From the NCBI RefSeq assembly GCF_025602895.1, contig NW_026516268.1:124001-188000 (forward strand): a DNA stretch of 64,000 nucleotides, in the 5' to 3' direction. Under the pieces are notes generated by a model that did no database searches, was not told the DNA's origin, and was given only the letters and a program-made list of their open reading frames with translations. Within the stretch, counting starts at the first letter, position 1. Every line of letters starts with the position of its first letter. This document shows, in pieces, positions 1 through 64,000 of the stretch. The DNA comes from Polychytrium aggregatum. Lineage: Eukaryota; Chytridiomycota; Chytridiomycetes; Polychytriales. The position numbers and the translations under genes were made by a program.

Positions 1-181
1 CAACACAATATTCTGGGCTGCAGCGACTGTATTCACATAGATGTCGCAGCACCGGGAGCACGAGCGATATGATGGAGCACGACGAGGACCAAAGCGCGGA
101 TACAAGACAGAAGAAGCGGGTCGAGGCAATCAAAGACCTCGACTCCGAACACAAAGGGAAGGAAGGTATCTGTCATTTCCC

Positions 182-950
182 TCAGGCAACCACAACAGGC
201 GACTTCTTCTGGAAGACCTTGTTGGTGGGAAGGGCTGCCTTCCACTTGCCAAAGAGAGCCTTGACGCCGACGCTCTTCTTGGCGCAACGGACAACATAGT
301 CGTCGGTCAGATAGCGGCACTGCACCGAGTTGAGGGCGCCGCGACGAGCCTTGCGGACAGCCTCGACGGCCTCGATGCGGTCCATGCCGGCCTCGATCAA
401 GGCAATGCAGACCATGACGGGGGCACGGCCGAGGCCGGCGATGCAGTGGACGGCAACGGAGTGATTGGGCTCGCCGAGGGTGTCGTCGCCAAGGGCGCCA
501 AACTGGGCAGTGCAGAGGCCCAGGAACGAGCCGATGATTTCATCCGAGGGGATGCCACCATCGGGGACAAACAGATCGTGGACGGCGATGCCATGCGCGG
601 CGACAGCCTCGTCGCTGTACGTCGATTCGCAGAGTCGCACAACGGCCTTGACGTTGCGAGCCTGGAGCTCCTGGAAAACGGCAGACACGAGCCGGGATAA
701 GCATCGAGAGCATCGGGAGCATCGAGAGCATCGAGAGCAAGACAGTTCCTGTCTGGCGGGGCGCACTCCTCGCTGATGCGGCAGCAGGAGCAACAGAACC
801 ACCTCCAGACCAAACTCTCACGAGGGTAGAAGCAGTTCCAAGGCTCACCGTGATATAGGCATCGCAGTTGCGGCTGGTGGGGCAGTCCATGATGATGAAG
901 CTCAGGTTCTTGTACTTGACAACCGAGAAGATTCCGACAGAGCGGGTCAT
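182..950 (-). CDS. PRL-type (type IVA) protein tyrosine phosphatase
   Basis: Two exons, 950-849 and 670-182, joined across a GT-AG intron (848-671); the join gives 196 residues in frame. The protein has the PRL layout: a short N-terminal strand region (VKYKNLSFII), then the P-loop HCIAGLGRAPV with catalytic Cys near residue 110 and its Arg six residues later. The Ala after that Arg is typical of PRLs, which have low catalytic activity and often act by binding CNNM-type magnesium transporters (family knowledge). The length is close to the roughly 170 residues of animal PRLs. Odd point: the predicted C-terminus ends KKSPVVVA with no Cys, so the usual farnesylated CaaX box is missing in this model; an unrecognised 3' exon could restore it. 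The call is firm for family, less so for the C-terminal end. Confidence 0.88.
701..739. repeat. 9-bp tandem repeat in the PRL intron
   Basis: About four copies of GCATCGAGA (one with a G substitution) lie inside the single intron of the phosphatase gene, just upstream of its acceptor on the minus strand. Confidence 0.85.
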
Positions 951-2954
951 TTTCGCCGTTTGATGAGACGAGATGGGCCAAGGGAAAGGAGGGGTTGTGT
1001 GTCGTTGGGCCGGACGGAGGCGTGCCTTGCGGGAAGGAGGGAGAGGCGAGAGCTTCGAAGACGAAGAGATTCAATATCGAGTGTTGCTTGCGAGGAAGGC
1101 CGATTCACCCAGGGTCAAGATCCGTTCCAAAGGACAGAAGAACAGTGGCCATCTAACGGAGCGCGGGTGTTGGGGATGCGGGCAGAGGTCGAGCCTGGAG
1201 AGGGTCGAGGGCAGAGGCAGAAGATGCGATGGAGACGAAGCAGCCCAGCGACGACCAACGCCCGAATTTATAGACGGATCGAGAACGAAGAAGAAAAAAA
1301 ATCGGAAGGCGATGCAGACGCCAGAGTGGTTTCGCCTTGCCGACTCGTGCGACAGAGAAGTGGTTCGCCCCCCAATCGGGAAGGATTGAGGCGGCTCGGG
1401 GCCCCAAGCCACGCCTAAAAATGGAAGCTTTTTTTTTCTCTCTCTTCACGGGGGCGGTCATGGGTGCCGCCACGCGCGCCAACAGCGGCCGCACGAACCA
1501 GTTCTGGCAAGGCGGGTTGGGCACGCGGCTGCCCCGCCGCAGGTCATGGGGCCCGCAGAGTGGTTCTGGAATGCGCCAGGGCCACCAGCGGGATACCCTG
1601 GCTGCGGCTGTGCTCTGGGTACCCCGATGCACATCCACGCCGCTGCACGACGATGCTGCTGGCGAGGCAGCTCCTCTCCATTGACACCGCGCATATAGGA
1701 TGAGTCCGCAGTCTCGCGGCGCAGCGTTGCCGGTATCCAGAGTGCCGTCGGTTGCTGGTGTTCTGACACATTTGTGTATTGAGAGACAAGAAACGGCCAT
1801 CCGGCTCGCATCTTCACTGGGATGCACGATCTCGGGCCGCTTTCTCTGCAAGTTCAGCGGCCATATGGAATTGTCAGCAACCCCGTGCAAAGGAGGGTCC
1901 CCCGAGGCAGATCCATCCGAGGCAGATCCATCCGAGGCAGATCCACCCGAGGCTGCGGTGACGGGTCACTCACCCTGGAATGCCTTGAGCAACGCTTCGA
2001 CAGCTGCAGCAGAGAGCACCCGGCAGGGTCAGATACAGGCAAACCGGCTGCGCGAGTCATACATGCGCTCTCCACAAGCGTGCTCGGACCGCATCTAGTC
2101 ACTCGCACACTTTGCTTACTGAAGATGGGTTTGCTGTCATCGATGCCTGTGAGACCCAGCAGGGGGTTGGGTCGGCCGGTCGTGGCAGACAGACAGTCAG
2201 CAAGTCGGTCACCGCATCGTCAAGCTTTGGCAGTTCCAAGATTCGGGTCGATACCTCCCTGCACAGAAGCATGGCCAGCGACTGCTACCAACATCCGTAC
2301 GCCGCGACTATTCAGAAACACCCACCAAACTCGCGCAGCATCGGACCGAGCTGTCCAGACTGAATCGCCTTGGTCAAAGATCGGAGCGAGTGGCGGAACT
2401 GCGGGCTTTGGAGCGTCTCCTGACCGTTCCATGAATTCGATACCAAGAGTTAGCTTTGCCGTGTTGGCAAGGACGTCATGGTCCGAGTTCCGAATAGACC
2501 AGCACTCGGTTGAGCAGCAATCATGCAATGCAAACTAGCGTTGACCATGGCATGCGGCCTTGTCGTTGCAGCCAACAGCGCTTCGTGCATAGACAGAGAC
2601 TCACCCGAATTCCCGTCGCAGATGCGTCACTCGCCGGAAGGTTCTTGCTCAATCCTGAGTGGGAGCAATCAGAAGTTACAATGGATCGAGGACCGCAATA
2701 CTCGGTTGGTCTCATGGCATATGTCCCTGTTTCGCAACTTGCGCCGTCGGATCATCTTACTCTCACAAACCGCTGCGTCGTTGAGCAGAGGAGAGACGTT
2801 GTCGGCTGTCAGGACAGCAGCGAGATTGATGTCTGCAGGCGGCCGTACAGGTGGAATCGGTTGGTCGAATCAATTGGCCAGATCAGTTTGTCGAATCAGT
2901 TGGTCGAGCCTGGATGCAAGCGGTGCACTCCAAGCCGGCCGAGCCCGGTGCCGA
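951..2954. other. Gene-poor interval with a 15-bp minisatellite
   Basis: About 2 kb between the 5' end of the phosphatase gene and the 3' end of the Rpn13 gene. Open frames on both strands look like chance frames: no recognisable domain and no convincing exon chain. A tandem repeat of three-plus copies of CCGAGGCAGATCCAT lies at 1902-1953. A strong donor-like AAAG|GTGAGT on the minus strand near 2972 could mark an extra 3' exon of Rpn13, but I found no continuation. Confidence 0.5.
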
Positions 2955-4344
2955 TCAGTTGCGTTGACTCACCTTTGATCTCTGCTTGGCCTTATAACCC
3001 CATCGGCACCATCGTTGCATTGCATTTCGACAGATCGACGGTGTTTTAGTGGGCGTCGAGCGCTTCAGATGCGATCCAGGTCGAATCCTTGCCATGCCGA
3101 TACTGCTGGCTGGGCTTTGGGTCGGCTCGGCCCCACCCCGCATGAATCGCACCCAGTTCTCTCGCCGTGCTGTCGCAATCGATCCTGGCAATGTACCTGG
3201 CCCACTGGGGATCCCAGCTAGGATGCTTCTGAGCTGCTCGAGTGTTAGACTGCCCAGCGGCTGGCTCATTCCGTGTGGTTGCAACGGCACCGGGTGCGAG
3301 CTGGATTGCTGGGGCCCTGCTTCCTGCTCGATGTCTTGCATAGAGTCGTCGTGCTCGTCGCCAACATCGTCTCCATCCTCATCATCCAAGGCGGGAGGAT
3401 TGTTGATGAGGGTGTTGAACTGGATATGCAATTGTTGGGTTAGCCGAGCATCCCGACGAGCATCCTGACGAGCATCCTGACAAGCATCCTGACGAGCGCT
3501 GTATATCTCGGCATAAACGGGCTGATCAAATCGACGGCCAGCACACGATCCCGCTTGCCTGCTCGATGGTCTCGGCGTCCTTGGCTTCGTCCGGATCTGG
3601 GATCGAGATGGAAGAGACACCGATCGATAAGCGGCATCAGCAGAGTACAGATCCATCCTTCCGAACATCTGCCTCCACAAGACGGCAACCGCGGCTGCGG
3701 CCGTTATGGGTGACGAACCTTGGATCCAGAAAAAGTGCCGTTCGGACGACGACACAAACTTGAGGACATATGTGCGCGCCATGCCGATTTTTTGAAGACT
3801 GGCATCGTTCGGGAAGACGATCCAGTCGTCCTGGACCGCATTTAAGGTCCGGTCCTGCGATCGGCGGGGGAGGGGCGATCGTGGATGGCGATCATATCCA
3901 GTGTTGGCGAAAGTATCAGCAGATGAGTTGGGGCACCACGATGAGTAGCTTGGCATGCGAGGACAGTCGCTCATGGGTTGTCTCCTTCCAGACAAAAGAT
4001 ATACCTTCCAGTAAAGGTGGGTGAGCCCGTCCTCATCGGAAACGCTCAGGATGAGCACTCTGGTGTAAATCCGGATCCGAGCGAATCCAGGCAAGCAGAG
4101 CAGCCAGATCGCAGCCATCGGGACAGAGAGAGGGAGTCGTAGGATGAGCATGCTATGCCCGGCCGAATATCGAGCGATGGTGGCAGCAGCCATTCGATGG
4201 AGCATGGGGAGGGGGCCGACCAGCGATGTCTCTGACGAGTAGATACCCTTTTCTGTTGTCTGGCTTGATCAGATTGGAGGATGCGACCCGCTCGCATTTG
4301 CCTGCCAGAATCTCGACGAGGCCGATGGGCTGAGGCTGACTCAT
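2955..4344 (-). CDS. RPN13: Proteasomal ubiquitin receptor Rpn13/ADRM1
   Basis: Five exons: 4344-4247, 4059-4005, 3854-3719, 3596-3559 and 3419-2955 (263 residues if the last frame is read to its stop). The N-terminal half is a Pru domain: LVEILAGK and RKG at the start, then THLYWK, DDWIVFPND, YVLKF and FFWIQ, matching human ADRM1 strand by strand, ending in NNPP. Pru binds Rpn2 on the 26S proteasome and ubiquitin. A segment LEQLRSILAGIP follows, resembling the linker before the UCH37-binding DEUBAD domain, but no DEUBAD is visible; the last roughly 80 residues look non-conserved, so the true 3' end may lie in another exon. The fourth intron has a GC donor (CAG|GCAAGC). Fungal Rpn13 can be Pru-only, so absence of DEUBAD is not strange. 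Confidence 0.85.
3447..3496. repeat. 12-bp tandem repeat in a Rpn13 intron
   Basis: Four near-identical copies of CATCCTGACGAG inside the fourth intron of the Rpn13 gene (3558-3420). Confidence 0.85.
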
Positions 4345-4611
4345 GGTAAGCAAGAGCAACGATATCGAATAGGCAGATGATCCGGGGGGTAAAGGCGGCC
4401 GGACAGCACAGGCAGATCCGCGATGTGCGGAGAGGTGGGAGCTGGCAGAACGGGGGCACGACCCTGGGTCTTGGGCACGAGACAGCGTTCCCATACATGG
4501 CGAGGACCACCGACAATCTCAGACGGAACGCTCACACAGCAAAAGTATCGACTCACGGCAGCCCCGAGTTGCCTTCGTTCACCACAACGATTGCTCTGCT
4601 CCTGGCTCCGC

Positions 4612-4618
4612 TATATAG
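4612..4618 (-). promoter_or_regulatory. Possible TATA box of Rpn13
   Basis: TATATAG (self-complementary) about 270 bases upstream of the Rpn13 start codon in the 520-base gap before the Sel1 gene stop. Inferred from sequence and position only. Confidence 0.35.
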
Positions 4619-4864
4619 GCCTCACACAGACGTCCGGGCTATAGCAACAATCCCATATCATGGCTTTCCAGCCTCGCCTCTTTGCGATCGCCCTCGTTTG
4701 GCCGATCCGCTTCGAGATCGCACTCAGCACTCGCTGCACTGCATATGTATTTGAATATATCCAGTCGATGGAATAGGGGCAGATTGGAAACGGATATTCC
4801 TTGGCGGCGGTCATCAAAGAAAGTTGCCGAGGCGCTTCAGCTCATTTCCGGCCTCCAGTCACTC

Positions 4865-6556
4865 TCATTCCATCGACTTGCCATACCAGAAGTTGGCTTT
4901 TTGAATGTCCTTCGTTACCCCGTTGCCCCTTTTATAACAGCCGCCAAGCTCGTTCCGTCCCTCTCGATTACCCTGCTCGGCCGATTTGCGGAACCACTCG
5001 ACAGCCTTGCCAAAGTCCTTGGCAGTCCCGCGCCCGGCGTAGTAGAACTTGCCAACCATCAGCTGTGCGTACGAGTTGCCTTGCTCGGCTGCCTTGCTGA
5101 GCCAACGGAAGGCCTCGACATTATCCTTTGATTCCCCTCGGCGATAGTAGTAGCAGCACCCATACCAAAACTGGCTTTCGGCGTGTCCATCGTTGGCCAG
5201 TTGACGAAACATAGCTGCCGCCCGCCATGCTGAGCTGATCATGCATCCAAACCCGGAGTTCAGACACAGGGCTGTGAGATGCTTGCAGAGCCAGTCCCGT
5301 TCTGACCCGAGCTGGCATAGCTTGAAGAACTTGCATGCAGCGGACGAGTTGGATTGGTATCCAGATACTCCCGTCAGGCAGGAGTGCTCGCCGAAATCGA
5401 AGTCGTCCGACCGGTTCTCGCGAATAATCTTGATACCCTTTCGCTTGTCCTGTTGAGTCGCGCGGCCAAGGTAGAACATCCAACCAAGCATGTGCGTGGC
5501 GATGGACTTGAGGGCCGGATCGGTGGACTTGTCGCTAATATCCTGCCAGTGGTTGAAGGCCTCGACATCGCTTTGTTCGACATCTTGGCCGATGAATGAG
5601 ATCCAGCCGCGAAGGAATGTAACTCGAGGCTGAGTCTCTTTCTTTCCCTGGCTGGCAGCTTTGTTGTATCACATAACGGCAGTGGTGAGGTCTTGCTTGA
5701 CGCTCTCGCCGTTCTCGTAACATTGGGCGAGATGCAGGCTGGCCTGTGCGATCCCGCGGTTGGCACATTCCTGGTACAGCTCGATGGCTTTGGGGTAGTC
5801 TTGGTCGACTCCACGGCCAGTGAAACGACAGTCGGCCAGGCACAGGTGAGCCATCAGATGACCGGCCTCTACGGCTTTCTCCAGAAGGCTCAGGATGCGA
5901 CGGCTTATTATCTCCAGCGGCCAGTCCTGGAAATCGTCGTCGTAGATGCCATATTCTTCGGTGGCCCAAGGAGGGCTGTGCTGGTTGGAGGCATGATTGT
6001 TGGCTGCATTGTTGGGCTCTTGGTGGTTACCGCCACCGCCACCGTCGTCATCGTCGTCGTCATCGTCATCGAAAAGCTCTTCCTCTTCGCTGAAATCCTC
6101 ATCGCTGTCGTAGAACGGGTGGTGATTGTAATCGTCCTCCTCAGATTTGTCGCCCGATCTAGCTTCCCATATCGCTCGTTTGTCCACATCCGCCAGCAGG
6201 AGCTGGGCCAGGAAGAGCGAGGCGACGGCGTCTCCTTGGTTGGCCAGGACGACAAGCCAAGAGTCGTTGGTGATACTTTGGTCTCTAAAGTGGCGCGAGA
6301 TGGCAATCATGTCGCCTGAAAGGATATAGTCGGGCAGCGGCTTGTCTGGGCGATACATGTCGTACGTTTTGGACCAGCGACGGAGTTGAGTCAGCCTGGA
6401 GTTCAAGATCGGGCCGGCGCGCCTACAGATCCTGAACAGCGCCCCGAGCTCCTTCAGCGTGAGCGACAGGGTGAAGGAGTCGTTGGAGAAGACGATCGCA
6501 AGGATATCTGGGCCATAGTGGTGGTCGAAGGTGAGTCCCTGGGCCGTGGTTTGCAT
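4865..6556 (-). pseudogene. Sel1-repeat protein interrupted by an in-frame TGA
   Basis: One uninterrupted 564-codon frame except for TGA at 5671-5669 (codon 296); upstream and downstream halves are in the same phase. The start is taken as ATG 6556, the last ATG before conserved-looking sequence, leaving 221 bases to the divergent NLR gene. N-terminal residues 1-130 form an unidentified globular region (YGPDILAIVFSND, KELGALFRICRRAG). An Asp/Glu-rich run and Gly/Asn-rich linker follow. The rest is Sel1 (SLR) repeats with the usual pattern: AHLCLADCRFTGRGVDQDY, KAIELYQECANRG, AEQGNSYAQLMVGKFYYAG, AVEWFRKSAEQGN, LGGCYKRGNGVTKD. The stop falls exactly where the repeat wants Trp (AVxWYxKAA), so TGG to TGA is the simplest change. 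Sel1 proteins are solenoid scaffolds. It may be a recent pseudogene, a readthrough case or a sequence error. Confidence 0.8.
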
Positions 6557-6777
6557 GATGGCAGATGGCCAGTGGGAGGATGGGCGACGGAAGGACAAAA
6601 GAAAACTGAGCCGGCACTCTGGATCACGGGACCCGATGATTTGGGATGATCCACCAACCCGTTCTGCCTCACCCTCGCTTCCCTCCATCCCAATACTCCC
6701 TCTGTTCTTTGCAGTTTCGGACCAGCACAAGACACCGGAATCCGCCGTCTTGCCTCTGCCGTCTCGCAGCCGCCACG
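6557..6777. promoter_or_regulatory. Bidirectional promoter between Sel1 gene and NLR gene
   Basis: 221 bases separate the two divergent start codons (6556 minus, 6778 plus). The plus side is pyrimidine-rich (CCATCCC, CTCCCTCTG) as in other 5' flanks here. No clear TATA box is seen. Confidence 0.5.
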
Positions 6778-9193
6778 ATGGCCCTGGTCGACGCATTGTC
6801 GCCGTCCAGCGACAACCTGTTCGAGTGCAGCGCCCACGGCAAATGCCATGACTTTTTCCTCTCTTACCGAGTCCGCCCCGATTCAAAGGCGGTCGAGGAC
6901 CTCAAAGAGCTGCTGTCATCTGTGGCGCTGCGCCGCTACGGCCGGCCTCTATCCATCTTCCAATACACCGATTGCTTGAATACCGCCAAGGACTGCAAGG
7001 ACGGCTTCCTTCGGGCCCTCCCCGGCAGCTCGGTTGTGATCCTGTTCCTGAGCAAAGACTCGCTGATGACCATGCAGGCCCGAGAAAAGGACGGCCAGAG
7101 CGACAATGTCCGGCTCGAGGTTACCCGGGCTGTAGAGCTCTTTGAAGCCGGAACGCCCATCACCGTGATGCCGCTGTGCCTGGATCTGAAGGATGGATCC
7201 GGTTACCGACCGTTCACTTCCTACGAAAACCCGGAGCTGACGCAGCCGTCATGTCCCGAGACCCACAGCCTCGTCAAGCGCCTCAAAGCCATCCAGATGT
7301 ATGGCTACCGGCCAGAGGAGCCCCACAAGCGGCTCTATCGGCTGCTCAACCTCCTCCACCCGATCGCCGTCGACGAGCTCACCAACAAGCACATCTACTC
7401 CAAGTACTTTTGCGACCCCAAGTTTGAGATCGAAATGGACAAGCTCGATGGCCTCCTGAAGCAAATTACCCTGACGGGCCGGGCCATCATCTCGGGCATG
7501 GGAGGCATGGGCAAGTCGGTGCTCGCCCGCCAGTTCCTGCGCTTCATGATGGGCAAGCTCAAGGTCAAGAACCAGACCGAGCTCAGCGACTACATGATGG
7601 ATACCATCGGGGTCAAGCCACAGTACAGCAGAGTGCACTGGATAAACTGCTCGGGCGAGTTCTCTGCCTTCTACGACCTCAGCGCCATCTTTCCGGGAGT
7701 CGATCGGCAGGAGATCAAGGAGCATGCTGCATGGATGTTCGCCAACGAGAGGGACTACCTCCTCGTCCTCGACAACGTCGACGACATCCGCATCGTCAAC
7801 TCGGTGTTCAGCCACTCGCGATCGCTGGGCTTTGGTGGCGACGTCTTGGTTACGACTCGCCTGCCGCTCTTTCCCAAGGGCCCGTTCCTCGATGCGCTCA
7901 AGGCCAAGCTGCCGACGTTCAAGCAGGAGCCGCTGAAGCTGGAGCGGTGGTCCGTCGAGAAGGCCAAGCGGTACATTCTCTCGGCGAGTCCCTCGCTCCA
8001 GAGGAAAATCCAGTCGCTCGAGTCGGTGAAGGCACTCACGCGGATGCTCAGTGTCGTCGACGGCCATCCGCTGGTGGCCCAGTCCTTTGTCTCTCACTTT
8101 GAAAACAACAGCACCCCGATCGATGAGTTTGAGAACTGCATCGACGAAGTACTGCAGGAGAGCGTCGGTGACGACGAGACGCGCTCGTCGCTCAAGGTCA
8201 TTGTGGACCAGTCGATGGAGAGCATGCAGAAGGACGGCGACGAAGGACGAGAGGCCTGCCGCATATTTGGAGCGATCGCTCTGCTCAAGGAGAATGGCAT
8301 TCACTATCGTCTCATCAAGGGGATCGCACAGAAGCTGGGGTTATTGATCCAGAGTAAGTGCAACGCAATGCTTGATGGGAGATTGTTGGAGTATGGAATG
8401 AGGGACGAGCGAAGGGTCGGTGCTGGTGCTGGTGCTGGTGCTGGTGCTGGTGCTGGTGCTGGTGCTGGTGCTGGTGCTGGTGCTGGTGCTGGTGAATATC
8501 GGGCAATGTCCGATCTGGAGATCCATCGAGCCGGGCCCTCCTTATGGACCGATGGCTGACTATGCCTCACCTACTTGCCCAGCTGGACAGCTCCTCAAGC
8601 GAGTGACCCACACCGGGCTACTTCACGTGGACTCGAACGACACCTACCACACACACTTGCTGGTGTCGAAGTTGGCGTGGGAATACGTGCTCAGGGAACC
8701 CGAGCTCAAGGCCACCGATATCAACACCGCCACTGGCGAAGCACTTTTGGAGCTTGGCTCAGTGCCCACGGATGCCAAAGTGCTCGAAAACATTCCACAT
8801 CTGGAGCAGTATGCGGCCAAGATACGCACCAGTGTCAGCCACACCGACATCCATGTCAAGATTGTCCGGCTCATCGAAGCAATCGAGGGCGAGAAGCGAG
8901 CCTGTCTGGGTGCGGCGGCACCCGCTGCCCAGCCCGAGACAGCGATGGTGCATCCTGTGGCTGAGGTGGGTTGGGCCGCTGGCCCTGCCAACCAAGACAC
9001 ACAGGAGCAACTCAATGAGGCGGTGAGGCTCTGCGCCTTGGCTCAGGCAGAAAAGTCTGCCGGCAAGCATAGGCGCGCGATCGAGCACTTCAAGCTGGCA
9101 CTTGCGATCTACAGGACGTCCCTGAGCGACCAGAGGGATCCAAGGATCCTGGCGATCTACGAGCAGCTGGACATTGGCGCTCCTCCGCCGTGA
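6778..9193 (+). CDS. TIR-NB-ARC-TPR protein (NLR/STAND-type)
   Basis: Two exons, 6778-8353 and 8583-9193, with a strong donor GTAAGT and acceptor CCCAG; 728 residues in frame. Residues about 22-135 form a TIR domain: HDFFLSYR at 24-31 (strand A), a hydrophobic strand SSVVILFLS near 84-92, and a helix with Glu114 in RLEVTRAVEL, in the place of the NADase Glu of plant and SARM1 TIRs (my alignment by eye). Residues about 220-450 form an NB-ARC ATPase: Walker A GMGGMGKS at 240-247, Walker B YLLVLDNVDD at 327-336, VLVTTR at 356-361 (sensor 1), GHPLVA at 429-434 (GLPL-like). A winged-helix-like stretch follows, and the C-terminus carries at least one TPR-like helix pair (QAEKSAGKHRRAIEHFKLAL). NLRs of this order act in plants, animals, fungi and bacteria as ligand-triggered oligomers; TIR ones usually cleave NAD+. 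Function here is inferred from domains only. Confidence 0.88.
8419..8490. repeat. Hexamer array (GGTGCT)12 in the NLR intron
   Basis: Twelve perfect copies of GGTGCT fill about a third of the 229-base intron between 8354 and 8582. If retained, the array would stay in frame and add Gly-Ala repeats, but the frame meets TGA soon after, at 8557-8559. Confidence 0.95.
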
Positions 9194-10013
9194 GCGACGT
9201 TGCTTGCCAGCGACACCGACTGGGACCTCTCGGGCCGCATTCTGTTTCTTCATGCATCACCATCCACTTGCATATACATGTTCGCTGGACACGCTTGCTG
9301 GACAAGCACGCGGGATGCTGGGTCACGTTGACCACGGCGGCTCTTTGCTCGCGGCCAACCACGGCGCCAAGCCACGTCCGGCTGTGCGGCCGAGGGCCGG
9401 ACATGTCCTCGGCGAGGGCGAGGGCGGCTCTCGCTGGAACTCTCGCCGGTGCTCAAAGGGAACGGGGCGCACCCGCCAACAAACAGAGGTGCCTCGCTGT
9501 GCATCTCGCTGTGCATCTCGCTGTGCATTTGGCTGTCTCTCGCTGTCTCTCGCTGTCTCTCGCTGTCTCTCGCTGTGCGTCTCGCCGCCTTGTCGCTGCT
9601 CGCCTCTCGGTCAACGTGACCCGCCAACAAGCCGCCCACAAAGCCCGTCTCGCCGTCTCTCTCGCCCGCTTATCTGCCCCTTCTCGCTGGCCTCTCGCTG
9701 GCCTCTCGCCCCGTCTCGCCGCCTCCTCGCCGCCTTTTGCCCTTGGGCTCGCCTCCATCCGTCCGCCTTCGTCTTTCATCCCCCGTCCTTCGCCTTGGCC
9801 TTCGCTTTGCCTTCCATCCAAACCCTCCGCCAAGATACTCATCCCACTCGCCGGCGCCTGCCTGACTTTGGTCGCTCTCTCTCTCCGATCCTCACTCCTC
9901 CCCACAGCATCCCCGCCCAGTCGCTCAAACCGCTCCTTCTTCATCGACCACCTTCCATCATAGCCCCTCCGTCCCCCTCCCCCCCGCCTCCGATACCAAA
10001 CCCCTTTGGCGTC
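9194..10013. promoter_or_regulatory. Pyrimidine-rich 5' flank of the EDC1-like gene with CTCGCTG repeats
   Basis: 820 bases with no gene. At 9493-9585 there are repeated blocks of CTCGCTGTGCAT and then CTCGCTGTCT. The stretch down to the start codon is strongly C/T-rich, as expected for a TATA-less fungal promoter or long 5' UTR. Open frames here encode only low-complexity Ser/Arg/Pro text. Confidence 0.5.
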
Positions 10014-11661
10014 ATGTCGCTCACAAAGTCCCAGCATCCCTACTCGCTCCCGTCCGTCTCGTCCCCATCGGGGTCTCAGTTCCATCAACGGCATCCTCCG
10101 TCGGCTCATAAATCCGCCTCCTCAAAGCCCCAGGCCTCGCAGAGCGGCGACGAGTCCCCGGCCTCGTTGTCTGTTCCAAAGGCCTCCGTGGCCTCGCCTC
10201 ATCAGCAGCGCCGCAACAGAGTCCACAGCAGCCCGAGCCAGCTCCCTCCTCCGGCCCTGTCGGCTTCTTCCGACTCGGTGTCCAAGCCAGCAGCCTCCCA
10301 GGATGCCTCGCCGGCCAAGACCCCGAGAAAGTCAAAGTCGTCCTCGCCCAAGGGCCAGAGCTTTATCCAGGCGTCCGTCAACCCCAGCCACGTCGTAAAG
10401 CACCAGCCCCTCTCGGCCTCGGCCGACCTGCTGCAGCCGCCTGCTTTTGGTCGCAAGTCCAACTCCAAGCACAACCCCTCCCAACTCGCCTCCGCGGACT
10501 CGCCTGCCAAGCCGTCTGCCAAAACCTCTGCCGCCTCATCCGCTGTGACGAACGCTGCCAACCCAAGCCCCCAACCCAAATCCTCAAAGTCCAAGCCCGC
10601 CAGCGACTCGGTCTCCTCTCCCGAGAAGAAAAAGTCAAAGCCCCGCAGCAACCCTTCCCCTCAGCCCGAGGAGAAGGCCTACGCCAAGAAGCCCTCCTCT
10701 CCTGGTCATCACAGGTGACCCATCGTTCTGCCACTCGCTCGTCTCGTCTCGGTCGCCTGCCGACCCAACCCAACCCAACCCAACCCGACCTCGGGCTGGT
10801 TTCTCTGATCTGCCATGCACCCCCCCCCACGTTACTCTCTATTGCTGTGTGTCTGTCTGTGTCTTGCTCTGGCGCGCCGCTGCGTGATGGTGTTCTCGCT
10901 CCTTGCCGTGGGTGCTAAAGTCCCAGTCGCCTGTCTCCTATCCCAGGAATCACGACTCGCGAGCCTCCCACTCGGACAGCGACCAGCAGTCCCTTTCGGA
11001 CGACTCGTCCAGCAGCGGCAACGGCAGCAGCGGCAACATCAAGTATGCTGGCGCCAACTTTCAGAACTCGCCTGCTGCTCACAACTTGCCCATCCCAAAG
11101 TTTGGCTCGCGCAAGTCCGAGTCTGGCTCCAGCCCAACCCCCAGCGACCGGCTCACCGGCCTCGCCGGCAGCCCGCGCAGCTTCACCGAAGGCACCAACA
11201 CGTTCGTCGCCAGCGACCATGCCCAAGTCTATGCTCAGTCAGAGCGCCTTCACTCCCGCTCGTTTGAGAGCATGTCCTACTACGAACAACACCTGGGCAC
11301 CCCGATTCCCTACAACAAGCACCACCACGCTCGAACCGAGCCCGTGGACATGTTCAACATGGACGATGACCATGACTCGCACCGGATATCCAACGAGGAG
11401 CTCCGCCAAAAATCCATCAACCTCCTAGCCCTTCTGACCCAGAGCTCCGCGCCAGCCCATCCGCACTCCATGGTCGACCAAGTGCCTGCTCTTGCTCCTG
11501 CTCCTGCTCTGCTGCGGCCCGGCTACGACGCCTACATGGGCGTCCCTACGATATCGCCTTCGTTCTGTGGCCCTCAATATGTCCACGCGTCTGCCGCAAA
11601 CGAGCACCATTTGGCTCAGATCAGTCGCAACCTCAAGGACATGCTCCGCATCAGCAGCTAA
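10014..11661 (+). CDS. EDC1/PNRC-like mRNA decapping activator
   Basis: Two exons, 10014-10714 and 10947-11661 (GT-AG), 471 residues. The first 260 residues are disordered Ser/Pro/Lys/Ala. Residues from about 267 carry the diagnostic short motif: YAGANF, a spacer, then LPIPKFG. In yeast Edc1/Edc2, fission-yeast Edc1 and metazoan PNRC, YAGxxF activates Dcp2 and the adjoining LPxP proline motif docks on the Dcp1 EVH1 domain (family knowledge). A helix near the C-terminus (SNEELRQKSINLLALL) and the final ISRNLKDMLRI also look conserved in fungal relatives. The rest is Ser/His/Pro-rich linker. The protein should act in cytoplasmic mRNA decay (P-bodies). The call rests on one motif plus architecture, so the family is likely but unproven. 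Confidence 0.7.
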
Positions 11662-14258
11662 ATCCGGTGCTTTAGACAAGATGCCACTACATTTTTCTCG
11701 ATTTATCACTCCCGCCCCCTTTTTTTTTTGCCTTTATATTGCTCCCTTTTCCTCCTTTCCCTTTTACTCCATCGCAGTTGCTTTCGTTTAATGTATCTCT
11801 CTCTCCTCTTTCTTTTGATTTTGATTGCATCTTCAGAGGCGTGTGAGGAACGCTTTTCTCCCCTCAGCGCACTCGGTGGGCCTCGTGTCCACCTTGGATC
11901 TGCATCCGTCCTTCCGAGGCTCCGGACGCCGACCCTTCTTCTTCTTCCTTATTGCCGCATGCTACTGATATCTTCTCTATTTATGCCTTCTCGTTCTCCT
12001 CATCGGCTGTCCTTCTTCCCCGCCGATCCGCTTTTGCCGTCATCGCGGCGCTTTCCCTTCTCACCAATCCCATCCTCCCTCACCATCGACTCTCCAACAT
12101 CCTCTCCACCTCCAATCTCCGCCTCGATCGTAACTCTCGTCCACACCATTGCTCAAACGCACACTCTCCCTTATCGAGCCTCCTTGGCTCCTCAACGCAC
12201 ATCACCACACAACACCGTCTCTCCCTATCCTCTCTGTCGCCTGTTTGTGCAGGCGATGTCCTTCGCTATACAGATGTTTGCCCCACCCCCTCTCATCCGC
12301 CCCTCTCTCGACCACATCAACGTTTGTTTCGCTTTGTTCGAAAGCCTCTGACGCTTTTGCTTCATACCCTCCCTTGCGTGTGTATAATTTACTGTCAATT
12401 TTGGGGACCCTGCACCTAAACAGCTGCGACTTGGAGTTGCGCCTACACTATTTATTATTTATTTTCGCATCCTTGTGGACCGACCTTTCCGATACCGTTT
12501 CGGCATTCAAGATACAAGAACTTTGTGGAAATTGTCAACTCCTCCTCCCACACCCAAGGTGTTTGGGCCGCCACTGTCGTCGCTCAGACGACGCAGCTAC
12601 TCGCTGCACTTTGACCGAGTCAACTCCCGGACGCAAGACGGACCGAGTGTTCGCCTCACCTCAAGATTCAAGATAAATTGTACCGCTCGCCCAACCCTCC
12701 CCACTCCTCTCTCACAAACTGGAAGGGCCCTTGTGGCTCCCCGAACGACAGCAAACGACCCCATCCTCCGACCATCCGGCCTATCATGACCATGTCCACT
12801 TCGACGTGGCTTTGTGGCCCTGCCTTGCGACTTGACTAGTACAGGCTTGTTGCAATCCATTTTCCTCCGCTCTCTACTTCCCCCACCCCCAGCAAACGTC
12901 TTATTTGGCCTTTTCGGGACGTCTTCGTAGTCGTCCTGTCATACTTTTGATCCTGCATCGTTACAAATGCCCCATGCCGAATCCGGCTCTGATTCACGCT
13001 ATCGGCCTCTTGGTGGCCGACGTAGCGCCAGCATCCAGCTACACATCATCCATCCAACTTCCATTCCTGTCACCAGGCACTGCGACAGTGCTCTCTCTCT
13101 GCTGACAGCTACGGCCCATGGACTATTTCAAGACCAATCGGATCCCAAGCCTTGCATTCGTCACCGATTGATATGCTCACTCCGAGCCCGCCAGAAGATG
13201 ACGATCCAGCAATGCATTTCGATTTTGGAATCAAGTTAATTGTCTTACTCTCGCCCTTTCGCCTCGGACTTGCTCCTCACGACGGGCTCCGCGGCCCTCT
13301 ACCCCTCCGACCAACCAGGGGCAGGGGCCTCTCCCAGGAAGCTCTGCCCTCGATTGCTATTCTCTCTGCCGGCGTTCTGAGTCCTCCTCCGGCCTCGCCT
13401 ATTGCAGGGCGACTTGCGCCCATTCAGCGTTGTTGCCTTTGCTGCTGGTGGACCTCAGCGACCCAGGACCTCAGCTCTTTCTGATTGCACTGCACTGCAC
13501 GACATGCTGCCGATGTTGATTGGTATATTTTCCTTGCGTTGATTGATCTTTGTTGAATCTTGTGTCTGTCGTTGGTTTCTCTGCCCAGCATGTCCTTTCA
13601 ACCAAACCGCGCCGATCCAACCAGACACACCTGGTTGCTTTGAGCATTTCCTTTTTTCTTCTTCATTTAAACATATAACCAACATAATCCACAAAAAAAT
13701 ATATCACTTCTTTCAACTTTACCTTTACATTTCGTTCAGAAAAAAACGAGACACCGCCAGACGAGCAGGGTATTGAGTTAGCAGTCATTTGGCTGTTGAT
13801 CGAACAGCTGCATGTGCCGCTCTCACGGGACTGACTTGGAATCGAAGTTGTCGGGGCTCAACAATTGCGATTCAATGCTCGCACTGGTGAGACGGCCCGA
13901 AACACTCTCTTGGACACACTGGTGGTCATCGAACATGGCCCTCGCTGTTTTCTAGGCGCTGATATTTTCGCACAGGGGGCTGGGTGGTACACTGTCAAGA
14001 GTCAAAGCCAGAAAGCAAACGGTTGCGGCGAAAGGCTGCCCAAATGGCAAAGCGGAGGGAACGAGCCGAAGGTGGTAAGGCGGAGTGAGAGTGAGAGTGA
14101 GAGTGAGAGAGGACGAGGGCCTTTGTCGTCCAGAATACACGCATTTCTCGCGGACCAGAAATGCTTGGGAGAGTGAGAGGAGGGAGAGCGAAGTAGAAGC
14201 AAAGGGATGAGGAACAGGCAAACTGCCATGCTCGACGAACGATCAATTCTCGTTTCCT
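11662..14258. other. 2.6 kb pyrimidine-rich interval with possible unassigned exons
   Basis: C/T-rich plus strand following the EDC1-like gene. No domain is recognised. Two stretches read like disordered coding sequence: 12535-12670 (TPPPTPKVFGPPLSSLRRRS) and 13150-13235 (SSPIDMLTPSPPEDDDPAMH). I could not chain them into a gene with convincing splice sites, so they may be a long 3' UTR, a small Ser/Pro-rich gene, or chance. A GAGTGA hexamer array lies at 14084-14113. Confidence 0.4.
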
Positions 14259-17200
14259 TCAGACGACGCTGTACTTGCGACTCGATCCCGGCGCACCCTT
14301 GCCCAGGTAATAGCCGGCCTCTTCATAGGTCCGTGCGCTCAGAATGTGGGGGGCCACAAAGGACGATCCACCTTTCTTACGCCCGGCGCCCTCCCGACCA
14401 GCAGTGGTATCGTCATCGAGCTCGAGCTCGAGCTCAAGGTCGTCATTCTCTGCGTCGCCGTCTTCAGAGTCGGAAACGTCCAAATCCTCCGTCATCCGCG
14501 CCTTGTACGCACTTCGACGGCGGGCCTCGCCTTCCTCGTCGTTGTCTTCGGTCTCTGAAAGAATGACCCCGGCACCGCCGTTGCCATCGTCAATCATCTT
14601 GCCGTCGGCTCCGAGGATATAGCTCTTCTTGCCGTTATGGCTCTTGCTGAGCGATCGCGGGATCGAAATCGGGAAGGATGTGCTCAAAACCGAGACGGGC
14701 TCGGTGCCGGCTTCTTCTGTTGCAAGCGTTCATTGGCAAAAGCAAGAATGAATCCATTCCGCCCATAAACACATACGCCAGCACAGCAAAGTGGCAACCG
14801 TCATCGCCAGTTTCGTTTCGTTTCGTTTCGTTTCGCAGAACGTGTGTTGCGGTGCATGGGTCAGATATTGTCGCGAGATTGCTGTTAGCGGCAGAGAATT
14901 TGATGTCTTCGAGCAACACAGCCTCCCGTCTTCCACAGGCAAATCGGCGCTTAGGTCGCCGGCCCCTGGCGCACTGAGCTCGTCATAGAACCTACCTCTT
15001 GCAGTAGCCAGCGGTCGCTCCTCCTCGTCGTCGTAGGGCTCGTTCGCTTGGAACTTGACCAAGATCGGCGGCCGAGGTGCTTCGTCAAACGAGAACATTT
15101 CACTCGCTGGTGACCAGAGGGTAGCAGGAGCACAAAGAGTCCATGAATATCACAAGCCCACGTACAGCAACAGACATGAGAATTGCAGGTAAAGTGGACG
15201 GCATTGGGATCAGCAAGAAGACGACGCGATGGTTCGCCGATCGGTGCCGTCTTGGGTGTAGTGTCTCGGCACCGTCACAGACATCTCGCACGCTCTGCCA
15301 GCTATCAGGCCATGCACGTACCATCGTCGCTCGAAAAGCTAGGGCCAACACCTGGTCCGGGCGATACCATGTGGATCCTCTGAGCAGCTTGGACCCCAAG
15401 CCCGGCGGTGGCAGGGGCATCTGGGACGACAAACTTGACCTTTTGCGGGGGGGTCGAGGCCACGGCTGGCTCCTCGCCGGATGCCTTGGCGATTTTGGTG
15501 GCCAGGGCACTTGGCGGGTTGGCCGCGAGCTTTTCCAGGCGTTTCTCCCGCGCCACAAACGACGAGCTGACCTGTCTGCTGGTATCGAGCGGATCGGTTG
15601 TGCCAGAGGGAGCCGCAAAGCTGACGTGCTGTTGCTGTTGCTGCTGTTGCTGCTGACTGGCGACCGACTGGCTGAGCAGCGACACTGACTTGTGCGATCC
15701 CGCCAAGTTCCTGCCTGAAGCATCCAGTGCCAGGTTCGAGTGGGACGAGACCGCCGAGGAACCGAGCGCCGCTCCAGTGTTGTCCATGGCGTGCCATAGG
15801 TGATCCGAGGCCGTCGATGGCGCTGGAGGACGCAGGCCCAGCTTGAGGTTGTTGGCCCCGGTTACGTGTGCCTTATAGATCTTGGACCAGATGATCTGTC
15901 GCTGTTCCTCGGCCCGCTGCTGGTCGCGTTGGAACTCAAGGCGTTGCTCGGCCTGGAAGTTGGCGATTCGAGACTCCATCTCCCCTCGTCGGATGGCAAA
16001 GTACGACTGCAAGGTCCGCTGCAGGTCATTGTGGATCACGACAAGACCCTGGTCCAAGCCTGCATCGATGGAGTCCCGACAATTCGTCATCCAAGGGAGC
16101 AGGGCAGAGTAAAGGTACGGAGATCGTGCATGCGAAATCATATCGGTTAGCAACTATGCATATGACTCAGACCGACGCCTATCTGCAACCGATGCCCATC
16201 GGCGACCGACAGAGCAACCCGCCATCACGCAGGGCCACAGCCGACAGCGGCAGCGGGCAGCCCTCGGAGGTACGTCTTACTTGGCGTGTGGCAGGGCACT
16301 TGATCGGATTCGGGAACAGGGCCGGTCAGCACTCTGTAGGCTATGCTGTAGTTCGAGTTGAGCACTCGGGTGGTGACTTCGTCTCCGATCTGAATACATG
16401 GAAAGCGCCAATAGAGAGTAAGACCAGCCGACCGGAAAGAGGATACAGGGACTGCGGACGAAGCAGAGCGATGATCACGAGCAAACACAGCTTGGGTCTG
16501 GGCATGAGGTCGGCGAGACTTTCTGTGCTGGCCACAGTTGGCTCGCAGGCCAAGAATAAGCCATGGCTCATACTGGCTCACGTTGGTTCACACTCCCGCC
16601 TCGCGCTCGCTCACGCATTAGCAACTTACAATGACTTGTTTGGTGATCAGAATGTGGCCGTTGCTCGCCAGGAGGTTGCTCGTATCGAGCGACGAAATGA
16701 GCGACAGTGGTATGGCCCCAAAGCCAGTCGCGGTGGCGGGGCTGGCAGTCGAGTCGATATCGACGGGCAGGATGTTGGTGGGCTTCGGGGCGACCGAGTT
16801 GTGATAGTATGCGACCATGGTCGAGCAGTTGAGGCACTCGACGCCATGCCATTCGCCGATGATATGTCGCTTGATCAGAGCCTCGTATTCCTGGATGGAA
16901 TTAGAGCAGATCGGTGGCGGGAAGAGCCAATGTGAGCGTCCCGGTAACAAGCGTAGGGATATGCAAAGACGGACTGCCGACACAGGCGTCGCCTCGGATA
17001 TGCTGCAGATAACGCTCGCTTGCTTGCCCTGTCTGGCCCATGATGCTATGTCGGATGCAGATCCAAACCGCCAGGCGGAGGAGATGATCAACTGAGACGT
17101 ACCACGGCAACAGGAGAAGGTGACAGCAGCGCCGGGATGGCATTAGCGATAAAGTCAGGGATGCCGTTGGCCGCGAGGGTGGGGTGTGCCTGAGCGACGG

Positions 17201-17288
17201 ACCAGGTGGCCGTCGGCCGTGCGAGGGGATCGCCGACAAGTCGGCCTTTGATGTTGAGGCAGGGACAGGCAAAGTGAATCGAATCCAT
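14259..17288 (-). CDS. Unidentified conserved-looking protein, six exons
   Basis: Exons 17288-17103, 16890-16630, 16389-16281, 16059-15322, 15106-14996 and 14716-14259 close in phase to 620 residues; the third/fourth exon join is the weakest. An ATG at 17327 would add 13 residues. What is visible: a Cys-rich start (FACPCLNIKG), a possible zinc-binding segment HGVECLNCSTMVAYYHN, a highly charged helix rich in Glu, Gln and Arg (GEMESRIANFQAEQRLEFQ), a polyglutamine run of nine, then MFSFDEAPRPP, an acidic DDEEER stretch, and SFPISIPRS followed by another acidic, Lys/Arg-edged tail. The FDE plus SFPISIP pairing faintly recalls PRAS40/Lobe proteins (which carry SLPVSVP), but I would not name it. 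Shares no promoter with a neighbour; EAF7 lies upstream in the same direction. Confidence 0.65.
14816..14837. repeat. (TTTCG)n pentamer array in an intron
   Basis: Four to five copies of TTTCG within the last intron (14717-14995) of the unidentified gene. Confidence 0.8.
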
Positions 17289-18061
17289 GGCTTGATCAAT
17301 CGACAGACCTGCGATAGGACAGAGCATCAGAGACGCAGATGATCAGTTGAGGCGGTGCTGCTGATCAGCCGGGGTGCGGGTCCGAGGCGGCTGGGCTGGC
17401 GGCGGGATCGAGGAGCCGCGGCGGCGCTGAAGAGCCCAAGGCGCTTTCTCGGTGGTTGCCCTGACGAAGCGAATGCCGCGACAGGGGCAATGGACTCTTC
17501 GACATGCGGCGGTGCGGCAGCGAGCGAGCGCAACTGGAGGCTGCTGGCCGGAGTACAGCCAATGGCAACACATTCCATTGGGCAGGGTATCGATTGGAAG
17601 GCCCTGATGGAGCACCAACAGGGAACCAAGACCGCAGCACCGAGGACGTACCAAGGGGGGGGGGAGGTTCGAAGTGAGACTCGGAGGTCAAGAGAGGCTC
17701 CGGCAGACGGCGGTAGCGATGGGAAAGGGGGGGGGATGGGCGGTGTGGTGAATGCGGGAGTCGCCGACGGACGGGGGCAAGATCGGTGGAGAGGGCAGAG
17801 AACAGCCGAGCGAGGACGACTTGTTTGTTTGACGGGCAGCGTCCCACAAGGGGATGATGCACATGATGGTCTGGACATGCCGGGCTCGGCCGCGGACAGA
17901 GCAATAACTCGGCTGCGGGCTCGGATAGCGATAGTGTTGCTGCAAAAACATTACCACATCACATCACAGGACATCACATCACAGCACATCACATCACATC
18001 ACATCACATCACATCACATCACCACATCCATCGCCTCTTCCTCGCCGTGCCGCTGTCCCGA
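17289..18061. other. Intergenic interval with ATCAC pentamer array
   Basis: Between the unidentified gene start and the EAF7 stop. Frames on both strands are Pro/Ser/Arg low-complexity and I see no domain. Short ATCAC repeats, with interruptions, run from about 17954 to 18026, directly beyond the EAF7 stop codon. Confidence 0.6.
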
Positions 18062-19618
18062 TCAGCCCCGTTTCGTTCGTTTCGGTGTGGGTGTGGGTGC
18101 AGCCGTAATTGCGCTGGTGCTGCGGGTCTGTCGGCGAGGTGTCGATGCGACTCCTCCGTCGCTGGTTGAGCCCGCCGTTGAGCCTTCGCTGGGCTGAGGA
18201 TTGACGCCGGGCGGAAGCGCTGACGGTGAATCTGGTGCTGCGGCTTCCAGGGCTATCTGCGACTTGGGCTTGCGTCCCCGTCGGGCCTTGACAACCACAG
18301 GAGGTTCTGGCGAGTGGAGAGGCAGAATCAGGCGTCGTCGCTATTGGCATGTTCGGTACCGTGGGCCTCATGAAACTCACAGGCTCGTCTCGTTGCCTTC
18401 GTCCGATCCCGATCCCGAGCAGAGCGCTCTTAAACTGCCACAGAGGCCTGCGTCGTCGAGACTCGCCATAGCAGCCGGGCTGTCTCAATGCAGCTTCTGG
18501 CATCAAACTCAAAGTAGACCGCACGCTTCGCCTACCTTCCAGCTCTGGTGTCTTGATTCGCACCGGCGACATGGGTCGGTTCTTGAGCCGTTGGGCGGCC
18601 AGTCTCGGCGACAGCGGCGACTGCATCCCGCCTCGGAAGCCGCGACCGGGGTCTGTCGCCGATACTTCGATCGAGGACGATGGCCGAACTGACGAGCTGC
18701 TTTGACTTGAGGCCAGGTCACCGGCATCCGACTCGGGCGTGCTGGCCTTGCGGTGTTCGGCAATCAGCCCCTCAAAGTCCTCAAAGGGAAGCTGGAACTC
18801 CTGCTCGACCAGGAACGGATAGATGCTTCTGGAGATGCTCAGCTCGGCGCTGCCAAACGTCCCGGAGGTGTCTTCAGCCGCATCGGTCTCGTCGGTGAGT
18901 CGATCCAGCTCCTTGAGGTTGTAGAGGCTCTCGAGGCGATCCCACACATCGCCTCGAGACACTCTTATAGGCATATTTCGCTCACAGTGCAGCATAATGC
19001 TGATCATCCGGAATCGTCGGTGGACACCTGTTTGCAAGCGGGATGATAAAGGAATTGACAAAGCGCTCAAAACAGACGAATATCGAGGTCTAATCCCGAT
19101 ACCCATGCGTGCCCGACGAATCTGCCCTGCTGTATGCGGTCCAGGCCACGGAGCGTGCCTCAGCATCAGCATCAGCATCAGCATCAGCATCAGCATCAGC
19201 ATCAGCATCAGCATCAGCATCAGCATCAGCATCAGCATCAGCATCAGCATCAGCATCAGCATCAGCATCAGCATCAGCATCAGCATCAGCATCAGCATCA
19301 GCATCAACCGTCATCGCAAAGAGTATTACCAACGGGTTGATATTTGAATATCGCTTGAAAGAGTACCAGCTCCATTTCGGGCGTCCATTTGATCCCGGTC
19401 TGCTCCGTCGTGGGTGACGCTGATGAGAGGTCCGTCAGCTCGTCGTCGTCGTCGTCGATCGATCTGGAGTCGTCGTCAACATGGACTGTCGGCAGACTGT
19501 GGCGAGAAGGCTTGGACGGTGGATGCGTCGGAGAAGCGGGCGAGTGATTTGTCGATTCTGACGAGGACCCGACCGAGGAGATCGAGGTTGAATCGGACGA
19601 GCTGTGTTCGTCGGCCAT
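18062..19618 (-). CDS. EAF7: NuA4 histone acetyltransferase subunit EAF7/MRGBP
   Basis: Three exons, 19618-19330, 19027-18536 and 18306-18062, 341 residues. After a Ser/Asp-rich N-terminus comes [20 protein letters not shown] joined across the first intron to [14 protein letters not shown], which tracks human MRGBP (WSPEVEVCLFHAML ... KPVGVNRHFHMICI). The domain continues with [13 protein letters not shown] and an acidic EDFEGLI stretch. The C-terminal exon is basic, with an AT-hook-like RRGRKPK and a final PKRTKRG, as in the basic MRGBP tail. EAF7 works with EAF3/MRG15 in the TINTIN module, targeting acetylation to transcribed chromatin (family knowledge). The gene is divergent from the ABHD11-like gene with 391 bases between start codons. 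Confidence 0.88.
19161..19306. repeat. Hexamer array (CAGCAT)~24 in the first EAF7 intron
   Basis: About 24 perfect copies of CAGCAT (TGATGC on the coding strand) occupy almost half of the 302-base intron 19028-19329, ending just inside the donor site. Confidence 0.97.
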
Positions 19619-19876
19619 GGGTGCGTCGCCTTCGGGTGGTGTCTGTATCAGAGTTTGTTGGTGGGTGCGTCGCTGGTTTGGGCAGTTGAATGGCTGGCAG
19701 ATTAAGCCGGACGGACAAACTGCAGTAATCACTCGCAACAGGCGAGCTGGTGCCGTGCAGATCGAGTCTTGGTCAGAGATATGCGATCGGAAGGGAGCGT
19801 TGGTGCTGGCCAGATGCGCCGTTTTCTGGGGTCGCGTGGCTTCGAGCAGGCGATCCATTTCTCTCGCCCGCTGACT

Positions 19877-19955
19877 GCAACCATCGGCAACCATCGGCAA
19901 CCATCGGCAATCATCGGCAACCATCGACTGCCATCGACTGCCATCGGCTATAAAT
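19877..19955 (+). promoter_or_regulatory. Repeat-plus-TATA promoter of the ABHD11-like gene
   Basis: Five direct repeats close to CAACCATCGG, then two of ACTGCCATCG, run straight into GGCTATAAATCA; TATAAAT is at 19949-19955, 55-61 bases before the start codon. The same GGCTATAAATCA core is found upstream of the gene at 60307. Confidence 0.6.
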
Positions 19956-20009
19956 CACCCGCCGCTTGGAGCCACTGCCCGCTGACCTCATCGGTACCAA
20001 GCTGCATCC

Positions 20010-21559
20010 ATGCTGACGAAGCGACTCTCGATGGCCTGCTTGCGGATGCCGTCTGCTGCCCAGAGGCTGCATTCGACATTCCATCGCGGCTCTGTCGTCG
20101 ATCTGGCAGCATCCACTTTCCATCCTCCAAAGTCCAGCAACCCATCACCGGCAACTGCTCGCTCGCCTCTGTTGATTCTGCACGGCCTCTTTGGCTCCAA
20201 GCAAAACTGGAGGTTCGGCCATCGCTCGCTGTCGGCGCTGTTGTCATTGTGTTTCAGCACATACAAGTCGCCAGCAGCTCCCGTTCCATCCGAACCAGCT
20301 TTGAGCCTCGACCTTTGCGTCCCTGGCTGACTGCCTCTATATCTTTTGGCACTGGCACTTCATCCCTCGATCCGACTCGCCCGCTGCCTCAGATCGATTG
20401 CCAAGGGACTTGCTGGAAGGCTCAGCACCGACGTAATCGCACTCGACCTTCGCAACCACGGCGAATCGCCCCATGCCGATGCCCACGACTACGAGCTCAT
20501 GGCGGCGGATGTTGCGCATTTCATCCAGAGCAAGGGCCTTGGGCAAGTTCATCTCATGGGCCACTCCATGTAAGTTGACAATGCCGTGGGTCGCTTGCTG
20601 TCCGAGGCAAACCGCCGCTGTGTCGATTTCAAGCAGCACTCCCACAGCTCTGTCCAGGAATCGCTGAGCCGGATCGGACCGGCCTGGCGCGGTCGTTGAT
20701 GTCGTTGACTAACTGAGTCATGTACTGCTTGGGTCGATCTACAGGGGAGGAAAAGTCGCCATGCATCTCGCCCTCACGGGCGGCACCGACATCGAGAAGC
20801 TCATTGTCGTTGACATGTCTCCGGTCGCCAAAAACCTCACCAAGGTCTTTGGCAATTACGTCGATGCCATGCTGAAGATCGAGGCCGCCAAGGTGCAGAC
20901 GGCTGCCGAGGCTGATGCCATCCTCAAGACCACCGTCCCGGTATGCATACATGCCCGTCACCCACAGCGACACCGCTTCGGGTGACTGCATCGATGCAGC
21001 ACCCCGCACATTGACGCTCGTATCGAGGCCCCTCGAGCACCGGAGGCATTGGGGATCACGGCTCTTACACAACCACCGTCCGCGTTCGGTCTTGATCAGG
21101 AACTTCCTATCCGGCAATTTATCCTGACGAACCTGAAGGAGCAGCCCGGCCTACCCTATCTCAAGTTTCGTGTGAACCTGGCCACCATCCACGACTCGCT
21201 CGAGAAGCTCTGGGCCTTCCCATACGAGAACACCAACCGCACCTTTGACCATCCGACGCTGTTCCTGGGGGGTAAGCGGGACCGATATGTCTCGCCTCAG
21301 TCGCATCCAGCCATCCAAAAATTCTTTCCCAAGGCGACGATCACGTACATGGACACGGGCCACTGGTGAGAATGCCGCTCTCGATCGGGTCAACAGGCTC
21401 GCATCTGCATATCAACCGCACGCGGCCTGGATCGGTGCCGTGCCTGATGACACACGGAGTCTAACGCCTCGTGGCGGTTTGTCTTGGATCGTCGTCAGGA
21501 TCCATGCAGAGAAGCCCGAGGAGTTTATGCAGCATGTCACCAACTTCCTCAAGCCCTGA
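20010..21559 (+). CDS. ABHD11-type mitochondrial alpha/beta hydrolase
   Basis: Five exons: 20010-20212, 20393-20569, 20745-20940, 21100-21365 and 21499-21559; 300 residues. The N-terminus (MLTKRLSMACLRMPSAAQRL) is basic and amphipathic, a likely mitochondrial presequence. LLILHGLFGSKQNWR (oxyanion HG motif) is followed by ALDLRNHGESPH, then the nucleophile elbow GHSMGGKVAM split by intron 2, the late acidic position in GGKRDRYVSP, and the catalytic His in DTGHWIHAE, all as in human ABHD11 and yeast Imo32. ABHD11 protects lipoylated 2-oxoglutarate dehydrogenase in animals; substrate here is unknown. All five phases close and the conserved motifs span every junction, so the model is strong. Confidence 0.93.
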
Positions 21560-23406
21560 CGACGCTGTCGGAATCCCCGTTCCGGCGCCGCTCCTCTTCA
21601 AAGACCAAGTCGCTCTCTGCTGCCGATAGCCGCGCAGTCCTCCGCATAGATGTTGCTCTGCTCTTCCGCAGAGTGGTGGGCGTTCAATATCACTCCATGT
21701 CCATTCACGCAAGCAAGTAAATGCATGCAAATGCCGGCAATGTCCTTCCAGCACCGAGCCCATGAGCGAGAACGGGGATGTCCTCGGTCGGCCGCGGCCA
21801 AGCTGTCGAGCCCGATTCACAGTGTGCGCTTGGTCACGTGCCGTCCCTCCCGGAAAACGAGAGCGCCAGCGAGACGCAGCCGCCCTCGGTTTTGTTGCGC
21901 CTGACATTTTTGGTTGGATGAAAGGCAGAGCAGCCAGAATTGACGACGGGCAATCTGTCCTCTGCCCGACGCCGGCTGCATCTGGTCCTGCTCCGCCGCC
22001 GTGCTGCACTATCCGCCAGACTGTTGTCAGGTATGGGGGCTGCAGTCCAAGACCTTGGGGCACTGTGCTGTCCGGACTGCTCGAGCCATATTGGTCATCG
22101 GGATGCCGTCGCCAGCAAATCGTCAAGACAACGAACCGTGTTCATCGCCTGCCGGCTCCAGACCTCCAGCTCTCATGCCTTTGGCGGCCAGAGAGCATAC
22201 GCACAGCAAGTATATGAAATGGCTATGGGTCGCTGACGACCCCCCCCGTTTGCTCGAATCGCTCTCCAAACTCTGCTTCCTCAGAACCATCTCGTCCCGA
22301 GCGACGTCCGACCCCCGCTTCGGCTCTGTTCGCCCGACTTCCGCCTCCTCAACGGCCGCTCGCGATCAATCAGAAGCAATCCACATCGAGCCCGATGCAT
22401 GAAGAACAGAGCTCGCTGAAGCCCAATACCAGTCGGCCATCGAATGTCTACAAGTAATGATAGATCTCCCTTCCCTTCGTTCCTGCCATGATCGGCCTGT
22501 GTGGTGACGGTGCTCGTTGTCGCTGTCAAGAGTGCATGTCGAATCGCTCCTCTCGACTGAGGCTCGCACATCTTTCCACTTGCTCTACTGTAGACGGCCA
22601 CAACGATCGCTTGCGACCCCGTCGCTGATAGTGACACCGTCAAATCAATCGTCCAGACCTGTAAGTGCTTCATGCAACGTGAATATTGCCGAGTCCGATG
22701 GGTCATATGTCGCCAGTTGTCCTTGGACGCTGAAGACCGGCATATTCGGGACACCCGGGCACTGCAACATTGGTGCGGCTACGTTCGAGCTCTACGCCTG
22801 ATATGGTCGAGACGTTGGTTTATGCCATGAGCGCAAAGCCCCGCTCTGTTGCCGAAGCCGCCTCGAGCACGGGCATGCTGCCGATGGTTCCATCCAGCGA
22901 TTGAATGTCGGCCCGATCGTCTATTGACCAGCGTATTGAAAGACCGATGATTTGTCTAATGAAGCCTGGTGACTAATCGAATTATCATTCAGCACCAAGG
23001 TGGTGCCTCGCCATACAAAATCGGTTCCAATATATCTCGTTCAAGGTTGGGGCGGACCGCTGGTATGTGGAAGATCCTCGGCAGTTGGAGAATGAAGCAC
23101 TGCAGACGGAGTGCTATGGATGAAATCATGTAGATGATCATTTCGGATGGGGCACTTTGATCTGGCATTGTCTGTTAGCGGATTTGTGAGGGGAGACAAT
23201 GCATCCATGGATCATTGGGTCCATATCTCGCCTGGATCCCACAGCGGGCTGCTCCCTATATCCGCTTGGCCATGCAACATTAACCGTCGCATACATTCCC
23301 ATTCGCTGCTCCTGTGGTCCTATGTGATGCACTACTTTGCCATGGTTTCGACTCTTGATCGATCAAGTCCCAACCAATCGCAGTCCCCATGACAGCGTGA
23401 CCAGCA
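21560..23406. other. Intergenic interval, nothing recognised
   Basis: 1.85 kb between the hydrolase and the SUMO protease. Several open frames exist on both strands but none shows a domain, and I see no tRNA, tandem array or mobile-element ends. Confidence 0.5.
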
Positions 23407-26400
23407 TGGCCGATGCTCGCGCTTCTAAATCGACACCTCAAGCACCATTGGTAAGTCTTGATTCGGCGTCGGAGTCATCCAGCCTGCTTTCAGAAGGTTG
23501 AAGTCGTTGATGCTTGTGTGGCTAATGGAGTCCCGGAATGCTTTTACTCTCCCAAGCCAAAGCGTCAGGAACTTTTGGACCATTTCATGCCTAATCCGCC
23601 GGCCACAGCTGACACTGGCACCTCCGAGCTGCCTGCTCGCACTCCAGCTCGACCAAAACCAGAACATGTGGCTATCGTAAGGTCGTCCATGAAGCAAGGG
23701 GAGCACTCACTGCCCGTTCCTCACTCGGATCGCACGCCGCTAAAACAACGCGGGAGTCATATTGCCGAAATCAGTGACTTGGACGTGCCGACGGCCCCGC
23801 ACCCCAGAAAGACAGACACCTCGCGATCAGCCAGCCCCACGAGGCACTCATCTCTACCGTCAGTCTCCCACTATTTTCAAAAGTCCTCGAGTACGGATGA
23901 CCAAACTGACCTGGAGCCCTCGAATCATGTGCCCAACTTACTCTCGGTCATGCGACCCCGCTCCATCCACCGCATCCGCATCAACCAGATGAAGCCTGCA
24001 GAGCCACCAACTGTTGCGCCCATAACCGCTCAGACACCTGCGGCCGACCGAGACATGATCATGAATGCCGTGTCCCTCGAGTGCATTGAAAAGTCCACTG
24101 CGGAAGCCAAGGATTTCGGCGCCAGCAAGCTGTTCATCGGGCACCAAACAGTGACCATCCGTGAATACGCAAAGCAGCACATTTTATGCACAGTTAAAGG
24201 TGCCAGCATCAATGTACGATATTGCCGGTGACCATGATATCGCCCCGACAGTGGATGCAGGTCACTTGCTGACTAGATGCGATGCCACTGGGCCTTCTGA
24301 GACGGCACAGTCACTGATCTCGGCGGCATGCAGACGGGGAATATGCGCTGTGGTAGTCGGCGATGCTGCCGTACAATGCGCAGGATGGTATCCTACTGCG
24401 GTCGGTGCGTCTACGGTGCTTAAACTGTCAACGATGTTCTCTATATCGCAGGTCTATATGGGTGGCAAAGAGATAGCAATTCTCTTTGAAGAGAAGCGCG
24501 AGGACCGACTCTGGGTAGCCCGACTGGAATCCACGACTAAGGCGCTCGCATTACTAAATCGATTTGACGAGATATATGGATCCAAGTGCATTAAAATCAG
24601 GTACGTCCGTGGCCGGCACAATATCCAAGGTTTCGGAATGATGATCTCCCTTTCCGGCCACTCTTCCTATTGCGCGCTCTACCATGCTACCGCCCGGATC
24701 TGATGCTAGATGTCGCTCCCTGTAGCCGCGAGCAGCTAGTAAATGACTATGCCCTGGGCCTCAGCTATCGTGCGACACGAGGGCTTGGTTCGGCAATACC
24801 CACGACGCCCAAAGTAGCAGGGCACCAGCCAAGCCGACTGGAGGGCGGGGTGTCTGCGAGCCCAGGACGGACAATTGATGATGTCGCCGCGTCGCCTCGA
24901 GCCAAACCTTACATTGGGGGCGTCGGGTCGATTGGCCGATCGCTGTCTCTGAGGACCCGCCGGCAAGTCAGCACAGCCAACGTCAACGACCAGGACGCAC
25001 TTGTCATGGCCAAAACCAACCCCAAGGAGGAATCTGAGTGGCGAAAATACCTCGCTGGAAATCCAGAGTACGTTCAGAATACCGCATGCCAGCAGGCAAA
25101 TGTGAGGGGTCAACGTCATGATTGGACTGGATGCAACTCATGGCCGATCCACTCTATGTCCTTCAGTGCTATTACATGCACGCAATCGATTGCTGGCTAA
25201 TCCGAACGATGCAGTTTCTATCTCATCTATCCCCCCGGCGAGGTCGGGGCTATACCCGTCACCAATAGCGATGCAATCCGACTCGATGAGGGCGAACTGT
25301 TCAACGATACGCTGATCGCGGCATACTTCAAGTAAGTAACATGCGCATCGGCCCATTTCCAACGTCTTCAGTGTGTGTACACTGCCCGCGATGGTGCACA
25401 CTGCATATACATGTGTCATCTCTTCACGCTCTCTAACTGGCCCTGTCCTGATCTCTCCGATTTACCTGGCTGGCGCACAGATACCTGTATAATAGCTGGA
25501 GCCCGATTCAGCGAGAGAGTGTGCATCTTTTCAACTCGCATTTCTACGACTACATCTCGGCACCGAAATCCAAGAGCCAGAGCGAAGAGGAAGCGTGAGT
25601 GGATGGATTCTGTTGTGGCTCTCGCCCGCTCCGAATATTGGCGGTCGAGAGCGAGCGTTGCCATGAGGAAGGCGCCTTCGCTTGCGCCATCAGCCAGTCT
25701 CACGCCCCCGTTACGTCCGTGAACCACAATCGCAGGCGACTACGCGGCTACGAAAAGGTCAAGAAGTGGACAAAAAACGTCAACATCTTTGAAAAGACAT
25801 ATGTGTTTGTCCCGGTCAACGAAAAGTACGTATATGTCGCGCCGTCGAGCCGATCTTGGACCCTGAGGGGGTACTATGGCAGGCTGGATGCTGGCGAAGC
25901 ACTCATCATGGCCACCACCACCACCACCACCCGCGCGTGCCGATCGCTAATCGATTCTATTTTCGGTGTCAGCTTCCATTGGTATCTGGTCCTGATCTAC
26001 AATCCGGGTGCCTTCGTCCGAGCCGTCGAGCGCGAACGCAATGCGCTAGCGAGTGATGTTGATGAAGTGGTCGATGAAGGCATGATACCAGGCTTGCCTC
26101 CGATTGCAGACCATACATTCGACAACGAGCACGACAAGGCATATAGGTCCCTCAAGCGGAAGCGGCCGACCAACGAACACGGCCAAACCGGGCCGCCGCC
26201 GCCCTTGTCGCACTCCAGGGCAAAGACAACGCCAGACTCGCTGGCATCGATTGAAGTTGTGGAACCGGATCTGCCGATCCAGATCCCTGACTCGTACGAG
26301 CCCGATGATGAACTTAGCGCCAGCCCGGCAACTGACACGGATAGGGCCGACGTTAGTCGTTTCCGCGACGATGATGAGGCCGATGGGTCGATGCAGCTGG

Positions 26401-28270
26401 CTGACAACGACATGCCGAGTCTGCTGCTGCAGTCGCACAGTGTCCGGCTCGATGACGATATGGAAATGATGGATGAAGATCCTTTGCCAGAAGCAGTCGA
26501 CAGCCCAGCACCTGCTGTGATCGCCGCTCAATCCGATGATGATGGATACACGTCGACACGTCCGACGACGCCCATTCCCGGGGCTCGAAATCTCGATCAG
26601 CAAAGGCTGAGGATCCTTGCTGACAAAGCAAAGTACATCAACGACCAGGAGAAAGTCCGGGACATGGGCATGGCGGACTGCCGTATCTTTGTGTTTGATT
26701 CACTCAATGGCACTCGCCGGTCGGTCAAGAACATCATATCGTGGTACCTTATCCATGAAGCCAAGGAGAAGCTCAAGCTGGATATCTCGGAACAAGTGCG
26801 GCAAAGCGGGCGACTCTTCTATACAAATGTCAAGGTTTGTCGAGATGGGTGCACTTGGGTAGCTGCTGTCGAGGGTAGTCCGGCGGACCGCAAAGGCATT
26901 CGCTGACGCACCCGTCTGCTTCTCCAGTGCCCCAAGCAAGACAACTACTGCGACTGCGGCGTGTTTCTACTCCATTACGTCGAGGTTTTCATGAGCAATC
27001 CTGAACACCACCTCACAGGAATGTTTGTAAGTACGGCACTCTGTCAGGGGTGGATTGCCAGCCGCCTCTGCGTACGACGTACGAGGGCGGCCGACCGGCC
27101 AACTGATCGATATGTTGGCCCGAGATGCTCATGTGCGTGCCTATAATGTTCATCGCAACCACATATTGGCAGAACAACCTGGACATTGGCGAAAAATCGG
27201 GCGATCCTATGTTTCCGCTCTCAGACATCCCGTCCAAGCGACTGATGATGATCGAGCTCATGAAAATGTGGCACGAGCAGTATACCAGCTACCTGAACCG
27301 CCAAAAGCGATCCGAAACAAAGTACGATTCCGGCGACGATAGCTCCTCGGATCTGGAGGAGGTGGTGCCGATCTCCAACTCTCCATCCAAGCGATATGAA
27401 GCAGTCGAGCCGCCGCCGGCACAGGACGACAGCCCCGAACGAGAGACTAGTCCCGACGGCAGCGCACCGTATCAGCACGACGACAACGATACACGTTATC
27501 AGCACGGCGACAACGACGACATTAATGCCGAGGACGGTGTCGCTGACGACTCCCAGCTCATCAGCAGCAATTACGACTATGATGCTGAACATAGCGCTGG
27601 CCATGAAGATGCCATCGGCTTTCTGGACCAGGAGGAGCTACATGACTCCCACGACACACCGAAGGCATATGACGTGCAAACCACCATGGATGAGGGTGTG
27701 GACGATAACAACGAAGCAACGGAGACATCGGAAAGCCCCATCGGCGAACTGAGCGAGCTGAGCAAGCACCTGCGCGACGCTGCTGAGCGGCTCGCTGATG
27801 ATGCTTTCGGGCTCCCCGACGTTGAAGCTGAAGAGGTGCTCGATGATGACGATGATGTCGCCGACGAAGAGCTCGAAAGCCACATCGTTGAGGAGGAGCT
27901 CGAAAGCCACATCATTGACCAAGGGTTTGAAAGCCACAGTGTCGACGGGTTTGAAAGCCACATCATTGACGAAGAGCTCGAAAGTCACATCATCGGCGAA
28001 GGGTTTGAAGGTCACGCCGTTGACGACGAATCCGATGACCACGCCGAGGAGACTGATGGAGGCGTGGAAGAGCCCGAGAGCAGTGCCGCCAATGATGCCG
28101 AGATAGTTGCGGAAACCGCCAGCAGCCACTCCGAGCTGTCCGATAGGGAGACGTATTTTGAGATCCTCAAGCCCGAAGCGTCCAATCGGATTACGCTGGA
28201 TCCGGCGCTGTTCCCGAGCACACCACTTCGGCGCTCGAATCGCCACTTTCGGAGCAGCAGCGGACTATAG
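23407..28270 (+). CDS. Ulp2/SENP6-7 type SUMO protease
   Basis: Ten exons: 23407-23451, 23494-24213, 24452-24600, 24726-25067, 25215-25331, 25481-25594, 25736-25825, 25973-26834, 26928-27026, 27173-28270; 1211 residues. The N-terminal half is disordered with a PH-like patch (HILCTVKGASIN joined to VYMGGKEIAILFEE). The C48 protease domain starts at LIYPPGEVGAIPV and GELFNDTLIAAYF; catalytic His528 (NFHWYLV), Asp768 (IFVFDSLNG), Gln817 and Cys823 (QDNYCDCGVFLL) are all present. About 240 acidic, disordered residues are inserted between His and Asp, as in the split catalytic domain of SENP6/7 and Ulp2, which trim poly-SUMO chains. The tail is very acidic, with ESHI repeats, and ends in a basic patch. 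Confidence 0.93.
27870..28015 (+). repeat. In-frame ESHI tandem repeat in the SUMO protease tail
   Basis: About six degenerate copies of a 24-33 base unit encoding ELESHIVE, ELESHIID, GFESHSVD, GFESHIID, ELESHIIG and GFEGHAVD. The repeat preserves frame and acidic character; Ile/Val next to Asp/Glu resembles SUMO-interacting motifs. Confidence 0.85.
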
Positions 28271-29573
28271 ACTCGAGGGTGGGCAGGCGTGCTTCAATGA
28301 GGCGCCAAGCTCTGCATCGGAATACATCAAACTCATTTTGAAACGAGGGCGTTTGGTTTCCACAACACCGTTCCTCGTCGACGGTGGCTGGGTTGTATCT
28401 GCCCGAGCGCTCTCTGGCCACCGATCGCCAACGAGCAGCACCTTCCATCTGAACGGCCACAGCGAAGGCACTGGGGGGTGGACATATCATTGGAGGGCGA
28501 ATTGGTGGGGCCCTCGCCATAGCCTGCTCCCTGCCACCTTGATGACGGAAAGCGAGACTGGGCTCTGCCAGCAACCAAGTCTCTCGAGTCGGAAGACGCA
28601 GCTTCCCCCTCGCCGCATATCGATGAGCACTCAACCCTCTCGTCCATTTTGTGCCAGCGCGATCGACCAGAGAAGCCCTTCACGAGTCAGATACCGTCGT
28701 AGTCAGAATTTAGGCATGTTTGCATTCATGATGAATAATTCATAACACTCCAGTCATCATTGTGAGGGTTCTCTGTCGCTTGCTGGCACAGCCCTCTCTC
28801 GCTCCCCGTTGCCGGTAACGGACAATAAAACAGAAACATGCTCCTGGGACACCAACTCGAGATGGCCGAGCAGAAGCGAAACGATGGTGCGCAAGCAGAG
28901 CCGCCTGCGGACAGAAGGACAGACCCGGCCAGCGCCGACGCATACAGAATCCAGCATATGCACCTGCAAGCAGGGCTACCCTCAACTATCTGGCGCAGAT
29001 CGGGAACAGAGCTCCCGTCGTCTGGCGCGTTCATCATCCTCGGGTAATATGTGGTATTAAGTATGTTGTCAGTCTGTAGGTATATCCTAAGACATTGGCG
29101 AAAGAGCGGCTGCCGCCCGCGCCACTGTTTTATAGTGCAGCGAGACCCAAGCCACACGCCACGTGAATGTGGCTTGGCCGATCAACCACGTGATTCATTT
29201 GGTGTGATCAAGCGATCCCGGTTTTACACCGCGAGACCGACGGCGAGGCGAGAGCGAGGTGAGAGCGAGATTGGCGTCTGGGCAACAGCCGATAGGTGTG
29301 CTGGCGCGGCCGCATGCCTGTTCGGATCGCACTCCGGGACTGCGATGTGGCCGCTTCAGTGTTTGGATGGATTTCATGGCAATGTGCAGTTCCTTGGGAA
29401 TCGAGTGCTTGGGAATCGATCTCCCGAGGCTCTGCGAGAAGCAGCCGAGAGCACAGGCATCTCTCTCGATTTTGTGACCGCATGAACCCGCGTCATGTCG
29501 GCATGTTGATCCCCAACCATCCAAGCAGCCATCCAAGCAGCCATCCAAGCAGCCATCCAAGCAGCCAAGGCGA
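28271..29573. other. Intergenic interval and NSUN promoter with 12-bp repeat
   Basis: No gene recognised in 1.3 kb. Four copies of CATCCAAGCAGC lie at 29518-29566, ending eight bases before the NSUN start codon, so they sit in its 5' UTR or core promoter. Confidence 0.55.
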
Positions 29574-31122
29574 ATGGCGATCGTATCCAGGACGGCAAAA
29601 GCGACGCTCGAGCCGCTGCTCAAGTACCTCAGCAACATATACTCGGCCCAGCAACTCGATGAGCTCCTCGAGGCATACAGTGTGACCCGGAGATCCAGCT
29701 TCCGACTCAACACTCTCAAGCTGTCGTCGCCCGATGAGCAACGACAGTGCATCGCGGAGCTGGCTCGGTCGCTGCAAGCGTCCAAGAAGACCAAGGGCGC
29801 TCGGCTTACTCCAACACCGTTCAGCCCCCTGGCCTTTGCTGTGTCGGATCCATCGGTCAACATTCGGCACTTCCGTCCGTCCCCATACTACAAAAATGGC
29901 CAGATCTTTTTCCAGTCGCTGTCGTCGATGCTACCGCCGTTGGCCCTCGGGGTCGAGCCCGGGATGTCGGTCCTGGATATGTGCGCTGCTCCAGGTGCGT
30001 GTCGCCAGATCACCATGGATCTTGTCGATTCTGTGGCGACAGCTTGGCCCTGCTCACCACCAACCCCAGCGAGTCTAACAGCACAAAATCCCTGAAACCT
30101 TCCTCCTGGATATCTTCTGGCTGCTCGGGCAGGCGGGAAAACGCTGCAGCTCGCCGAGCTGGTGGGAAAGCGTGGCAGCGTCGTCGCCAACGATATCAAC
30201 GTCATCCGTGCCTCGATACTTGCAAAAAACGTGGATACTGTTCTGCCAACCAGCCTCCGGCGGCTCGTCAAGGTGAGAGACACATTGGTGGTGTCGCTTG
30301 GAGCCACAGTCCAAACACAACCGGCCATCAAACATGCCGACCAGCCGAACTTGATGTGATATCGCGGCCGGATGCCGAGTACAGCCACAAGCTCACTCTT
30401 GCGTCTAATTGCAGATTCGGATTGTTGATGCGACAAGAATGCGGCTCTCATCGGCGCCGGAGATCGACCTTTCTGCACAAACCAACGACGAGCTTCCTGA
30501 CTCTGACATGGCCCCCGTAAGCTACCCGACGGTTGAAGAAATAGAAGAGCTGGCTCGGCAGCATCAGAAGATGGCGCAGGAGGACTCGAACACTCGCAAC
30601 CGCATATTCGACCGGCCATTCGATGCCATCCTCCTCGATGCTCCATGCACTGGCGAAGGAGTCATCCATCTCAGTCACCCAAGTTCATACAAAAGCTGGA
30701 GTCGGCAATGGGTTCTGCAACACTCGCGGTTGCAGCGCCAGCTTTTGAAGTCGGCGCATGCCCTGCTGAAGCCCGGAGGATCGCTCGTCTATTCGACATG
30801 CACTCTCGGCACGGAGGAGAACGAAGCCGTCGTCGACTGGTTCCTTAAACGATACTCGGATATGGCCATTGTCCCTCTGGGAGGAGCCATGTCTCAATTT
30901 GCTCCGTCACCAGCCAAGGGCATGCCCAAGAAGGGCGTTAATCTCTGGAACGACGGCGATGACGACGACAACCCGCCGCAGCCGTTGCCGACCGGCTTTG
31001 GGCCTGGGATCGTGCGGGTGCCTGGCGGACGATTCCATCCTTCTCTGCGCATGGCCCTGAGGGTGTTTCCATCGGAGGACTATGAGGGATTCTTTGTCTG
31101 TCGCCTCCAAAAAGCACAATAA
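29574..31122 (+). CDS. NSUN-family RNA (cytosine-5) methyltransferase
   Basis: Three exons, 29574-29994, 30133-30272 and 30415-31122; 422 residues. The SAM-binding motif I is DMCAAPGGKT, split by intron 1. Motif IV DAPCTGEG (Cys near residue 265) and motif VI YSTCTLGTEENE (catalytic Cys near 317) are the paired cysteines of the NOL1/NOP2/Sun class: one forms the covalent link to the cytosine, the other releases product. An upstream region RRSSFRLNTLK followed by YYKNGQIFFQSLSSMLP is the PUA-less RNA-binding lead-in seen in RsmF/NSUN relatives. C-terminal GGRFHPSLRMALRVFP and GFFVCRL complete the fold. I cannot say which family member or which RNA (rRNA or tRNA). A charged insert lies between motifs II and IV. 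Confidence 0.9.
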
Positions 31123-31497
31123 CTTGGCATGCAATCGTTGGCACCCGCACATAGACATCACAACTCATTTCATGATGGGGGGGGGCTTCATGTTCGCCGC
31201 CTCGCACAGCTCTGTCTGGCTGGATGTTCTTGGCGGGCCGCACAGAATCAGAAGCCGCTGTAACAGCGTATCGCCACGTCCAGTTTCAGCGGCCCTCGCT
31301 GATCGTCGTCCTGGTTCATATATTCAGCAGTGCAGCACTGACTACCCGGCAATCACACCAAGGATGTTCACAACGAGCTGGCCACGGTGGTCCAGCGATG
31401 GGCATGGCACGGCTGTTCTCCGGATTCGTGCACATGCTTTTCAGTTCCAAGAGAGGGCTACACATCATGTACAATCACCCATCAACAGCCATCCTGT
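31123..31497. other. Convergent 3' gap between NSUN and LRRC49 genes
   Basis: 375 bases shared by two converging 3' ends. Nothing coding is seen; a run of eight G at about 31178-31185 is the only notable tract. Confidence 0.6.
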
Positions 31498-34400
31498 TCA
31501 GCTCCGGCCTCTCGTGTCGCTTTGCATGGCTTGGCCTTGCTTCAGGATGATGGCAGTCAGGGCCTCAGACATGGAGACGTTGGGGTTGTTGGCTTGTCGC
31601 ATTCCCCGGAGACACGCATTTCGGATCATTTTGGGCCATAGCTCGTTGAAGAGCTGGAGTTTGGTGTTGCAGTCCAGGCTTTCTTTGACAAGCGACTGGA
31701 CGACTAACTCGGCCAGCATATGTCCCAGGGTCGTTTGGTTGTGCAGTCAAGTGTTGGCACAGCTGTCAGCACTTGCACTGTCGCCATCGCCGGCCGCTCA
31801 CGACAGGATACATGTCGATCCGCCCACAGCAATCGCCCAAGTGTCCCTCTGCCTCCCTCTCCCGACGTACATGAGTGCACGAAATTTCGGTGCCGGCTCG
31901 ATTTCGTCGATACCGCCTTGCCTATAGACATCACCTCTTTGGTCTCGGCCCGCTCCTCTGGCGGGGATGCAGTGCCGAGTCGCCACGTCTGGCTGATGTC
32001 GTCCAAGCATTCCGCCTGATAAACCGGCAGCTGATAGTCTGGGACCTTCGAGATAATGAAATTGGGTACCTTTTCGACGACTCGGCGCAGCGGCCCTATT
32101 GATACAGAGGGTTCTTTCTTGTTTCAGTAGCGGTCGCAAGACAGAGCATCGCTGTGCATTCGAAAGACCGAGCCATCGCCCCGCTCCACAGCACAACCCG
32201 CATTTGTGAGCCGACCGGACTCAGCGCTGGCCGGTATCTTGCCATACACAATAGGACGATGCCTGCCCCTTGCAATACACTTGCAAACAAGACCGAAGCG
32301 TACCGAACTTGGCCTGTGCTTCCTCCCAGTCGGATTCGGTCACTTCGACGCCGCAGAGCCGCTTGAGCGGCAAGTGCGAAAGCCGAAACAGCGTGTAGGG
32401 CCGGAACAGCGGCAAAGTCGAGACGATGTTCTGGTCTCGAACAATGTCAAGCTCTTTGATGCCGCGCAAGACGCATAGATGGTTGATCTGTCCATGAGCG
32501 ATAGTCAGGTCTGAGGTGAGCCCTTGCCTGGACTGCACCCAATTCGATCGATCAATCGTGTCACAATCCAAGATCGGCGGTGGGTTGCTCGACGAGACCC
32601 TGCCCCACAGCAGAGGAAGGTCACGTCTCATCATCAAGAATCCGGCTCTCCAAGGGGGCCAAGTTCGTCTACCTGCTTGAGTCGATTCAGCATATTGTCT
32701 GAAAACGTGAGCGACTCCAGATTTGGGAACCGCCTCAGCTTCGGCAAGACTTGCACGATTTTCGAAAAGTTCACGAACGAAAAGTGGATGGAGACAACAG
32801 AACCGTAGTCGAGGCGGTCGAGTATGGCCAGCGCATCGCCGTATCTGATGCATCCGAGTTGGTTTGGCCAGATGGAGAGAACCGCTCTTGTGAGCTGAAT
32901 GCTCTTGCTCCAATCAGATGTTCATATTGCCTCGGCCACTGGGAGCAAGATATGGCAGACAGCATAGTACATACGTCGAGAGCTGCCCATTCTGGAGCTC
33001 GACAAAGGCGTTCTGCCCATCGAACAGCTTCACTGCCGGGGAGTTTCGAAAATGGGCCAAGGTCCTGACAATGAGTTGCATGGTCGCCGAAAACCCTCAT
33101 AGCCCAACGACGACAGCACTCGCCCAAGTCCATCTACATCCAGCCATCCATGCAAATATCTCAACTCCCGCACAAAGCCGTAGCTCATCAGAAACCGATG
33201 CACTTGGGTACCTTCTTCTGCCGCACTTCGGCGAACCTTCCCGGCGCTGGGTGCACGCACCAGCGGCTTCGCCGACGAGATGCTTGCAGTGTCCCCAACT
33301 GCGGACGCTGCCGACACATTTGGTTGATCAGGTTTGGTGCCACTGGAGTCCTCGGCCTTTGAGCTGATGTTTGCCAGCTCGGCTTCCCATTTCCGTTTGA
33401 TGTCGGCAATCACACGTTTTCTGGATCCAAAGAATCGACAGGCACACCGCTCCGTCTCAGATTCAGAGCAACATGGGCATTGGCACACCCTGGAGCGCTG
33501 ATTCGTCCACCAGCCACGAAAAATAGCCCCGCCATCGCGGCTGTCGGCCAGTTGTGCAGTGCACGAGCCTGCAGCACGGAGGACTCGTTACCTCTCTTCA
33601 AGCTGAAACGTAAGCCTGTCGCTCTCGCGCTTGCGGTCTGCTTCCCGTTTTGAGATCTTTGCAGCCGCACGCCGTTCATCGTCTCCAATTCGCTTGCCGT
33701 CCATGAGTTTCAGGGTCTTCATTTTATGGATAATGAAGGGCTTTGAGTACTGGTCTTCGATTATTGGATTTGAATCGATACACAGCTCTGCGGCAAATGA
33801 GCAGGCAGAGCTGAGCGCGCGATTGCAGTCCGAGCGATCGAGAACGCACATCAGCGACTCTCGACTGCAGTGGCTGATGTCCATCATATGAAGCAGCCGC
33901 TCGTGGGCTCAGCGCGGGCTGTTACCTATCAGATGCGGAATGCGATAAATGTCCTGAATGCTGTCGAGCGACGATATGGTGTTTATGGAGAGGATCAAGC
34001 GCCGCAGATTCTGCAGGCTCGCAACATCTTTGACAAGAGCAATCTGTGTAAAGACGAGCAGCCACGAAAGAAATGGCGGTCCTGAGCGTCAATAGATGAT
34101 CGCCATGTTGCTCAAGCTCCTGTCGCCAAAACAGCCACACCATACATGCCGGCAGACTGTACTCACCTGATTTCGTCGCAGATTGAGCTCGGCCACCGAG
34201 CTGAGCCCAATGAAATTGGATGCCTCGAGGATGCGGTTGTCCTCCAGGTTTAGAACACGAAGCTCGGAAAGGTGGCTGATGTTTTCTGATGAGTCGATTC
34301 ACGGTGGATCAGACTCGGCAGCAGCTCGACGGGTTCGCACGGCCTTCAGGTTGGATCACCTGTCGATTGCTCATGCCCACTGCTCATGCCCACGAGGTCC

Positions 34401-36539
34401 ATATCAGCAGAGAGCGTCGCGACGCATCTCCTTGGTCCATACTGACCTATGACCGATATCTGGTTGCTGTGGAGATCCAGGACGTCCAAGCCGTTGAGGT
34501 TTTCCAATCCCTCGATTCGACGGATGCGGTTCCTACCAAGCATGAGCACCCGCAGGTTTTGAAGATGCGACAGGCCTGATATGCGCTGCATGCAAACGAC
34601 GAGTGAGACTTGTGTCTCGTACCCACCAACCCCATTCTTCGCCGCCGTGATTGTCCTGATGGGCGATGCGGCCAGCGACGGCGCCCAAAAGTGATCCAAC
34701 TGCCGCAGAAGCTGCAATGGGACATGTTTGGAGCCGTCCCTGTGCTTTATCCTCGAGCTCAACCCACCTCGATGTGATTGTTGTAAAAGTCGAGAAAGAC
34801 AAGGTTTCTCAGATTGGTCAGATTCTCGATCTTTGATATGAAGTTGCTCTGGTAGTTGAGAAGCCTCAGCCGCTCTTCTCCGGAGAGCAAGAGACAGGAC
34901 TAAGGGGTGGGGGCGTTCGCCACAGCAACCACGCAATGGAATTAGAGTCATCGCGATTGTACAAGCTGGCATTCGGGTCTATGTAGAGCTTTGTGCCAAG
35001 TACGATGTTCACCAAGATGCCGATCAAGATATCGGCTGTGCTGGCAGCGATCGCCAGGATCGAGCGTGGAGTTGGGGGGGGGCTTCGGGAATCTAGTCCG
35101 GCTGTATCATTCAGTGGGGTCACCTACGTAGAGGTTCTTGCGGTTCAGATTGAGCCGTTCTGGGTTCAGATCCTTCTCTTCGTCGGTCCGGGCAACCTTG
35201 ATGGCACAGCAATGTTTACACGAGGAGTATCAGCGCCAGGGTCTCCAGAACGGTCCGGCACAATCGACCCACTCGGATTGCATTGCCTTTCGACACCGCA
35301 CCTCGGGGGTAGGCTTTGTGTTTGATTTGTTGGCAAGGTTTGCCATGCCCTCGGCAATGTCGTCGTTGAGCCTCTTCATCCAGGTGCTCACAGCAGGCGG
35401 CATGATCGAGCTCGCTGCGGATGCCAGCGGCCCGCTCAGAGCAGAGGAAGTGGAGGGTGCCATACTTCCACTGCCCTGTCCTGCCTGTTGGGCCTGCAGC
35501 AGAAGCTGTTGCTGTGATTGTCCGAGGCCGGCTATGCTCGAGGATCTGGGTGCATAGATCGGCGTCTTGTATGCAGAGATGGTCATGCACGCGGCCTTGG
35601 GGGTGCTGGATGCGGTTTGTAGGCTGTGACTGGGAGGTGCGGTACTTGCTGGTTGCGATGAAGCAGGCTGGGCTGTTGAGTGGTTCGAGGCCGAGACGGC
35701 GGATCCCTGCGAGCCTGGATGCTGTTGCGACTGCTGGGACTGGTGGGCGTGAGAACCGGTAAGGGCCTTGGCGACCAGAGCACCTTGGACCAGCGGCCCA
35801 CGGGCCTCATACTCCCTCTGCGTGACAAATGTCCCGCCATGCAGTCCTGGTTGCGCTGCCGGATCGGCACTCTTGGCGGCTGTTGGAGTTAGTGACTGGA
35901 CAGAGACGACATGGGGAAGTCATAATCACAGCCATCAGTCTCAGAGAAGGGGAGGCGTCAATGTCGCCAAGAACTAGCGTCTAGTCAGGAATTCTCAAGG
36001 CGCTCTGATCCACTTGGGCAAATACCTCAATGTGCAACGAGGGCGAAGACGACCACGCCATCTTGGTTTCTTCTGTCATTGTAGTAACGCACAAATGATA
36101 GTGAGTATCGCGGCATTGAACTGAGAGAGTGCCCGAGGGTTGGTGCGGCTGCATGCTTACGGGAGGACTTTTCGACGATCCGCTCGCGATTTGCGATCGT
36201 GTGGGTCTTGGATCGATAAAGCTTTTGCATCTGGGTTGATTTGCGGCAAGAATTTCCACAGGACCGAAAAGCAACCGGATGGAAATTATCAGGAAACAGC
36301 GGCGGAGGCACAGACTGCGTCGCCGAGAATAGGACGTTTGACGGCGTGGAGGCCGACATGGGATGTCTGTCTCGCTTGATGAGCAACAGAGTCCGAACCC
36401 GGTTCAATCGAGAGCGTACCAGCTTTTCGTTGCTCTGGGCCGTGTTGATGACGGCTGAAGTGCCGCTGTATGTGACAGTAACCTCGGCCAGCCGGCTGGG
36501 GAACAAAACACGTCGATCGCCGATTAAACGATCTGCCAT
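31498..36539 (-). CDS. LRRC49 orthologue, tubulin polyglutamylase complex subunit
   Basis: Fifteen exons (36539-36161, 36072-36026, 35895-35302, 35196-35128, 34899-34768, 34585-34447, 34285-34167, 34043-33926, 33787-33592, 33420-33196, 33064-32975, 32844-32673, 32487-32304, 32095-31871, 31703-31498) close in phase to 964 residues. The first three exons encode a disordered Gln/Ser/Pro-rich N-terminus. From exon 4 the order matches human LRRC49: NPERLNLNRKNLY, LLNYQSNFISKIENL, LLGRNRI-type repeats (LRVLMLGRNRIRRIEGLENL, LRVLNLEDN), a Lys/Arg/Glu helix, IVQVLPKLRRFPNLESL, YTLFRLSHLPLKRLCGVEVT, and the tail LVKESLDCNTKLQLFNELWP. LRRC49 localises the polyglutamylase to centrioles and cilia. Exons 3/4 and 10/11 have weak donors; exon 4 join avoids a TGA that otherwise lies in frame. 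Confidence 0.88.
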
Positions 36540-37153
36540 GGTGCATCTGCATCTGCATCATGCGGTCCCTCGGCGGATGCGACAGTCTCTCGCGACAGCA
36601 TTGAATCTAGCGAACCTGGACATCCCGCTGGTGGAGGAGGGTCGCGACGACGACGACGAGGATCTGAGGCGGCTTGCATTCGTCGTCGAGGAAGGTCGGC
36701 TCGAGGGACCGGTGCTGGTCTTCTTTGGCCGATTTGCCGAGTTTGCCGATGATGTCCGCAGCATGTCCAGGGGGTGGTGGGAAGGAAACGATATTGCAAC
36801 CCGATTACAGCGGCGTTGGAGCGGGTGGATGGGCACTGCAGCAAACTTAATTTGATTAGCGCGGCTTGCGTGGGTGGTGTGGGTTGTGTGGGTGGTGTGG
36901 GTGGTGTGGGTGGTGTGGGTTGTGTGGGTTGTGTGAATCAGACGGCTTTGATCAACAGCCGGCGAGCGGCGACCTGATTGGAATCATGTGTTGTGGGCGA
37001 GAGGGTATGTGGGGCCCTGATTCGCAAAGGTAATGCCAGTCACTACCAGAGAGATTCGGCTCTGGCGCCTGTCCATGCATCGCTCTGTTGGGCGGACGAG
37101 TGAAAGGGAACGCTCCAGCTATGATGTGACTGCGTCTTTACAGGCAATCCAAT
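36540..37153. repeat. LRRC49 upstream region with 9-bp TGTGGGTGG array
   Basis: Upstream of the LRRC49 start. A G/T-rich array of TGTGGGTGG-like units lies at 36868-36935. A Ser-rich open frame on the minus strand (36836-36558) could be an unrecognised leading exon, but it is not in frame with the LRRC49 start and I do not call it. Confidence 0.6.
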
Positions 37154-37435
37154 AAAAAACGGGACACCCGGGATTTTGACCATTCATCGAATATTTTGTT
37201 ACCCAATGTTATCGCGCGCTGGCCATGACCATTCGCCAGACGGTGTGGAATCGCGACGTCAATGCAGCGCGCAACATGATCACAGTGTGCAGGTCGATTG
37301 TGGAGACCGGAGAGCGACCGGCGGTCTTCACTCGGAGGCTGCCAAAGTGATATGTTTTATTTATTGTGGCTTTGCTTGACGCAAGCACAGCACATACTAC
37401 ATGTTCATGGAAACGGCTATATTGTCCCGTTTTTT
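37154..37435. mobile_element. Short element with 13-bp terminal inverted repeats
   Basis: AAAAAACGGGACA at 37154-37166 is matched exactly, as its reverse complement TGTCCCGTTTTTT, at 37423-37435. The 282-base unit between and including these ends holds the Fanzor C-terminal fragment. Sequence TA lies at or close to both outer edges (37153-37154; 37440-37441), so a TA target duplication as in Tc1/mariner elements is possible but not clean. Interpreted as an internally deleted, non-autonomous DNA transposon. Confidence 0.65.
37180..37350 (+). pseudogene. Fanzor (TnpB-like) nuclease, C-terminal fragment
   Basis: An open stretch of 56 codons ending in TGA at 37348-37350 contains QTVWNRDVNAARNMITVCRS. 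WNRDVNAARN is the C-terminal signature of the IS605 OrfB/TnpB and eukaryotic Fanzor families: its Asp is the third RuvC catalytic residue, following the zinc ribbon. Only one Cys (QCYRAL) remains where the ribbon cysteines should be, an in-frame TGA lies just upstream (37177), and the rest of RuvC and the N-terminus are absent. It is therefore a remnant. Fanzors are RNA-guided DNA endonucleases carried by transposons and are well known from chytrids such as Spizellomyces. Confidence 0.72.
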
Positions 37436-37502
37436 TCTGAATAAAGTGTATTGGTGGGTTGTGTCTTTATTGATGGGTTTCGTCGGCGCTGCTCTTTGCT
37501 GG

Positions 37503-39637
37503 CTACATGATCATGCACTTGGAGTCGCCCTGCGAGTCCTGTCTCTTTGGCCTTTGCTCTGGGTGAAGGCGGCCCTGGTTTGTCTGTTCCTGCTGGTTGC
37601 TGGCATAACCAGGGTACTGCTCATAATGCTGGTCGCCAGGTTGCATATGCATGGACGCTTGGATCTGCTGGTTGCGGAGCCTAATGGCTTCGGCTTGGAC
37701 ACGCTCTTCTTCTTGGAGCCGCAGAGCGAGTGCCAGGCTATTGGAGAGCAGGATGAAGCACAGCGAACGAGTATCAGCCAACTAGGACTATTTTAAACCG
37801 ACCGGTCCAGCGCAGTCCGAGTGCACAGAGCTGCGGAAGGAGGATGTTTGCATCGAGACGGCGACATACTCAGAATCATGGGTTGTCGTCGCCGGGCCAT
37901 GCTCCCAGTTTGACTCTCCGTAGTCGAACAAGCGCTCCTGGTCGATCGAGGACTGGCTGATCTCTTGGTACGGGCGGAATTGGTCGTCCAAAAAGATGGA
38001 GTCGCCATCGACACTTGCGAGCGATTCCCAGACGACGCCTTCGGTGCGCAAGAAGCCCTGGTCCGTGACGAGCGTGAAGAGCTGGGATCGATCGTCCTTG
38101 TAGAGAGTGTAAAAATGGTTGTTGCGGAACAACACCGAGATGGAATTTGACGGGAGTGTCTCCTGCAGCAGCCTCAGTCCGTGAGGGGTGAGCTGCGATG
38201 CGCTCATTTCGAGGAACTGTTGGCAGACGAAACCTGTTTGATTGATGATCGGGCACCGGAGTAAGAACTCGGAAGTGACGGTGCCGGCATGAAGCACAGA
38301 TGCGAGGAGGGTCTGGTGATACTCGGCAAGGAGCTATCAAGCTCCGCCATACGATCGTCATTCAAACACATTCACGGGCGCGGCTCGAATATGGCTATCC
38401 ATCGGCTTTCACAAACTCGAACACTCTGCTGACCTTTATGAGCAATCTCCTGGAGCTTGGGATCTTGGGCCAGCAGCGGGTTGGTGGAAGCAATATCGGC
38501 CTCGATGACTTTCTCGACAACCTTGTTGTAGCAGCCCAGCTCGCGAACAACAATGTCGTAAAAGGTGCTGTCGCTCGAAGAGATTGTCCAGCCATGGCAG
38601 AGCGACACACCAAAGATGTCAAATAGCAGCAACGCCGGAGTCAGCTCGAACGAATATGGCGAGTCGAACTTGACGTTGACGTCGAGGCCGCGCTGGAGCA
38701 AGGGGATGGTGTTCATGACATCCTGCAGGTTGTGGGAGAAGTTGGCCAGGTCCTCGGGTAGATTCGAGAGACGGAGGTTCTGCTCGTTCTGGAGGAATCG
38801 AGGAAGCCGCAGACATTAGCTCCCGGTTTGGCCAAGCACCGAGATCCGTTGAGCGAGCTCGCCAAGAGCAAGGTCGCCAAGAGCAAGCACAAGACCGGTA
38901 CTTACCGCCGCCATCCTTGTCAGCATATAGTCGCCAATGAGATCGACGAGGTGCTGGTAGGTGATTGACGGGAGGTCCGGGTGGATTTTGATGGCGCCCC
39001 GCAGCAAAAGCACATTTGCTATCGATGGCAGGACGCAAATACGCGATGCATAGACGGAAAGAATGGATCGGGAATGAGCGTTGCCATCCGTGGACACGGC
39101 AAAGAGTCGGCATAACCAAGGCGGGCACCAGCACAGGGAACATGAATGACAGTAATGATTTGCACGCAGAGTAAGATACCGACACAATGCCAACAAAGGA
39201 CAGGGGCCGTTTCGGTTCTGCGTGATGATTCGCAGCGGCTTGGGATTGCCGGTGAGGACGGAGAACCAGCGGATGGGCTTGAGATGGTACTCGGTCTCGG
39301 CCGAGTCGTCAGGGGGCTGCATGCCGGGCTCGGGTGCGGGCGGCTTGGGCAGCTCTTTGGCGTTCAGATTGCCCTCGAAGACAGGACCAGGCGGGGGTTG
39401 CGAGTGAGAGGGAGCAGGCTCGGGCGTACCCAGTGGGATAGTAGCTGAGTTGTTGGGCCGAGAGTGTGCAGCGTCGTCGATAGGGCCGGATTCGGCATTG
39501 TTGGCCAGCGGTTGTCCGGGATTGCCGGGTGAGGAGAGTGCAGCATCGTCGCAGAAGGGATGGCTTGGCGATGTGGGCGTGCGGGGCAGAGGAACGCTTG
39601 CAGCAAGGGCAGTCGAATCTTCGGGCAGAGCCTGCAT
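37503..39637 (-). CDS. MINDY-family deubiquitinase with MIU and CaaX box
   Basis: Five exons, 39637-39184, 39018-38906, 38788-38434, 38233-37870 and 37737-37503; 506 residues. After a Pro-rich N-terminus the catalytic domain starts at HLKPIRWF. Catalytic Cys146 sits in TQNRNGPCPLLAL, Gln/Asn lead-in as in MINDY-1, and His347 in RNNHFYTLYK. LDVNVKFDSPYSFELTP, DIFGVSLCHGW, CQQFLEMSASQLTPHGL and LVTDQGF..EGVVWESL all match FAM63/MINDY. The last junction creates DSDLALALRLQEEE, a MIU ubiquitin-binding helix, and the protein ends KCMIM, a CaaX box predicted to be farnesylated. MINDY enzymes trim long K48-linked chains from the distal end (family knowledge). Membrane attachment is inferred. The first exon donor is weak (GTCGGT) but gives perfect alignment. 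Confidence 0.9.
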
Positions 39638-40193
39638 GGCGACGGATTGATCAAGCCGAGCAGATGCAAGCGAAGCAGCGGGGGAGGGAAGGCAGCGCGG
39701 CGGGCGGCAAGAAAATGGAGCGGGGACATGAATCTTGGCGGTGCGCAGACAGAGTTTGGGTTGGATTTGGGCAGCCAAGGGCGGCCCCGGGCGGGCAGCG
39801 ATGATTGCGGTGGCGATGAATGCGATGGGATGGATGCGATGGCGATGGTGATTGCAGATTGAAGATCGGCAACATACTTTGCACATGAACAGACGGGGCA
39901 GAGTTCCGTCTGCATCAAACGTGCAGTTTGAGAAAGCCAGGGTTGAGCAACGCCATATACGATAAAGCTTGTTCGATAAAGGCGATCGCCCTCCGAATGA
40001 ACGCCATGGCCAGCACACGGTGTTTTTGGGGCAACTACATATTGGGATCTTTGGTCAATAGCCGGTTTATTATAACCCATTCGCATTATGGAGAGCAGCT
40101 GGCTGCGATACAACAGTGGTCGTTGGGGAGGCAACGAACCAGGGCCGACAGACAAGGGCTGTGGCGGTGTCTGCCGGGCGGGATGCTGGCTGG

Positions 40194-40288
40194 ACCCAGT
40201 CGAGCCAGTCGAGCCAGTCGAGCCAGTCGAGCCAGTCGAGCCAGTCGAGCCAGTCGAGCCAGTCGAGCCAGTCGAGCCAGTCGAGCCG
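40194..40288. repeat. 9-bp tandem array (GTCGAGCCA)~10
   Basis: About ten copies in the roughly 1-kb divergent region between the MINDY and ABCC genes. The array is open in several frames on both strands, which explains the long spurious frames crossing it. Confidence 0.95.
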
Positions 40289-40656
40289 GCCGGCTGGATC
40301 CGCCTCGGAAGAACGTGACCCGTCCACGGAAAAATGGCGGGGATTCTGCACCAGCGCGTGTCACCGTGTGTCACCGTGTGCAACAAACCCACGGCTGCTT
40401 GTCGCCTTGGGCAGCCAATGGGCGCTGGGACGCCGCTGCGCACGGTGCAGCCGCAGTGCGCAGCCACAGCCGCAGTGTGCGCAGCCGACCGGCGCACATT
40501 ATCGATCATTCCAAATTCCCATGGCCCGCCTTCCTTTTCGTGCCCTGTCTCGGCCGATTTCCCGCCCTGCTCGCTCTTCTTCTTCCAGCCACCGATCTGG
40601 CCTCATCTGCATTTCCCTCTCGACTCTGCCCTCCCGGCCCCAGCTCTGTGCCGACC

Positions 40657-43600
40657 ATGAGCTCAGACAAGCCTGATCAGCCACCCCTCCCGTTGGCGAA
40701 CCCGCCCAGCGACATCCCAGGCAACGCTGGCAAACCTCCTCGTCCTATCAAGGACAAGTTTGCCGGCCGGCCGCTGCCAAGCAACGAGCGTCCGCTGCCC
40801 GAGGATGTCGAGGGTTGGTTCTCCAAGGCGTTTTCGCTGTGGATGGACCCTCTCTTCTACCTCGGGTGGATGAGACCCATCCAGTTCTCTGACCTCTGGC
40901 ACGTCCCGCCCGAGATTCAGAGCGCGGCCATCGCCAGCGAATTGCAAGTCTGTTGGCTTCGCCAGCTATCGCCGCCTGAACCCGCACAGTCGGGCAAGGA
41001 TATCGGCCTTGAAGGCCACTCCCAGTCTCAATCTCTGTCCCAATTGCCCTCGAACACGTCCCTTCCGCTCATCGACGAGCCTGGCAAGGCAAAGGACCAG
41101 GAGCCGTCGCATGAGGCTCCTCCTGGCCCTTCTGCTCCTTCTGCTCCTCCCGCTCCCCCGGGCCACCTGCTCAGGGCTGCGCTATGGTCGTTTCTGTTCC
41201 GTCCTATGTTGCCGCTGGGCGCCCTCAAATTCTTTGGCGACCTGTGCTCGACGCTGTCGCCGCTGTTCATGCGCCTGCTCCTGGGCACCGTCGGTGGGTA
41301 TCAGGCCAGCAGCTCGTTCCAAACAAGCACGCTGCTGATCCTTGAAGGGTAAGTGCTGCCGCAAATGCCATGCTGCTCAACCGAGACACCGCCGCGACGA
41401 ATACCCAGCTGACTTGCTGTCCTCACGGTTGCTTAGGGTTGCCTACTCTGTCGGGCTCTTTGCTCTCCAGGTGAGTCGTCGTCGGGACCGGCCCCTGCTG
41501 TTTGGTTTTGCTGGCGGCCAACATGATACTTTCTTGTGGTCCTGCGGTCGGTGCTCATCGCGCTGGCGATCTCTGCTTTGATGTTGTCATCTAGTTCATG
41601 TCCGTGGTGCTCCTGAACAACTTTACCCTGCGGACAACCAAACTCGCTCGTATCGCCCGCTCGTCGCTGTCGGCTCTGATATACCGCAAGGTGCTCAAGC
41701 TGTCGACGCTGGCGAGACGAGAGTTTACGGGCGGCAAAGCCATCTCCATGACGGCCTCGGACTGCACCAGAATCGAGTCCTTTATCGGCTACGTTCACTA
41801 CGTGTGGGCAACCCCCCTGCAGATCGTCATCATCTGCGTCTTCCTGGTCCTTTCGCTAGGGTAAGCTCGCTGCTCAACCATCGTACCGGACATGCCTGTG
41901 CGCTGCAATTCGCCGAGCCACGGCGTTTCTGCAATTGTCATCCGGGCTCGTTGATACATGCGATAGCGTTATATCAACATGGCCTTGCTTGCTGACCCAT
42001 CGCACCATCGCCAGCCCCGCTGCGCTAGCAGGAGTGGGCGTCCTGGCCATTATGATCCCTGTGCAGACGATCCTGCGTCGAAGACTCGGGTTCCTGCGCC
42101 GAGCTGCCGCACCGATCGCGGACGAGCGAGTCAAGTTCATCCAGGAGATCCTCAACAGCATCAGGACAGTCAAGTTCTTTGCCTGGGAGCATCTGATTGT
42201 CGGCAAGATCAGGCTCATCCGCAATAGAGAAATCGCCCTCATTTGGAAGCGTGGGTGAGGGCTTGGTCTTGCTCGGCTCCTCGCCGGCCGCGCCGTCGGA
42301 TTCCCTCGTCCTGATCTCGTCTGTCGCTCATCCTAAAACTAATCTGACCCTCCAATCGATGCATACAGTGTCATCCAGTCCTTCAGCTCGGCCCTGGTGT
42401 CAGGCATCCCTGTTCTGGCCGCCACCCTCTCGATTTCTATCTATGCCGCCCTGACGCCGCTCACAGCCGCCAGTGCCAGCGTTGTCTTTGCCTCGTTGTC
42501 CTGGTTCGCAAGCTTGCGTTTCCCGCTCCTGCTGCTGCCGACGCTGCAGACCGTCTACTCGGACTTTGATGTCGGTGTCACTCGAATTCAGGAGCTCTTC
42601 CTTGCCACCGAGACGGACGAGTCCATACTCGAGAGCGCCAGCACGGACTCCAAAGCTGCCTTCGAAATCTCCAACGGCAGCTTTTGTTGGGAGATCCCCG
42701 AGCCTCGCGCTGCACCAGAGAAACCAAAGAAAGGCTTCTTTGGCCGCACTCAAGCCCAAGCTGCTGCCTCTCTTGCCAACCGACCCGCCCTGCAGCAAGC
42801 CTTGGATGTCTCGTTCAAGCTCGAGGACATCAACCTCAAGATCAAGCCCGGCACACTTGTCGCCATCGTCGGTGGAATCGGAGCCGGCAAGTCGTCCTTG
42901 ATCAGTGCTATCGTTGGCGAAATGAAGCAAACCAGCGGACAGATGGGATGGCATGGAACCCTGGGCTACTGCCCGCAGCAGCCATGGATCCAAAATGCCA
43001 CCCTGGAGGACAACATCACTTTTGGCAAGCCCTATGACGAGGCCAAGTTTGCACGCACCATCGACAGCTGCTGTCTGCAGCACGACATTAGCATTCTTCC
43101 GGATGGAGTTCACACCCAGATTGGAGAGCGTGGCATCAATCTATCCGGCGGCCAGAAACAACGGTAAGGACGGTGAATGCCCTGTCGCCCTGACTGCCGC
43201 CCATCCTGTTGCCTTGATCAACGGGCGCCTCGCTCCTGTTACTGACTCGCCTGCTTCTGGCGCCTGACCATAGCGTGAGCATTGCCCGATGCCTCTACTA
43301 CGACAGCGACATTGTCTTGTTGGACGATCCCCTCAGTGCAGTGGACGGTAGGTTTTGCATGTATCCTCTCCGAGGCCTGGCGTCAATACAGCAAGTTCGT
43401 TGGTTTCTCGTTGCCTTTCGCCAGACTCGTCCGCTTGCTACAGCCGCACCTTGAGTCTCACATCCCGTCGCTGCTCTCCTCAGCCCATGTCGGCAAGGAT
43501 ATTTTCGAAAAGTGCATCCTGGGCGAGCTCAAAGACAAGACCCGCATCCTGGTTACCCACCAGCTCCATGTGCTGCCCCAAGTTGACCACGTTGTTGTGA

Positions 43601-46212
43601 TGGCGCATGGCAGGATCATCGAGCAAGGCACGTACCCAGAGCTACTGCAGCTCGATGGCGAGCTCTCCCGAATCATGAAGATCTACGGCACTGGCAGCGA
43701 GACACATGCCTCGTCCGATGCCAGCAACGCAGCCACCCCTGCCGGGCCGGGCCGCCGAAAGGGCAAAGCCAAGGACTCCACCTCACCCGCCGCGGATACC
43801 ACACCAGCACTCAAGCGTCGAGGTCGCGATCTGTTCCGCGAGGAAGACCGGCCTACCGGGGGCGTCGACAAGAAGATCTGGCTGGCGTATACCAAGGTCG
43901 CCGGCGGCAAATCCATCTTTGTGGTTTTGCTTGCCTTGATGATCCTTGCACAGACCGCCAGGGTCGGCACCGACTACTGGCTCGTTCCCTGGAGCACCAA
44001 TCGCTTCCCATCCCTCGGGCTCGCCGGATACATTGGCATCTACTGGCTCCTGGGCTTCCTCCAGACCTTCTTTGTCTTCCTGATCTGCTTGTACTTTTCA
44101 TACAAGGGCATTAGCGTCTCCAGGACGATCCACCTGCTGGCCTTTGATAGGATTCTGCATGCGCCGTCGTCGTTTTTTGACACAACACCTGTCGGACGCA
44201 TCATCAATGTAAGTCGCCGTCGGTTGAGAACGTTGCCAATTGGCTGGGGTGGAGGAAGCGGTCAAGTGGCCAAGCAACCGAGCAGGGCATTGCTGCTGCA
44301 TTGATTACGTCCGCTTATCGCAGCAAGCCTCTCCGGCGTCTCGTTGGAGGTCACGGCCGATGGCTGGAACGGGTCGTTTACTTATCATCGTATCTTCGAC
44401 TTGCTGGCTTTGAACAGCGATTCTCCAGCGACCAAGATGCCATCGACAACTCGATCATCCAGAGCCTCCGGATGTCTTTCACCATGGGCTCGAACGCCGT
44501 GGGCATGTTCATCACCATCGTCATGGCTGCTCCCTGGTTCCTGGCAGCCCTTGGCCCGCTCATGGTGGTCTACTACTATATCCAGAATGTGTATCGCCGC
44601 ACCTCCCGTGAGCTGAAGCGTCTCGACTCCCTTGCACGATCGCCCATCTACGCCTATCTGGGAGAGTCGGCCCAGGGCACGACCACCATCCGAGCCTTTG
44701 GCCGCCAGAGCGAGTTTGTGAACCACTACGATGCACTCATCGACAAGAACAACTCACCCGGGTTCCTGACTCTGTCGGCGCAGCGATGGCTTGGCATCCG
44801 CCTGGATATGATCGGCGCCTTCCTCGTCTTCTTCGCCGCCATATTGGGACTGGCGTGTCTGGGCTTCATGCCAGTTGTGCTCTACGGACTGGCACTGTCA
44901 TATGCGCTCCAAGTCACAAGCGCCTTGAATCAGTGCGTGCGGCAGTTCTCCGATGTAAGTCCAGCACTCCGTCGCCTTTCCGGGGGCACTGTGTCTAATC
45001 TTGCGCGGTATCTTGACCAAGTGACATTTATGCGCCTGCGGATGCGGATGCTGCCTATGTTGCTGATGCTCGATCTCTGGGCGTCTTTGCTCGTCCCGAT
45101 CCTCCCTCTGGCTCGGTTTCTTTCTTGCTTCAGACGGAGATCTCCATGAATGCAGTCGAGCGTGTCTATCACTACGCATACGAAACTCCTGTCGAAGAGC
45201 CGGCCGGAACGGCGACCCAGATGCCGCCAGAGTCCTGGCCAAGCGAAGGCAAGATCGACATCACCAATCTAAAGCTTCGGTATCAACCGCACCTGCCCCT
45301 GGTCCTCAACGGAGTGTCGCTCTCGATCCATGGTCGTGAAAAAATCGGCATCGTGGGTCGTACCGGCAGCGGCAAGTCGTCCCTGATCAACTCGCTGTTC
45401 CGGATCACCCCATGTGAAGAGGGCTCGCGCATTCTCATCGATGGCGTGGACATTCACACCATTCCGCTGAGCAGCCTCCGCAGCGGTGTGACCATCATCC
45501 CTCAGGACCCTGTTCTCTTCAGCGGCACTATTCGTAGCAACCTCGACCCCTTTGATCAGTACGAGGACCACGAGCTCTGGGATGTCCTGGAAAAGTGCCA
45601 TCTCAAGGACAAAATCACCAGAATCCAGCAAGAGCTGGAGGACACCTCTGCAAAGGACCAGGGCCGAGCCGCCCAGCAGCCGGCCCTCTTTGGCCTCGAA
45701 ATCTATGTTCAAGAGCGAGGCGAAAATTGGTCTGTGGGACAGCGACAGCTGATGTGTCTTGCCCGAGCCATGCTGCGAAAGCCCCGGATCCTGGTCATGG
45801 ACGAAGGTGAGTCGGTCTGCTGATTTTCCTGCGATAGGCATGCGCATCATTTCTGACTCTCAATTCTGTCCACCCCCTCATCGTCTCCTCGATGCCATGG
45901 CCTCGGGGTACGGACGTCGCCGATCCAGCCACGGCCAATGTCGACTATGAGACCGACCAGATCATCCAGTCCTGTTTGCGCACCGAGTTCGCCAACTCCA
46001 CTCTGATCACGATCGCCCACAGGCTCAACACTGTGATAGACTACGACCGCGTCGTCGTGATGAAGGACGGCTTGCTCGTCGAGGTCGGCTCCCCGGCCGA
46101 ACTGCTTGACTCCGAGAACAAGCACTTTACTCTCTTCAAGGACATGGTGAAGGAGACCGGCGCCAGCCACTCAGAGTTTTTGGCCAAGCGTGCCCGTCCC
46201 ACCGAGAACTAA
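40657..46212 (+). CDS. MRP/ABCC-type ABC transporter
   Basis: Ten exons: 40657-41348, 41437-41470, 41595-41860, 42015-42254, 42369-43163, 43274-43347, 43484-44208, 44418-44954, 45134-45806, 45929-46212; 1439 residues. Order: cytosolic N-terminus with WFSKAFSLWMDPLFYLGW, TMD1, NBD1 (Walker A GGIGAGKSS near 579, LSGGQKQR near 670, IVLLDDPLSAVD), Lys/Arg-rich linker, TMD2 with GRIINRFSSDQDAID, NBD2 (GRTGSGKSS near 1196, NWSVGQRQL near 1320, ILVMDEATANVD). The short form lacks TMD0. The degenerate second signature and the conserved NBD2 Glu are normal for ABCC exporters such as yeast Yor1/MRP. It should export organic anions, conjugates or drugs at the plasma or vacuolar membrane; substrate unknown. 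NBD1 ends DP instead of DE in Walker B, the usual ABCC asymmetry. Confidence 0.94.
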
Positions 46213-46423
46213 AGCGCTGACTGATCTCAACGAGCAGACCTCATCAAGCACCGCGATCGCTGCCGTCATCGCCATCACCGAAGCCCCCAAGCTCGGCAAT
46301 CATTTTGCTACCCGGCCGCTGTAGCTTCTTTTATTTCTTTTTGTCATTCTTTGTCCTCTTGAAACGATCCAGGCTCTATGATTCAGGCCGGCGTGTGGTC
46401 CGGATATTCGGTCTGAATATATA

Positions 46424-49193
46424 TCAGTCGTCGCTATCTGCCTCAATTGTCCAGTCTCCGAGGAGCGGCTCTGCAGGGGCTGCCTCGCGAACCTCGCTCG
46501 ACACCACGCCGCAAGTGCATATCCCCAGAAACTGGCTGTAGTTGGCTTGGATCCAGGCCAGACACTTGGTGGCAGCCTGCTTTTTGGCTGCCCGACGGCT
46601 TTTATCTGTGGCGGTTGCCATCGGGACATTATGGAGGCTGACGGTGCAATCGATATGAAGGGCGCTGCGGAGCACAAAACTGGGGAGAATCGAGGGTGTT
46701 ACTCGGAGACAAAATGGGCCGCCACGAAGTGCTCAAAGTAGATCATGAGGATGTTCCATATGGCGACGCCAACGACGACAACGACATCAACATCGACAAC
46801 GACAACAGCGACAGCAGCGACGATGCCCAGAGGTCAAACAAACCTAAACTCCAGTCCCCGTTGGCACCCAAGTTGCTCCTCGATGCACCAGTACAGCTTC
46901 TGCGTGGGATGCAAGCATCCGACCTCGATCATGTTCGAAGGGCCGAGCGACCGTGCGGCCGAGTCCCACCACGGGCAAATCAGGGTCCGTCTCACAATGC
47001 CCCAAACCAAGTCGATGTCAAAGCCCGAGTCGACAAAGACGGCACCGAGCATGGCTTCGTACAGATCACCAAAGACTTTGGGTGCCTTGGGCAACGCCTT
47101 CCAGAAGCCTGGGTTGCTGGGATAGTGTTCGAGCTGGGCCTTGAACAGCCCGTCAAACTCGACGAGCGAGTCCCAGAGACCCGCGCTTGCGTTGGAGATG
47201 ACGTTGTGCAGATCCAGTGCGATGGCGACGCACGAAAGGAACTGGTTGCTGATGAACTCGGATCGCATGTCGGTCAGATGGTGCGGTGTCAAAGGCGGAT
47301 CGCGGGCGTACAGAAACCGAGTTACTGTAAAGTTGAGCACGGCATCACCTGTGGATGTGTTGGCGGACACAGGCCGACAAAATCGACCGAATCGACAGAG
47401 CCAGAGCATGTCAGACAGGCAGGGCACTCAAATGGCGCATTTTGCTCTGCAAGCGTGCGAACCTCTGCCTGGCACACGAGGCCGGTATGGGTGGCCAGTA
47501 GTCGACCATAAGCAGGGCCCAGTTTCGGACTATGGCAGCTCTCCAGTGCACCGGTGCATGGCTGTTCGTCCTTACCGATAAATTCGAGCCGCTCATACGA
47601 GGCAGCAGCGCTGCTCCGTCCGGCCGAGAAGCTCAACGGATTCCGCGCAGCCTGCCACATGTTCGAGCCCGAGTGTGTAAGCGCCTCGGACAAAAGGCGT
47701 AAATCCGTGAAGCGGTAGTGGATCATGTCTTCGATTTTCGAGAGCGCTTGCCGCCGATCCTCGGTCACGACAATGTGCTTTTTCTTCTTCTTCGTCAGGA
47801 CCTCCTCGCGGATCTGTGCCCATTGCAGCACATACTCGGCAAAGCTTGGCCGGAACATCGAGCCGTAGAGCGAGCTGAGCAGCCGGACAGCCGCCCTCCA
47901 GTCGTACACAACCTGCGATCCGATCAGAGCCTCGACAACGTCCGCCAGCATCTTGGTCGACATCGCGACGACCTCGCGGGACATGGGTGGCTTCCAGTCC
48001 TGCCGCTCCATCCTGTCGATGAGGTAGTAGTTTGCCACGCCCAGCTCGCGGCCGATGATGGCCAGCTTTTCGTTGCGCTCCATCTGGATCTTAAGAAGGT
48101 GCAGCGAGCTCTCGTCGCACGGCGTCGTTGAGAAAAAGTGCACGGCAAGGTACACTTTGAGGAAGCTGTCGCCAAGGGTCTCCAACCGCTCGTAACTCCA
48201 CGGCCGATGCGCTTGCGTGCCCGTCAGAGCCGTCTGAACGCGGCTGACAGTCGCCATCGGCAGCTGCAGGACCGAGCAGATCTCCAGGGTGTTGAGTTGG
48301 TGGTATAGCTCGAGCATCAGCATCGGCAGCTTCAGGGCGTAGACGAGGTGCTGCTTCTTGATCGGCAGGATCGCGCAGAACTGGGGGATCAGAAAGGAGA
48401 TGGGCGAGAGCGGCTGTGGGCGGTTATCTCGGTAGATCCTATCGAGCCGAAGCACTCTGACCAGAGGCTGGTTGGGATCGATTTCGTCCTTGGCGTGGAA
48501 GCGCTCGAGGTAGTGTTTTGCCGTGCTCATGGTGGGGTCGGCAAGCGATGTCGGCTTGAAAGGCGACAGATCGTGCTCGATCTTTTGGATGAGATAGATG
48601 CGATTCTTGTGCCGATCGTAGTAGCGGTCGACGAGGACACACTCGCTGAGCAGTGGGTCGTTGTTCTCTATCGCCGTGCGCACGCTGAACGAGGCAGGAT
48701 CAAAGTCGAACGAGCGCTCGAGTTCCAGCCAGTCGATGTCGACCTCGCCCGAGACTGGGTTGTGGACAGCCGGAGCGAATAGGAAGGCAAAGTCGTCGTC
48801 CTCTTGGATGGCGTCCTTTGTCTTTCGCAAGGCATGGTAGAGCAGCCGGAAATGGAACCGCTGGATGATGCGGGTGTCTTCGGGCCTGACGGTGATGGGG
48901 CGATCTGCCGGCGAGATGCGCACGATATGCGGGCAGCCGTTGACGAGGAGGCTGAGGTCGATGGTCTGCGGGATCTGTCCGCGAGTCACAAAGACCAAAG
49001 GGCAGTGCTCAAATCGAGAGTCGGTTGCGAGCTCGGCGATTGATGCAATCCAGATTTGCTCGACACCAGACCAGGGCCGTGATGCCCCCAGACAGGACGG
49101 GATTTTGGCAGGATAGATGTCCTGGTCTGAAGCCGCTATCGGCGTGGTAAGTCCAGAGGCGGCAGCAGGAGCGACATACGTGCTGGAAATCAT
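46424..49193 (-). CDS. Dicer-like RNase III lacking a helicase
   Basis: Three exons, 49193-47576, 47348-46844 and 46679-46424; 792 residues from ATG 49193 (an upstream in-frame ATG at 49400 lies only about 20 bases past the TATA box). Residues 1-300 resemble the Dicer platform/PAZ region (NGCPHIVRISP, QRFHFRLLYHAL). RNase IIIa: YERLETLGDSF near 332 and ADVVEALIG near 418; RNase IIIb: YERLEFIGDAVLNF, split by intron 1, near 531 and FGDLYEAMLGAVFVDSG near 633; the metal-binding Glu/Asp residues are intact in both. A C-terminal dsRNA-binding domain ends VSLHNVPMATATDKSRRAAK. The DExD/H helicase and DUF283 domain of ordinary Dicers are not encoded upstream; another gene stops 300 bases away. It should cut dsRNA into small RNAs, giving the organism RNAi. 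Confidence 0.87.
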
Positions 49194-49420
49194 GGCAGCT
49201 TTCAAGGCCGTCCAGGGCAGTCCGGAATACAGACAGGGCAGATATCGACGGAAGCACAGCGCAGATGGAATGCAGAGTCGGCGGCGACGAAGCACGGATG
49301 CTGCGCGCGTCAAAGGCCCTCCATGATCGGCCAGGGGCCAGGGCCAAGCAAGACAATCCGCCAAGAGGGCAGCAGCGGATTCCACTTTGTCCCGGGCCAT
49401 CGTCCACGACACGAATGCTG

Positions 49421-49429
49421 TTTATAAAT
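49421..49429 (-). promoter_or_regulatory. TATA box of the Dicer-like gene
   Basis: ATTTATAAA on the minus strand, about 230 bases before the chosen start codon and between the PAS-protein stop and the Dicer start. Its position supports a transcript beginning here and so a genuinely short Dicer. Confidence 0.55.
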
Positions 49430-49493
49430 GGCTGGTATATTCGGGCTGATCTAGAAGGCAGGCACTGCCATTCAACAGACGGGTGATGCAGCA

Positions 49494-51805
49494 TCAGTTT
49501 GCCACAGGCGACACCATCGCACTGTATGCTCTGCGGGTGATGCTTTCCGACGCCGGCAAGAGTCGCTGCGGTGACAGCCAGACCCGGGTGCGAGGTGCAT
49601 CGGCTGTGCTGCTGCCTTGCATGCGAAGCAGCTCCGATATTCGCCCCAGGAATGCCCATCTGAGGCACGATCGACAAAAGACATAGTATCGCTCAAGATA
49701 CTGCAGTCCCGCGCTGACAAGCTTCTCTGCATCATCGACCAGAGCGACGACCCTAGGGTGCGAGAGCCCAAGACCAAGCTGCTCCGAAGCAGCTGCATGG
49801 ATGGATCGGCATTGCTCGCGCAGGAAATCCAAAGGCAGACGAAGAGTTGACGTTGCGGTGCGATCCGGAGCAGCGCCGCAATGCACGCAAGCTTCCTGGC
49901 ATTGAGTCTCGGGTTGGGATGGACTGCCGATCATCTGACAGGAAGATGCCACGGGCCGACACCCAAGTGAATTGCCGTTGGGGTTGGGTGATGGGGAGGG
50001 TGTTGCCGGGTTGCATGGTTGCTGCTCTTGGGTTGGTATTGATGTCGGGCCACCAACGTCATCGAAAGGGTAGCTGCTGTCCATCTCGTCGGCAGAATCA
50101 GTGTCTTCGATGGTGTCCATGTCGCCGTTGCTGTCGATATCTTCGTCGCTCTCCAGATCTCCGATACGATCGATCGCATCATCGACATCATCGGCATCCT
50201 CGGCATCCTCGGCATGATCAGCATCATTGATATCGTCGTCATCATCGACACCGTCGCCATCGTCAACATCATCGGCATTGTCGAGACTCGCTTCCTCTTG
50301 CTCGGCTCGCCAGGCATCCATTTCAGTAAGGACGCAGAGCGGCCCTGCCCGGGAGAGCACGGCCGAGACCTCGACCCATCGGTAGGGTCTCCGTCGTCTT
50401 AATGCGTGTGGGTGGTATTGCTGGGCAGAGGTGCTCGTGCTCGATGGATACGGCACCGGAATATGATCAGAATGCGAGAAGCAGCTTGAGCTGCAATCGT
50501 CCTCATGGGCGGCATCGGCCCTAACCAGCACTGTTCCATCAACCAAGCTGCAGTTGACTGTGAGACCGTCGGGTGCAGTTCCGCAGTGCGAGCTCGGGCA
50601 TTTGCTGTTCCTGGCAGCTCGCTCTTGTGCAGAGCCAGTGCTCTCGTCGGCTGGGAGGATGCTTCTTGAGCCGGGACCATTGGGACTAGGAGTGCACGAG
50701 CCGTCCGAGAAGCTGCCCGAGTGCATCGATCTGCTCTCGAGACACTCGCACAGGAGGAACTCTGAGCCGTATCCCGAGTCGACCGGGCCGTGGGAACCCA
50801 ACAGCCAGCGCATCGTAAAGCGGCAGTATCCGCCCTTGAACATGGTATCGAGTCCGCGGCAGAATTTGTGGACATCCCGCCGATGGACAAACTTCATGGC
50901 CGACTGGTTGACGATTTCATCGAGTCCGTACCCCAGGAACGACGACGGCAGAATGTGGTCGATGGTGCCAAAGGGCGTCAAGCGCAGGATACACTTTTGC
51001 AGATCTGCGTCCTGGCACATTGGCGGGGGAAGGCAGCCGAGCGGTTCGTCATATTGCTGGGCGAGCGAGCCAGGTAAGCCAGATACACCAGGTAAACCGG
51101 GCGAGCCATAGCCAGAGCTGGGCGCCGATCCGATTTCGAGGATGGTCTTCATTTGCCGGATGTCGCAGAGGAACCAGTACGTCAGTGGGTCGGATGGGCG
51201 GCGGTGGCAGCAAACGTCCATCCATATGAACTGGCCGGACCTCGTCCGCAGCTCCGTTGAGTGGACCGGCTGCCACAGGGCAGAATTTCTGCAGCCACAG
51301 AGTCGCAGGGTGATTGCCCGGCAGCACGAGGACGAATTGGATGCAGCGGCGCTTCTTGGTTGGGTCTCCGAGGAGCCCAGCGGCTTGCGGTGCAAGAGCG
51401 AGGCTTCTTTGGACGGGCAGGTGATTGACAAACTGCAACGGCGACCGATGCCGTGATCCAGGCAGCGATTCGGGGCTATTGTCTGCGAGAGAGCCTGGGG
51501 CGAAGGGACGTCTTGCGGCGAACAGGTCGAGGGAAGCACGCAGCCCAGATCAACCCCGGCGAGTTCGGCTGCAGAGTAGTCCGCCAGCCTCAGTAGCGGA
51601 CGGCTGGCAAACACAATCTTCTGGTCGCAATCGGTAACGAGTAGGTGCGGAGATCTCAGGACGCACTGCAGGTCAAGCGAGCGACAGAGTCAGCGTTGTT
51701 CTGGTGCCGAATCTTGGCTATCGGCAGAGCGTCGCAGGCGGGAGAGAGGGTGGATGCAGGTCTCACCACGGCATTGCTGCGTCCGTTGCTGCATTTCATC
51801 GGCAT
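49494..51805 (-). CDS. PAS-domain protein
   Basis: Two exons, 51805-51767 and 51665-49494; 736 residues. The tiny first exon (13 codons) joins to a PAS-like start: LLVTDCDQKIVFASRPLLRL then ADYSAAELAGVDLGCVLPS. A second PAS-like block follows a Gly/Pro linker (GSPGLPGVSGLPG): LTPFGTIDHILPSSFLGYG, DEIVNQSAMKFVHRRDVHKF and CRFTMRWL, with the LGY/VHPxD-type features of PAS_3 folds. The remainder is disordered, with a long Asp/Glu tract at about 50290-50080, and ends in a Cys-bearing helical region (EACVHCGAAP, FCRSCLRWAFLGRISEL). No GATA finger, kinase or bHLH is seen, so it is not a complete white-collar protein. PAS domains sense light, redox or ligands or mediate dimerisation; role unknown. 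Confidence 0.7.
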
Positions 51806-52772
51806 TACGACGGACAAGCGGGCTGGGTGAGGATGAAAGTGGGTTGTGGGCAGAGTATTTGATCAACGATCAGATGGGATCGGATCGGGCGAGAATGGCG
51901 AGGGCAAGGCTGAATTCTGGGTCGTGGGGCTTGGTTCGGTTGTTACAAAGCTGCAATCAGCTCGGAAGCAGAATGATGCAACTGCCAGGAAGGTGGAGGA
52001 CGGGCAACCGAGGCCGGACAAACGCAGATTCGGACGCCGCAAGGACCTCATTCCTGATGGCAGCTGGCAGAGCTGGCCGACGTCGGGCGGGGTCCAGCAA
52101 GCCATGCGTTTAAACAGACTCGACGACGCAGCAGTGCTTCTGTGCACTAATGGAGCCCCGGTGCAGTCGCATGGCAAAAGGCCCGCGCTCTCATGGCCCC
52201 GAACGATGCCGGGGGCAGGGACTGCATGTGAAAGGCCGGGCATGATCGGACCAGAATCGGCGGGGGTCTTCTGCAAGCCGCCATGCTCCACACCGATTCG
52301 AGTCGTCGGCGCATTGGCATTCAAAAATCGATGCCACGCCAGTTACGGTTGGCTCGGCTATCCTTTGCTGTGGTCGTTCAAGCGTTCAGGGTGTTCAAAT
52401 TTGTATTTTCCGATCGAGCTATTGGTATTAAACTCACAAAAGGAGCGCGGCTTCGAAGCTGAAGCAAATGGAGTGGAATGGAATGAAATGAAGACAGGAA
52501 GAAATCCCAAACAAATAGTTGAAGTAAAAGTGGGACAGCCAAGGGCATAGCGGTGAGTTGGCTGTTCGGCCAGGATAATTCTTGCTCTGCAGGTTAGATG
52601 GCCGACAGCACGCCTCGACAACGACCGCCTGGGGAGGGTCTAGGTCTAGAGGAGCACGTCTCCGGAGGCATGATTAGGCGAGTTGTGAGGAGGGGACGGG
52701 GAGAGGAAAGTGGGTTGCTGTTGCGGTGGCTGCGTGGGCAGTGACTATGCGGTTGTGAGCGCATTCGGAGCT
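51806..52772. other. Intergenic interval, nothing recognised
   Basis: About 970 bases. A 234-codon plus-strand frame (51846-52550) has no recognisable domain and a composition like translated non-coding DNA, so I leave it out. The segment 52380-52540 is more A/T-rich than its surroundings and may be UTR. Confidence 0.5.
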
Positions 52773-55348
52773 CTATCGAAAGATCAGTTCGCCGATGCCA
52801 GATCCGCTTGCCACGCTGATCGAACCTGTGCAGCTCTGGGGGGCTTGTGGAGCCAGTGCAAGCAGGCTCCACAACGATTGTGTCGAGGCAGGCCTCGGTT
52901 CCGACTCGCACGAAGGCGAATGGCCGAGGTAGTGCTGCTCGGCCCATACCTCCTTGCCATATCCAACAACATGAACTTTAGGACCGGTGACTTGGTACCG
53001 TCCGTCAAAGTTGGATGTCTGTGCGGAGATGGTGCAGTTACAGGAACGGGGATCAGTGGCTCGATCGTGGCAATGTTGCCATAGATTCGTGTCGGTGTGC
53101 AGTGCTCGGCGAAGGGCGAAGGGCAACGGGGCAGGTGATGGTGCGTGGAGAGACGCAAAGGAGCGCTGTGCATGTGGGAGTCTACGGGCGAGTGTTGTGT
53201 CGGTGGATGATATGCAGAACGTACCGAGGCAACAACCGCATCTGACTTGGCGGCGGCATCAATCTTGGGATGAGGCAGATTGTCGTTGTAGAGGCTCATG
53301 TGCAAAGCGCTCTCGCTCTTTACGGTGACATCCTCAACATGGTACAGCGTGGCATTGATGCCGACATCGCTCGGGGAGCGAGAGAGCAGAGTCGCACGCT
53401 TGGTGGAGATCCCCTGGATGGATAGTGTCAATGCGTTAATCGCAGTCATAAGCAACCAAATGCGGTCGAAAAGCCACGGCCAGGTGCGGACATGAAGGGG
53501 GTGATAGCCATTCAACCTGTCCACGAATGGCAAAGCGAGACTGCTTCTGAAGCTCGTGCGCACCTGGACTGCAACTTTGGAGCCGTCCAGATACAGGCTC
53601 TGGAAGCGGGCGACGAATGCTTGTGGGTTTGCGATAGACCTGTCGACGATGGTCATACGAGGCGCAGTGACGGACAGAACAAATTGCTCGGGCTGGTAGA
53701 TCCGCGAGGGCAGGATAATCTGCATGGCAAATTTCAGGCAGTCGCTGCCGATCGAGCGGCCGGGTCCCAGCTGCGGACAGGGGAGGCAGCAGGCGAGGGG
53801 CAGGAGTCAGCGATGGCAGTGAGGATGAATGTATCGACAGCAACGGCATGGGTGAGTTTGCCCATTGATCACTTGGCGATGCAACAGAGCAAAGATACCA
53901 GCATGTGCCGTCATATCCCAAGGCACAAACCGCAACACTCACCATGATATCGATGTACAGCGAGCCCATCGAGTCGAGGTTGTACCACACGTTGACGGCG
54001 CCTATCAGATCGGCGATGCCGACATGATAGTGTCCGGTGATGGCGACATCCGTCTCGCCAATGATCCTATTGTGGTCATAGTCCTGGGCATGCAGGGTCC
54101 CGTGCCGCCCTGTTTTTCGCTTGGTGCCGAGCGTGAACGACCGGATGGCGCGATTCTTGAGCTCTTGCGGGCGCTCGTTCGTCATTTCGATGTATCCAGG
54201 CAGGTTGGTGTTGATGTAGATCCGCGGGTACCGCCACGTCGGGATCAGGATTGAGTTAATGTCAGGCTGTCGCACCTGAATATCAAAGGGCGTGCAGGTG
54301 CTGATGTTGCCCTCAAAGTGGTTGATGGGAATGTCTGCCCCTGGATCCTGCAAAATGAAAGGCAACACAACCTGTGCCAGCCAAAGGGCAGGCGAGTGGA
54401 CAGGGTGGAGTGTCAAGGGGAAGGTCAATGCCGAGGACCAGAAACGCAGCAGGACGAGGGGCCAAAGCTTGACCAGCTGCCAGCAGTTGTTGAAGCATCT
54501 CGCCACAGCTCGTTAGGTGTGTGTGGGGTATACATACCATGCCAAAGGTCGTCAACAGGAAGAGGAGGCACAGGAATATGGCTGTGAGCTGTCCGCAAAG
54601 GTCGTCATCGTCGCCTGCGGGTGGATAAGCCAAGTGCCCAAACGGAGTGGGCAGAATGTCAGCCGGGACACCAATGAGCCGGACATTCCGCGCTCTGGGC
54701 AAGTTCTCCGGCAACACAGAGAGGCAGCATAGTATGGGGAGGCAAGCGGTCGCTTGGCTTTCGGGGGGGGCAATCGCTTGAGGATGACTTGGTCTGTAAT
54801 CCGGAGCTGCGAATCGACTGCCCAGTCCAGTCCAGTCCAGTCCAGTCCAGTCCAGTCCAGTCCAGTCCAGTCCAGTCCAGTCCAGTCCAGTCCAGTCCGG
54901 TTGGGCACTGGGATTTGTTGGTCAGGCCAATATCTGACATTTGCCATCCGGTCTGGCTCGAGAGAACCAGCCATTCCTGAGCCCCCGCACACATCGATCA
55001 AGCCTCGAGGACGTACTAGCTCTACGTACCGTCGTCGTCGTCGACTACATCGTGGTAGTTGGGCAAGGGTTCGTCATGCCGCACCTCGTCGTCGTAGTAT
55101 GGCGGAGGCGGGATGTCGGGCATGTTTTCGAAGGAGATGCTGATGTCGGCCCCGGGCGATGCAGGCGGAGGCGATATCCAGCTGCCCGAGTCTGGGGACG
55201 GAGGTGGCTCTAGCGTCGTATTGATGGCATAGCGAGGGCTGCCTTGGCTCCGGGCCAGAAGCGGGGTCGATTCGGATGCAGGCTCTTCGGGCTCGGGCTC
55301 GTGCTCGGGCTCGGATGGAGGATTGTCCGGCAGAGTCTGCAGGGTCAT
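52773..55348 (-). CDS. Type II membrane protein with PPPY and dileucine motifs
   Basis: Six exons, 55348-55030, 54614-54538, 54347-53943, 53770-53225, 53018-52950 and 52835-52773; 492 residues. The first 107 residues are cytosolic-type: acidic, with ESTPLLA (an acidic dileucine, sorting to endosome or vacuole) and PPPPYYDD (a PPxY site for Nedd4/Rsp5 WW domains). One membrane helix follows (LTAIFLCLLFLLTTFGM, about 116-132). The remaining 360 residues would be lumenal or extracellular, beta-rich (ADIPINHFEGNIS, INTNLPGYIEMTN, FVLSVTAPRMTIVD), reminiscent of fungal DUF3712/LEA-2-like proteins, though this is only an impression. The last two short exons are less certain. Intron 1 carries a CCAGT array. 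Confidence 0.7.
54822..54896. repeat. Pentamer array (CCAGT)15 in an intron
   Basis: Fifteen perfect copies in the 415-base first intron (54615-55029) of the type II membrane protein gene. Confidence 0.97.
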
Positions 55349-56645
55349 GACTGGGGTTGGAAGGGGCCAAGGGCAACTACGGGCAGGGGTGCGGTGGATG
55401 GAGTTGAGCTCGAAGCTGTGGATGCAACAAGAGAGGTGGAAGGAGAGGAGAGGCTGTTGGAGGGGTTGTGGTCGCTATTGCGGTCGGATCTGAAGGAACA
55501 GGAGTCGCCGAGCGGGCTGAGGGGAAGGAGAGCTGGAGTGGAGCCAAGCGTCGGAGATGAGCAAGCCGCAGATGGGGCAGTCGAGAGGACACCGTTGGAG
55601 CAAGGAGATTGCGTCGATGGAGCAGTATGTTAGTGACAGAGACTGCAGTCGGCGAACAGGGACGAGGCCTGATCAACATGGACGATCAGACGGCCGAACC
55701 AAGGCGGGGCCGATATCGCCGTCGATGGATCGCAGGTCGAGGGAGCCACAGACAGCAACCGATGAGTCGGGCAAGGAGCAGCGACGGCGACGACGGCTAT
55801 GCGGGATCGGATACCTCGGACCCAGAGACGAAGATGCAGCACCCGGGGCCACAGTGCGAAGAGGCGGGGTGCGGATGGGTTGATGGGTGCGGGTCGATGG
55901 ATCCAGCTCGGTGGCCGATGCGGATGGATCGGCGGCTGACACGGACGGTTGACACAGATGGTTGAAACAGATGGATCGTTGCGGGAGGATTTGGCAGCAG
56001 GTCCAGCAAGCTTGGCAACAGCGGGGCCAGGGGCGGTCCAGGGCTTCTGGTGACGACGGCAAAGCCGAGCAAGCCAAGACCAACCCTCCGGGGCTGCAGG
56101 CAACCGCCCTCTGCTCGGAGGCGGGGGGAGGGTGATTGCGGAAGACATCCACCGGCCAAATCGAATTCCATGGATCCTGGCCCGGCAATCACACTCCGTT
56201 GCGGGGGGAGGGAGCGATTGGGCTGCGTCGATTCGGCCGTTGTCGGCGACTCTGGTGGCATGATGCCGATAATGCAGTTGATGCAGTTGATGCAGTTGAT
56301 GATGCAGTTGATGATGCAGTTGATGATACAGTTGATGATACAGTTGATGCGGTCAGGATACGGACAACTCATGTCGCTCCCCTTGGAATCCTGAACACGC
56401 CCATCCAGCAGGATCTTCTCTGACGGCCTCTGCCTCCAGACTCGCCTCGGGCTCGCCTCGGACATTCCTCAACCTCATCCCGGGCATCGCATCCCGACAT
56501 CTCGCCCCTTGGATACCCGCACCTCTTGAAACACACGATCGGCAACGCAAACGACAGCCGCCCACGGCCGGGTAACAATATCGGCTTTCCTGTTCCGTTT
56601 CCGAATGTAAGCCACAGAACATGTTTTTTTCCTATCCCTCATGCA
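55349..56645. repeat. Intergenic interval with GATGCAGTT array
   Basis: About 1.3 kb between two same-strand genes. A 9-bp-type array of GATGCAGTT and GATGATACAGTT variants runs from about 56272 to 56350, some 300 bases beyond the MAP kinase kinase stop. Arg/Pro/Ser-rich frames elsewhere are not convincing genes. Confidence 0.65.
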
Positions 56646-58842
56646 TCAAGCGGCGGCAACACTCTTTGCCCAGGTCTGCATGTCCACGCTGGAATGCTCG
56701 GCACGGACGACAAATGGGTCTCTCAGCAGATCCGAAGGCGTCGGTCGCTGTGCTGGATCCTTGATCAGGCTGGGTGGTGTAGGGGAGCGCAAAGGCATAA
56801 AAATGGATGAGAATCCACCATGTCAGCGGGAGAGGCCAGGATAGCACGGGTCCGAACGAGAGAGCAGTGCAACCAAGGAGCTGACGAGCCAAAACAAACG
56901 GAACAGAGAGATGATCTGCCATGGATACGTACCATCGCGCAACCACAGCATCGAACTCGGGGGTGAACTGGCCAGGGGGTGGCGTGGGCGAGGGCTCGTG
57001 AAGGATAAACTCGAGGAGCTCAAAGACAGTCATGGGCTTGCCTTCCGGAGGGAATGGGAACTTGCCCATCGCCAGCTCCAGCAAGGTAATGCCCAGACTC
57101 CACACGTCGGAGCGGACAGAGTATCTTCCGCCCTGGATTCGCTCGGGCTAAGGACAGGCAAGAGTACGACATCCTTCGTTAGCAAGGCAGTGATGCACAA
57201 CGGACGAGATATTTGCACAGCGCCCTATGGCCATGGCCGCAGCTGAATGGCCACGCATCCCAGGGAGAGCATTCACACAGATAAACCGTTTGTCCTCATG
57301 CACGACAGGATCGGGATTGCTCCAGAGCGCTGCAGAGCAAGGGCCGGCCATAGAGAGGAATGGGGAATGGATGCAGGGACTCACCGCCATGTATGCACTT
57401 GTTCCGACAAACGTATTGGCCACCGAGTTGACGAGCTGGCCACTCACGCCAAAGTCAGCAATCTTGACTTCGCCCTTGCTATTCATTAGGATGTTACTTG
57501 GCTTCAAATCTGTCGCAGTGCGCCGCCGGTAGAGTTAGCACATCCGAGCGACGGTCCGACCGAGTTGGCTTGATCAACGGAGGCCAGATGCATCGGGGGG
57601 GGGAGCAAGCGCATCCGGAGATCACAGAACACAACGCAGGGGTTGCGGGACGGAAGCAAGCACAGGTGTGGGTTTGGTCCACGACGGCAAGGGGAGGCTC
57701 ACACGAACTACCCCTGTCGAATGCACACGACAACGACACAATGCCCACACAGGAAGAGTGGACCATACGCCGAGCCCCAAATGCAGGCGGGTGGCAGCCA
57801 TCGTCAACCTTCCCAGCAGAACGAGAAGCGATACACCACCTCGATGGATGATGCGGTGTCCATCATACAGATACACAAGACCCTTGATAACAGAGTAGGT
57901 GATCTTGCCCATGACGTCTTCCGGGACGGGCCCGACTTTTTTGTAGATGTGATCGAACGATCCCAGGTCCATATACTCCATGCAGATGGCAACGTCGGAC
58001 TCGTCCAGGTAGGCGCCATAGAACGACACGATGTACTCGGATTTGCACTTTTTGAGGATCTGCAGTTCGCGGAAGATGGACTTCCGGAGTTGCGGGTTTC
58101 CGTCGACAAAGATTACCTAAATCCATCAACCAGCAGCCACGCGAGCGATCGAGGACCACGAGATATCAGAGAAACCACATCGTCAGGGGGGGGGAGAGTG
58201 GCGGCTCCAAAACCACAAGGCCAGGATCATCACTGGCGAGACAGGACCCGGCCAAGGACCCACCTTTCTGGCCATCAGAAGCCCACTGGTCTTGTGAAGA
58301 ACCTTGTTGACCGAGCCGCCGTTGCCGGCGCCGAGCTCACATATAAACTCAACATCTTCCTTTCGGATCTCCGAGGTGCTGTCTTCGGCAATCGACTTTG
58401 AGAGATCCGAGAGCTTTGGGGCGTTCGAGGCTGAGGGCGACGAATCATTGTCCTGGGAACGATCGGTGGTGGGAACAAACGAGAGCTTGGGGGTACTGAG
58501 CTTTGGCCGGCGCTTGCCTGGGGTGGATGGTGTCGACGTCGAGGGCGACGAGCGAGCCGAGGGTGCGTTGCTGGAAATCGAGGCAACCGCAGGAATTGGG
58601 GCCGAGGCAGGAGCAGTGGCAGGAGCAGGCGTGGGCGTGGGCGGCAAGGGCGTTGCCGGGACTGGGGTTGCAGGCAACGGCGTGGCAACGGGAACCGGCA
58701 ACGGCGTGGCAACGGGAACCGGCAGCGGTGTGGCAACGGGAACTGGCAGCGGTGTGGCAACGGGAACTGGCAGCGCCGGCAAAGGCGTTGCGACCGGCAG
58801 CGACGGGTTGGCGAGCGGGGGGGTGGGTGGTGTTTCCATCAT
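56646..58842 (-). CDS. MAP kinase kinase (STE7/MEK type)
   Basis: Five exons, 58842-58264, 58116-57840, 57509-57385, 57147-56933 and 56769-56646; 439 residues. The N-terminus has tandem TPLPVPVA repeats and a Pro/Ala/Ser-rich run. Kinase domain: glycine loop [13 protein letters not shown] (about 166), Lys in [27 protein letters not shown], the HRD motif HRDLKPSN split by intron 2, [19 protein letters not shown] with the two MEK-type activation-loop phospho-sites (Ser and Thr in SVANT), AYMAPERIQ split by intron 3, and [20 protein letters not shown]. It ends WAKSVAAA shortly after subdomain XI. Dual-specificity kinase that phosphorylates a MAP kinase on Thr-x-Tyr. The closest fungal group by eye is Ste7/Mkk-like; which MAPK pathway is unknown. 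Confidence 0.93.
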
Positions 58843-60306
58843 TGAGGGGGCGCTATGCAAACAGAAACCGGAGAAGCAACGCAGCCGAGCAGTAGATATC
58901 CGCAATGGAAGCGACAGCCTGATCTGAGAGCGTGGAGACCGGGGTGGCCGGCAATGCGCGAAGAGAGCAGGCAACGTTCGATATTGGGAGTTGGACAGTG
59001 TTGGCGATATCAGCAATGAAGAATGTAGATGACGGCGCAGGAATGAGGAACAGGGGGTGGTTAGCGAGGAAGGGTAACCGACAAAAAAAAACCCTGGTTA
59101 TCGGCGGGTTGATGCTCGAGCCAAGGGCCAGTGGAGATGCAGCCGAACAGGGCGAAAGTGTCGCCGAAGGGAGAAGACTGCAGCCGAAACAGCCCTTGGA
59201 TCACAACCGAGTGCAGGCGACAAAGACGCAGCCCGAATCAAAACCAGCCGCCGATACCATACGGAACCAGAGCCGCCGATGCCAATACGGAACCAGAGCC
59301 GCCGGGGCCGAGCAAGCACCGAGGTCGCTGCATCCTCGACGCATCTGCTGCGGTCGACAGCGAGACGGATGCACTCGGCCGTCCCGCGGCCGGCTTTGCG
59401 CAGGACGAGTGCACCGGGCAAGGCAAGCGGGAGCCATTTTGGCCAGTGCGAGTCTGCGACAGTGCCGTTGGTACTGCAGGACATGGATGCGTTCCAGGCC
59501 TGGGATACCTTCTCCGACCGCTCGGCGAGCGTACGGTGATGCATCGGTCAGAAGACTCGTCCCCGTCACCCCCTGGCGGACGACGGTTGGGCTTTGGCGA
59601 TGCCTGTCGATGAGACATGCCAGGGTATGCCGACAAGCGGTGGAAATAACACCAAAGAAGCGCTGATGCCGCACAGACAGACACAGCCAGACAACATGCG
59701 CTCGCTCGCAGCCGCACCGACGGTGTACCTTTGTGTGCTTCGATAGGGTGATATTTGGGCAGAGCAGACGAAGATCGCTTTCGGGTCGGCGGCCAACGGC
59801 GCCCCGAAAAAAAGGATCGGGGGGTCACGTGTGGCGATGATGTGGACGGGGTTGTGGATGGTGGTGCGGGTGGCATACGGCGTGTGCCGAATGGCCAGGA
59901 TATCCGGTGCTGGGGATGGCAGGACGGCCACCGATGGCGACGAAGGAGAGGAAGTCCAGGCACGGCGACAGCATCGGAGGTGTAGTCGGGAGGATGCACG
60001 GCGGGAGCGATGTCGTCGAGTCCCAGAAAGCACATCCAAAATCCAAGGGTGTCGTGAAGGGCCTTGGACGACCCTTGTTCCGAGTGGCCTTCACGGCCAG
60101 AGCCAATGCAAGTCTCCATGCAGACTGATTACATCCGATGTGGTCCCATGCAGGCTCTGTGAAAGCCATGTGCATGCATAATGGATGGTTAGGCAAGGTC
60201 TGCGGCTATAAATCAACCCGGCCATCGGGTAGTCCGTCCATCTCCACAGCCAGCCGAGCTTGTACTCCACCCTATCTCAACCACCACCCCCCGGCCGCTG
60301 CGAACC
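58843..60306. other. Divergent intergenic interval
   Basis: About 1.46 kb between the MAP kinase kinase start and the small membrane protein. Overlapping frames on both strands show no domain. A short imperfect duplication of a CGGAACCAGAGCCGCCG block occurs near 59245-59305. Confidence 0.5.
60207..60213 (+). promoter_or_regulatory. TATA box of the small membrane protein gene
   Basis: TATAAAT inside GGCTATAAATCAAC, 94-100 bases before the start codon; the core is identical to the one at 19947-19957. Confidence 0.6.
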
Positions 60307-61088
60307 ATGGTCAGCTACGTCAAAATTGCTCTCAACACCATCCGAGTCCTGTCCATCATCACTTGCCTGTTCGTGCTGACCACCTCGGTGATCGTCAACG
60401 TTCAGCACTGGCTCATGATCGGCAAGGTATGCGCTCTCGAGACACCGGCACCGGAACGAGTGTTAATGTGCCGTCGGTCTCGAATCGGCCTTGTGCATCG
60501 ATCGGCAGGCATAGCTCACTCGTCTGACTGACGCTATCTCGAATGTCGGGTGATCTTCCGCTCGTCTCCATCCAGGCCGGCACACTGTTCCAGTTCATCG
60601 ACAGAGCGTTTGTCTCCCTCGTCGTGTTCGTCCTGGTCCTGGTCGAGGTCGAGTGGCCTCGATGGATCTTCAGACTCTGCCCCCTCTACAACGATAGCCA
60701 CAGCTGGGTGCCACTGGGCATGACGCTCATCTGGTAAGCACCGTCTGCTTCAGACCGTATCTGCTCGCACGAAAGATATGCTGTTGTCGGCAGTGCTGGT
60801 TTCAGCGTGGGAATCGTGATCATGAGCCCGGTCCACGAACCTCTGACTGACCAGCATCCGCCGGAACAACTCGACTAACGCACCCGCCGACGTCCGGCTG
60901 GTCCTCTCGGCAGCATCGGGACGTTTATCCTCGGATATGATTCGCTGATCATCGACAGCGACACCCCAGACCAGGCGCTCTATTTCTGTGTCTTGGTTCC
61001 TGGTTGGCTCGCATTCCTGCTGGGATGCATCTACCTCTTGCTGGTACAGTTTGCTTTGGCATGCTCGGTCATTTATGTGTATCGATGA
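60307..61088 (+). CDS. Small four-helix membrane protein
   Basis: Three exons, 60307-60426, 60576-60733 and 60914-61088; 150 residues. Four hydrophobic segments: VLSIITCLFVLTTSVIVNV, FVSLVVFVLVLVEV, WVPLGMTLIW joined to CIGTFILGY, and a long last one from YFCVLVPGWLAFLLGC onward. The start has a short Lys-bearing lead. The pattern, including WPRWIFRLCPLYN between helices 2 and 3, looks like a fungal-specific family of small tetraspan proteins (DUF7598-type), an identification I hold loosely. No catalytic motif. The last helix is unusually long; a possible donor at its GTACAG could add another exon. Confidence 0.72.
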
Positions 61089-62219
61089 GACACTGTGCCT
61101 CTCTCGAACCAATGCCATCTCTCGCATGTGGCTGCAGGGTTCACGGAGCTAACTGCCGTTCCATAACCAGGGTATTGGCGGCCCCTCTCTGAGGGCCAAG
61201 CGCAGTATCAAAGGTCGGTTCTGCTTTGGCGACTCCCGCTGCTGAATGACATGGGGGCGGCTGTCTCCCCTGGTATGCTGTATCCCGGAAGAATTCAGTC
61301 GCAATGCCAACGACAGCAATACAGACACTGCTCAACCGATACATGTGGTCAGGAACAAGGGCATTGCAAACGGACATGAGACGGCCAGTGTATTGGAGCA
61401 GCAACAGCGATCCCACGTATCGGGACTCTGGATGCCTCAGTGGAGACGAAGCCCTCGCTGAGTGTGGTGTCAACGCCGCTTGACCACAGGCCCATCGCAT
61501 CGTCGGAGTCGCATGGCGCTTCATAAACGCCGGGCTCTCAATTGCAAAGTTTCCGCAATGCGGCAGGTATACGGCTTTCCTAGGGAGCTATGCTGGCAGC
61601 CATCAACGGATCAGCTTAACCATGCCCAGAAATACAGGTCCTGACTTTGCTGTCCGGAGCTTGAGCATGGGTTCTCAGGACCACCAAGATCGCGGACGAT
61701 CTGTTGGGTGGATTAGTCTCGGCGGTCGCATTGCTTGGGCACCAACAGAGGGTTGGGAAGCGCCTGAGATCTATAGCTTTCGCGGCTTCTTGTTGGCGAC
61801 GTTGAGGTGGCTCGATCCAGATCCGGCTACGGTGCTTTGTGTCGATACGGGCGCACTCTTGTTTTTGAGGCCAGCCTTGGACCCATCCAGGTCATCTTGC
61901 ACCACCTGCAAAGTGAATGGGTTGGTGAATAGCTGCGATGAGAGCATGCAAGGGGCCGCAGGGCAGGATGCGAGTATGTGCCCCCCCCCCAGCAAACGGA
62001 CTCGTTCCAGCAACGCAACCGGCCGCGCGGCATACCTTTCGAAGCGGATACTCAAACAGCCGCTTTCCGTTGGGGCTGCAGGCAAAGGCGCTGAAAACGA
62101 GAAAGGCGGTTTGGAAGTCATGAGATGGCCCTCCAAGCTCGCGACCCAAACAACTGGGCTGCCAGTGCGCACATGCATCCATATCATCGCATCTCGCATA
62201 GCGAAATGCTGGGTGGGGC
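61089..62219. other. Intergenic interval, possible extra exon
   Basis: 1.1 kb between the small membrane protein and the end of the CDK8 gene. A minus-strand frame ending at 61771 finishes with plausible coding text (SSHLNVANKKPRKL) and could be an additional 3' exon of the kinase, but no splice link is obvious. Confidence 0.35.
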
Positions 62220-63782
62220 TTACTGCTTCGACGGCCTCGGGTCATTCGAGAAATATGGATGCACCAGTGCCTCGTCGGCTGTGATTCGCTTGTTTGGATC
62301 GTACTCGAGCATGGCTTGCAGAAGATTCATTCCCTCCTCGCACTTGGACGACGCATAGGTCGAATAGAACTTGCGCAGATCGTTGCTTTGGTTGTGCGGG
62401 CCACCGGGTCCATCCTGGGGCCGTTGTAGCAACCCCTTGAGGTTGACGTATTCAGGCATGTGCTCAATCCCAGGCCACCGCTCCTCTGCGAAAGACAATA
62501 TTTGGATATGAATATCCAAGTGAGCTGCTTGTGCATCCCATGCCTCCTAGCCGTGCAAGGGGCACATTGTGTCCTTCAAGCAAAGCACCTCCAGCGCTCT
62601 CATCGCCGGCGGCCGCACTGCGTCAATCAATCTCGACTTGCTTACTTGTAGGCGTTCCAAGCACGGTGATGATCTGCATCATCTGATCCTTTTGGAATGG
62701 AATGACCTTTTTGCTGTCCATCTTGGCCTCTTCGCCCTTGAAAATGGGCCGCAGCATGAGCAGCTCCGCAAATATGCAACCGACTGCCCAGATATCTATC
62801 ACAAAGCACGAAGGAGCGTTTGAGCATACGTGGGCATTGAAGGTGTTCATGAAGGTGGCAGGTCACGGCGGGCAAGCATGCGACCAGTCCCTTCCAAGAC
62901 TCGGCACATAGGCGTCGAGATAGGGACAAGCCGGGCCGCTCCAGTCGATGCAGACCCAATACACCGAGCCACGGCACTGCGCCTGTTACCTACCAACGGC
63001 TTTGGTATAATGCCTGGCTCCCAAAAGTAGCTCCGGGGCACGGTACCTGCGGATAGGCTTGTCAGACACCGATAGATGGCCCAGTCCGTAGCATATCCGT
63101 ATCTTGGATCGATACGGCTCGTTGCTGCGGGGCCGAGTTCGCATACCAGATAGTCACTACGACCTTGTCGCCATTGAATAGCGGCTGCAGAGGCTTCTGG
63201 AACAAACGAGCCAAGCCCAGATCCGCTGTTGTTGGTGAGGTGTTGAGATGGGTCGTCGAGTGAGCCGTGGATCCAAGCATATCCTCGCCGCGATAGCCCG
63301 TGATGGAGCACTTCCTCCACTCGGGTCGCCTATGTCCCTGTCCCTGTCCCTGTCCCTGTCCTTACCTATTTTTACAACGCCATCGGAAGTGACGAGGATA
63401 TTGGCAGGCTTCAAATCCTGGATTGTGTAGCGAGGGATGTCGAGGCTGAGCAAAGTCGTTTCAGCGGTGGTCGCCGCGGTGTATGCGAGAACGCAGGACG
63501 CATCCACCGCAACAGTTATGCAGTCATCAGGCGCACCAATGCGCTGTAATCGCCAAGTACTGAGATCAAGCCCCGCAGTCGCAACTGTGCTCCAAAATCG
63601 GCGGGGCTGTCGATCAGATCCGATGCCGGGTCGCAGAGGCATGCCGACAATTGACGTACTCGATGCAGCACCCAGTTGGCGTGTAAATACGAGAGGCCGT
63701 TGAGCAGCTGCCACAGGAACGATTTGATGGTGAAGTTTGGGATGGGCTTCCGTTCTTGGTGGCTATGGAAGTGCAGGATTTG
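62220..63782 (-). CDS. CDK8/SSN3-type Mediator kinase, 5' part missing
   Basis: Six exons visible: 63782-63660, 63417-63366, 63225-63147, 63046-62994, 62795-62646 and 62485-62220; earlier exons with the glycine loop and cyclin-binding helix must lie beyond the window edge. The visible part encodes [20 protein letters not shown] joined to [14 protein letters not shown], then [18 protein letters not shown] (DLG replacing DFG; animal CDK8 has DMG), [39 protein letters not shown], and [38 protein letters not shown] and [12 protein letters not shown] are hallmarks of CDK8 over other CDKs. In the Mediator kinase module with cyclin C it regulates RNA polymerase II. Every visible junction closes in phase. 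Confidence 0.92.
63333..63360. repeat. Hexamer array (TGTCCC)n in a CDK8 intron
   Basis: Between four and five copies of TGTCCC immediately next to the donor of the intron 63365-63226. Confidence 0.9.
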
Positions 63783-64000
63783 CTGTTGCATTTGATTCGG
63801 TCGCCACACAGCAACAGGTCAGCACGGCACCCCAGTTCCGGGCGAATGTCAAAGAATCAAATGTTTAGATGAGAGGGATGTTGGAGCAGGAGGATACGGA
63901 GGTGCTGCAGCGTTGTGTGTTGTCCGGGGGAAGGGAGGGAGTGGATGGTTGTGGAATGGAGAGGCTGTAGCTGCTTGTCAGGCCCTGCGGGTATGAGCCG

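Follow-up and report, generated by a model that had tools for sequence, protein, structure and literature searches.

A miniature of a Fanzor-carrying Tc1/mariner-type transposon in Polychytrium aggregatum, with one-sided joint scars that may record Fanzor homing

The short inverted-repeat element described here, which lies in a 64,000-nucleotide stretch of the Polychytrium aggregatum genome (the whole of it referred to below as the window), is, to judge by its sequence, a non-autonomous miniature formed by internal deletion of a Fanzor-bearing Tc1/mariner-type transposon. Elements of this kind are already known; the new part, as far as can be seen, is a motif found before the left end only, together with scars that are likewise confined to the left joint. 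We read these scars as traces of breaks inside the target of a Fanzor guide, with faulty one-ended integration as the main rival. That the genome in this way records Fanzor homing in a natural host, by means of a TTA motif, guides directed at the elements' own sites, repair scars and a Fanzor supplied in trans, is a proposal whose chances we put a little short of even.

The initial annotation had drawn the element from one perfect 13-bp inverted end to the other. Both ends (AAAAAACGGGACA) are exact, at 37154-37166 on the forward and 37423-37435 on the reverse strand, and they lie above chance, with three matches at no more than one mismatch in the window vs. 0.02 expected from shuffles. As outer limits they do not hold: comparison with other copies carries the repeats about 15 bp further out on each side, up to a TA, and the true element is correspondingly longer (Table 1). 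The sequence WNRDVNAARN, also noted earlier between the ends, is indeed present, in the reading frame at 37180-37350. The window copy consists of the parent's first 99 or so bases joined to its last 210 or so; against one full-length parent (L014) its first 103 bases are 98% and its last 216 bases 96% identical, the two alignments overlapping at the junction, where MTIR of the transposase is fused in frame to TVWNRDVNAARN of the Fanzor. A segment of the window at 13725-13755 (TACATTTCGTTCAGAAAAAAACGAGACACC) looks like a solitary, diverged right end of this family; searches of the window with the families (blastn, tblastn) gave no further trace besides the element itself. A short tandem repeat of the TGTGGGTGG type lies at 36864-36938, about 200 bases to the left of the element.

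Table 1. Features of the miniature element and its immediate flanks, in window coordinates
Feature	Position	Strand	Basis
Miniature element, 312 bp with its two TA repeats	37139..37450	+	Boundaries by comparing copies
Element proper	37141..37448		
Left TA	37139..37140		
Right TA	37449..37450		
TTA at left joint, made up of a single T and the TA repeat; candidate Fanzor target-adjacent motif	37138..37140	+	T in 190 copies vs. 8 with another base; right side unbiased
Left terminal inverted repeat, CAGGCAATCCAATAAAAAACGGGACA	37141..37166	+	
Right terminal inverted repeat, CACTTTATTCAGAAAAAAACGGGACA (reverse strand)	37423..37448	-	
Fused reading frame, 41 aa: first transposase codons in frame with last 36 Fanzor residues	37225..37350	+	
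Deletion junction with GCC microhomology: ATTCGCC (parent's left part), GCCGGACAGTG (right part)	37235..37237	+	
Fanzor residues 774-809 (RuvC-III, WNRDVNAARN)	37240..37347	+	tblastn, 97% identity to the family protein read from L026
Predicted omega RNA scaffold; last stem formed by right repeat and TA paired with upstream UACAUGUUCA	37351..37450	+	Fold
Predicted guide, first 15 nt of right flank	37451..37465	+	Inferred from published Fanzor RNAs that reach 14-15 nt past the end

The element is one of many. Across the genome surveyed (64.7 Mb in 418 contigs) the exact 13-mer occurs 743 times (376 and 367 on the two strands), and the same letters reversed only twice (2 and 0); as the 13-mer is common to at least one related family, not all 743 ends belong to this one. 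Many of the first 100 places listed pair at distances of about 3.7, 3.6, 3.45, 1.1 and 0.28 kb, full-length copies being among those that share the ends. Apart from the window copy, at least 39 places match nearly the whole miniature at 92-98% identity, with one more matching in part at 84%; these come from 40 scored matches of 1191 candidates, some of the places being the two haplotypes of a single site. The seven miniature copies that were compared share their breakpoints, with point differences (24 unique copies were aligned). Short, without a transposase gene, and present in many copies of like structure that have the parent's ends, the window element is a MITE, and the shared breakpoints, the parent's ends and the TA repeats uphold the earlier suggestion of a MITE-like deletion derivative of a Fanzor transposon. 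A chance inverted repeat beside an unrelated protein fragment, for which we found nothing in favor, is refuted by the number of copies of the 13-mer relative to its reversal, by the recurrence of the same structure and by the existence of full-length parents, and we consider it next to impossible. Other deletion forms include one of 1.1 kb, fetched twice (L022, L023), a patchwork of internal deletions (L006), and L088 and L092, all five of which retain both ends and the non-coding right end, as well as a miniature that has no right end (L090).

Full-length parents of the kind suggested earlier do exist, with the same ends and with both genes between the repeats. Among 20 end pairs fetched with 600-base flanks, 15 are 3372-3742 bp long, and in two of these (L013, L021) both frames are open at full length. 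Read from the left end, the transposase comes first and the Fanzor second, and roughly 100 non-coding bases separate the latter from the right end. The transposase frame has up to 325 codons (310 from the first ATG in L014); the protein of L012 matches DDE_3 (PF13358) at 8.5e-21, and that of L014 shows DD34E spacing (D145, D221, E256). A search of solved structures with the transposase gave two weak matches, neither of them to a transposase. The right joint is TA in 66 of 69 unique loci, the exceptions being L013, L140 and L146; the rows involved (L139-L142, L145-L146 and L013) represent three unique loci with TG or TT in place of TA at the right, two of which also have no T at the left. With its DDE transposase of DD34E spacing, its terminal inverted repeats and its TA, the parent is, by sequence, a transposon encoding a Tc1/mariner-type transposase and a predicted Fanzor nuclease.

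The Fanzor of the parent is about 809 residues long, and up to 851. That the fragment in the window is of the Fanzor/TnpB kind is borne out by the parent protein, which in L026 matches PF07282 at 35.9 bits (cut-off 26.3), and by a DPG at RuvC-I and a glutamate six residues before CxxC in seven of the eight Fanzor copies listed; the eighth (L010) has the DPG and no match to E......C..C. DPG and the rearranged glutamate are features given for Fanzor in the consulted parts of PMC10711439. The parent protein does not fit the published spacing DPG-x(120-160)-E......CxxC-x(12-18)-CxxC, since 176 residues separate its DPG from its E, and its zinc finger has CxxxxC for a second half, at a distance of 22 residues from the first; SpuFz1 likewise has CxxxxC in the alignment. 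In the same source, as far as consulted, that spacing serves as a search filter for TnpBs and not as a definition of Fanzor1. Among solved structures the sequence matches are weak (the TnpB-like L79, 9b0l, at E 0.26; SpuFz1, 8gkh, at E 0.56), so that it is the domain match and the motif which carry the assignment. The Fanzor gene, searched for with its last 373 residues, is found in at least 110 places at 90% identity or more, haplotypes being counted apart.

The genome also holds a second Fanzor family (family B, the family of the window element being family A), which has related ends and its own miniatures of about 200 bp (L058, L059, L066, L167-L177). At one chimeric cluster (L040) two left halves of family A lie near a right end of family B. 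Other Fanzor/TnpB-like families (L037-L057, L060-L065) have a different C-terminus (e.g. CTHCGFIKRDLGAAK...IDRDVNGARNILLKSL).

The miniature keeps, along with the two ends on which transposase and Fanzor would both depend, about 100 nt of predicted structured non-coding right end, where the omega RNA should lie. It may be a ghost Fanzor locus, having kept the predicted omega region and lost the Fanzor frame. The initial annotation had named this right end as the place where the guide RNA of such a system would lie. In favor of this, the 101 bases at 37351-37451 fold better than shuffles (-24.9 kcal/mol, z -2.39, with 3 of 200 shuffles as good); conservation in excess of the left end was not seen, the variability of the non-coding right and left ends being 0.020 vs. 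0.016 in the 15 full-length copies and 0.030 vs. 0.019 in the 24 miniatures. The right end is less variable than third codon positions (0.068). In family A the terminal stem has a mean probability above 0.5 in 30 of 43 ends, and of the 15 family-B rows, both haplotypes counted, 9 have a similar stem made of other bases, the likeness being judged by eye. For the one right end of family B that was folded, the shuffles did as well (z -0.95, 38 of 200), and none of 27 pairs within family B showed two-sided compensatory changes. According to the consulted text of PMC10711439, Fanzor1 RNAs have the terminal repeat and the target duplication in their scaffold and extend about 15 nt beyond; the stem predicted here agrees with that description, whereas the conservation and the family-B covariation do not prove an omega RNA.

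The two outer flanks of family A differ. Where the left end is otherwise intact, a T precedes the left TA in all but 8 of 198 copies, haplotypes being counted apart. The same holds for 29 of the 31 unique loci whose left end is canonical; a C one base further out is rare (1/31). At the same 31 loci the base after the right TA is flat (C 7, T 9, G 10, A 5). This one-sided T is the kind of mark that a target-adjacent motif of the Fanzor would leave, and we see no obvious reason for it in a transposase complex that handles two ends. In Spizellomyces punctatus, according to the sections consulted of PMC10432273, CA precedes the left repeat at both Fanzor and ghost loci, and the measured motif of the Spizellomyces Fanzor is CATA; by the same logic the motif predicted here would be TTA. 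In family B, a canonical end could be read in five unique miniatures, which have T, C, T, T/A and A at the corresponding position, so that family B may differ.

At some loci 3-11 nt that copy the right flank stand in place of the element's first bases, the joint lying at a microhomology. Such scarred left joints were found at 16 of the 69 unique loci at which both joints were read, a set that includes loci chosen for odd joints (L016, L021, L033, L077, L080, L083, L087, L088, L091, L092, L093, L095, L097, L103, L104 and L127). Nine of the 16 were reached only by way of a left joint that was already odd, and L127 through a match that starts late; loci sampled regardless of the left joint gave 6 of 41. 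The count leaves aside L019, a seventh match among the 41 whose flank begins with CAG and which is due to chance, the similar case of L130 in the larger set, and L022, L017 and L069, which match by 1-2 nt; haplotype duplicates, L003, L006, L025 and L074 (which shares only about 130 bp of left flank with L024) were dropped beforehand. Matches of at least 4 nt beyond the TA occur at 13 of the 69 loci; in 2000 shuffles of the right flanks the average was 0.39 loci and the highest count 3. Matches of at least 3 nt occur at 18 loci (two of them chance matches of the canonical end), where the shuffles averaged 2.5 and reached 7 at most. In three scars the copied stretch past the TA is just 3 nt, a length at which the shuffles yield 2.5 of 69. 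Since the loci were partly chosen by pattern, the following figures are approximate: the microhomology averages 2.94 nt (0.67 by chance), and the scar keeps the register of the normal left end exactly in 9 of 16 cases and to within 1 nt in 15, for which a register-free model gives 10% and 29%.

Right joints carried no such tails at any of the 69 loci. Mirrored patterns found 46 left variants and a single right variant, which has substitutions only and no tail; some of the 46 reflect subfamily differences or are haplotype pairs, and the pattern for the right end, needing exactly seven T, sees fewer copies. The left flank was read for 37 of the 46 rows. Both flanks were read at 21 unique loci, and of these 11 are scars and 10 are not (mostly the TTACGGGCG subfamily). 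The T before TA is missing in three of the 16 scars (L016, L080, L088), and in L016 the left joint reads TTA-C-TA before the scar, resembling an excision footprint. The longest tail, 11 nt, is shorter than the cut distance of 16-17 nt given for SpuFz1 in the sources as consulted. Wherever both haplotypes were read the scar is on both, so that its formation has not been caught in progress. Truncated copies with longer tails were also looked for: four full-length copies without a listed exact left 13-mer proved to have complete left ends, and a pattern for ends broken further in, which would miss forms like L127, had no match. In family B, left tails of 9 nt are present in two of eight unique miniatures (L025, L167), the scar of L025 having G before TA; L025 was rejected as a Fanzor-free control because its right end belongs to this second Fanzor family.

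Comparison of haplotypes adds a further feature. Joined-flank queries for 22 sites (L032 and L028 were left out on account of simple repeats) found near-identical flanks on a second contig, taken as the other haplotype, at 11, and no empty allele at any of the 22 (two queries, one with 40 of 46 candidates scored). Alleles differ in element size at nine of the 11 two-haplotype sites, L014 and L086 being the sites of agreement. At the window site they measure 312 and 283 bp (window/L187), with identical ends and differences in the interior alone. A 312-bp element faces one of 3.6-3.7 kb at four sites (L031/L188-189, L078/L190-191, L077/L199-200, L071/L201-202), 1.1 faces 3.6 kb at L022/L203-204, long forms differ by about 40-370 bp at L015, L020 and L026, and L033 vs. 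L098 (L033/L192-193) is a further pair of unequal size. In six pairs (L022, L031, L033, L071, L077, L078) each end agrees over at least its outermost 26 bases. Within the ends compared, several base differences are present in five of these pairs, in which the interior therefore seems to have been exchanged, probably by copying from other members of the family. The alleles of L077 differ at the deletion junction only, which could be a deletion in place. Four pairs of flanks show 4 differences in about 4,700 bases. Repeated breaks at these sites would explain alleles of different size, ordinary gene conversion among many copies would do so too, and assembly error is a possible source.

An account by Fanzor homing, which for the miniature we hold to have an even chance of being correct, would run as follows. 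Transposase from full-length copies would move the miniature, whose right end would be transcribed as an omega RNA with the element's own right flank as the guide. A Fanzor made elsewhere would, with this guide and the TTA motif, cut any element-less allele of the site, and repair from an element-bearing copy would restore the element. The left broken end would still hold the stretch of target from TTA to the cut, which the element-bearing template does not have; where this happened to pair with the start of the element (GGC, GC) it would be kept rather than trimmed, as a scar, while the right broken end would be fully homologous to the template and would leave none. A break inside the guide target would thus give scars that are confined to the left, keep the register, lie at microhomology and do not exceed the cut distance in length.

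Much of this could also be produced without the Fanzor, by an ordinary miniature whose right end is joined to TA while the failed left end is closed by target copying and a jump at microhomology, the T before TA being a target preference of the transposase. Faulty integration of this sort yields the same left-joint products with microhomology, and the element has the parts of a normal Tc1/mariner miniature; the three scars without T before TA speak for it as well, and the register bias would follow if the transposase held the left end at TA. It leaves unexplained why failure should be at the left only (46 variants vs. 1 with the mirrored patterns) and why T should be frequent on one side only, and variable repeats by a T-rich motif have been described, in literature consulted in part, in Fanzor elements of an unrelated superfamily. 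We judge it unlikely, though a serious competitor. The other alternative has the Fanzor as a passenger, and both scars and allele differences would come from repair after transposase excision with template switching. Template switching between dispersed copies occurs in P-element replacement in Drosophila. The internal deletions with microhomology, the elements of different size at one site in two haplotypes and the footprint-like joint of L016 agree with such repair, while the other 15 of the 16 scars have target sequence directly after the left TA and no footprint, and we think it improbable.

Several known systems are similar in part, as far as the consulted portions of their descriptions go. 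The ghost Spu-1 of S. punctatus (Saito et al. 2023, PMC10432273) shares with the miniature its inverted repeats, an omega region (a predicted one here) kept without an intact Fanzor frame, and a one-sided motif before the left end; it differs in that no transposase lies inside its repeats (134 ghosts, 42 Fanzor loci), whereas the parents here carry one, in that the window copy additionally keeps a 36-residue Fanzor tail in frame, and in that the portions consulted make no mention of junction scars. PGv-1 also has a Mariner transposase and a Fanzor1 between terminal repeats with TA duplications, but it encodes an endonuclease as well and is a single copy; the family here has two genes, more than 100 places and amplified miniatures. 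The Fanzor1 elements CRe-1, -2 and -3 of Chlamydomonas (Bao and Jurka 2013) show canonical left ends without an extra duplication alongside altered left ends with a variable-length duplication by a T-rich motif, the 3' end being intact. They differ in being of Helitron type, with duplications of 7-19 bp and longer and much 5' truncation, whereas here 3-11 nt lie beyond the TA and most of the left repeat survives. In the sections consulted, Bao and Jurka (2013) describe the 7-19 bp duplications of the altered-end elements as lying downstream of TTTT, report, for a related Helitron family, a single copy with such a duplication out of 200, explain those of CRe as one-ended transposition, and consider it not clear whether the Fanzor causes the difference. 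The TnpB nucleases of IS200/IS605 are alike in being thought to cut the element-less site with an RNA guide from the right end (PMC10432273, as consulted); they are bacterial and work with another transposase chemistry.

In the literature searched, as far as consulted, no paper was seen to link such scars with Fanzor cutting. What Fanzors do for natural elements is treated as open in the consulted parts of PMC10432273, where maintenance by cut-and-copy is a hypothesis modeled on TnpB of bacteria. The present genome, in which a transposase, a Fanzor and predicted guide-bearing miniatures occur together in one high-copy family whose motif and scars are both one-sided, is a natural data set in this respect, since the cut-and-copy model makes countable predictions here, namely the motif, the side, the register and a limit on scar length set by the position of the cut. 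If the homing reading is true, the variable-length duplications described in 2013 for the Chlamydomonas Fanzor elements would be the same scars.
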